This document shows positions 1 to 36,430 of a stretch of DNA of 36,430 nt, in pieces. The stretch's first letter is position 1, and the number at the start of each line of letters is the position of its first letter. A model generated the notes under the pieces. That model searched no databases. It saw nothing but the letters and a program-made list of their open reading frames with translations, and was not told the origin of the DNA. Position numbers and translations under genes: made by a program. Source of the stretch: Armatimonadota bacterium (GTDB lineage: Bacteria; Armatimonadota; Zipacnadia; UBA1398; JAKPQA01); contig JAKPQA010000143.1 of NCBI GenBank assembly GCA_029547025.1, positions 1-36,430 of the forward strand. Direction: 5' to 3'.

Positions 1-910
1 GCGCCCAGTCCACATCATCGGCGGTGAGGCGACGAGGCGACTCGGCCGGCCGGCGCAAGACCAGGTGTCCTTCGCGGATCAGCCAGTCGTTGATGGCGAC
101 GCCTCCCACCATGCTCGCCGCACCGTGGTCGGAGACGACGAGGATCAGCGTGTCGTCGTCGACGTGCTTGAGGACGGCGCCGATGCGTTCGTCGAGGTAG
201 ACGTGGTACTCCAACGCCGCCTGCTCGAAGGGGTTCCCCGGCTCGAAGAGGCGGTGGTCTTCGGCGAAGTAGCGCCAGAAGCCGTGATAGAGCCGGTCGG
301 TGCCCATCTCCACGAACCAGAAAAGATCCCAAGGCTTCGTCGCCATGAGGTGCTCGACCACCCGGAAATGGCCGTCGGTCACCTCGTAGAGCTGCCGGAG
401 CAGCTTGTGCTTGTTGTCGGTGCGGAACTCCTCGACATCGACACGGTAGTCCGGCGCCACGGCTGTGATCTCATCGCGCAGCGTCCTCGGGTATGTGTAG
501 TCGCTCTGCGTGCTCGGCGTCAGGAAGCAGCCCACGAGCCAGCCGCGAAGTGGCTTGGGCGGGTAGGTCATCGGGACGCCAACGACGGCCGACGAGAGCC
601 CGCTCGCGCCGGCGATGTCCCACAGCGCGGGCTCCTTCACACTCAGCGAGGTGCCGATGGAGAGACCGGTGTAGGAGTAGTCCCTGCGGTTGCGGAACCC
701 GTACAGGCCGAGCTGGCCGGGATCCTTGCTCGTCGCCATGCACATCCAGGCGGGGCATGTGATGGGCGGGATGGTGCTCTGCATCCGTCCTGATGCGCCC
801 TGCGCGCGGAGCCGGGCCAGAGTGGGCAGGCGGTCGGCCCAGCGCTCGAGCACATACTGCGGCGTGGCGCAGTCGAGGCCCACGATGAGGCACTTGCGTC
901 GTCGTCTCAT
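1..910 (-). CDS. Type I phosphodiesterase / nucleotide pyrophosphatase-like protein (3' end beyond window)
   Basis: The alkaline-phosphatase superfamily hydrolyses phosphate or sulfate esters with two metal ions. The 303 visible residues start at ATG 910, preceded by a GGAGGAG ribosome site. The N-terminal GLDCAT gives the first metal-binding Asp. PPITCPAW near residue 50 holds the likely Thr nucleophile. MGTDRLYHGFW in the middle and VSDHGAAS near residue 270 supply the later Asp and His ligands. There is no signal peptide, so I expect a cytoplasmic enzyme. The substrate cannot be told; relatives act on nucleotides, phospholipid head groups or phosphonates. The C-terminus lies outside the window. 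A ribbon-helix-helix gene diverges from it across 108 bp, so the two may share a regulatory region. Family assignment is firm, substrate is not. Confidence 0.85.
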   Translation of the reverse strand, partial: MRRRRKCLIVGLDCATPQYVLERWADRLPTLARLRAQGASGRMQSTIPPITCPAWMCMATSKDPGQLGLYGFRNRRDYSYTGLSIGTSLSVKEPALWDIAGASGLSSAVVGVPMTYPPKPLRGWLVGCFLTPSTQSDYTYPRTLRDEITAVAPDYRVDVEEFRTDNKHKLLRQLYEVTDGHFRVVEHLMATKPWDLFWFVEMGTDRLYHGFWRYFAEDHRLFEPGNPFEQAALEYHVYLDERIGAVLKHVDDDTLILVVSDHGAASMVGGVAINDWLIREGHLVLRRPAESPRRLTADDVDWA

Positions 911-1018
911 GGTGGGACTCCTCCCCGGAGGGCTCGAGGCGTGACAGAACGCGGTTCCGCACGGGCAGCGAATGGTGTACCCTGCAGGAGTGTTATAGGG
1001 CTATGCTAGGAGGGTCCA

Positions 1019-1246
1019 TTGCCTAAGTCAAGGGCGCCTGACAAGGTCACCATCAAGATCCCCAGGCCGCTGTACGACAAGATCGGCACACTGATCGAGG
1101 GCGCCGGCTACAACTCGGTCACCGACTTCGTGGTGTACGTCCTGCGTGATATCGTCTCGGCTCACGGCGAGCGCGAGGCCGAGCCCTACACCGAGACCGA
1201 GCTCGAAGCCGTCAAGGAGCGCCTGCGGCAGCTCGGGTACCTCTAG
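1019..1246 (+). CDS. Small ribbon-helix-helix (CopG/Arc-like) protein
   Basis: This 75-residue protein starts at TTG 1019, four bases after a strong AGGAGGG at 1008-1014. Residues 9-15 (KVTIKIP) look like the DNA-contacting beta strand of a ribbon-helix-helix fold. Two helices follow, around LYDKIGTLIEGAG and SVTDFVVYVLRDIV. Such proteins usually bind DNA as dimers of the ribbon and often repress their own gene. The acidic C-terminal helix ends in EAVKERLRQLGYL, a tail I associate with C-termini of sulfatase and phosphodiesterase proteins from similar genomes (recollection, not checked). It diverges from the phosphodiesterase gene, and a perfect 8-bp palindrome at 981-988 (CCTGCAGG) lies between them as a possible operator. 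The fold is likely; the regulatory target is inferred. There is no toxin gene beside it, so an antitoxin role is not supported. Confidence 0.75.
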   Translation: MPKSRAPDKVTIKIPRPLYDKIGTLIEGAGYNSVTDFVVYVLRDIVSAHGEREAEPYTETELEAVKERLRQLGYL

Positions 1247-1500
1247 CACTCGGGGGCGGCCGGCTCCGCGTGGCTCCCGGCCGTCCTGAAACGCGCCGGC
1301 CGGTACTTCCCACGTTTGGCCGCGGACGGTACGGGTATACCTTCGTGTGGCGCTGGTGGCTCGTTGTCCTCCCTGGCCTTCCGCGAGCCGACTGCGCGCC
1401 CCCCGGCCGGGGCTGTGTTGCTGAGGTGGATGGTTGGGGTCTTGGGGTGCGGATCTCGGCAGCGCGGCGCGTCGTGAGCGGACACGGGCCTGCCCGTCAC

Positions 1501-1532
1501 CACTGGGGCAGGCCCGGTCCGTTGCCCCAGTG
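1501..1532. terminator. Inverted repeat between convergent genes, possible two-way terminator
   Basis: CACTGGGGCA at 1501-1510 is repeated as its exact reverse complement at 1523-1532, giving a 10-bp GC-rich stem with a 12-base loop. It lies between the rightward ribbon-helix-helix gene and the leftward hypothetical gene, where a bidirectional terminator would be expected. There is no T-run on either side, so intrinsic termination is uncertain. The rest of the 305-bp spacer 1247-1551 shows no convincing gene. Confidence 0.45.
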
Positions 1533-1551
1533 CCCGGTGAGACGCGGCCTG

Positions 1552-1851
1552 TCACACGAGATCATCGAGCGGCCCAGTGAGCGCCTGCACGAACACCAGT
1601 TCGTCATGCAGCTGCACGATCGCCGCCCGCGTCTCGGCTCGACGAATGTCCACCTGGGCTTGGAGTCGGCTCTCGAGGTCCCTGTCGCTCCCGGCGCCGC
1701 GCCGCATCCTGGCTAGCTCGATCACCGCGTCGTTGAACGCGCCCAATGCGGCTGCCAGATCCAGGGCCGCGGTCTCGGCAGCGCTGAGGTGCCGGCTCGT
1801 GTGCGTCGCTCTGGCGTCGATGCGACCCGCCTCGATGTCCTCTACTTTCAT
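1552..1851 (-). CDS. Hypothetical small alpha-helical protein
   Basis: I do not recognise this 99-residue protein. The start is ATG 1851, with a GAGGAG site 11 bases upstream. A longer reading upstream is Arg-rich and non-protein-like. The sequence from residue 20 onward is rich in Ala, Leu, Glu and Arg with helical spacing, and it probably forms two or three long helices or a coiled coil. There is no signal peptide, membrane segment or Cys/His metal motif. It stands alone between the hairpin at 1501-1532 and a UROD-like gene that ends at 1955 on the same strand. It could be a small structural or regulatory protein; reading-frame quality is moderate. Confidence 0.55.
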   Translation of the reverse strand: MKVEDIEAGRIDARATHTSRHLSAAETAALDLAAALGAFNDAVIELARMRRGAGSDRDLESRLQAQVDIRRAETRAAIVQLHDELVFVQALTGPLDDLV

Positions 1852-1954
1852 CCCGCACCATGCTCCTCGGATCCAGTAGCCCGCCGCCTCTCGCCGGACG
1901 ACATCATTGTTCGCCAGTGGACGGCAGTGCCCCTCCTCTGGCCGCCATCGCCGC

Positions 1955-3097
1955 CTACTGCAGCTCCCGCGTCCGGTACTCCCGCGCCGCCGTGAAGGTC
2001 GCCAGCACATTCTCGGCCGGTACGTCCTCCTGGATCTCATGCGCCGCCGCGAAGATGTAGCCGCCATGCCGCGCGAGCACGCCGAGCATCTCGCCCGTGG
2101 CGGCCGCCACTTCCTGCGGCGTGGCGCGTGGGAGCAGCCCCTGTGTGTCGACGCCGCCGTGGAAGACGATGCGGTCGCCGTAGGCCTCCTTCAGGCTGGC
2201 CGGAGCCATCTCCGGGGCGCAAGGCTGGATCGGGTTCAGGATCTGCACGCCGCAGTCGATCAGGTCAGGAATGAGGTGGAACACGTTCCCGCACGAGTGG
2301 TGCAGAAACGCCGCATCGGTGTACTGCCGCGTCAATCGGATACGCTCGGTCATGTAGGGCTTCACGAGCCTCCGGAACATTCCCGGCGAGATGAAGCTGG
2401 CGAGCTGTGTCGCGAAGTCATCGCCGCTCGATGTGTAGTGGATGTAGGGTCCGATGGCCGGGTAATAGAGCTCGATGACACGGCGCTGGAACTCGAAGTA
2501 GCGGTCGAAGAACCGCAGCACGAAGTCGGGATCGAGCGCCATGCGGCTCAGGAAAGTCTCGTAGCCGCAGACCCAACAGCCAAGCTCCAGGACGCCGAGC
2601 ACCGGGTGCTCCCCGCAGATGACGGTGTCGGTCTCCTCGTAGAGCCTCTTGGCCGCCCGCGCGAACCGCTCGATGATGGCCATGTCGATGCGTTCCGGAT
2701 CAGGCCACGGGTATGCGTCGAGGTCGTCGATGGTTGCATCGGCCAGAGGCGACTCCACGATCTCCCAGTGCTTCCCGGTGAAACGGCGCCGCACTCCCCA
2801 GCAGTCCACGTGTTCCGAGTCGCTGATCTGGCCGGCGCCCTCGACCTCCGGCGAGAGGATCCCGCCCACCGCGCGCGTGTCGATATCGAGCGCCCGCAGC
2901 AGCCGCTCGTCGAGGGCGGTGCTGTTGGTGTCGGGGACATGCGCAGGATCGGGCCGAATGCCCAGCAGTTCCATCAGCGCCACCCGGGGCTTGGCCGCGA
3001 TGCCCGAGAGTGGGCACCCGCCGAGGTCGAGGATGAGTCTTTCGGGAGCCCGGTGCTCCATGGTCTCGTGGAACCGCTCGCGTCGTGTCTGGGGCAT
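1955..3097 (-). CDS. UROD/MtaA-family protein (probable zinc-dependent corrinoid methyltransferase)
   Basis: This 380-residue protein belongs to the uroporphyrinogen decarboxylase superfamily. Members with an HxC zinc motif transfer methyl groups between corrinoid proteins and thiols. The start is ATG 3097, with GGAGG six bases upstream. HSC at residues 267-269, inside FLHHSCGNV, gives the first two zinc ligands. The position where MtaA-type enzymes carry the third ligand, a Cys, is His here (H353 in AAAHEIQ), so an H-C-H site is possible. FHGGVDTQ and VPAENV are typical family motifs. True heme-pathway HemE is unlikely because its N-terminal signature is missing and no heme genes are near. 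In comparable genomes such proteins sit among sugar genes with unknown roles. The family is certain; the reaction is inferred. Confidence 0.85.
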   Translation of the reverse strand: MPQTRRERFHETMEHRAPERLILDLGGCPLSGIAAKPRVALMELLGIRPDPAHVPDTNSTALDERLLRALDIDTRAVGGILSPEVEGAGQISDSEHVDCWGVRRRFTGKHWEIVESPLADATIDDLDAYPWPDPERIDMAIIERFARAAKRLYEETDTVICGEHPVLGVLELGCWVCGYETFLSRMALDPDFVLRFFDRYFEFQRRVIELYYPAIGPYIHYTSSGDDFATQLASFISPGMFRRLVKPYMTERIRLTRQYTDAAFLHHSCGNVFHLIPDLIDCGVQILNPIQPCAPEMAPASLKEAYGDRIVFHGGVDTQGLLPRATPQEVAAATGEMLGVLARHGGYIFAAAHEIQEDVPAENVLATFTAAREYRTRELQ

Positions 3098-3176
3098 GGC
3101 CGACCTCCGGCAACGAGGCATGGGCCCCATGGTACTCCCGCGGGCTGTGGTAGTGCTCCGCGCGCCCCCTTGGTTC

Positions 3177-3215
3177 AGGTGTCACCCTGAGGACCGGAGG
3201 GACGAAGGATCTCCG
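3177..3215. repeat. Possible degenerate copy of a common intergenic repeat
   Basis: The spacer between the UROD-like gene and the WecC-like gene holds GTCACCCTGAGGACC followed by ACGAAGGATCTCC. One frame reads CHPEDRRDEGSPL. This resembles a widespread short extragenic repeat whose translation often appears as CHPERSEGS. Only one copy is visible here, so the call rests on resemblance from memory. The rest of 3098-3242 must hold the promoter of the UROD-like gene, but no clear -35/-10 pair is evident. Confidence 0.3.
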
Positions 3216-3242
3216 CTAGCACCAGCTTCCGGGCGGCTGCCC

Positions 3243-4511
3243 CTACTGCCACAACCCCCGGGTGTCGATAACGACCTTCCGCAGCAGGACCTCTTTGTCG
3301 ACGGAAGCGAACACGCGATGGTCCACCAGCAGCGCCACCACGTCTGCCTGCTCCAGCGCCGCGCCCAGTGGCACAAGCTCGACACCGAGGGCACTGAGTG
3401 GCGCGGGCAGCTTACGAATGTGCGGCTCCACGACCAGCACGCGTGCCGCGTGCCTCTCGGCCAGCTCCTTCACGATCTCGACGGCCGGGCTCTCACGGAG
3501 ATCATCCACATTCGCCTTGAACGCCAGCCCGAGGCACGCAATGACCGGGTCCCGGAAGCGGGCGGCCGCCGCGACGATGCTTCGCACCACATGGTGCGGC
3601 TTGCCGTCGTTGACCTCGCGGGCCGTGCGGATCAGCCGCGCCTCCTCGGGCGCCGAGTCCACGATGAACCACGGGTCGACCGCGATGCAGTGCCCACCCA
3701 CACCCGGCCCCGGCCGAAGGATGTTCACCCGCGGGTGACGGTTCGCGAGCCCGATCAGCTCCCACACGTTCACACCGAGCTTCTCGCAGATGAGTGATAG
3801 CTCGTTGGCGAAGGCGATGCCCACATCGCGGGAGGCGTTCTCAGTCAGCTTGCACAGCTCTGCCGTGCGCGCCGTGGTGAGCACGATCTCGCCGGAGACG
3901 AAGCACTCATAGAACTCCCGCGCCCGCTCGGCCGAGGCCCGATCGATGCCGCCGATGACGCGGTCATTGTCGACCAGCTCCCGCAGGATCTGGCCGGGGA
4001 GCACGCGCTCCGGGCAGTGGGCGATGAACACCTGCGCCTCCCTCGGTGTCGTGTCGGAGGCTCCGTCGGTGGCGACCGGCGTGCGGAGGTCCGGACGCTC
4101 CTCACTGAGCCACGCCGCCACCTTCTCCGTCGTGCCCACCGGGCTCGTGGACTCGAGAATCACCAGGTTCCCTGGCGCCACATGGGAAGCGATAGCCCGT
4201 GTAGCTTGCTCAACATAGGTCAGATCGGGCCCGTGGCTGGGACAGATGGGTGTCGGCACGGCGATGATGAACACGTCGGCCGGCGCGGGCTCCGTGTCGG
4301 CCACGAGCTGGCCACTGCCCACGGCGGAGCGAACCAGAATGTCCAGATCGGGCTCGACGATGTGGACGCCGCCGCGGTTGATGGTCTCCACCGTCTCGCG
4401 GTTCACATCGACCCCACGGACGTGGAACCCCCGGTTGGCGATGAGGCTGGCCGTCGGCAAGCCGATGTAGCCCAGGCCCATCACACAGACTCGCTCAAAG
4501 CCCGGTTTCAT
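3243..4511 (-). CDS. wecC: Nucleotide-sugar dehydrogenase, UDP-N-acetyl-mannosamine/UDP-glucose dehydrogenase family
   Basis: This 422-residue enzyme should oxidise a UDP-hexose twice with NAD+ to the uronic acid, supplying surface polysaccharide synthesis. The N-terminal GLGYIGLPTA is the NAD-binding loop. HCPERVLPG in the middle and the sugar-binding GVGGHCIAVDPWF near residues 270-282 are diagnostic, with catalytic Cys275. The C-terminal FKANVDDLRESPA is the third-domain signature. IAVDP and CPERV fit WecC (UDP-ManNAc dehydrogenase) better than plain UDP-glucose dehydrogenase, but the substrate is not proven. The start is ATG 4511 behind a GGGAGAG site. No glycosyltransferase or epimerase gene is next to it, so it acts away from a visible polysaccharide cluster. 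It diverges from the cyclophilin-like gene across about 180 bp. Confidence 0.9.
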   Translation of the reverse strand: MKPGFERVCVMGLGYIGLPTASLIANRGFHVRGVDVNRETVETINRGGVHIVEPDLDILVRSAVGSGQLVADTEPAPADVFIIAVPTPICPSHGPDLTYVEQATRAIASHVAPGNLVILESTSPVGTTEKVAAWLSEERPDLRTPVATDGASDTTPREAQVFIAHCPERVLPGQILRELVDNDRVIGGIDRASAERAREFYECFVSGEIVLTTARTAELCKLTENASRDVGIAFANELSLICEKLGVNVWELIGLANRHPRVNILRPGPGVGGHCIAVDPWFIVDSAPEEARLIRTAREVNDGKPHHVVRSIVAAAARFRDPVIACLGLAFKANVDDLRESPAVEIVKELAERHAARVLVVEPHIRKLPAPLSALGVELVPLGAALEQADVVALLVDHRVFASVDKEVLLRKVVIDTRGLWQ

Positions 4512-4693
4512 ACTGTCTCTCCCGTGGTGAGATGTGGCCCGCCGTCATCGGGTCAGCCGGGACAGACCCTTTCGTGCGCCCGAACGCCTTCCCTTCTCGT
4601 CGTGGTCGCCACCGATGTAGGGAACGCCTCAGCCTATGGCGAACGCGCCGCCCCGCGGGAGCCACGCTCGGCTCCGCGCGGAGGTGTGTTCCC

Positions 4694-5074
4694 TTGGTGA
4701 GGATCCGGATCGCCGCGGGCGATGTCGAGGCCCTGGCGGAGCTCAACGACTCCCCCACCGCCCTCGAGATCATCGAGCGGCTACCCATCTACGCCCGGGG
4801 CCAGCGCTGGGGCGATGAGATCTACTTCCCCATCCCCGTGCATATGGACGAAGAGCCCGGCGCGCGCGAGATGGTCGATGTGGGCGCACTGGCTTACTGG
4901 CCGCCCGGCAACGCTTTCTGCATCTTCTTCGGCCGCACGCCGGCTAGCGATGGTTCGGAGCCCTGTGCAGCCAGCCCCGTGAACCTCATCGGGCGGGTCC
5001 TGACTGACCCGACCGAGTTCAAGCGCGTTGTCTCCGGCGAAGCCGTCTCCATCGAGGTCGTGCCGGAGGGCTGA
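4694..5074 (+). CDS. Cyclophilin-like beta-barrel protein (TM1367 family, PF04126)
   Basis: This 126-residue protein matches the cyclophilin-like family typified by Thermotoga TM1367. It has WGDEIYFPIPV in the middle, then ALAYWPPGNAFCIFFGRTP, then PVNLIGRV, in the family's order. These proteins share the cyclophilin barrel but lack known isomerase activity, and their function is not established. TTG 4694 is chosen because GGAGGT at 4680-4685 lies eight bases upstream. GTG 4697 is only one codon later and equally plausible. There is no signal peptide. A longer open frame upstream to 4532 is Arg-rich and not family-like. A 7-bp hairpin begins three bases after the stop. The gene precedes xylulokinase, but the spacer with three hairpins suggests a separate transcript. 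Confidence 0.85.
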   Translation: MVRIRIAAGDVEALAELNDSPTALEIIERLPIYARGQRWGDEIYFPIPVHMDEEPGAREMVDVGALAYWPPGNAFCIFFGRTPASDGSEPCAASPVNLIGRVLTDPTEFKRVVSGEAVSIEVVPEG

Positions 5075-5077
5075 TTG

Positions 5078-5097
5078 GGCGGGCGAGGACGCCCGCC
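5078..5097 (+). terminator. Hairpin directly after the cyclophilin-like gene
   Basis: GGCGGGC at 5078-5084 pairs with GCCCGCC at 5091-5097 around a six-base loop, starting three bases after the TGA stop. Its position fits a terminator, though no T-run follows. Confidence 0.45.
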
Positions 5098-5124
5098 GGC
5101 ACTGGAGCTGTCCCATTCGTGCCC

Positions 5125-5171
5125 GCGGGCCTCCCGGCCCGCATCGGCACCATCCGGGCGCTCGGGCGCCC
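5125..5171 (+). promoter_or_regulatory. Two further hairpins in the leader of the xylulokinase gene
   Basis: GCGGGCC at 5125-5131 pairs with GGCCCGC at 5136-5142 around four bases. GGGCGC at 5156-5161 pairs with GCGCCC at 5166-5171 around four bases. With the hairpin at 5078-5097 they make three stem-loops within 95 bp, ending 30 bases before the xylulokinase GTG. They could be part of a leader or attenuator, or simply GC-rich spacer structure. Confidence 0.35.
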
Positions 5172-5200
5172 CACAAGTCATGACCGCGAGGTGAGTCCGC

Positions 5201-6733
5201 GTGGGATACCTGTTGGGCATCGATATCGGTACCAGCGGCACCAAGGCCCTGCTCATCGATGAGACCGGCCGGGTGCTCGCCAGCGCCACCGAGGAGTACC
5301 CCCTGCTCACGCCGCGCCCCGGCTGGGCCGAACAGCACCCGCAGGACTGGTGGCGGGCCACGGCCGATGCCACCCGCGCCGTTCTGGCCAAGGCGGGCGT
5401 CACCGGGGCCGACGTGGCCGGTGTCGGCCTTTCGGGACAGATGCATGGCTCCGTCTTCCTCGATGCGAACAACGAGGTCATCCGGCCGGCCCTGCTCTGG
5501 TGCGATCAGCGCACGGCCGCCCAGTGCCAGTGGATCAACTCGACCGCCGGTGAGGGACTGGTGGTCGAGGAGACGCTGAACCCCATGCTCACCGGCTTCA
5601 CCGCCCCCAAGATCATCTGGCTGCGACAGGAAGAGCCTGAGCACTACGCTCGCGTTCGCAAGGTGCTGCTGCCGAAGGACTACATCCGGTGGATGCTCTC
5701 CGGCGAGTTCGCTTCGGAGGTCTCCGACGCGTCCGGCACCGCCCTGCTCAACGTGCGCCAGCGGCAGTGGTCGACACGGCTGATGAATGCCATCGACATC
5801 GATCCGGCCTGGATGGCCCCGGTGTTCGAGTCGCAGGAACCCAGCACACGTGTCAGCGCAAGGGCGGCCGAAGCTACCGGGCTGGCGGCTGGGACACCCA
5901 TCGTCGGGGGCGGGGGCGACCAGGCGGCCGGTGCCGTGGGCAACGGTATTGTCCGCACCGGTGTGGTCTCGTCAACCACCGGCACCTCCGGCGTCGTGTT
6001 CGCCTTCATGGATGAACCGCTCGTGGATCCGCGCCTTCGCGCCCACACCTTCTGCCACGCCGTGCCGGGCAAGTGGCACACCATGGGGGTCATGCTCTCG
6101 GCCGGCGGCTCGCTCCGGTGGATCCGCGACGCCCTCTGCGGCCCCGAGCGCGACGTCGCCGCAGCCATGGGGAAGGATCCCTACGAGGTCATGTGCGAGG
6201 AGGCCGCCGCGGCGCCGCCGGGCTGCGAGGGACTGGTGTTCCTGCCTTACCTCACCGGCGAGCGGACACCGTACCCCGACCCCGATGCCAAGGGCGTGTT
6301 CTTTGGCCTGCATCTCCGCCACACCCGCGCGCATCTCATCCGTGCGGTGTTGGAGGGCGTCGCATTCGGGCTCAAGGACTCTTTCGAGATCTTCGCCGAG
6401 ATGGGCGTCCCAGTCGATCAAGTCCGCGCCTCCGGCGGCGGCGCCCGCAGCAAGCTGTGGCTCCAGATCCAGGCCGATGCCACCAACCATGCGCATCACA
6501 CGATCAACGTCGAAGAGGGCCCGGCCCTCGGTGTCGCCCTCCTGGCCGGCGTGGGCGCTGGGGTCTACCGCTCGGTCGCCGAGGCTTGCGATGCGGTGAT
6601 CCGACTTGCCAGCGAGACCAAGCCCATCCCCGGCAACGCCGAGCTCTACAGCCGCTGCCACGCGCTGTACCAGCGCCTCTACGGCCACCTGGCGAGTGAC
6701 TTCAAGGAAGCTTCGGCCCTGGCGGCGGGGTAG
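5201..6733 (+). CDS. xylB: Xylulokinase (FGGY carbohydrate kinase)
   Basis: This 510-residue cytoplasmic kinase should phosphorylate D-xylulose to xylulose 5-phosphate with ATP, feeding the pentose phosphate pathway. The N-terminal GIDIGTSGTKALL is the phosphate-binding loop. GLSGQMHG is the xylulokinase-specific sugar motif, LLPKDYIRWMLSGE follows, and GGGGDQAAGA carries the catalytic Asp240. The C-terminal RASGGGARSKLWLQI is the FGGY signature. The length is typical. The start is GTG 5201, with GAGGTGAG ending five bases upstream. No xylose isomerase is visible in the window, so the pentose or pentulose must come from elsewhere or the substrate may be a related ketose. A second, distinct FGGY kinase lies at 23532-25076. 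Confidence 0.93.
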   Translation: MGYLLGIDIGTSGTKALLIDETGRVLASATEEYPLLTPRPGWAEQHPQDWWRATADATRAVLAKAGVTGADVAGVGLSGQMHGSVFLDANNEVIRPALLWCDQRTAAQCQWINSTAGEGLVVEETLNPMLTGFTAPKIIWLRQEEPEHYARVRKVLLPKDYIRWMLSGEFASEVSDASGTALLNVRQRQWSTRLMNAIDIDPAWMAPVFESQEPSTRVSARAAEATGLAAGTPIVGGGGDQAAGAVGNGIVRTGVVSSTTGTSGVVFAFMDEPLVDPRLRAHTFCHAVPGKWHTMGVMLSAGGSLRWIRDALCGPERDVAAAMGKDPYEVMCEEAAAAPPGCEGLVFLPYLTGERTPYPDPDAKGVFFGLHLRHTRAHLIRAVLEGVAFGLKDSFEIFAEMGVPVDQVRASGGGARSKLWLQIQADATNHAHHTINVEEGPALGVALLAGVGAGVYRSVAEACDAVIRLASETKPIPGNAELYSRCHALYQRLYGHLASDFKEASALAAG

Positions 6734-6804
6734 GTTCGCCGAGGGTGGGGCAGCGCATGCCGGCGCGGCAGCCCGGTGAGAGTCCAGACGCACCGGTCCC
6801 TCTG

Positions 6805-6828
6805 GCGGGGCGTGGGGCGAAGCCCCGC
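6805..6828 (+). terminator. Hairpin downstream of xylulokinase
   Basis: GCGGGGC at 6805-6811 can pair with GCCCCGC at 6822-6828, or GGGGC 6814-6818 with GCCCC 6822-6826 around GAA. It lies about 70 bp after the stop of xylB. No T-run follows. The rest of the 209-bp spacer 6734-6942 holds no gene I can support. Confidence 0.4.
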
Positions 6829-6942
6829 TGGCAATTGAGGTTGGGGGGAGCCCGGCGGCCCCGCGGCTGCTCGCCGTAGGCCATCCCCCGCAGGCCGGCG
6901 AACTCCCCACGCATCCGCACCCACGCCAGGGGGTGATCCGGT

Positions 6943-7860
6943 ATGCGTCCGGCTCGAACCGATGATCTGATCCGCCAGATCGCCGCGCTCGACATCATCG
7001 ACTGCCGCGAGCACCTGCCGCCGGAGAAGGCCTACCTCGAGACGCCTACCGATGCGTGCGTGCTCTTCGGGCACTACTGCCGGACGGATCTCATCACGGC
7101 GGGGATGGCCCCGGGGGACTATGACCGTATGCTCGACCGGAGCCTGCCGCTGGACTACCGCTGGGGCTTGCTGGCACCCCACATGGAGAAGGTCCGGCAC
7201 GGCAGCTACGCCCGGGCTGCCTTCATTGCAGCCCGCGAGGTCTACGGCTTCGAGGACATCACCAGTGCGAACTACGAGGCCATCACGGCGGCCATGCAGG
7301 CCAACCACACGTCGATGTCATGGCCGCCGGCGTGGCCAAGTGGAAGTCCGAGGGTGCAGTTGGCCTGAATACATTCGCCAACCCCGCGTGCGGCGAGCCC
7401 GACCGCGCGGGTGCGGTCCGCGCCTTCGCCAGTCTGCGCGATGGTGCGGAGAAGAGCCTGCGCGTCCCGAACCCTCTCCGCGACTACCTGCGCGACCGGA
7501 TGCTATCCATCTGCGCCGAACAAGACTTGACCATGGCGGTCCACGCCGGCATGTGGGGCGACTTCCGCGACCTGGATTCCGCCCACATCATCCGACCCAT
7601 TCAGCGGCACCCACGCACGCGCTTCGGTCTCTACCACCTCGAGATGCCTGAGCCGCGCCAGACCATGGTCATCGCGAGGAACTGAGCGAACGTGTGGCTG
7701 AACCTCGCTTGGTGACACGTCATCTCGCAGGCCATGACGCGGTCGGCGGTGCACGAGCGTATCGACGCCGGTCTGATGACCGGGGCCCAGGCCCTCAACA
7801 TCGCCACCAAGTGGCTCTGGCACAACCCGAAGGAGTGCTACCGGCTCAACATGGAGAAAG
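6943..7860 (+). pseudogene. Decayed amidohydrolase-family gene
   Basis: The pieces read as a metal-dependent amidohydrolase of the type seen near sugar and UROD-like genes in planctomycete-like genomes. Frame one (6943 to about 7308) gives an intact-looking N-terminus with DCREHLPPE, where family members have an HxH; the first His is Arg here. Near 7309 the homology jumps to another frame, with a large piece missing, and continues as WKSEGAVGLN, LTMAVHAGMWGDFR and TRFGLYHLEMP. In that same frame TGA stops occur at 7683-7685 and 7713-7715. Recognisable protein resumes after them (ANVWLNLAW, then HVISQAMTR), then an internal deletion, then the C-terminal GLMTGAQALNIATKWLWHNP. A functional copy would be several hundred bases longer. 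Start ATG 6943 keeps a GGGGGTGA site. No activity is expected. Confidence 0.85.
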
Positions 7861-7886
7861 GCCGGACCACCCAACCCACGGCCAGC

Positions 7887-8312
7887 CTACAGCGCTTGCC
7901 GTTGGTAAGCGTGGACGTGGTAGGAACCAGCCCCGTCATTGCCGACGAGCTGGAGCACGTCGCCGGTCACGGTCCAGCGAGGGGTGAATGTGCCGCTCCA
8001 GATCGCATCCGGGGAGGCCTGATCGGCGGTGAACCGGACGCGGTTGTCCTTCACGCCCCACGAGCCGCGCTGAAGGGTGTCCTGATTGTCCGAAAGCTCC
8101 CACGTTCCATCGGCGTTGATGATCAGGAACCGGTTGGGAAGCGACACGGGAACCTGGTCGATGAACGCGCTGGCGAACCGCCAGGTCGCAACGAGATCGC
8201 TGTCGGGGTCGACCGCGTAGCCGTCGTCAGTGTTGTCCGTGGTGCCGCAGCCTGCGAGGGCGACGGCTGCGAATGCGAGCAGCACAAGGAGCATGGGTCT
8301 GTGTGTAGTCAT
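7887..8312 (-). CDS. Small secreted lipoprotein, lipocalin-like
   Basis: This 141-residue protein has a lipoprotein signal peptide: a short charged start, a hydrophobic stretch, and the lipobox LAGC with Cys22 as the lipidation site. After an acidic spacer (DNTDDGYAVDPDSD) the rest looks beta-rich: LVATWRF, GTWELSDN, GSWGVKDNRVRF and WTVTGDVLQL. These fit a small lipocalin-like or META/NlpE-like barrel, but I cannot name a family. The start is ATG 8312 with AGGAGA close upstream. The gene is intact although it sits between two decayed genes, and its 3' end lies just past the amidohydrolase remnant. Its function is unknown; ligand binding at the cell envelope is a guess. Confidence 0.75.
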   Translation of the reverse strand: MTTHRPMLLVLLAFAAVALAGCGTTDNTDDGYAVDPDSDLVATWRFASAFIDQVPVSLPNRFLIINADGTWELSDNQDTLQRGSWGVKDNRVRFTADQASPDAIWSGTFTPRWTVTGDVLQLVGNDGAGSYHVHAYQRQAL

Positions 8313-8342
8313 GGGTCTCCTGACGTGAGGGAGATCAGGTGC

Positions 8343-9495
8343 TCAGTCTACAGGGTAAGACGCCTCAGGCGCGAAGGGGGTTCGTGACACCGCGCGTTCG
8401 GCCCGTTCGATCAGCTCGGCCTGCTCGAGTGGCGACAGCTCAACGAAACGGGCGGAGAATCCGGCCACGCGGACCACGATGTCGCGGTGCGCAGCCGGAT
8501 CGCGGCGCGCGGCACGCAACCGGGCGGGGTCCAGGCTGTTGACCTGCAGCTCCTGCCCGCCCCGGGCAGGAAGGCCAGCCATGAGGCCATTCAGCAGGCC
8601 TGGATGGACACGGAAGTGCAGTGTGAGACGCACGCTTTGGCCCCCGGCGTAGTGGCGTGCCGGGTCGATGCGCGAGACGAACCCCCGGATCGAAGCCGGA
8701 CTGCTGAGGTGGCCGCCCGGCGTGCCGCCGAGGCTGTCGCCCACGGGTCTCCCCGATCGAGGACCCATCGACATAGTGCAGCGAGCGTACGACAAGGCAC
8801 GGTGTATGCCGGAGCAGACCGCGCCCGGCCCCAACCTCGTCGAGGATCCGTGTCCGGCTCTCGAGCAGCCAGAGCAGCCAACGGCAGAGCGACTCATGGG
8901 CCGAGCTGCACTTGGGTGCGTCTAGCATTCGCTGCCTCAGACCCTCGTCTGGATGGTCTTGCCGCATGGAGTGCACGATAGCGTCCAGGTCGACCGGATT
9001 CGCGCCGAAGCCGAGGCGCTCGATGGCGGTGAGGGAGTCGGCGGCTTCCACCAGTCCCCGCTCGAACCTGCCGATGCAGCGATAAGCCATGTCTCGCAGA
9101 AGATCGCACCCTCGTGCCGGGGCCAATCACATCAGCGCGGTGGCAAGAGGTGTGGGCACACGCGCGGCCATGTCGAGGAATCCAGCCAAATCGGCATGCT
9201 CGTAGCGTAGCTGGACGTCCTCACCGAACCCGTACTCAGGAATGAGCATCCAAGCCCGCAGGGCCGGACTGGTGTTTCCGGCGAAGAGCGGGTTCGCTTC
9301 GAGGTCCAGAGTCATGTGCTGCAGCACGTGCCGGAAGGCCAGGGCGCGCTTGAGCGGGACCGGCTGGTCGTCGAAGATGCGGTAGGCATCGGTGACGAGC
9401 CGAGCGCGCTCGAGGCTGACCGTGTCGGCGGCCCCGAACAACCGGTCCGCCGCCTCACGAACCAACGCCGTGGTGCTCTCCGCGACTCGTGTCAT
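8343..9495 (-). pseudogene. Decayed glycyl-radical enzyme gene (pyruvate formate-lyase family)
   Basis: The N-terminal part (9495 down to 9130) reads LERARLVTDAYR, LKRALAFRHVLQ and LIPEYGFGED, typical of glycyl-radical enzyme N-termini. An in-frame TGA at 9129-9127 follows, after which the same frame continues with SLTAIERLGFGAN and HSMRQDHPDEG. Near 8760 the homology shifts to a second frame: GRPVGDSLGGTPGG, RIDPARHYAGG, GGQELQVNSLD and finally VVRVAGFSARF, where Gly at 8460-8462 is the former radical site. Only about 1.15 kb remains where an intact gene needs roughly 2.3 kb. The central barrel, including the active-site Cys, is gone. No activating radical-SAM enzyme is nearby. Intact relatives process pyruvate, glycerol, choline or other small substrates; which one this was cannot be told. 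Confidence 0.85.
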
Positions 9496-9636
9496 GTCAT
9501 CTCGCCCTGACACCACTTCAGCGGCCCGCGCACGGCAACCTGCGCTCGTGTGGGGCTGGCAATGGGTCCCGAACGAGGGCAGAGGAAGTTCGCCCAGAAT
9601 AGGCTGGCGGGCACTGCGGGGCGAGGGAGGGACAGA

Positions 9637-12294
9637 TTGCGGCGACCGGGACTAGCGATGTGGTGCTGTGCGAGTCTTGTGGGATGCCTCTGTGCGGTAC
9701 CCCGTGCCAAAGCGGCGGAGCCTGGGACCTTCAGCATCTCGGTCACCTCGCGGTACAACGTCCAGAATCGCCAGCCACGGATCATGCGTGAGTTCCTGGC
9801 GGCCCATCCGAACGTGCGCCTGGTGCAGTGGGATGGGATCCGGATGCCGGCCGAGGGCGCGCGGGCCAGCCTGGCCATGGCCATGGCGGGCAACACCGGG
9901 CCGGACATCTTCGAGACGGACATCCGCCAGTCGGTCGAGCAGCGACTCGCCTATCCGCTGACCGAGTGGATCGGCGAGGATGGCGTGCTCGCCAACGGCA
10001 AGCCGAAGCTCACGGCAGACGGGAAACCGGATCTCAACGGCCAAGTGGATGCCGATGAGTCCAAGTGGCCGCCCTGGATGGAGATCAAGCCCCTCTACCG
10101 GCAGGTCGTGACCGTCAACGGGAAGGTCTACTCCCTGCCGAACCGCGGCGGGACATACGTGGGGATCCTCTACAGCAAGCGTCTGCTTCGGAAGGCGGGA
10201 CTCGATCCGGCCAACCCGCCGCGGACGTATGACGAGTTCATCCGCTGGGTGCGGCTGCTGTATGACCCGGTGAAGAAGACATTCGGCCTGGAGCTGACCT
10301 CGCAGAGTTGGGCCTTCGCGCCATGGGTCGCGACGACGGGCTCGAGCATCGTGGTGCAGGATCGGCAGTGCCCAACATGCGGTGTCTCATACACATTCAA
10401 CGAGCAGGACACGGAGTTCGTCTGCCCCAGGGGTCACGATCTGTCACGCGTGGTGCCCACATGGCGCTGCAACGTGGCCAGCGACGAGTGCACCGAGGCC
10501 GTCGGCTTCTACCACCGGCTTCGCTGGGCGCCATGGCTCAAGGATCGGGAGACCGGCGAGCCCATCGAGCTGAGCCGCCAGGACGTGGCGAACGGATACG
10601 TGAACTTCCAGGGACGGCGCGTGGCTTTCACGCCGGAGGAGGTCATCGAGGGCAGTATCGGCGTGACGACCATCGACCTGCTGGAGACGATGAAGCGGCT
10701 GGGTCGAGACCTGGCCATGTACCCGCTGTGGGCGGGCGACATGACGGAGTTCCAGAACATCGGGATCCAGCCCGACGACATGGGGATGATGCCCTTCCCG
10801 GCAGCCCACGCCGGCCAGCGACCGGTACTCCAGGCGTCGAACTCGTTCTTCATGATCGGCAAAGACGTGCTCCACCGTGGCGGACCAACGGAAAAGGACC
10901 GGAAGGCGTACCGCGACCTGGTATGGGAGCTCATGTGGCGCATCTGCAGTGTCGAGGGCTCCGATGAGGAGATCCGCCGGAAGGTGGCGGCGGGCCAGGC
11001 GCGTTTCCTTAACCCCCGCGACCTGGAGCGGTTGGGATTCACAGACTACATACGCGAGATCCCGCCCGAGAACCTACGGATGTGGCGCGAGGTCGAGCAA
11101 GGAACCATCCTCGAGGTCGTCGAGCCCTTCATGGGCAAGTGGCTCCAGTTCCGCGACTTCTACCAGCGTGAGATCATCGACCTGGTGCTGCGCCCGAGCG
11201 GCAAGGAGTTTGACTATCGGTCGGCGCTCCAGACTCTGGAGCGCGACGCCAACACGGGCATCATGTTCGAGCGTCCGCCGGAGGTGCTCAATGCCTACCG
11301 GCCGAGGGCGAGGATCATCGCCGGCCTCATCGCTCTGTTCATGGCATTCTTCTCCGTGCTCATCGTCCGCGACCAGTTCCGGAGGACCGAGAGCCAGGCG
11401 GGGGTCTACAAGGGGTGGCTCCCCTGGGCCATGCTAGCGCCCGCAGTGGTGTCCATCGCGCTGTGGGGCTATTACCCGCTGGCGCGAGGGCTGGTGATGG
11501 CCTTCCAGGACTACAAGGTCGTGGGGCACTCGCCCTTCGTCGGCCTCGATAACTTCATCAGCATCGCGCTGGACCCCAACTTCTACCACTACTTGATCAC
11601 TACATTCCGATTCGTGCTGTGGAACCTGGGGCTGGCGTTCTGCACGCCCATCTTCCTGGCGTTTCTCCTGACCGAGGTACCGAAGCTGAAGGTCTTCTTC
11701 CGCACGCTGTTCTTTCTGCCGCAGATGACCTCAGGGCTGGTGGTCACCCTGATGTGGAAGGAGATGTACGCCCCCACGGCCCAGGGCACCATGAACCGGC
11801 TCCTGGCGCCGATCCTTTCGTGGTGGCATCTCAAGCCCGTGGACTGGCTGGGGAACCCGCACACGGTGATGGCCTGTGTCATCATCCCGAGCATCTGGGC
11901 GGCCGCGGGGATCAGCAGCCTGATCTACCTGGCGGCGCTGAAGTCCGTGCCCGAGGAGCTCTACGAGGCCGCCAACATCGACGGTGCGACCATCCTCTCT
12001 CGCATTCGGCACATCACCATCCCCACCATCGCGCCGCTGGTGCTCATCAACTTCGTAGGGGCGTTCATCGCCACATTCCAGTCGATGGGATCCATCTTCC
12101 TGCTCACCTTTGGCGGCCCCGGCAAGGCGACGATGGTCATGGGCATGGCGATCTGGCAGGAGGCGTATGTGAACATGCGCTTCAGCCTCGCGACCTCATA
12201 TGCCTGGATCCTCGGCAGCATCCTCATCGGCTTCACGTATCTGCAACTCCGCATCCTCCGGCGGGTGGACTTCCGCCAGGCGAAAGGGGACTGA
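9637..12294 (+). CDS. Sugar ABC importer: solute-binding protein fused to MalF-type permease
   Basis: This 885-residue protein joins two normally separate importer parts. Residues 1-25 are a signal sequence (RR, hydrophobic core, AKA cleavage site; LVGC at 14-17 could instead be a lipobox). Residues about 30-555 are a family 1-like solute-binding domain, with GNTGPDIFE and VYSLPNRGGTYVGILYSK. Residues about 559-578 are a membrane segment. A MalF-type permease follows, with further segments and the ATPase-contact loop EELYEAANIDGA. Within the binding domain, Cys245, Cys248, Cys263 and His267 make a zinc-ribbon-like motif, with Cys278 and Cys285 just after. TTG 9637 is chosen for GGGAGG six bases upstream and because it begins the signal peptide. 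The second permease starts four bases after the stop. No ATPase gene is nearby. The ligand is probably an oligosaccharide. Confidence 0.88.
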   Translation: MRRPGLAMWCCASLVGCLCAVPRAKAAEPGTFSISVTSRYNVQNRQPRIMREFLAAHPNVRLVQWDGIRMPAEGARASLAMAMAGNTGPDIFETDIRQSVEQRLAYPLTEWIGEDGVLANGKPKLTADGKPDLNGQVDADESKWPPWMEIKPLYRQVVTVNGKVYSLPNRGGTYVGILYSKRLLRKAGLDPANPPRTYDEFIRWVRLLYDPVKKTFGLELTSQSWAFAPWVATTGSSIVVQDRQCPTCGVSYTFNEQDTEFVCPRGHDLSRVVPTWRCNVASDECTEAVGFYHRLRWAPWLKDRETGEPIELSRQDVANGYVNFQGRRVAFTPEEVIEGSIGVTTIDLLETMKRLGRDLAMYPLWAGDMTEFQNIGIQPDDMGMMPFPAAHAGQRPVLQASNSFFMIGKDVLHRGGPTEKDRKAYRDLVWELMWRICSVEGSDEEIRRKVAAGQARFLNPRDLERLGFTDYIREIPPENLRMWREVEQGTILEVVEPFMGKWLQFRDFYQREIIDLVLRPSGKEFDYRSALQTLERDANTGIMFERPPEVLNAYRPRARIIAGLIALFMAFFSVLIVRDQFRRTESQAGVYKGWLPWAMLAPAVVSIALWGYYPLARGLVMAFQDYKVVGHSPFVGLDNFISIALDPNFYHYLITTFRFVLWNLGLAFCTPIFLAFLLTEVPKLKVFFRTLFFLPQMTSGLVVTLMWKEMYAPTAQGTMNRLLAPILSWWHLKPVDWLGNPHTVMACVIIPSIWAAAGISSLIYLAALKSVPEELYEAANIDGATILSRIRHITIPTIAPLVLINFVGAFIATFQSMGSIFLLTFGGPGKATMVMGMAIWQEAYVNMRFSLATSYAWILGSILIGFTYLQLRILRRVDFRQAKGD

Positions 12295-12297
12295 GGC

Positions 12298-14256
12298 ATG
12301 CCGATCATCAGCGACATCGATCGCCGGTCGACCAAGGGCCGTGCGGTCACGCTGGGCATCTACCTGGCGCTGATCATCGGCGGGCTGACGATGGTGTATC
12401 CGTTCCTCGTGATGCTGACGGGATCGGTCAGCAATGGCTTCGACTACGACCGAAGGGACCCGCTACCGCGGTTCCTGTGGTCGCGCGAGGACCGCTTCAT
12501 GCACATGCTCTGTGGGTACTTCCCCCCGGCGCACCGGGGGTCGATCCGGCAACTCCGGGCTTACTTCCCCGATCTCCCCGCCGACTGGCAGACGTGGAAC
12601 CAGATCGGCGACGAGCGGAACGCGAGCGACGAATGGGCCGGACAGCAACTGACGCGACTGAGCGACCCCGGGCAACGGCGATGCCTCGAGGCCGCCGCCA
12701 GGGACTACGCCGACTTCATGGCCGAGTGGGACTTGGCGGAGACGATCCTGGCATTCGACAGCCGCCACGTGCCCACGTTTCTCCGATCGCGCTATGGGAC
12801 GCTCGACCGGTTCAACCAGGCGTGGGAGATGTCGACCGACGACTTTGCCAAGGTCGACTCCAGCGAGTGGAGCGGCGAGCCCATCGATCAAGCAGGCTAT
12901 GCGCCGATCATCGATGTGCGCTACAACGACCTGCTGGCCTTCCGCCAAGCGTACCGGGAGAACCAGTTCACGCCGCACCTGAAGGGAGAGGGGGCTCCAG
13001 CGGGGTACCTCCGGCCCGCCGCGTTGAAGTTCGTGTGGGAGGACTTCTGCGCGGCGCGCGACAACACCCTCAGCCCGCAGCAGCTGGACGCGCTGCCCTT
13101 CCCAGTGCCGTCGAATGCCCCGGCGGCGTTGTGGGAGACCTGGAAGGCCTTCCTCAAGAACGGCCTCCCGCTTCGCCATGTGGAGATCGACACCACAGGC
13201 CGCCAGGAGGCATTCCAGGCGTTCCTGCAGGCACGCTTCCCCACCCTCGACTACCTGAACCGCGTCCTGGCCGGGACCGGCCAGGCCTTTGAGCCAGTGA
13301 GGCGGTTTGAGGATCTTCGCCTGACGCCAACGATCCCGGAAGGTCCCATGGGCCGGGTGTGGATGGACTTCGTCTCGACGCATATCCCCGTGGAGCAGTG
13401 GCGCATCCGCGACACGCTGCCCGAGAAGGCCTTTCAGAGGTTCGCCCTGACCCGGCACGGGAGCGTCGAGGCCATCAACTCGGCCTACGGGCTCAGGCTG
13501 GTGAGCCTGGAGCAACTCGGCATCCCATTCGGACCCGCACTGCTCGTGACGTTCGCCAACAGAGAGGGCGCATTCGTCCGAGACAACCTGATTGGGAACT
13601 ACGCGGCAGTGATCGACTACCTGGTCCACCGCGGGCTCGCGGTGCGGAACACGGTGATCCTCGTCGTGCTCGCGGTTCTCATCGCACTAACGGTCAACCC
13701 GCTGGCGGCATATGCGCTGAGCCGATTCCGCCTGAGGGCTTCGGAGCAGATCATCGTGTTCTGCCTGGCGACGATGGCCTTCCCGGCGGCCGTGGCGGCG
13801 ATCCCGGGCTTTCTGCTGCTCAGGGACCTGGGGCTGCTGAACACCTTCGCCGCCCTGGTGCTGCCCAGCGCGGCAAACGGCATGACCATCTTCCTACTCA
13901 AGGGCTTCTTCGACTCACTGCCCAAGGAGCTCTACGAGGCAGCGACTATGGACGGCGCCCCCGAGTGGACGGTCTTCCTGCGGATCTCGCTACCCCTGGT
14001 GAAGCCCATCCTGGCCGTGGGCATGTTGAACGCCTTCATTGCAGCCTACAACGGGTGGGAATGGGCGATCATCGTGGCCCAGGACCCGAAGATCTGGACC
14101 ATCGCCGTGTGGACGTATGAGTTCTCGCAGACGCTCACCGGAGCGCCGCATCTCATCATGGCGTCCTTCATCGTGAACTCGATCCCCGTGCTGCTGGTGT
14201 TCCTCTTCTGCCAGAAGATCATCCTGCGGGGGATCATCTTGCCGCAGATGAAGTGA
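12298..14256 (+). CDS. Sugar ABC importer MalG-type permease with large extracytoplasmic insertion
   Basis: This 652-residue protein is about twice the usual MalG length. Residues 17-40 are the first membrane segment. Residues about 45-445 are an insertion that should face outward. From about 450 the remaining MalG segments follow, with the ATPase-contact loop KELYEAATMDGA and the end GIILPQMK. Inside the insertion a unit recurs: FLRSRYGTLDRFNQAW (161-176), FLQARFPTLDYLN (309-321) and FALTRHGSVEAIN (382-394). Each is followed by an aromatic/Pro stretch. The unit resembles the FxxWLRxRYGTLxxLNxAWG segment of GH42 beta-galactosidases, but no catalytic glutamates can be assigned. ATG 12298 lies three bases after the previous stop, so the genes are co-translated. 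The importer role is firm; the insertion's role (substrate capture or contact with the fused binding domain) is inferred. Confidence 0.88.
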   Translation: MPIISDIDRRSTKGRAVTLGIYLALIIGGLTMVYPFLVMLTGSVSNGFDYDRRDPLPRFLWSREDRFMHMLCGYFPPAHRGSIRQLRAYFPDLPADWQTWNQIGDERNASDEWAGQQLTRLSDPGQRRCLEAAARDYADFMAEWDLAETILAFDSRHVPTFLRSRYGTLDRFNQAWEMSTDDFAKVDSSEWSGEPIDQAGYAPIIDVRYNDLLAFRQAYRENQFTPHLKGEGAPAGYLRPAALKFVWEDFCAARDNTLSPQQLDALPFPVPSNAPAALWETWKAFLKNGLPLRHVEIDTTGRQEAFQAFLQARFPTLDYLNRVLAGTGQAFEPVRRFEDLRLTPTIPEGPMGRVWMDFVSTHIPVEQWRIRDTLPEKAFQRFALTRHGSVEAINSAYGLRLVSLEQLGIPFGPALLVTFANREGAFVRDNLIGNYAAVIDYLVHRGLAVRNTVILVVLAVLIALTVNPLAAYALSRFRLRASEQIIVFCLATMAFPAAVAAIPGFLLLRDLGLLNTFAALVLPSAANGMTIFLLKGFFDSLPKELYEAATMDGAPEWTVFLRISLPLVKPILAVGMLNAFIAAYNGWEWAIIVAQDPKIWTIAVWTYEFSQTLTGAPHLIMASFIVNSIPVLLVFLFCQKIILRGIILPQMK

Positions 14257-14323
14257 GGGCGGGAGCCCCGGGCGTCAGGCCCCGCACGCGAGGCTCGCCA
14301 AACGCGGGCCGGATGGCGCCCTT

Positions 14324-14336
14324 CCCGCTTCGCGGG
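14324..14336 (+). terminator. Short hairpin after the importer genes
   Basis: CCCGC at 14324-14328 pairs with GCGGG at 14332-14336 around TTC, 68 bp after the permease stop. The stem is short and no T-run follows, so this is a weak terminator candidate. Confidence 0.25.
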
Positions 14337-14388
14337 CCCCTTCCATTCGGCCCCTCCTCGGCGCGCGGAAGGTGTTCGGAGAGGCCGC

Positions 14389-14424
14389 ATAGGGAGGACC
14401 ATCCGGAGGATGGTGGGACCCTAT
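14389..14424. terminator. Two-part hairpin between convergent genes
   Basis: The inner stem ACCATCC 14398-14404 pairs perfectly with GGATGGT 14408-14414 around GGA. The outer stem ATAGGG 14389-14394 pairs with CCCTAT 14419-14424 across a small internal loop. It sits between the rightward permease gene and the leftward glycosidase gene, so it may end both transcripts. There is no clear T-run. Confidence 0.45.
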
Positions 14425-14451
14425 CCGGCCCGGGCAATCTGCGGCCTCCCC

Positions 14452-16446
14452 CTACCTTCTCCAGACACACCGGTAGTTGAAGCGGCGGTTGGGGGCGCTG
14501 TCGCCGTTGACGCACAGCGAGATGGCGTCCTTCAGGTCCGACGGGTTGTCGCACCAGTGGAAGTCGAACGTGACGGCATTGCCGATCAGCCCGAGCAGCT
14601 TGCGCGGGATGGCGAGCTCGAGCTCGTTGCCGGAATAGCGATAGTCCAGCGTGGCCACACGGACCCACGGCTCACGTGGGGCATAGCGTGAGTAACGCAT
14701 GAGGGTTGTTGTCTTCGCGTCGGCGATATGGCGGTTCACCAGAAAGTCGTAGCCGCACCAACCGGTGGTCGCATCGCAGTCTGCATCGATGAACAGGAGC
14801 ATCCAGTTGCCGCCGGTGTGCGGCGTCAGTGCGTCTTTCGTCTGAGCGTAGAACCACACGGCAGTCGAGCCCATGGCGACCTTGCTGGTGATGATGTCGT
14901 TCCGGCCCGAGTCATTGGTGTAGTGGAGACCACCATAGCCGGGGTAGTCCCGATGAAACACGTCGCCCACGGTATCGCGGTACTCGACCGTGGCCGTATC
15001 CCAGTCGGCGAAGTCGCCATCGATGCGCACCGAGCTGAGTCCGCGTAGCTCAGGAATCGGCCGCACGCCCTTGTACCGCCGGATGTTCTGAGCCATCTGC
15101 ATGTAGTAGTTGTCGGTATACCCACCCTTCATCGGCTGGAGGCAGCGGTTGAACTCGGAGTTGTACTGATCCACGAAGAAGTAGGTGCTCTGCCGGCGCA
15201 TGAAGGGCGTGGTTTGTCCCTCGGCAGGGTGGTACTTGCCCGCGGTCCACTCATTCCAGTCATTGATGTACAGAAACTGCGGGTTGGCCTGGAGAGCCTC
15301 ATCCCACCGGTCCTGAAAGTAGATGCCGTACCCCTCCGGATTGGCGACTGTCTTGCCGAGCCAGGGGACGAAGGAGGGCACAGGCAGATCATACTCGTTG
15401 AGTTCCGGTTCACCGTGCTCTCGCGTCCACGATTTCCCCGTCAGAGTCGACGGATGCTGCGCAGGAGTGACGGCCGCCTGCTCCCTCCGGCCGTTGTGCG
15501 TCGAGAGGAGCTCCTCCGGGCTCAGGGCGCGGACCCGCGGATCGCCCAGGTCGAGGCCGAAGCTCCAGTTGTCCTCGGTCCCGACGAACCGCCTGCCGGC
15601 CCATTCGTAGTAGCCCCACCACATGGTGCGCAGGGTAAAGAACTCCTTTACTTCCTTGGTATAGTCCCTGTAGAACTCCTCGGTGTAATCCGGGTCGCCG
15701 AAGTGAGGATGATTGGGGTCCGTCCTGGCGGCGGGGTCGTAATGGGGATTGGGGTGCCGGATACCCCCGGTGTTCGCGTCGACGCTAGGTGTGCCGTTGC
15801 AGAGCAAGAGTGGCTTGCCGTCCCAGTAGAACCACAGGTCCTTGTACCTGCCCTCCTTGTAGATGCGGTCGTAGAGGTCCTGTACCACGGTGATGCACGG
15901 ACCGTTGAACGCCCAGAAGACGAACTGGGGAACCCGGTTCCCCTCCGCCTTCATCTTCTGCATCACCGGGAAGACGACGTCCCACTCATCCCAGTAGCGA
16001 ACCGCATTGGTGACGTCCATCACGAGGACATCAACTCCAGCGTCGGCGAGCATGGACATGTCCTTGCGGATGACGTACTCGTCTTTGCTCAGAAAGTAGC
16101 CGCACTCGGGCTCGCCCCAGTGGTAGGAACCCTCGGTCCAGAGTGGGTGCTTGGCGTCGAGGCGCGCCTTGGGGTCGGTGGCGAGTATGCGGGTCACATC
16201 AGCCGTGTAGGGGCTCTTGAGCGTGCCCAGCGCGTCGCTATGCCATGTGATGTAGAAGATGCCGACGACGCGGCGCTGGTCCGTCTTGACGGGCCCGACG
16301 TCCGAGTACGCCGGCATGGTCCGTCCGAGGGCGTCAGTAGCGACCCAGGTGTCGGGGTAGATGTCGCGATAGCCTGGTTCGTCAGACCGCGCTCCAGCAG
16401 CGGCCCAGGACACGCCGAGAAACAGTGCGAGGACGAGCCTGTTCAT
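14452..16446 (-). CDS. Exported glycoside hydrolase-like protein (GH71/GH99-like barrel) with CBM9-like C-terminus
   Basis: This 664-residue protein starts at ATG 16446, with a Sec signal peptide of about 20 residues (MNRLVLALFLGVSWAAAGA). The central region has FYITWHSD, DAGVDVLVMDVTNAV and INDWNEWTAGKY (Asn395 onward). These are the strand and active-site motifs of the GH99/GH71-like and WbsX-like barrels, which cleave or act on alpha-mannan or related glycans. From about residue 468 a beta-sandwich begins with VRIDGDFADWD and ends with LELAIPRKLLGL, matching CBM9-like sugar-binding domains. The enzyme should therefore work outside the cytoplasm on a polysaccharide or glycoprotein glycan. 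It diverges from the exported protein at 16569 across 122 bp and may be co-regulated with it. Family level is good; exact specificity is unknown. Confidence 0.8.
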   Translation of the reverse strand: MNRLVLALFLGVSWAAAGARSDEPGYRDIYPDTWVATDALGRTMPAYSDVGPVKTDQRRVVGIFYITWHSDALGTLKSPYTADVTRILATDPKARLDAKHPLWTEGSYHWGEPECGYFLSKDEYVIRKDMSMLADAGVDVLVMDVTNAVRYWDEWDVVFPVMQKMKAEGNRVPQFVFWAFNGPCITVVQDLYDRIYKEGRYKDLWFYWDGKPLLLCNGTPSVDANTGGIRHPNPHYDPAARTDPNHPHFGDPDYTEEFYRDYTKEVKEFFTLRTMWWGYYEWAGRRFVGTEDNWSFGLDLGDPRVRALSPEELLSTHNGRREQAAVTPAQHPSTLTGKSWTREHGEPELNEYDLPVPSFVPWLGKTVANPEGYGIYFQDRWDEALQANPQFLYINDWNEWTAGKYHPAEGQTTPFMRRQSTYFFVDQYNSEFNRCLQPMKGGYTDNYYMQMAQNIRRYKGVRPIPELRGLSSVRIDGDFADWDTATVEYRDTVGDVFHRDYPGYGGLHYTNDSGRNDIITSKVAMGSTAVWFYAQTKDALTPHTGGNWMLLFIDADCDATTGWCGYDFLVNRHIADAKTTTLMRYSRYAPREPWVRVATLDYRYSGNELELAIPRKLLGLIGNAVTFDFHWCDNPSDLKDAISLCVNGDSAPNRRFNYRCVWRR

Positions 16447-16568
16447 GGCAAGCTCCAATGGCTCTGGATGAACCATGCGGGACCGAAGACCCGCTCGACC
16501 CCGCCAGGTTCTGCCATGGGTGGCAAGGGTCCTGTATCGGCCCGGTGCGGACTACGGAGGTGCGAGCC

Positions 16569-17801
16569 ATGCAGGCAGGTCACGGAACCGTGACGCGCGC
16601 AGCGCTGGCGGCACTGCTGTTCCTCGGCCCCCACTGTGCGGCGAGCGGAACGAGTGGGGACGAACCCACGTACCTCACGATCCTCGGTCAGCCGGAGGAG
16701 TTCGCCGCCGAGTTCCCGCCCACCCCGAAGGACGCGTCGCGCCAGGTCGGGTTCGCCATCCTGCTCTACACGCTGAAGACGCCGCCCGAGCACATGGCGT
16801 GGCAGGTAGAGCAGGCGCTCGACAAGGCGGAGCAGACGGGTTACCCGGTGCTGATCCACCTGGACGACTGGAACTACCCCCGCGCCTCCGCTGATCCCCA
16901 GGTCGTGGAGTGGACAGCGTTCCCCCAGAAGGGCGAGTACCACGGGCCCCTCGTCAGGCGGCGGTGGATCAACTGGGGTTCGTGGTTCACCACCGAGGCG
17001 CCCCCCAACTTCGAGAGCCCGCGGTTTCGCGCCGACGTGAGGCAGCGGCTGAAGGCCATCGCCCGGCCCATCGCACAGCGGTTGCGGTGCTGGCGGGTCG
17101 AGGGGCGGGCTCACCTGTTTGCCGGCCTGGTCGTCGGCTGGGAGTCGGGCTACTACACATCACCGGTGTTCGGTGCGGCCAGTCGGCCGCGGGTCGGCGA
17201 TGACGTGTTCGGCGACGACGATGTCGTGCGCACCGGCTATGCGGCGCTCACGGCGCGTGGGCACACGGCCAAGTCGATCCGGGAGCGGGCGCGTCGCGAG
17301 GGGAAGACTGAGCCTGAGGTCCTCCGCGAGCTGATGCAGGACGTGGTGCACGACTACTCGGCCTTCTTGGCCCATGTCTGTCGGTCGGCGGGCATTCCGC
17401 GGGACCGCATCTACACGCACTACACGGGCATCAGCGCGCTGCCGGATGCGGCCATCCCGGCCGATCTGCGGGAGGACGGCCGGAACATGCCGCTCCGGGC
17501 GGCCGTCAACGACGACTCACGGCCAGGCATCACGGCCACGGCGCCGTGGACAGATATCGGCCGGGCAGCGACCATCTTCCGCGAGCGGGGCCGACGCCAG
17601 TGGGGCGCTGTCGAGGTGGAGTTCACCGATGCCACGCGGCCGGAAGAGGCCGCCCTGAGCTATCTGGAGTCGCTCAGCGACAGCGGGGCGCGCGTCATCT
17701 GCATCTTTGGCTGGTGGGAGCCCGTGGGGCACCTCTTCGGCGTCCGCCGCAGCGGCGCCGTACCGGCCATGAAGCAGTGGCTGGCGGGAGGCCGCAAGTG
17801 A
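16569..17801 (+). CDS. Exported protein of unknown function, possibly glycosidase-like
   Basis: This 410-residue protein starts at ATG 16569 with GGAGGT seven bases upstream. It opens with a signal peptide (TRAALAALLFLGPHCAASG). The mature part has barrel-like motifs: PVLIHLDDWNY, LVVGWESGYYTSP, RDRIYTHYTGI and ICIFGWWEP. Aromatic and acidic residues at strand ends suggest a TIM-barrel carbohydrate enzyme, but I cannot place it in a family. It overlaps the next MFS gene by four bases (GTGA), so the two are translationally coupled. That links it to transport of a product or substrate. A longer reading frame upstream to 16425 lacks a signal peptide at its start and a ribosome site, so I rejected it. 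Confidence 0.75.
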   Translation: MQAGHGTVTRAALAALLFLGPHCAASGTSGDEPTYLTILGQPEEFAAEFPPTPKDASRQVGFAILLYTLKTPPEHMAWQVEQALDKAEQTGYPVLIHLDDWNYPRASADPQVVEWTAFPQKGEYHGPLVRRRWINWGSWFTTEAPPNFESPRFRADVRQRLKAIARPIAQRLRCWRVEGRAHLFAGLVVGWESGYYTSPVFGAASRPRVGDDVFGDDDVVRTGYAALTARGHTAKSIRERARREGKTEPEVLRELMQDVVHDYSAFLAHVCRSAGIPRDRIYTHYTGISALPDAAIPADLREDGRNMPLRAAVNDDSRPGITATAPWTDIGRAATIFRERGRRQWGAVEVEFTDATRPEEAALSYLESLSDSGARVICIFGWWEPVGHLFGVRRSGAVPAMKQWLAGGRK

Positions 17802-19138
17802 GCGATGACAGCCCCGGCCCGGAGCAAACTGCCGGCTGGGCTCACTCTCCCATCCTGACGCGCAACTTCGTGCTCGGCGTGCTCAATGGCACACTGTTCA
17901 TGAGCACGACGAGGCTCGTCGACCCCGGAGCGCTGCTGAGCCTGCTGATCCTCCGGCTGACGGACTCCCCGCGCATGATCGGCGTGATGGCCTTCGCCAG
18001 CAGCCTGGGATGGTTCTGGCCGGCGGTGTTCGTGGCCAACCGGGCGGGCAACCGGCCGCGTAAGCTGAGCATCTACCGCGACATGGCTGTCGTGCGGATC
18101 ATCCTGCTGTGGACGGCGGCTCTCGTCACCTTCTCGCACCTGGCGAAGGACGCCCCCCTCGTGCTGTTCTGGTTGCTGGCGGTCGCGGCGTTCGGTCAGA
18201 ACTCGGCGAGCGGCGTGGCCTACGTGCCCTTCATGGAGGTCGTGGGCAAGTCCGTGCCCACGGCCCACCGCGGGCTGTTCCTGGCACTCCGGTTCAGCTC
18301 CGCCGAGCTACTTGGTGTCGGCGTGGCGGCATTGGCGGGCTATTTCCTCTCGGGGGCCAGTGGGCTTACGTACCCAGCGAACTTCGGCTGGATGCTCTCG
18401 CTGGCGGCTCTGCTCCAGTCGGCGAGCATGTTGATGTTCATCCTGATCCGAGAACCGGCGGGCGCCGTGGAGAGCCGTCAATTCCCCTTCTCGGTGTTCC
18501 TGAGGCGCGGTGTCCGGTTCTTCCGCCGGGACCGCTCACTCCGGAACTTCACGGTCTTGCGTCTGATGAACAGCTTCGCGTCGATGTCGCTGCCGTTCAT
18601 GGCGGCTTTCGCGAAGCAAGACCTGGGCGTCGCGGACTCGACCATCGGCTACTTCATGAGCGTGGCGGCAGGTGCCGCGCTGGTGGCGAACCTGGTCTGG
18701 GGAAGAGTAGGGGATACGCGCGGCAATCGTCTCGTGTTGATCGCTTACGCGGGGCTCTCGATCCTTCCGGCAGTCGTGGCGTTGATCGCTGCCACGACGT
18801 CGCCCGGGCAGGTGACGCTTCCTCTCGTCGGCGTCGCCGACGTTCGCGTCGTCTTGGTGGGCGTGGTATTCTTCCTGGGAGGGCTAACGGGGCCGGGACG
18901 CCAGTTTGGCGAGGCCAACTACATCCTCGACCTGGCCCCGGAACGCCGGCGGAGCGCCTACCTGGGCATCAGTCATACCCTTTCGGCGCCGCAGACGCTG
19001 GTCCCGATACTGGCGGGTTGGATCGCCGAGGACACGTCCTATGCGGTCCTGTTCGGTGCCACGGCCGTCTTCGCCGCGCTGACGACGGCCCTCGCGATCA
19101 CCGGGCTCCACGAGCCGCGCAGAGCCGAACTCACCTGA
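17798..19138 (+). CDS. MFS transporter (first of a tandem pair)
   Basis: This 446-residue protein starts at GTG 17798, overlapping the previous stop by four bases, with GGAGG six bases upstream. It has about twelve membrane segments in two halves. The loop RVGDTRGNRLVLIAYAG is the MFS motif-A equivalent between segments 8 and 9. APERRRSAYLGISHTL near the C-terminus is shared almost exactly with the neighbour at 19178. It should move a small solute by ion-coupled transport across the inner membrane. Coupling with the exported protein upstream suggests a sugar or glycan fragment. Substrate and direction are not determined. Confidence 0.88.
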   Translation: MSDDSPGPEQTAGWAHSPILTRNFVLGVLNGTLFMSTTRLVDPGALLSLLILRLTDSPRMIGVMAFASSLGWFWPAVFVANRAGNRPRKLSIYRDMAVVRIILLWTAALVTFSHLAKDAPLVLFWLLAVAAFGQNSASGVAYVPFMEVVGKSVPTAHRGLFLALRFSSAELLGVGVAALAGYFLSGASGLTYPANFGWMLSLAALLQSASMLMFILIREPAGAVESRQFPFSVFLRRGVRFFRRDRSLRNFTVLRLMNSFASMSLPFMAAFAKQDLGVADSTIGYFMSVAAGAALVANLVWGRVGDTRGNRLVLIAYAGLSILPAVVALIAATTSPGQVTLPLVGVADVRVVLVGVVFFLGGLTGPGRQFGEANYILDLAPERRRSAYLGISHTLSAPQTLVPILAGWIAEDTSYAVLFGATAVFAALTTALAITGLHEPRRAELT

Positions 19139-19151
19139 GACGGCCGCGCCG

Positions 19152-19170
19152 CCCGTGTTGCCCACACGGG
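19152..19170 (+). other. Hairpin between the two MFS genes
   Basis: CCCGTGT 19152-19158 pairs perfectly with ACACGGG 19164-19170 around five bases, ending seven bases before the ATG of the second MFS gene. It covers the only G-rich stretch that could serve as that gene's ribosome site. It might limit translation of the second gene or stabilise the upstream part of the message. Confidence 0.4.
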
Positions 19171-19177
19171 GCCGACG

Positions 19178-20548
19178 ATGCCAGAGGTGGGGGAACAGCA
19201 GACGGTATCCGGGGCGCCATCGGGCCTCGCCGCCGCACACGCCGGGCCAGTCGTGCTGGAGAAGCGCAACTTCTGGTTGGGCGTGGCCAACGGATGCCTC
19301 GTCCTCGTGGGCGACCGGCTGGTTCAGGCCAGCAATGTGCTGCCCTTCCTCATTCTCGGCTGGACGGACCAGAAGTGGGTCGTCGGTCTACTCAACGCCG
19401 TCACAGCCGTAGGCTTCACCATCCCCCAGGTGTTCATGGCCCGGGCGCTGGAGAACCGGCCGCGGAAGATGCCCTTCTACTGGCTGGGCAGTGCCCTGCG
19501 GATCGTCTGCATGGGCGCCATTACCGCCATGCTGCTATGGGCACCGACGGATCGGCCCGTCCTGCTGCTGGTGGCCTTCTTCGCGCTCTATGGGCTGTTC
19601 ATGGCCAGCGCGGCCGTCTCGACTTTGCCCTTCAACGACATCCTGGCGAAGTCCATCCCGGCCAATCGGCGTGGGTCCTACATGATGTGGCGCCGGTCGG
19701 GCTCCTGCATTCTGATCCTGCTGATCAGCAGCCCCATCGCCCGACACCTGCTGTCGCCCAGATCGGGCTATGCGTTCCCCAGGAACTTCGGGATGCTGTT
19801 TGCCATCGCCCTGGCCTTCATGGCGTCGGCGTGGATCGTCTTCTCGCTGTGCCGCGAGCCCATCCGACCCGTGCAGCGGCGCCGGATCACGGTGGCGCAG
19901 CACTTGCAGCGCGGCCCCAGGCTGTGGCGGCGGGACGCGTCCTTCCGCGGGCTGCTTCAGGTCACCGCACTGACGACGCTCTCATCCATGACCCTCAGTT
20001 TCTACGCCCCGTTCGCCAAGGACGCGCTGAAGGCACCGGCCAGCGTGGCCGGGCTCTTTCTGTTCCTGGACGCGGGCGCCGCGCTCATCGGCAACATCGT
20101 GTGGGCATCGCTGGGAGACCGGCGCGGTAACAGGATCGTGCTGATCGGATCGGGCGCTACCGGCATCGCCGGGGCGGCCCTGATGCTTGTTGCATGCGCC
20201 CTTCCGCTGACTCCGGTGCGCATGCCCGGACTCGGCCCGGTGCCCCTGCCGATGCTGCTGGTATTCGCGACCGTGGCGGCCGGGGCGTTCTTCGCTCAAG
20301 CGAAGATGGTCGGGGAGCAGAACTACCTGCTCGAGATCGCGCCGGAGCGCCGTCGACCGAGCTACCTCGGGTTCAACAGCGCCATGCAGTTGCCTCTCGC
20401 CCTGGTCCCCGTGCTGGCCGGGGCGGTGGTCGACCGGTTCTCCTACGCGCCGCTATTCGCTCTGTCGCTGCTGGGCGGCGTATTGGCCGTGGTGCGCGCC
20501 ATGGCCCTACGGGAGCCGCGCGAGCGGGACGCGCCCGGCACCGCCTAG
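19178..20548 (+). CDS. MFS transporter (second of a tandem pair)
   Basis: This 456-residue paralogue of the preceding transporter also has about twelve membrane segments. SLGDRRGNRIVLIGSG in the second half matches the motif-A loop, and IAPERRRPSYLGFNS near the C-terminus is the shared signature. The N-terminus has about 28 soluble residues before the first segment. ATG 19178 is used although its ribosome site is weak and lies within a hairpin. The 39-bp spacer and same strand suggest one transcript with the first MFS gene. The pair could form a heterodimer, act on different substrates, or be a recent duplication; by eye they are clearly divergent, so the duplication is not new. Confidence 0.87.
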   Translation: MPEVGEQQTVSGAPSGLAAAHAGPVVLEKRNFWLGVANGCLVLVGDRLVQASNVLPFLILGWTDQKWVVGLLNAVTAVGFTIPQVFMARALENRPRKMPFYWLGSALRIVCMGAITAMLLWAPTDRPVLLLVAFFALYGLFMASAAVSTLPFNDILAKSIPANRRGSYMMWRRSGSCILILLISSPIARHLLSPRSGYAFPRNFGMLFAIALAFMASAWIVFSLCREPIRPVQRRRITVAQHLQRGPRLWRRDASFRGLLQVTALTTLSSMTLSFYAPFAKDALKAPASVAGLFLFLDAGAALIGNIVWASLGDRRGNRIVLIGSGATGIAGAALMLVACALPLTPVRMPGLGPVPLPMLLVFATVAAGAFFAQAKMVGEQNYLLEIAPERRRPSYLGFNSAMQLPLALVPVLAGAVVDRFSYAPLFALSLLGGVLAVVRAMALREPRERDAPGTA

Positions 20549-20560
20549 CCGCTCCGCCGC

Positions 20561-21598
20561 CTACGGGAAGCAGCACTCCTCCATGGCCTCGCACAGCGCG
20601 ACGATGTTCGCGAGCGGAACATCGGCACCCCACACGCCGGCGCTGAGCATCAGGCCACCCTCCGGGGCAGCCATGGCATCGACGACCTGGCGAACCTGGT
20701 CGCGGAGCTCCTGAGGAGTCAGGAAAGGGAAGCTCTGCCGATCGAGATCGACGGTGGCGCATACCCGCCCCTTGTAGGCGCGGACAATGCCCTCGAGCGT
20801 GTTCGCGCGGAGCTGAGGGTCGTGCATCGAGATGCCACACTCGATGAGGTCGTCGACAATCTCAAGCAGGCGGCCGTCAGAGGAGAGACAGACATGGGCA
20901 CCGGCCTGACGGCATGACTGAAACAGCCGCATGAACATGGGCTTGATGTAGCGGCGGAACTTCTCCGGGCTGATCATCAAGGCGTTCTGCGTTCCGATAT
21001 CGGTGTGGAACCCGACCGCGTCGACGCCGAGGTCGAGCCACCGCCGGACCAGGGCCATCTCGTGGTCGGAGAGCATCTGGATCAGGCGCGGGAGATGGGG
21101 ATCGTCGGTGGCGAAGTCCAGCATGAGGTTCTCGAAGCCGCGGAGGAAGTACAGGCGGTCGAAAAGCCGCTCGCCATCGCCGACGGTCAGGTGGCCGGCT
21201 GCTCTGGCCGCCACGATGTGTCTGGCGATGGCATCCCAGTCGCGAGCGCCGCGCTCGCTGAGGGTCGCGATGTCAGGCGGCCGGTACGTCTCAAGGGCGT
21301 CCCAGTCTGTCAGAGGGGACTCGACGACGATGCCCTCGAGCCCCTCCTGAGCGTTGTACCAGACGCAGCCCCAGTTGTCGCGGAAGTACTCGCCCTGGCG
21401 GTAGACGGGGGGCATCTCATCGAAGAACTGGCCGCCTTGCCCCTGGTAGCCGGGGAAGAGCTTGTGGAAGTCCATGAGGACCCGTTCGAGCTCTCCGCGG
21501 TAATGTCTCCACACAATGGGCGCGAAGCCGATCCCGCACGGGATCCACTCGGGCCCGCGGAACTCGATGGCGCGCAGCCAGTTCTCGCGATGTGTCAT
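20561..21598 (-). CDS. UROD-family protein, second copy
   Basis: This 345-residue protein has the UROD/MtaA fold, like the protein at 1955-3097. GAHVCLSSDG keeps the His235-x-Cys237 pair that binds zinc in methyltransferase members. The third ligand position (VWGADVPL region near the C-terminus) has neither Cys nor His, so zinc binding may be incomplete. FHTDIGTQNALMISPEKFR and KGRVCATVDLD are family-like. The start is ATG 21598; no strong ribosome site is seen, and the PAS/kinase gene ends 55 bp upstream on the same strand. It is convergent with the MFS pair, 12 bp away. It may be a sugar- or methyl-metabolism enzyme of unknown reaction; heme-pathway HemE is unlikely. Confidence 0.82.
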   Translation of the reverse strand: MTHRENWLRAIEFRGPEWIPCGIGFAPIVWRHYRGELERVLMDFHKLFPGYQGQGGQFFDEMPPVYRQGEYFRDNWGCVWYNAQEGLEGIVVESPLTDWDALETYRPPDIATLSERGARDWDAIARHIVAARAAGHLTVGDGERLFDRLYFLRGFENLMLDFATDDPHLPRLIQMLSDHEMALVRRWLDLGVDAVGFHTDIGTQNALMISPEKFRRYIKPMFMRLFQSCRQAGAHVCLSSDGRLLEIVDDLIECGISMHDPQLRANTLEGIVRAYKGRVCATVDLDRQSFPFLTPQELRDQVRQVVDAMAAPEGGLMLSAGVWGADVPLANIVALCEAMEECCFP

Positions 21599-21653
21599 GG
21601 CGAGCGGCCCCCGGTGCGGACGATCGCACCCGTATGGCGGAGCCGACCCCCCC

Positions 21654-22721
21654 TCAGCACGGCGATGGCCCGCCCTCGTCGGGCCCCGGATCGGCCATCA
21701 CGACGCGGTACTCGAGTTCCGGGCCATCGGCCAGGGCCGATATGGCCCAGCCGTGCGCCACAGCAACGGCTCGGCAGAAGGCAAAGGCACAGGGGGATCC
21801 GAGTCGCTTGAGCCGTTCACGCACCTCGGGGGAGCGGAAGGGGTCGAAGGCGCGCGATGCTTCCTCAGGCACCCCGTCGAGCACGGTGAGGCGAACGGCC
21901 AGCTCGATGGCGCCATGGGGTAGATCGCGAGACTGGATCCGCACGGTACCGCCACGTGGCGACGCGTCCACCGCGGCCTTGGCCAGGTTCTGCACCAGTC
22001 GTGAGAACCGATCGGGGTCAGCATCCACTGTCCGGTCGACATCGTGCAGGCGAACATCGAGCGTGATGCCAGCGTCATCCGCATCACCTCGGACGAACTC
22101 GAGCCCAGACGCGATCCCCCGCCCAAGGGGCACGGGTTCGCGCTGGAGGCGAGTCAAGCCCACCTCCAGGCGTGCCACGTCGTGCGCGTCACTGACCAGG
22201 CGGAGCGTGCGGTCGCAGGCCACCTGAGCGCGCTCCAGAAATGCAAGCACGTGGCGAGGCAGGTTCTCGCCACCCAGGGTCTGAGCGGCCTCGATGCCGA
22301 GCACTACTGCGGACACCGCTGCACGAATGTCGTGGTTGAGGGTGCTACCAAGGTCGGTGCGGAGCTCCAGAAGGCCTCGACAATCGGCGGCGGGCGAGAG
22401 GATCTCGGCGCCGGCTCCGCCCGCAAGCGCCGCCTGGCGGACGAGCACGGGTGCATCGGGCCGGCCCGGGATTCGGAGCACGCGGCCCACGCCCTCGCAA
22501 GGGATGCCACCCGCCAGGAAAGCGAAGGGCGGGCATCCGCCGTCCTCGACGTAGGTGCCGAGCTCGGCGGCCACTCGCCCGATCAGGGGCTCCCCACGCA
22601 CGCCGAAGAGCTCCTCGGCGGCCGCGTTGGCGAACACGACGCGGCCGCCCGAGTCGGCCACAACAACGGCCTCGCACAACAGCGACCACAGGGCCGGGTC
22701 AGGCTCAGCCGGCAGTGACAC
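21654..22721 (-). CDS. PAS-domain histidine kinase-like protein with degenerate ATP-binding domain
   Basis: This 355-residue protein lacks membrane segments. Residues about 10-100 are a PAS sensor domain (VVVADSGGRVVFANAAAEELFG). Residues 120-190 are a dimerisation helix with the phospho-acceptor motif NHDIRAAV, His130. The ATPase domain follows, but its key residues are lost. The N box LVQNLAKAAVDAS has Ala249 where the magnesium-binding Asn should be. The DxGxG box is reduced to LDGVPEE. The GTGLGL box reads GSPCAFAF. It is therefore probably unable to bind ATP normally and may act as a phospho-acceptor, phosphatase or scaffold. GTG 22721 is preceded by GGGGGTGA. No response-regulator gene is adjacent. 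It lies in a leftward set with biotin ligase and an FGGY kinase. Confidence 0.8.
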   Translation of the reverse strand: MSLPAEPDPALWSLLCEAVVVADSGGRVVFANAAAEELFGVRGEPLIGRVAAELGTYVEDGGCPPFAFLAGGIPCEGVGRVLRIPGRPDAPVLVRQAALAGGAGAEILSPAADCRGLLELRTDLGSTLNHDIRAAVSAVVLGIEAAQTLGGENLPRHVLAFLERAQVACDRTLRLVSDAHDVARLEVGLTRLQREPVPLGRGIASGLEFVRGDADDAGITLDVRLHDVDRTVDADPDRFSRLVQNLAKAAVDASPRGGTVRIQSRDLPHGAIELAVRLTVLDGVPEEASRAFDPFRSPEVRERLKRLGSPCAFAFCRAVAVAHGWAISALADGPELEYRVVMADPGPDEGGPSPC

Positions 22722-22759
22722 GAGCGTTCACCCCCAAGGGCACCGCAAGACCACGAACC

Positions 22760-23542
22760 TCAGGCCGGTCTGTTCACCAGAGCCACGCGGACGCGGCCCG
22801 CCACGAGCTCACGGAGCGCCCCACTATCGTCCTCGACGATCAGGGCGCCGGTCTGGGTAATATCCCGCCCCACACAGACGAACTCCTCCGCCCCCAGGGA
22901 CACTTCGAGCCGGTGTCCGAGACAGATGTCGGTTCGACGCCACCCATCGATGATGGGCTCCGGGCGCGGAGCGAGCCGCGCATCCAGCAGGCCGCCCAGC
23001 ACATCCAGCACCGAGGCGCCCACCAGGCTTCGGTCCACCGGTGCACCGAGTTCAACCCGGAGGGAGGTGGCGCCGCGAGGCGGGGCCTCCGGAAGCTGGT
23101 GAGCCGCCTCGTTCGCGTTCAGCCCGATACCGATACTCACATAGGCGAGCCGATGCTCGTGGATCGCGGATTCCACGAGGACTCCGGCAAGCTTGCGGCC
23201 ACGCGCCCACACGTCGTTGGGCCACTTGGTGGCAGACTTCACTCCGAGCCGTCGAACGGCCTCGGCCACGGCATGGGCCGCGGCCAGCGAGTAGAGGCCC
23301 ACGGCCTCGGGGGCTGCCACGGGCCGCAAGAGCACACTGAACGCGAGCCCGAGGCCCGGGACGCTGTGCCAGACCGCACCTCGCCGCCCGCGGCCCGCGG
23401 TCTGTTCCTCGGCAGCGACGAGGATCGCCGGCGCACCCGGCTGGAAGGCCAGATCTCGAGCCGCGTCCATCGTCGAGCCCACGCGATCCAGGTGCACCAC
23501 TCGCCCGATCCAGTCCGGGATCGGAGCCAGCTCAGACCACAT
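22760..23542 (-). CDS. birA: Biotin--[acetyl-CoA-carboxylase] ligase, catalytic type
   Basis: This 260-residue enzyme attaches biotin to the carboxyl-carrier protein through biotinyl-AMP. GRGRRG at residues 50-55 closes over biotinyl-AMP, KWPND at 106-110 is the catalytic signature, and RKLAGVLVE follows with Lys117. VSIGIGLN and the C-terminal SH3-like part (GHRLEVSLG, GALIVEDDSG) complete the enzyme. The N-terminal winged-helix DNA-binding domain of repressor-type BirA is absent, so it should not control biotin genes. ATG 23542 overlaps the stop of the upstream FGGY gene by 11 bases, which implies translational coupling. There is no biotin synthesis gene in the window. Confidence 0.92.
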   Translation of the reverse strand: MWSELAPIPDWIGRVVHLDRVGSTMDAARDLAFQPGAPAILVAAEEQTAGRGRRGAVWHSVPGLGLAFSVLLRPVAAPEAVGLYSLAAAHAVAEAVRRLGVKSATKWPNDVWARGRKLAGVLVESAIHEHRLAYVSIGIGLNANEAAHQLPEAPPRGATSLRVELGAPVDRSLVGASVLDVLGGLLDARLAPRPEPIIDGWRRTDICLGHRLEVSLGAEEFVCVGRDITQTGALIVEDDSGALRELVAGRVRVALVNRPA

Positions 23543-25076
23543 GGCCCGCCACTTCGTGCATCAGGTCTTTCAGAGCGGGATAGGTGCGGACGTACTTGTC
23601 GAAGTAGAAGTCATACTCGGCGCGGTTCGCGGCATTGGGTTCGACACGGTCCGTGGTACGCACCATCTGGGCTGCGGCCTCGGGGATGGACGGGAACAGG
23701 CCGGCCGCCACGGCACCGAGGATTGCGGAACCCAGCGCCGCCGCCTCCTGGACCTCGGTGAGGGTGATGGGCAGCCCACAGGCATCGGCGTGGATCTGCA
23801 GCCACAACCGGCTCCGCGCCCCGCCGCCGCACGCGTAGATCTCCGTAGGCGAGAAACCCGCCGCCGCCATATCCTCGACGATGTGGCGCGTGCCGAAGGC
23901 GGTCCCCTCGTAGATGGCCCGGAGGATGTGCCCGGGGCCGTGCCGCAACCCCAGGCCCCACAGCGCCCCCCGGGCCAGAGGATCACGCAACGGCGTGCGA
24001 TTGCCCTGGAAGTAGTCCACGCACACCACGCCTTCACTGCCGATCGGTACTCGAGCGGCCTCGGCGTCGAGGAGTGCGTAGATGCTCTGGCCGCGGGCCT
24101 TGGCCTCCGCGGCATAGGTACCGCAGAAGCCATCGGCGAACCACTTCACGATGGAGCCGGTGGCCGTCTGGCCGCCTTCGAGCACCCACGCGCCCAGCGT
24201 GAGGGCATCCGGGAACGGCCCCCACACGTTCGAGCCGAACACACCGTGGGCGCAGAGGCACATGTGGCAGGTGGACGACCCCATGACCAGGGCCATCCGG
24301 CCCGGCTCGACGACATTGAGGCCGATCATGCCCATGTAGGCATCGATGCCGCCCACGGCCACTGGCGTACCCGCATTGAGGCCCAGGCGTTCGGCCGCGA
24401 TGGGAGTGAGCTCGCCCGCCCGGTCACCCACGGGCCGCACATCCTGCACATACTTGGTCCTCCAGTCGGCGAGGCCCAGGCTCTCCAAAAGGTCGCCCGC
24501 GTAGCCACCGTCGGGTCGGGCGTAGTTCCACTTGCAGGTCAGCGTGTTGAGTGAGGCCACCCAGTTGCCTGTGAGGTGGAAGGTCAGGAACTCGGAGCAG
24601 TCGACGATGCGCGCCGCCCGGCGGTAGGTCTCCGGCTCGTTGGCCTTAAGCCAGAGCGACTTTGGGATACCCCACTCGGGCGAGACCGGGCCGCCCGCAT
24701 AACGGAGGATGGGGTGCCCCGTCGCCGAGAGAACGGCGGCCTCACGATGCGCCCGTTGATCCATCCAGAGCAGCGCTGGGCGCAGCGGAGTCCCATGGTC
24801 ATCGACCGCCACCGGCGTGCACGCGGTAGTATCGAGCCCGATGCCGCACACGTCCTCGGGCCGAATCCCGGCCTGGCTCAGACAGTCGCGGACCGTGTGG
24901 GTCATGGCCCTGAGCCAGTCCTCGGGGTTCTGCTCAGCCCAGCTCACCTGCGGGTATGTTGTCTCAAAGCCCTCGACCGCCTGGGCGACAGGGTTACCGG
25001 CCAGATCGAAGAGGGCCGAGCGCAGAGACTGAGTGCCGCAGTCGACACCGAGCACATACGGAGGTGCTCCCGCCAT
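23532..25076 (-). CDS. FGGY-family carbohydrate kinase (ribulokinase/xylulokinase-like)
   Basis: This 514-residue kinase has VLGVDCGTQSLRSALFD at the N-terminus, AVGGIDAYMG with the catalytic Asp245, and the FGGY signature YACGGGARSRLWLQI. The end, YDFYFDKYVRTYPALKD, resembles ribulokinase-type members. It lacks the GQMHG motif of the xylulokinase at 5201; the equivalent is GLDTTACTPV. It probably phosphorylates another ketose or polyol, such as ribulose, but I cannot settle which. ATG 25076 is chosen because GGAGGG lies seven bases upstream; ATG 25082 would be too close to it. It heads a leftward cluster with birA, and its promoter must lie in the 135-bp gap to the TPR gene. Confidence 0.9.
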   Translation of the reverse strand: MAGAPPYVLGVDCGTQSLRSALFDLAGNPVAQAVEGFETTYPQVSWAEQNPEDWLRAMTHTVRDCLSQAGIRPEDVCGIGLDTTACTPVAVDDHGTPLRPALLWMDQRAHREAAVLSATGHPILRYAGGPVSPEWGIPKSLWLKANEPETYRRAARIVDCSEFLTFHLTGNWVASLNTLTCKWNYARPDGGYAGDLLESLGLADWRTKYVQDVRPVGDRAGELTPIAAERLGLNAGTPVAVGGIDAYMGMIGLNVVEPGRMALVMGSSTCHMCLCAHGVFGSNVWGPFPDALTLGAWVLEGGQTATGSIVKWFADGFCGTYAAEAKARGQSIYALLDAEAARVPIGSEGVVCVDYFQGNRTPLRDPLARGALWGLGLRHGPGHILRAIYEGTAFGTRHIVEDMAAAGFSPTEIYACGGGARSRLWLQIHADACGLPITLTEVQEAAALGSAILGAVAAGLFPSIPEAAAQMVRTTDRVEPNAANRAEYDFYFDKYVRTYPALKDLMHEVAGHVV

Positions 25077-25211
25077 TCCCATTCCCTCCGGGACTACGCT
25101 AGTCTGGTGGGCGGCTGCTTCGCCAGCCCCAGGGCCCCCTCCTCGTCGGGGCTCCGGGATGAGCGGCCGGGCCGAAGGGACGCGCCCTGGCATCGAGAGG
25201 AGGCCCCACCT

Positions 25212-25565
25212 GTGGAGCTAGAAACGTCCGACGGCCAGGCGGGCGGCGAACAGATCCGTCTCTCGGACCTCATCCGCGAGAAGCGGTGGGACGAGGCACT
25301 CCGACTGCTCGAAGAGGCCCTCGCCGTCCGTCCGCGCGACCCCGCGCTGTGGTACCACCGCGGATGCGCGCTGGCCCACCTGGGAAGACTGGCCGAGGCC
25401 GAGGATGCCCTGACGCACTGCCTCACAGAGCGCCCCGGGAGCCGAGCGGCGCAGTGCCTGCTCGCGACCATCAGTGCCCTACGGCGCACCGAGGGAGCCG
25501 CAGAAGACCCCCCCGCGCCCATCAGTCGAGTGAGAGCTGCACGGCCTGACGGTCGCCCTGACTGA
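25212..25565 (+). CDS. Small TPR-repeat protein
   Basis: This 117-residue soluble protein starts at GTG 25212 with GGAGG eight bases upstream. Residues about 15-82 form two tetratricopeptide repeats: REKRWDEALRLLEEAL, then WYHRGCALAHLGRLAEAEDAL. TPRs bind other proteins, so it is probably an adaptor. The C-terminal tail is Pro/Arg-rich and likely disordered. Its last 44 bases overlap the 3' end of the convergent gene at 25522-27243, so the two transcripts are antisense there. The partner is unknown. Confidence 0.75.
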   Translation: MELETSDGQAGGEQIRLSDLIREKRWDEALRLLEEALAVRPRDPALWYHRGCALAHLGRLAEAEDALTHCLTERPGSRAAQCLLATISALRRTEGAAEDPPAPISRVRAARPDGRPD

Positions 25566-27243
25566 CCACGACAACTCGGCGGGCCGTCCGGCCGTCGTCG
25601 GCCCGCGCGGCAATGGTGAACTCCTGGGCCTGGGGCGTGGCGGACGTGATCTGTATCAGGCAGGGCGCGATGCCCTTGAGCCGATCGTTCACGAACACCT
25701 TCAAGCCTGGTGGACGCGTGTCGACCGCCAGGTAGGTTCGGGCGAAGTGCTCATAGACGGCCCTGGACACCTCCGGGATCAATCCGGCGGGGTCCGGACC
25801 ACCGGCCCGGCCCTCCACATCCCGGAGGAACACCACGAGCACGTACGTGGTGAACGGCGTCCGCACGATGGCGGCGTCAGCAATCAGCCCGGGCTGGCTC
25901 GCAGTCAGGTTGGCAACCTCAGCCTCGGCGGGCACCCCCGCGGGTATGAGCTGGCGATTCGCATGCCGCCGCAGCATCTCATACATCGCCTTCGACGCCT
26001 CGCCACTCACGCTCTGTCCGATGGCCACCTGCTCCAACATCCGGGCCAAGTCGTCGGGCGTCGTCAGGTTCTCGAGACCTCTTTGCTTCGCCGCGACGTC
26101 GCCAGGCTTGCGTTGGACGGACGTGGCCGTCATTCCGAGTAGCGAGGCCGTCGAGTCGATGCTATCCAGCCCCAGGAGGCCGATCAGAGCATCCGCGGCA
26201 GTCAGGTCACCTCCGATGATCATGGCCTGCGTGAGTTGGAAGACGGTCCGGGTCCCCCCTGGCGGTGCGACCCCCGGCTTCAGCTTTCCCTCGCGAATCT
26301 GGCGCGTGGTCTCGGCCATGACCGGCAGGCCCACCAGTTGAGCCGCAGGGAATGGAGTATCGGGCCGGATCCAGGTCGCCTCGCCGGTCGCCAGGTTTCT
26401 GGCAACCAGGCCGACGTGCCATGGAGTGCGATTCGTGATCGCGAGCACGCTCTGGAGCAGCCGCTGGCTGCACTGGGCAAGGACCCTGGCCGTGCCGGTA
26501 TCGTCCACGTTCTCCTCGCCGAGTTCGCCCTCGGGGTCCGAAACCAAGGGAGGCGCTGCCCCGTGCTCGGCCGGCGCCGGCGTGGTCAGCGCCATGACCA
26601 GGGCCTGGCTGATGGCTTGGGCCGCCTGCTTCTGGAAGGTGTCCGTGGCCAAGACGCGCTCGTCATGTGGGTTCGACACGACGCCCAGCCCGACGGACAC
26701 GGCCGGAGCGGTGCAGGCCTCGAGTCCGTAGTCATAGCGCTTGAACACGCCCTGGCCACTGGCGGGCTGGGTCAACGCGTCGAAGATGGCGTGGGCCAGA
26801 GCTCGACTCTCGTCGGTGAAGAAGAGCACCACTGGCCCACGGGTCGACGGGTCGGTCGCCGCATCGGCATGAAGCCGGACGAAGGCAGCTGCATGGCACT
26901 GAGCCGCCGAACGCGCTCTGGCCATGGCATCATCGCGCGGGTCATCACCGATGCGCCAAGGCTGGGCCACCGAACGCGTGAGCACCACCGCAGCTCCGAA
27001 GGACTCGAGCCGCACCCGAAGCTCCTCGGCCACCCGGAGGACGACCTCGGCCTCGCTGACCCCGCCGGGACCGACGGCACCCGCGCTGATGACCGTGCCG
27101 GCCGCGTCTTTGAGGCCATGGGAAGGGTCAACCACGATGGTCTTCCCGGCCAATGGGCGGTCGGCCGCGGCGGGCGCCTGGGCGACGGCGTCGATGCCTC
27201 CCCAGGCCAGCAGCGCACAGAATACGCCCAAGCATAGCCGCAT
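25522..27243 (-). CDS. Exported amidase-3 / class A beta-lactamase-like / PEGA protein with degenerate active sites
   Basis: This 573-residue protein starts at ATG 27243, with a signal peptide to about residue 22. Residues 32-220 match N-acetylmuramoyl-L-alanine amidases: IVVDPSHG (His42), SEAEVVLR, and RLHAD (His125) supply zinc ligands. But the catalytic Glu of the family's V-E-x-G-F-x-S-N motif is Gly185 (VSVGLGVVSNPHDE). Residues 260-490 match the class A beta-lactamase-like fold, yet the SxxK motif reads QLVG (302-305) and SDN reads GDL (345-347). Residues about 505-573 are a PEGA domain (VDTRPPGLKVFVND). It probably binds cell-wall material without cutting it. GGAGGT lies 12 bases upstream, a long spacing. 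An ECF-type promoter at 27301-27327 and an ECF sigma gene lie just upstream. Domain calls are good; loss of activity is inferred. Confidence 0.82.
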   Translation of the reverse strand: MRLCLGVFCALLAWGGIDAVAQAPAAADRPLAGKTIVVDPSHGLKDAAGTVISAGAVGPGGVSEAEVVLRVAEELRVRLESFGAAVVLTRSVAQPWRIGDDPRDDAMARARSAAQCHAAAFVRLHADAATDPSTRGPVVLFFTDESRALAHAIFDALTQPASGQGVFKRYDYGLEACTAPAVSVGLGVVSNPHDERVLATDTFQKQAAQAISQALVMALTTPAPAEHGAAPPLVSDPEGELGEENVDDTGTARVLAQCSQRLLQSVLAITNRTPWHVGLVARNLATGEATWIRPDTPFPAAQLVGLPVMAETTRQIREGKLKPGVAPPGGTRTVFQLTQAMIIGGDLTAADALIGLLGLDSIDSTASLLGMTATSVQRKPGDVAAKQRGLENLTTPDDLARMLEQVAIGQSVSGEASKAMYEMLRRHANRQLIPAGVPAEAEVANLTASQPGLIADAAIVRTPFTTYVLVVFLRDVEGRAGGPDPAGLIPEVSRAVYEHFARTYLAVDTRPPGLKVFVNDRLKGIAPCLIQITSATPQAQEFTIAARADDGRTARRVVVVSQGDRQAVQLSLD

Positions 27244-27300
27244 GGCCGCGACACCACCTCCGGCCGCTTCCCGGCTCAGCGAGTTCGCCCCTACTCGGTT

Positions 27301-27327
27301 GACGTCTTCGGGGTGAGTCTCGTTCCC
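27301..27327 (-). promoter_or_regulatory. Candidate ECF sigma-type promoter for the amidase-like gene
   Basis: Read leftward, GGGAAC (27327-27322) is followed after 17 bases by CGTC (27304-27301), the common GGAAC-N16/17-CGTC pattern of ECF-sigma promoters. It lies 57 bp before ATG 27243 and about 70 bp after the stop of the ECF sigma gene upstream. This suggests the sigma factor directly drives the envelope gene beside it. Confidence 0.5.
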
Positions 27328-27397
27328 ACTGGGCCCAAGGACCACAACGGCCGGCCACGCTGCGAGGGTCAAACCAGCGCGAACGTCCGGTGCCTGC

Positions 27398-27928
27398 CTA
27401 GACCCAGCCCTGAGCTTTGGCATAGCTCTCGAGCTGCCGTCGAAGCATGCGCCGGCCGCGGTGGACACGCGACCGCACCGTGCCAATGGGCGTCTGCATG
27501 GCGGCGGCCACCTCCTCGTAGGTGAGCTCGCCCACGTCGCACAGCGTGACGGCGATGCGGAACTCATCAGGGAGGTTGGCCAGCGCCGCCTGGATGTTCT
27601 CGTCAGGGATCTTCGCCATGAGCAGATCCTCGGGCAGGAGCTCCGTCGACCCATGTTCGACGCTCATGTCGTACTCGGCCGACGGCTCGAGATCATCCAT
27701 GGGCACCAGGTCCGGCGAGCGCTTGCGGCGCCGGAACTCGTTGATGTAGGTGTTGGTCAGGATCCGGAACAGCCAGGCTTTGAAGTTGGTGCCGGACTGG
27801 AATCGGTCAAAGGAGGCGTACGCCTTCACGAGCGCATCCTGCACGAGGTCTTCGGCATCATCGGGGTTCTTGGTCATCCGTAACGCCGTAGCCCGAACCT
27901 GGCGAATACAGCGGTCGGCCTGGCGCAT
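27398..27928 (-). CDS. ECF-family RNA polymerase sigma factor (SigR/RpoE-like)
   Basis: This protein of at least 176 residues directs RNA polymerase to stress promoters. Region 2 is [17 protein letters not shown], then [18 protein letters not shown] and [15 protein letters not shown]. Region 4 is the C-terminal [19 protein letters not shown] followed by [18 protein letters not shown], a helix-turn-helix. The mid-linker is acidic. The motif set is closest to the SigR/SigH redox-stress group, but no zinc anti-sigma gene follows, as it usually does. The start is uncertain: ATG 27928 is used, TTG 27997 and GTG 28063 are in frame, and none has a strong ribosome site. The next gene downstream carries a matching ECF-type promoter. 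Confidence 0.88.
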
Positions 27929-28199
27929 GAACTCATCGCGGCCGTGGCTGCCCGCCGACGGCCGATGCAGTCCGGTGATCTCGAGACGCCCTGGCAAGAT
28001 ACCACGATCCCTGAGTTGCGGCCGAAGTCGGCCTCCCGTGAGACAGGCCCTGTGGGCTGCCACGCCGGGTCAACCATCGGGTCCACCCAGTGACGGCCGA
28101 CCGCGCAACCGCCCCCGGGGTATTCGACCCGTGAGCGGACTCGCCCTTCGGCGCGCCGCAGCCCAAGCCGAGCTTCCTCGACCCGGGCATGACGCCCCA

Positions 28200-28670
28200 C
28201 TACTCGAGGGACTTGATCATGCGATATGCATCCTTACCATTGCGGTAGTAGGCGGTAACGCGGGCCTCGCGCGTGAACCCGAAGCGTTCATACAGGGCAA
28301 TCGCGCGTACGTTTCCGGTCTCGACATGCAGCCGGGCTGACGACATGCCCCGGGCCTTGAGTGTGTCCAGGCCGGCCCGGAGCAGCCGAGAGCCGATCCC
28401 CTGACCCCGGTGATCGGGTTCCACAGCCAGTACGGCGATCTCGCCCACTTTGCCACCCCAGAGGCTGATCAGCGGACTCGTCGCCACCACGAAACCCACG
28501 ATCTCGCCCGCGACCTCGGCCACCAACAGACCTCCACGTGCCCGATGGCGATAGTTGATGAGGGTCTCGTAGGAGTAGGGTATCTCAAATGCCCTGGACG
28601 AGATGCGGTGGACGGCAACCAGCTCTCTGCCACGGATGGGGCGGATAACGACGGGAGCTGCGATGGTCAC
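28200..28670 (-). CDS. rimI: GNAT acetyltransferase, RimI-like
   Basis: This 156-residue protein matches ribosomal-protein-S18-alanine acetyltransferase RimI. VGEIAVLAVEPDHRGQGIG is the acetyl-CoA-binding motif A, SRLL follows, and ARLHVETGNVRAIALYERF and GFTREARVTAYYRNGKDAY are the C-terminal features of RimI. It transfers acetyl from acetyl-CoA to a protein N-terminus. The start is GTG 28670 with only a weak GGGA site. It diverges from the oxidoreductase at 28842 across 171 bp. RimI is often beside tsaB/tsaD, which are not seen here, so a different acetyl acceptor cannot be excluded. Confidence 0.85.
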   Translation of the reverse strand: MTIAAPVVIRPIRGRELVAVHRISSRAFEIPYSYETLINYRHRARGGLLVAEVAGEIVGFVVATSPLISLWGGKVGEIAVLAVEPDHRGQGIGSRLLRAGLDTLKARGMSSARLHVETGNVRAIALYERFGFTREARVTAYYRNGKDAYRMIKSLE

Positions 28671-28841
28671 GCGGTCCCAGCCCTTCAGTGGTTTCGTTTC
28701 CTAACGTGCAGGTACCGGCCCCCGGTTCGCGGGCACGGCGGGCGAGCCAGGATTCGGCCCCAAGTTCGCCGAATGACTCCCCCCCGGCGCTCAGGGAGCA
28801 CCCCGCGACACGGGCCACCTGGACCTACGGACGGAGATGCA

Positions 28842-29900
28842 ATGGCAAAGCACGGCTTCGCCCTCATCGGGCTTGGTGCAGTGTCCGGACTGCACGCCGA
28901 CGCGATCCAACAGCTCCCCAAAGCAGAGTTACGTGCTGTGTGTGACATCAATGAGGATCGAGCTCGGACCGTCGCCGCCCAGCGGGGTTGCGACTGGACG
29001 ACCGACCATCGCGCTCTTCTGAACCGGCCTGACATCACCGCCGTCGACATCACCACGTGGTCGGGCCTGCATGGCCCCATCGGCACCGAGTTCGCCCGTG
29101 CGGGCAAACACGTCATCACGACGAAGCCGATCGACGTGCGGCTCGAGGTCATCGATGAGCTGATCGAGGCGTGCGACACCAACGGTGTGAAGCTTGCGGC
29201 CGTCCACCAGAGCCGCGCTCTCGAGCCATACTGCCGGCTGAAGGCGGCGATCGACCAAGGCCGCCTCGGCCGCATCCTCATGGGGCACGCCTACTGCAAG
29301 TGGCTGCGCACCCAAACCTACTACGACAGCAGCGCCTGGCGGGGCACCTATGAGCTCGATGGTGGTGGGTGCCTCATGAACCAGGGCATCCACTATGTGG
29401 ACCTTCTGCTGTGGTACCTGGGCCAACCCGTCACCGTGGCTGGACACACCGCCACGCTCTGCCGGAGCATCGAGGTCGAGGACTGCGCCACGGCCTCCCT
29501 GCGGTTCGCCAGCGGCGCCCTGGGCACCATCGAGGCAGCCACATGCCTCTATCGGGGCCAGCCGGCGCGTGTGGAGGTCCACGGTGAGAACGGCAACGTC
29601 GCCATCGCCGGCGACGAGGTCGTATTGTGGGATGTGGAGGGCGAGGAAACCATCCACCGCCCGCCCGGCGCCATCGACGGTTCCTCCGATCCCGCAGGCG
29701 GCATGGTCAACGCTCTGGATGCACACATCGCGCAGATCGGCGATTTCGTTCGTGCCATCGACGAAGACCGCGAGCCCGAGCTGAGTGGACGCGAAGCCCG
29801 GCGCGCCGTGGAGGTGATCCTGGCGATCTACCGGTCGAGCCGCACGGGCCAGGTGGTGACCATCCCCCTGAAGGGCAACTCCGACCCCAGGGCCGTGTGA
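28842..29900 (+). CDS. Gfo/Idh/MocA-family oxidoreductase
   Basis: This 352-residue NAD(P)-dependent dehydrogenase probably oxidises or epimerises a sugar or inositol. FALIGLGAVSGLHADAI is the Rossmann dinucleotide loop. TTKPIDVR (Lys95) is the catalytic-lysine motif; it is usually EKP, and here the Glu is Thr. GGGCLMNQGIHYVDLLLWYLG holds the active-site His and the dimer helix. ATG 28842 has GGAG five bases upstream; a longer open frame upstream is not family-like. It is convergent with the esterase gene 21 bp away. The substrate is unknown, but the carbohydrate setting of the window fits. Confidence 0.9.
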   Translation: MAKHGFALIGLGAVSGLHADAIQQLPKAELRAVCDINEDRARTVAAQRGCDWTTDHRALLNRPDITAVDITTWSGLHGPIGTEFARAGKHVITTKPIDVRLEVIDELIEACDTNGVKLAAVHQSRALEPYCRLKAAIDQGRLGRILMGHAYCKWLRTQTYYDSSAWRGTYELDGGGCLMNQGIHYVDLLLWYLGQPVTVAGHTATLCRSIEVEDCATASLRFASGALGTIEAATCLYRGQPARVEVHGENGNVAIAGDEVVLWDVEGEETIHRPPGAIDGSSDPAGGMVNALDAHIAQIGDFVRAIDEDREPELSGREARRAVEVILAIYRSSRTGQVVTIPLKGNSDPRAV

Positions 29901-29921
29901 GCGGTCGTGAACCCAGGCCGG

Positions 29922-32900
29922 TCAGTGCTCCGACACCGCCCACTCGAACGCAAACCCCCGCGCGCCATAGAGATTCGCGACCTCCGCGGCCAGCACATTC
30001 TCACCTGCGCGCAACCAGGGCGCCAGATCGAGCTCGATGATCCCTTCGTCCGTGCTGGTGGCACAGGCAAGCTGTCCGTTGACGAACAGACGGCCCCGGT
30101 CATCCATGAGGACGCGCGCGGGCGCTCGGACGGGCGCCTGCGCCAGGGTCAGTGTTCGCCGGAACCAGCACACTTCCGGCGGCGGATCGCCGGGGGCCCA
30201 GAGCACCGCCGTGTTCGCACCAAACCGATGAAGCACGTCGTGGTAGCTCCGCAACTCGAAGGGCCGCCACGCCTCGTTGTCGGTGGCGGTCCGGGTCATG
30301 ACGAGCGTCGGCCCGAAGCTGGCGTCGGCCACCATCGCACTCTCCCAACCCGTCTGGGGCGAGACACTGGCCAGCCAACTGCGACCAGTGGACTCCATGT
30401 GGCCAGGAGCGGCCGGCTGGAACCGCCAATGGTTATCAAACCACCCCTCGGCTACCGGCGCCAACGTCACGGTCGAGCCGATGCACCGGCGGACCGCCAC
30501 TATGTAATCGACGTCCAGCGTGCCCAATGGCGCAGGGTAGGGATCCTTCTGGCCCAGCTGGCCAATGGCCTGTAGTGCCACGGGATCCTGAGCTGCCATA
30601 ACCACCACGTAGCGGCCGGGCGCCTCCGGGTTCGGGTAGATGAACTTGTGGGCCACGTCACGCGGATCCACACCCGGCGCAAGGGGACAGGGTCGGCCAT
30701 CTCGGAACGGCATCTGGGCCGCCAGCTGCGCCACCACCCCGTTGACGAACTCACCCCCGAACAACAACAGGTTGTGGCTCCCCATTAGCTCGGGCGTGAC
30801 ATCGGCATCGCGAACCACCCGTGGAACACCCCACCACCACTCCCGCCACGCCTTGGCCGCATCCTGAGCCATGGAATAGCTGGCGGCGACCAGGGCCGCG
30901 TCCGCCCCCTGGGTGCCGTAGACGATAGCGAAGGGCCGGGCCAGGGCATCGCGCATGGGACCGCAGAACCCAGCGCGCTTCTCTTCCGCCGGAACAGGGC
31001 CATCGGCCAGCGCCCAAGCGCCCGGTCCGGCTGAAGAGAGGTCGAGTGTCCCCGAAGGAGGCAGCGTCACCCGCAGCACGGACGACCGGTTCACGCTGAC
31101 GGTCACCGGCTGGGCCGCCCGGATGGCCGGGTGGGCCCCCAGGTCGAGCGAGAGACGATTGACACCATCGACCAGCAAGTCTACGACGTTCCCCTCAGCG
31201 ACATGGGCGGCCACACTGCCGGTGCGGCCTTCCCTCTCGAGCTGGACAACCCGCACAAAGAAGGCCCGGCCGAAGCGGGCGGAATCGGTGGCGTAGCTCA
31301 CTCGCGATGGCGGCCTCCCCAGTGCATGGCGCTCAAGCCAGGGGACCCACTCTTTGGCGAGGTCGGGCATGCTCTCGTGGCTGGCAAACGGGCGCTCCCG
31401 GTATTCGAAGTCCGGGCTCAGTATGCGCCGGAGCTGACGCTCGAGTACGCGACTCCCGGCAACAGGCACAATCTCATCGCGCGTCCCATGGACGGCGAAG
31501 ACCGGGGTCTGCGACAGGTTCGTGACCAGCCGCTCCTCATTCCACACACCCCAGACCGACCCGGCAGACCCCCCGGCAATGGGAACGATGGCTGCCCAGT
31601 CGGAGGGGTACCGCATGCCCAAGTGCCACACCCCGCGGCCGCCCATCGAGAAACCCACGAGGTAGATACGGCTCGCGTCGACCGGAAACCGTCGCGACAC
31701 CTCGGCAATGACCTCTCGCACATCAACCTCGCCGGCATCGCGCCAGTCCTGGTTCCCTCGCCCAAAGGGGTAGACCATGAGCCAGCCGCGATCGCCCACC
31801 AGGTCCTTCTCTGGGCCGTACGAACCCGACGGGAAGGCGAAGGGCCCGTTGCCGCTATCCCAACCGTGCAGATTGACGACCAGCGGGATGGGCCGGGTGG
31901 CATCGAGGCTCTCGGGCAGGAAGAGCGCATACGGCTGGATGGAGCCATCCAGGCTCGAGCGATAGGCCAGCAGCACCGTCTCTCGACGCCGGTTCCGCGC
32001 CCCGGCATCGATGGCTCCCCGGTCCAGCACATCGCGAACTCCGCGCGCGGCCGATGACACGAGTCTCCCCGCGCTGTCCACCTCGGCTGCGACCCACGGA
32101 TGGGCGAAGAAGCGCGGCCATGCCAAGTCCAGAAGGTACCGGGCCGGCAGGGCAGCGTCGTGCCCCGGTGGCAGATCGGCCAACCTCCGCTCGAGCTCCT
32201 GCAGCCCTGACCGATCGAGCAACGCCTCGTCGCAGAGGACGCCCTGCTCGAACCGCGCCGCCCGGTTTCCGGCTGGGCCCTGGACATCCACCCGTACCGT
32301 GTACGCGCCCGGAGCCCCGACGGGAACCCCGAACCGGAACGTGAGGTCCACGGCGCCCACCTCGACGGCCGCCCTCAAGGCGACCTGCGAGTCACCCACG
32401 GCGCGACCATCGGGACCGATGAGCACGGACTCGAACCGAAACTCCCCGGATCGCGGAGCCAGCGGATCGCGTTCGAGGGACGACAGCCTCGCGGTCACCG
32501 GGTCTCCCGGCGCCACCGCAGGGCGCCCCGTGCTGAACGCAAACCGACCGGCCCCGGCCACCATGACCACCGCATCGCGCTCCTGAGGATAGGCCGCCCG
32601 GTATAGGACACCCCCCTGGCCGTCGAGCACCTCCAGGCCCAACTCGCCCTTTCCCGCCTGGGTCACGCGGAAGGGCACCTCGGCTTCCACGGGACCCTCG
32701 ACCGGTGAACGGCAGGCGACCTCTGTCGCGCTCGGCGGGCCAAAGGGCGTGCGGTAGGTCGCCCGAACCGTCGCTAGGTTCAGGAGGCCGGAAGGGCCCG
32801 CGAACCACAAACGCGCACGACCCTCACCCAGCCCAAGCCCCTCGATGCGGATACCTTCCACGATGGCCCGGGGGGCTCCGAAGAACAGGTCGGCGAAGCG

Positions 32901-33569
32901 ATCCGCGCGGTCGCGGTCGCCGAAGGTGGGGCTGAGCAGTGCCCCGCGCTCAGATCCCATGACAGTGTCACGGATGATGTTCAGTCCCCACACATCACCA
33001 TCAGCCGGTTTGGCGGCAAGGGCCACCCACGGGATCGCCAGCTCAGCGGTCCATCCGCCGGCCGAGGCCTTCACCTTGGCGCGGATCCCCGTGAGGACGG
33101 GCGGGTCAGCCAGGTAGCCCAGAGGGCGCGAGTAGAGCCAGCCGGTCGAGTCTATCGTCACTTCGACTACCCGGCGGTGGTCGTGGCTGGGGTTGAGGTA
33201 GACGATGAGTGCCTCATCGTCCCGCGGCCCGTCCTGGGTCATCACCGCCTCGGGCACCGGATCCATGTCGCCCATGACGTAGAGGCAGGTGTCGTCGTAC
33301 GCGATCGAACAACGCGTGGCAACCTGAGGGCCACCGGCTCCATCGACCCCGATCAAGAGGGGGCCCAGATCACCAGCCGCGGCCCAGGCGCGATCGCCGA
33401 TCTGGCCATCGATCACCGGTGCAACGGGAGCCCGAGCAGCCACGACCGAGCGGATGGCGTTCTCGCGAGGTAGCTCAGTGGCCCCCGGCGGCCCGGGGCA
33501 CAGCATCAGGAGCCCGAGCGCACTCAGGCGAAGAGGAATCGCGGATCGCTGGCCACAACCTGCGGGCAA
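29922..33569 (-). CDS. Large exported multidomain esterase with CBM9-like and galactose-binding-like domains
   Basis: This 1215-residue secreted protein starts at TTG 33569 with GGGGAGC about six bases upstream. A signal peptide (LRLSALGLLMLC) ends near residue 30. Residues about 48-235 are a CBM9-like sugar-binding domain (VIDGQIGDRAW, DDEALIVYLNPS). A beta-rich region follows to about 450. Residues about 540-755 are an alpha/beta hydrolase of the feruloyl-esterase/PHB-depolymerase type: LVVNLHGWD, GFSMGG with Ser641, HGTRDE with Asp698, and SHES with His731, a full catalytic triad. The C-terminal 450 residues have no family I can name except a final galactose-binding-like sandwich (GRLFVNGQLAC, GENVLAAEVAN). 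It probably removes ester groups from plant or algal polysaccharide. It diverges from pheA across 135 bp. Confidence 0.85.
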   Translation of the reverse strand: MPAGCGQRSAIPLRLSALGLLMLCPGPPGATELPRENAIRSVVAARAPVAPVIDGQIGDRAWAAAGDLGPLLIGVDGAGGPQVATRCSIAYDDTCLYVMGDMDPVPEAVMTQDGPRDDEALIVYLNPSHDHRRVVEVTIDSTGWLYSRPLGYLADPPVLTGIRAKVKASAGGWTAELAIPWVALAAKPADGDVWGLNIIRDTVMGSERGALLSPTFGDRDRADRFADLFFGAPRAIVEGIRIEGLGLGEGRARLWFAGPSGLLNLATVRATYRTPFGPPSATEVACRSPVEGPVEAEVPFRVTQAGKGELGLEVLDGQGGVLYRAAYPQERDAVVMVAGAGRFAFSTGRPAVAPGDPVTARLSSLERDPLAPRSGEFRFESVLIGPDGRAVGDSQVALRAAVEVGAVDLTFRFGVPVGAPGAYTVRVDVQGPAGNRAARFEQGVLCDEALLDRSGLQELERRLADLPPGHDAALPARYLLDLAWPRFFAHPWVAAEVDSAGRLVSSAARGVRDVLDRGAIDAGARNRRRETVLLAYRSSLDGSIQPYALFLPESLDATRPIPLVVNLHGWDSGNGPFAFPSGSYGPEKDLVGDRGWLMVYPFGRGNQDWRDAGEVDVREVIAEVSRRFPVDASRIYLVGFSMGGRGVWHLGMRYPSDWAAIVPIAGGSAGSVWGVWNEERLVTNLSQTPVFAVHGTRDEIVPVAGSRVLERQLRRILSPDFEYRERPFASHESMPDLAKEWVPWLERHALGRPPSRVSYATDSARFGRAFFVRVVQLEREGRTGSVAAHVAEGNVVDLLVDGVNRLSLDLGAHPAIRAAQPVTVSVNRSSVLRVTLPPSGTLDLSSAGPGAWALADGPVPAEEKRAGFCGPMRDALARPFAIVYGTQGADAALVAASYSMAQDAAKAWREWWWGVPRVVRDADVTPELMGSHNLLLFGGEFVNGVVAQLAAQMPFRDGRPCPLAPGVDPRDVAHKFIYPNPEAPGRYVVVMAAQDPVALQAIGQLGQKDPYPAPLGTLDVDYIVAVRRCIGSTVTLAPVAEGWFDNHWRFQPAAPGHMESTGRSWLASVSPQTGWESAMVADASFGPTLVMTRTATDNEAWRPFELRSYHDVLHRFGANTAVLWAPGDPPPEVCWFRRTLTLAQAPVRAPARVLMDDRGRLFVNGQLACATSTDEGIIELDLAPWLRAGENVLAAEVANLYGARGFAFEWAVSEH

Positions 33570-33704
33570 ATCGGTGCTCCCCGGGCGCCCCGAGTCTTAC
33601 CCGGTCGCCCCTGTTCACCGGAGGGGAAGCGCCCACCTGCGTCGAAGAACGCGCGACGCAGCGGAAACGCACCCTGACCCCGTTTCCTCACAAAGGCGGA
33701 ACGC

Positions 33705-34769
33705 ATGGACCTGGAAGGCCCGCGGAAGCGGATCGACGAGATCGACGCAGAGATCGCCCGTCTGCTGAGCGAGCGCGGCGAGCTGGCTGTCGAGGTGGGC
33801 CGCATCAAGGCCCAGCACTCCGTACGCGTCTACAACCCCCAGCGCGAGATGCAGGTACTCGAGAACGTGTTCCGGCACGCGTCGGGCCCGCTGGGCCGGG
33901 AGGCCATCGAGCGGATCTACCGCGAGGTCATCTCCGCCTGCCGGGCACTCGAGGATCGCCCGGTCATCGCCCACTTCGGCGCGCCCGCCAGCTTCACCCA
34001 CATGGCCGCTGTCCGCAGCTTCGGGTCCGACTGCGACTTCGTCGCCCTCGACGACATGCCAGACGTCTTCACAACCGTCGAGAAGGGGGCGGCCCAGTAT
34101 GGTGTCGTGCCCGTCGAGAACTCGACCGGGGGCGTGGTGCCCCAGACCATCGATCGTTTCATCGAATCCCCATTGCGCATCGTCGGCGAGCGCTACATGG
34201 ATGTCCACCACTACCTGTGCTCGAAGGGCACGCTCGAGGAGATCCAGCGCGTCTACACCCACCCTCAGGTGTTCGCCCAGTGCCAAAGGTGGTTGCGGGA
34301 GCATCTGAGCGGGTCGGAACGATATGAGGAGAGCTCCTCGTCGCGGGGGGCCGAGCGTGCTAGCCAGGAAGGGCCAGGCGCCGCTGCCATCGCTACGCCC
34401 CTGGCTGCCGAGATCTACGGCCTCGACATCCTGGCCGAACGCATCGAGGACTACACCCTCAACCGCACACGGTTCTGGATCATCGGCAAGGATGAGAACC
34501 CGCCCACCGGCCGCGACAAGACCTCCATCCTCTTCACCACACGCCACGTGGCCGGATCACTGATTCGAGCCCTCGAGGTGTTCGACCGGCACCAGATCAA
34601 CCTGACCATGATCCAGTCCCGGCCCATCAAGGGCGCCGCCTGGGAGTACGTGTTCTTCATCGACCTCCAGGGCCACCCGGCGGACAACATCGTGGCCGCC
34701 GCCTTGGACGAGCTCGACAAGGTGACGCTGTTCTACCGCGTCCTCGGTGCCTACCGCGAGGAGGAGTAG
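33705..34769 (+). CDS. pheA: Bifunctional chorismate mutase / prephenate dehydratase (P-protein)
   Basis: This 354-residue enzyme makes phenylpyruvate from chorismate for phenylalanine synthesis. Residues 1-85 are an AroQ-type chorismate mutase (RKRIDEIDAEIARLLSERG, then VGRIKA). Residues about 88-265 are prephenate dehydratase: VPVENSTGG, then NRTRFWIIGKD with the conserved Thr of the TRF motif. The rest is a regulatory ACT domain with DKTSILF and SRPIKGAAWEYVFFID. The ACT domain's GAL motif, which senses phenylalanine, reads AGSL, so feedback control may differ. The start is ATG 33705 with a GGCGGA-like site. A housekeeping gene, it stands alone here, transcribed away from the esterase. Confidence 0.95.
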   Translation: MDLEGPRKRIDEIDAEIARLLSERGELAVEVGRIKAQHSVRVYNPQREMQVLENVFRHASGPLGREAIERIYREVISACRALEDRPVIAHFGAPASFTHMAAVRSFGSDCDFVALDDMPDVFTTVEKGAAQYGVVPVENSTGGVVPQTIDRFIESPLRIVGERYMDVHHYLCSKGTLEEIQRVYTHPQVFAQCQRWLREHLSGSERYEESSSSRGAERASQEGPGAAAIATPLAAEIYGLDILAERIEDYTLNRTRFWIIGKDENPPTGRDKTSILFTTRHVAGSLIRALEVFDRHQINLTMIQSRPIKGAAWEYVFFIDLQGHPADNIVAAALDELDKVTLFYRVLGAYREEE

Positions 34770-34810
34770 GACGCCGACGAAGGCGCCGCCCAGCCGGCCT
34801 CGGGCGCCGC

Positions 34811-35902
34811 TCATTCCCCGTCCGGGGCACCGAGGAAACCCTGGTGGAAGAACACCGGCTTGTAGCCATGATCGGTCACCCAGCGAATGGCCCGCTCGAG
34901 CCGCTCCGGGTGGTCAGGGATGTAGTTGGCGTAGAAGTCCCAGAAGTACTGCTCGTGCGTCAGCAAGTCCATGATCTCCGCATGGTTCGGATCGTCAACC
35001 AGCGGATCCAGGCGGCCGTCGATCTGGTCGATCGGCGTGTTGTTGATGACGATGTCGATCCGCGAGAACACGATGCCTGTCGCGAAGTCCTTCATGCAGT
35101 CGTGGCGGTGCAGGTAGTCCGACTTCGCGTCATCGGTCCAGTAGCTCACGTCATAGCCCCATGGCGAGGGCTCCCAGTAGCCCGAGAGCACCCTCACACC
35201 ATAGCGCGCCAGCGCCGCCAGGCCGTCGGGTGTCACCATGCCCCAGTGGACCAGCGTGGGCGTGATCCACGTCGGCTCGCCCGCGAACCGCTTCACCTGC
35301 TCCTCCACCAGCGCCAGGTCGCGCATGAGCTGATCGCCCGAGGCATACTGGTAGGGACGGTCGGGCTTGTCGGAGTACGCATGGAATGTCAGCCCAAGCC
35401 AGTCGGCGTTGGCCTCAAACTCGGCGCGGTAGGTCTCGGGAAACTCGGTGAGGCGGAAGCCATCGTCGGCCTCGTAGTAGATGTTCGTGGTGAACTTGGT
35501 CCCGTACTCGACGTGCATCCGCCGCAGCAGGCTCAGGTAGTGGCAGCCGAAGATGGAGTCGTACCCCTTCCGCGCGATATCGCGCAGGAAGAAGCTGTTG
35601 TCATCGAGCGCCACGCGGTAGCGAGGGAACGAGTGCTTGTCCCACACCACACGCACCTGGTGCTCCAAGTGTCCGTACGACCCCTCGTAGACGGCCACGA
35701 CGTCGGTCTCGCGAGCCATGAGGGACACGGGAGCCTCGAAGTGCCCTCCGCCGACGGTAGCGGGAGTGCCGTTGACCGTCACCTTGCCATAGGGCGGGCA
35801 CTCGCCGCGGACCGTGATGCGGAGCGTTCCGGCGGCTTCCTTGCCATGGTGGCGGTTCAGCACCGCGCCGTGGAATGGATCTGTGATGCGTAGCACACTC
35901 AT
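34811..35902 (-). CDS. Polysaccharide deacetylase-like protein
   Basis: This 363-residue protein lacks a signal peptide. A small beta-rich N-terminal domain (RITVRGECPPYGKVTVNG) precedes a barrel-like domain with VALDDNSFFLRDI, MHVEYGTKFTTNIYYEAD, ANADWLGLTFHAYS and PTLVHWGMVTPDGLAAL. The order of early Asp-Asp, mid FHA and later HW resembles deacetylase-like proteins of carbohydrate esterase type, where His and Asp bind a metal. That family link is from recollection. ATG 35902 has GGGAGG only two bases upstream; GTG 35896, with eight-base spacing, may be the true start. It is convergent with pheA 41 bp away. The 150 bp upstream, before the repeat array, hold nothing I can name. Confidence 0.65.
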   Translation of the reverse strand: MSVLRITDPFHGAVLNRHHGKEAAGTLRITVRGECPPYGKVTVNGTPATVGGGHFEAPVSLMARETDVVAVYEGSYGHLEHQVRVVWDKHSFPRYRVALDDNSFFLRDIARKGYDSIFGCHYLSLLRRMHVEYGTKFTTNIYYEADDGFRLTEFPETYRAEFEANADWLGLTFHAYSDKPDRPYQYASGDQLMRDLALVEEQVKRFAGEPTWITPTLVHWGMVTPDGLAALARYGVRVLSGYWEPSPWGYDVSYWTDDAKSDYLHRHDCMKDFATGIVFSRIDIVINNTPIDQIDGRLDPLVDDPNHAEIMDLLTHEQYFWDFYANYIPDHPERLERAIRWVTDHGYKPVFFHQGFLGAPDGE

Positions 35903-36053
35903 CGCCTCCCAGTGGCGGGGTGGTTCACCGACGCCGACGGTGATCCCTCGGGCCACGACAGGTGGGGAGAGGGGGCCATTGGCGGTAACATAGGGCCCTG
36001 GGCCGGGCGGCTGGGTCTCGCGAAGGTCGCGCGGAACGCCCGCCTGGTCTTTG

Positions 36054-36430
36054 GGAGGGGCCGCACAGGGGTGCGCCCAGAGGGCGCGGGGCCCCTGACC
36101 GGCCCGAGGTTGAGGCGTGCGGGTCGGGCGCGTTGGGGGCCCACCACGCTGGGAGGCGCGTGGTTCCCCCCGTGACGCCCCTCCGCAAGACAGGCAACGG
36201 TTGGCGTGTCGTGGAGGGGCCACACAGGGGTGCGCCCAGAGGGCGCGGGGCCCCTGACCGGCCCGAGGTTGAGGTGTGCCGATCGGGCGCGTTGGGGGCC
36301 CACCACGCTGGGAGACGTGTGGTTCCCCCCATGGCGCCCCTCCGCAAGACGGTCAACGGTTGGCGTGTCGTGGAGGGGCCGCACAGGGGTGCGCCCAGAG
36401 GGCGCGGGGCCCCTGACCGGCCCGAGGTTG
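36054..36430. repeat. 159-bp tandem repeat array with conserved hairpins (continues past window end)
   Basis: Two full units (36054-36212 and 36213-36371) and 59 bases of a third unit are visible. By eye the full units differ at about ten positions; the third matches the first exactly as far as it goes. Each unit has a 7-bp stem (AGGGGCC 36056-36062 with GGCCCCT 36090-36096) enclosing a GCGCCC/GGGCGC hairpin (36073-36087). A second stem follows, ACCACGC 36143-36149 with GCGTGGT 36158-36164. In unit two the second arm is GTGTGGT, which turns one G-C into a G-U pair and keeps the stem on the plus-strand RNA. The period equals 53 codons, but all three leftward frames are open across it, so coding is not supported. 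Confidence 0.85.

Follow-up and report, generated by a model that had tools for sequence, protein, structure and literature searches.

A predicted double pseudoenzyme of amidase and PBP-A-like folds encoded behind an ECF sigma factor in an Armatimonadota genome

Dead amidase folds and dead PBP/beta-lactamase folds are each already known as regulators. In mycobacteria, the amidase homologue CwlM has an essential, non-enzymatic regulatory role (PMC4946905), and the same paper cites EnvC, a dead hydrolase by which amidases are activated (PMC4946905). In Bacillus thuringiensis, the PBP PbpP is a sensor, required for sensing, whose gene comes directly after that of its ECF sigma factor; PbpP cannot bind beta-lactams without its active-site Ser, and it acts together with an anti-sigma factor (PMC8092216). 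Among proteins of related fold, LRA-5, which is without Glu166, is a very poor enzyme whose activity is insignificant (PMC12777564). Here we describe one exported chain that carries both dead folds, encoded in a 36,430-nucleotide stretch of DNA (the window) from an Armatimonadota genome; neither 291 genomes of the phylum nor the literature searched yielded another such chain.

The window protein is exported and keeps its zinc residues, whereas CwlM is cytoplasmic, is phosphorylated and has lost them. With AmiC2 of Nostoc (5emi) and LytH (7tj4), its amidase part has the fold, the zinc ligands and export in common, but it carries Gly185 in place of the catalytic Glu and is fused to a second domain. 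That second domain shares its fold and conserved structural residues with PBP-A (2j7v) and LRA-5 (8eo5), and differs from them in having neither SxxK, SDN nor KTG. As with PbpP, a PBP-fold protein is encoded next after an ECF sigma factor, here on the same strand and across a 154-nt gap; unlike PbpP, the window protein has no active-site Ser and no anti-sigma gene alongside. Streptomyces BlaB (2wuq), a beta-lactamase-fold regulatory protein, is a single domain whereas the window protein has two, and the likeness between them rests on the fold and a weak sequence match.

One exported chain with two altered active sites

The gene is one uninterrupted reading frame, 573 codons long without the stop, as the preliminary description had it in both coordinates and frame (Table 1), and GGAGGT lies about 12 nt 5′ of its ATG. 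Because the N terminus reads by eye as a Sec signal peptide with AVAQA as its last residues, the protein is predicted to be exported, and by eye its sequence has no membrane part and no cytoplasmic domain. The domains follow in the order Amidase_3, Beta-lactamase2 and a weakly PEGA-like tail, and a Pro/Ala-rich linker is present. The codon-position GC of the gene (0.72/0.51/0.82) is that of neighbouring genes, and both halves show coding periodicity and match adjacent genes in codon-position GC and codon usage. In the tail, residues 505-531 match PEGA (PF08308), but at 14.2 bits against a cut-off of 20.8 (E 0.041), so that of the PEGA domain described earlier a weak label is what remains. The strands of the tail are predicted with moderate confidence, and an alignment with a relative on contig C390 of genome G002 runs into it, up to residue 538.

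Table 1. Features of the pseudoenzyme gene and the adjacent sigma locus (window positions)
Feature	Residues	Position	Strand	Basis or remark
Double pseudoenzyme gene	573 aa	25522..27243	-	ATG 27243, stop 25522-25524
Sec-type signal peptide, MRLCLGVFCALLAWGGIDAVAQA	1-23	27175..27243	-	judged by eye
Amidase_3 domain	36-215	26599..27138	-	profile match, alignments, fold
Zinc ligand	H42	27118-27120	-	alignment
Zinc ligand	E64	27052-27054	-	alignment
Zinc ligand	H125	26869-26871	-	alignment
Gly codon replacing catalytic Glu	G185	26689..26691	-	alignment with intact relatives
Beta-lactamase2 / PBP-A-like domain	278-472	25828..26412	-	all three motifs lost
QLVG at SxxK site	302-305	26329..26340	-	alignment with intact relatives
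GDL at SDN site	345-347	26203..26211	-	alignment with intact relatives
LTA at KTG site	446-448	25900..25908	-	alignment with intact relatives
C-terminal tail, weakly PEGA-like	505-573	25525..25731	-	PEGA E 0.041
Gap between the two genes		27244..27397	-	154 nt; ZAS anti-sigma gene begins here in relatives
ECF sigma factor (SigH/SigR type)		27398..27958	-	start approximate; frame stays open as far as 28069

The amidase part matches Amidase_3 (PF01520) with an E-value of 1.9e-26 and 93.6 bits against a cut-off of 27. In alignment with intact relatives, H42, E64 and H125 fall on the zinc-ligand columns, and G185 occupies the catalytic Glu column (PAVSVGLGVVSNP versus PRVLVECAYMSNP), which holds Glu in all seven aligned amidase relatives. 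An AlphaFold model from a small alignment reached a pLDDT of 85.3 and a pTM of 0.85, and Foldseek returned AmiC2 (TMt 0.89) and LytH as the closest PDB structures, together with CwlV. By its sequence, then, this part is an Amidase_3 homologue that should not be an active amidase, because Gly185 stands where the catalytic Glu belongs. It is improbable that it nevertheless remains catalytic, through a displaced residue or another form of zinc hydrolysis, with the second domain alone dead. All three zinc ligands are indeed kept, and E174, within the segment preceding the catalytic strand, is a candidate for the nearby displaced residue that the preliminary description had allowed for. However, E174 sits 11 residues from the catalytic Glu column, on that of the conserved Arg in 'VLRETD', and the catalytic column itself is Glu in every amidase relative aligned.

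The second domain matches Beta-lactamase2 (PF13354) at 123 bits against a cut-off of 22 (E 1.3e-35), and its active-site Ser position is Gln302. Modelled together with the tail from a small alignment, it reached a pLDDT of 84.2 and a pTM of 0.77. Its PDB fold matches (E 8e-18) are led by LRA-5 and PBP-A (TMt 0.79-0.81), which rank before true beta-lactamases. These two lead the fold matches, and LRA-5 is itself without Glu166 and nearly inactive, so 'PBP-A-like' describes the domain better: it carries the Beta-lactamase2 profile and fold that the first reading called a beta-lactamase, and is nearer to the PBP-A/LRA-5 type. Automatic annotation would label the protein an amidase or a beta-lactamase, which would be a false resistance call.

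Alignment with the Amidase_3 and class A families thus bears out the catalytic substitutions that had been claimed, namely retained zinc ligands with Gly185 for the catalytic Glu, QLVG on the SxxK column and GDL on the SDN column; the change of KTG to LTA had been missed. The claim that both folds are well conserved also agrees with the confident predictions (pLDDT 85 and 84) and their PDB matches. The broader statement that all key residues are lost holds for the key catalytic residues of both domains and fails for the zinc ligands of the amidase.

The loss is concentrated at the active sites. Measured against 10 intact relatives, with 'conserved' meaning 90% or more, none of the 6 catalytic positions is kept, as against 16 of 22 other conserved positions (Fisher p 0.0025) and 7 of 8 invariant positions (p 0.0047). 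This pattern is not due to chance. Because the loss hits catalytic positions selectively and both folds are confidently predicted, decay of the gene is unlikely, in keeping with the earlier view. An early stage of decay, or a functionless accidental fusion, would suit a gene that occurs in one genome only and a domain with all three motifs gone. We nevertheless consider it a decidedly slim prospect, given that all 573 codons are intact, that coding periodicity is seen in each half, that the signal peptide and linker are in place, and that the loss is selective and leaves the predicted folds intact.

Relatives in the order, class and phylum

No homologue of the fusion was found in 46 class genomes, 291 phylum genomes, genome-contig scans, viral contigs or plasmids, and the combination of amidase and Beta-lactamase2 is seen in the window genome alone. 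The window genome was placed in the class Armatimonadia. Beta-lactamase2 itself is present in 137 of the 291 phylum genomes, and SxxK and SDN are both present in all 30 of its best phylum members. The class members listed outside the window's order gave no Beta-lactamase2 match at the threshold of the phylum scan. Six long Beta-lactamase2 frames (in G259, G258, G204, G095, G202 and G143) were considered as fusions and rejected: by eye they contain no amidase, and the parts 5′ of Beta-lactamase2 resemble unrelated stop-free frames. The window genome has one other Amidase_3 gene, which is intact and lies on contig C288.

Within the order, for which the analysis covered two other genomes, UBA1398 and Bin_177 among them, an intact Beta-lactamase2 type (G002, C390) carries SLIK, SDN and KTG and has a tail similar to that of the window protein. 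A membrane-anchored pseudo-Beta-lactamase2 protein with ELxK, SDP and NRP is found in both G001 and G002. Orthologous loci of this membrane-anchored type lie at 5014-6201 (-) of L016 and 1969-3018 (+) of L017, with ELTK or ELMK, SDP and NRP. The pseudo-Beta-lactamase2 proteins of UBA1398 (L052/L009) and Bin_177 (L015), which belong to the same order and have the same altered motifs, share with the window domain the change of the KTG Gly to Ala. Unlike the window protein, they are membrane-anchored, have no amidase, and keep the Lys of SxxK and the Ser of SDN.

Selection on the fusion gene is not measurable from one genome, so dN/dS, like the sharing of substitutions among homologues, is given by analogy, for the sister proteins only; these have one set of substitutions in common. 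Over the dead domain of the sister pair, dN is 0.25 and dS 1.1, a ratio of about 0.22 that is approximate because dS is near saturation; over the N-terminal part the ratio is about 0.5. The low value for the dead domain indicates purifying selection, and a dead version of the Beta-lactamase2 fold is thus kept by selection in the window's order. A tree of the domain settled neither the place of the window domain nor a single origin with the sister pseudo type.

The sigma factor locus and the proposed role

The ECF sigma gene directly upstream of the pseudoenzyme is shared by 36 of the 46 class genomes as an ortholog that is almost always single-copy. Directly after it, an anti-sigma gene with an HxxxCxxC zinc finger is present in all 29 other class genomes whose sigma locus was examined; it has about 255-300 codons and a membrane span predicted by eye. 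Only in the window genome, 1 of 30, is this gene absent at the site, where the pseudoenzyme gene is found instead. A class anti-sigma profile retrieved no full-length ortholog from the window genome (best partial match 2.5e-12), whereas in G005 it retrieved one with an E-value of 1.4e-68. A move of the gene elsewhere was also considered and rejected, most zinc-finger genes examined in the window genome being paired with other sigma genes. Loss of the anti-sigma gene is therefore likely but, in a genome that is 96% complete, not certain. One zinc-finger (HxxxCxxC) gene of the window genome (G000), on contig C180 (L096, 1328-2515), has no adjacent sigma gene within the 4.5 kb examined and gives a partial match to the profile.

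The pseudoenzyme shows none of the ZAS (zf-HC2) features: it has no HxxxCxxC and no cytoplasmic sigma-binding domain, and it begins with a signal peptide. Judged from these predicted features, the anti-sigma factor must be something other than this protein, which has neither the zinc finger nor a cytoplasmic part. In the gap between the two genes, GGAAC-N17-CGTC at 27326..27301 is a weak ECF-type promoter match; the window holds 3 matches of this type, where chance would give 1.9.

In 23 of the 29 relatives the sigma gene is preceded by a kinase-like gene. This gene is likewise missing at the window locus, which suggests that the locus has been rearranged; neither the upstream nor the downstream neighbours of the window locus show synteny with class relatives. 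The adjacency of sigma factor and pseudoenzyme may result from this rearrangement. That it results instead from faulty assembly or binning, with the contig (C94) joining unrelated pieces between the two genes, is very unlikely. The genome is metagenome-derived, with 369 contigs and a contamination of 4.83%, and the usual cassette is broken at both sides; against this, GC is uniform, the sigma gene is typical of the class, the window's own order supplies one of the best Beta-lactamase2 matches, and the fusion itself lies inside one frame.

With both catalytic sites lost, both folds kept and the gene placed behind a sigma factor without its anti-sigma gene, the protein is probably a wall-binding regulator without catalysis. 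We give roughly even weight, for and against, to the specific proposal that it serves, once exported, as a regulator or scaffold without catalysis, made from two cell-wall enzyme folds and tied to envelope stress. In such a role, the zinc-containing amidase pocket would still dock the stem peptide of peptidoglycan but could not cut it, and the second dead domain would offer a protein- or wall-binding surface. The pseudoenzyme might be co-expressed with the sigma factor, or controlled by it, in an envelope-stress response, and might signal the state of the wall or guide the active amidase encoded on C288. The 'sensor or scaffold' of the preliminary description accordingly agrees with the dead domains, the kept folds and the regulatory context, while peptidoglycan binding and sensing are putative.

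A regulatory role is favoured by where the gene lies, next to and downstream of an ECF sigma gene without its anti-sigma partner gene. A counterpoint to this is that no part of the protein lies in the membrane or the cytoplasm, from where it could contact the sigma factor. The absence of a cytoplasmic part is consistent with a purely structural role as a periplasmic tether or scaffold for the wall, made up of the dead amidase, the dead PBP-like domain and the PEGA-like tail, without signalling and with the sigma factor a coincidental neighbour. We hold this to be a minority reading: the cassette's neighbours differ from those of relatives on both sides, and rearrangement may have produced the gene order by accident, but the two genes share a strand across 154 nt and the anti-sigma gene is missing at the site in this genome alone of 30. 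A bolder version of the regulator, in which the two dead enzymes together sense wall integrity and have come to supply the input of an ECF sigma factor left without its anti-sigma partner, would need a hypothetical membrane or cytoplasmic link, and we regard it as a long shot. Should the exported protein bind peptidoglycan, it would amount to a ready-made reader of the wall with two domains, and the location of its gene, after an ECF sigma gene that lacks the usual anti-sigma neighbour, would let one test directly how sigma factors of this kind can be controlled.

Elsewhere in the window, a 914-aa frame (9550-12294) combines SBP_bac_1 (solute-binding protein) and BPD_transp_1 (ABC permease) domains, and the gene after it (12298-14256) encodes a permease of 652 aa whose N-terminal extension is long. 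A 1215-aa protein (29922-33569) carries CBM9-like and esterase / PHB-depolymerase-like domains.
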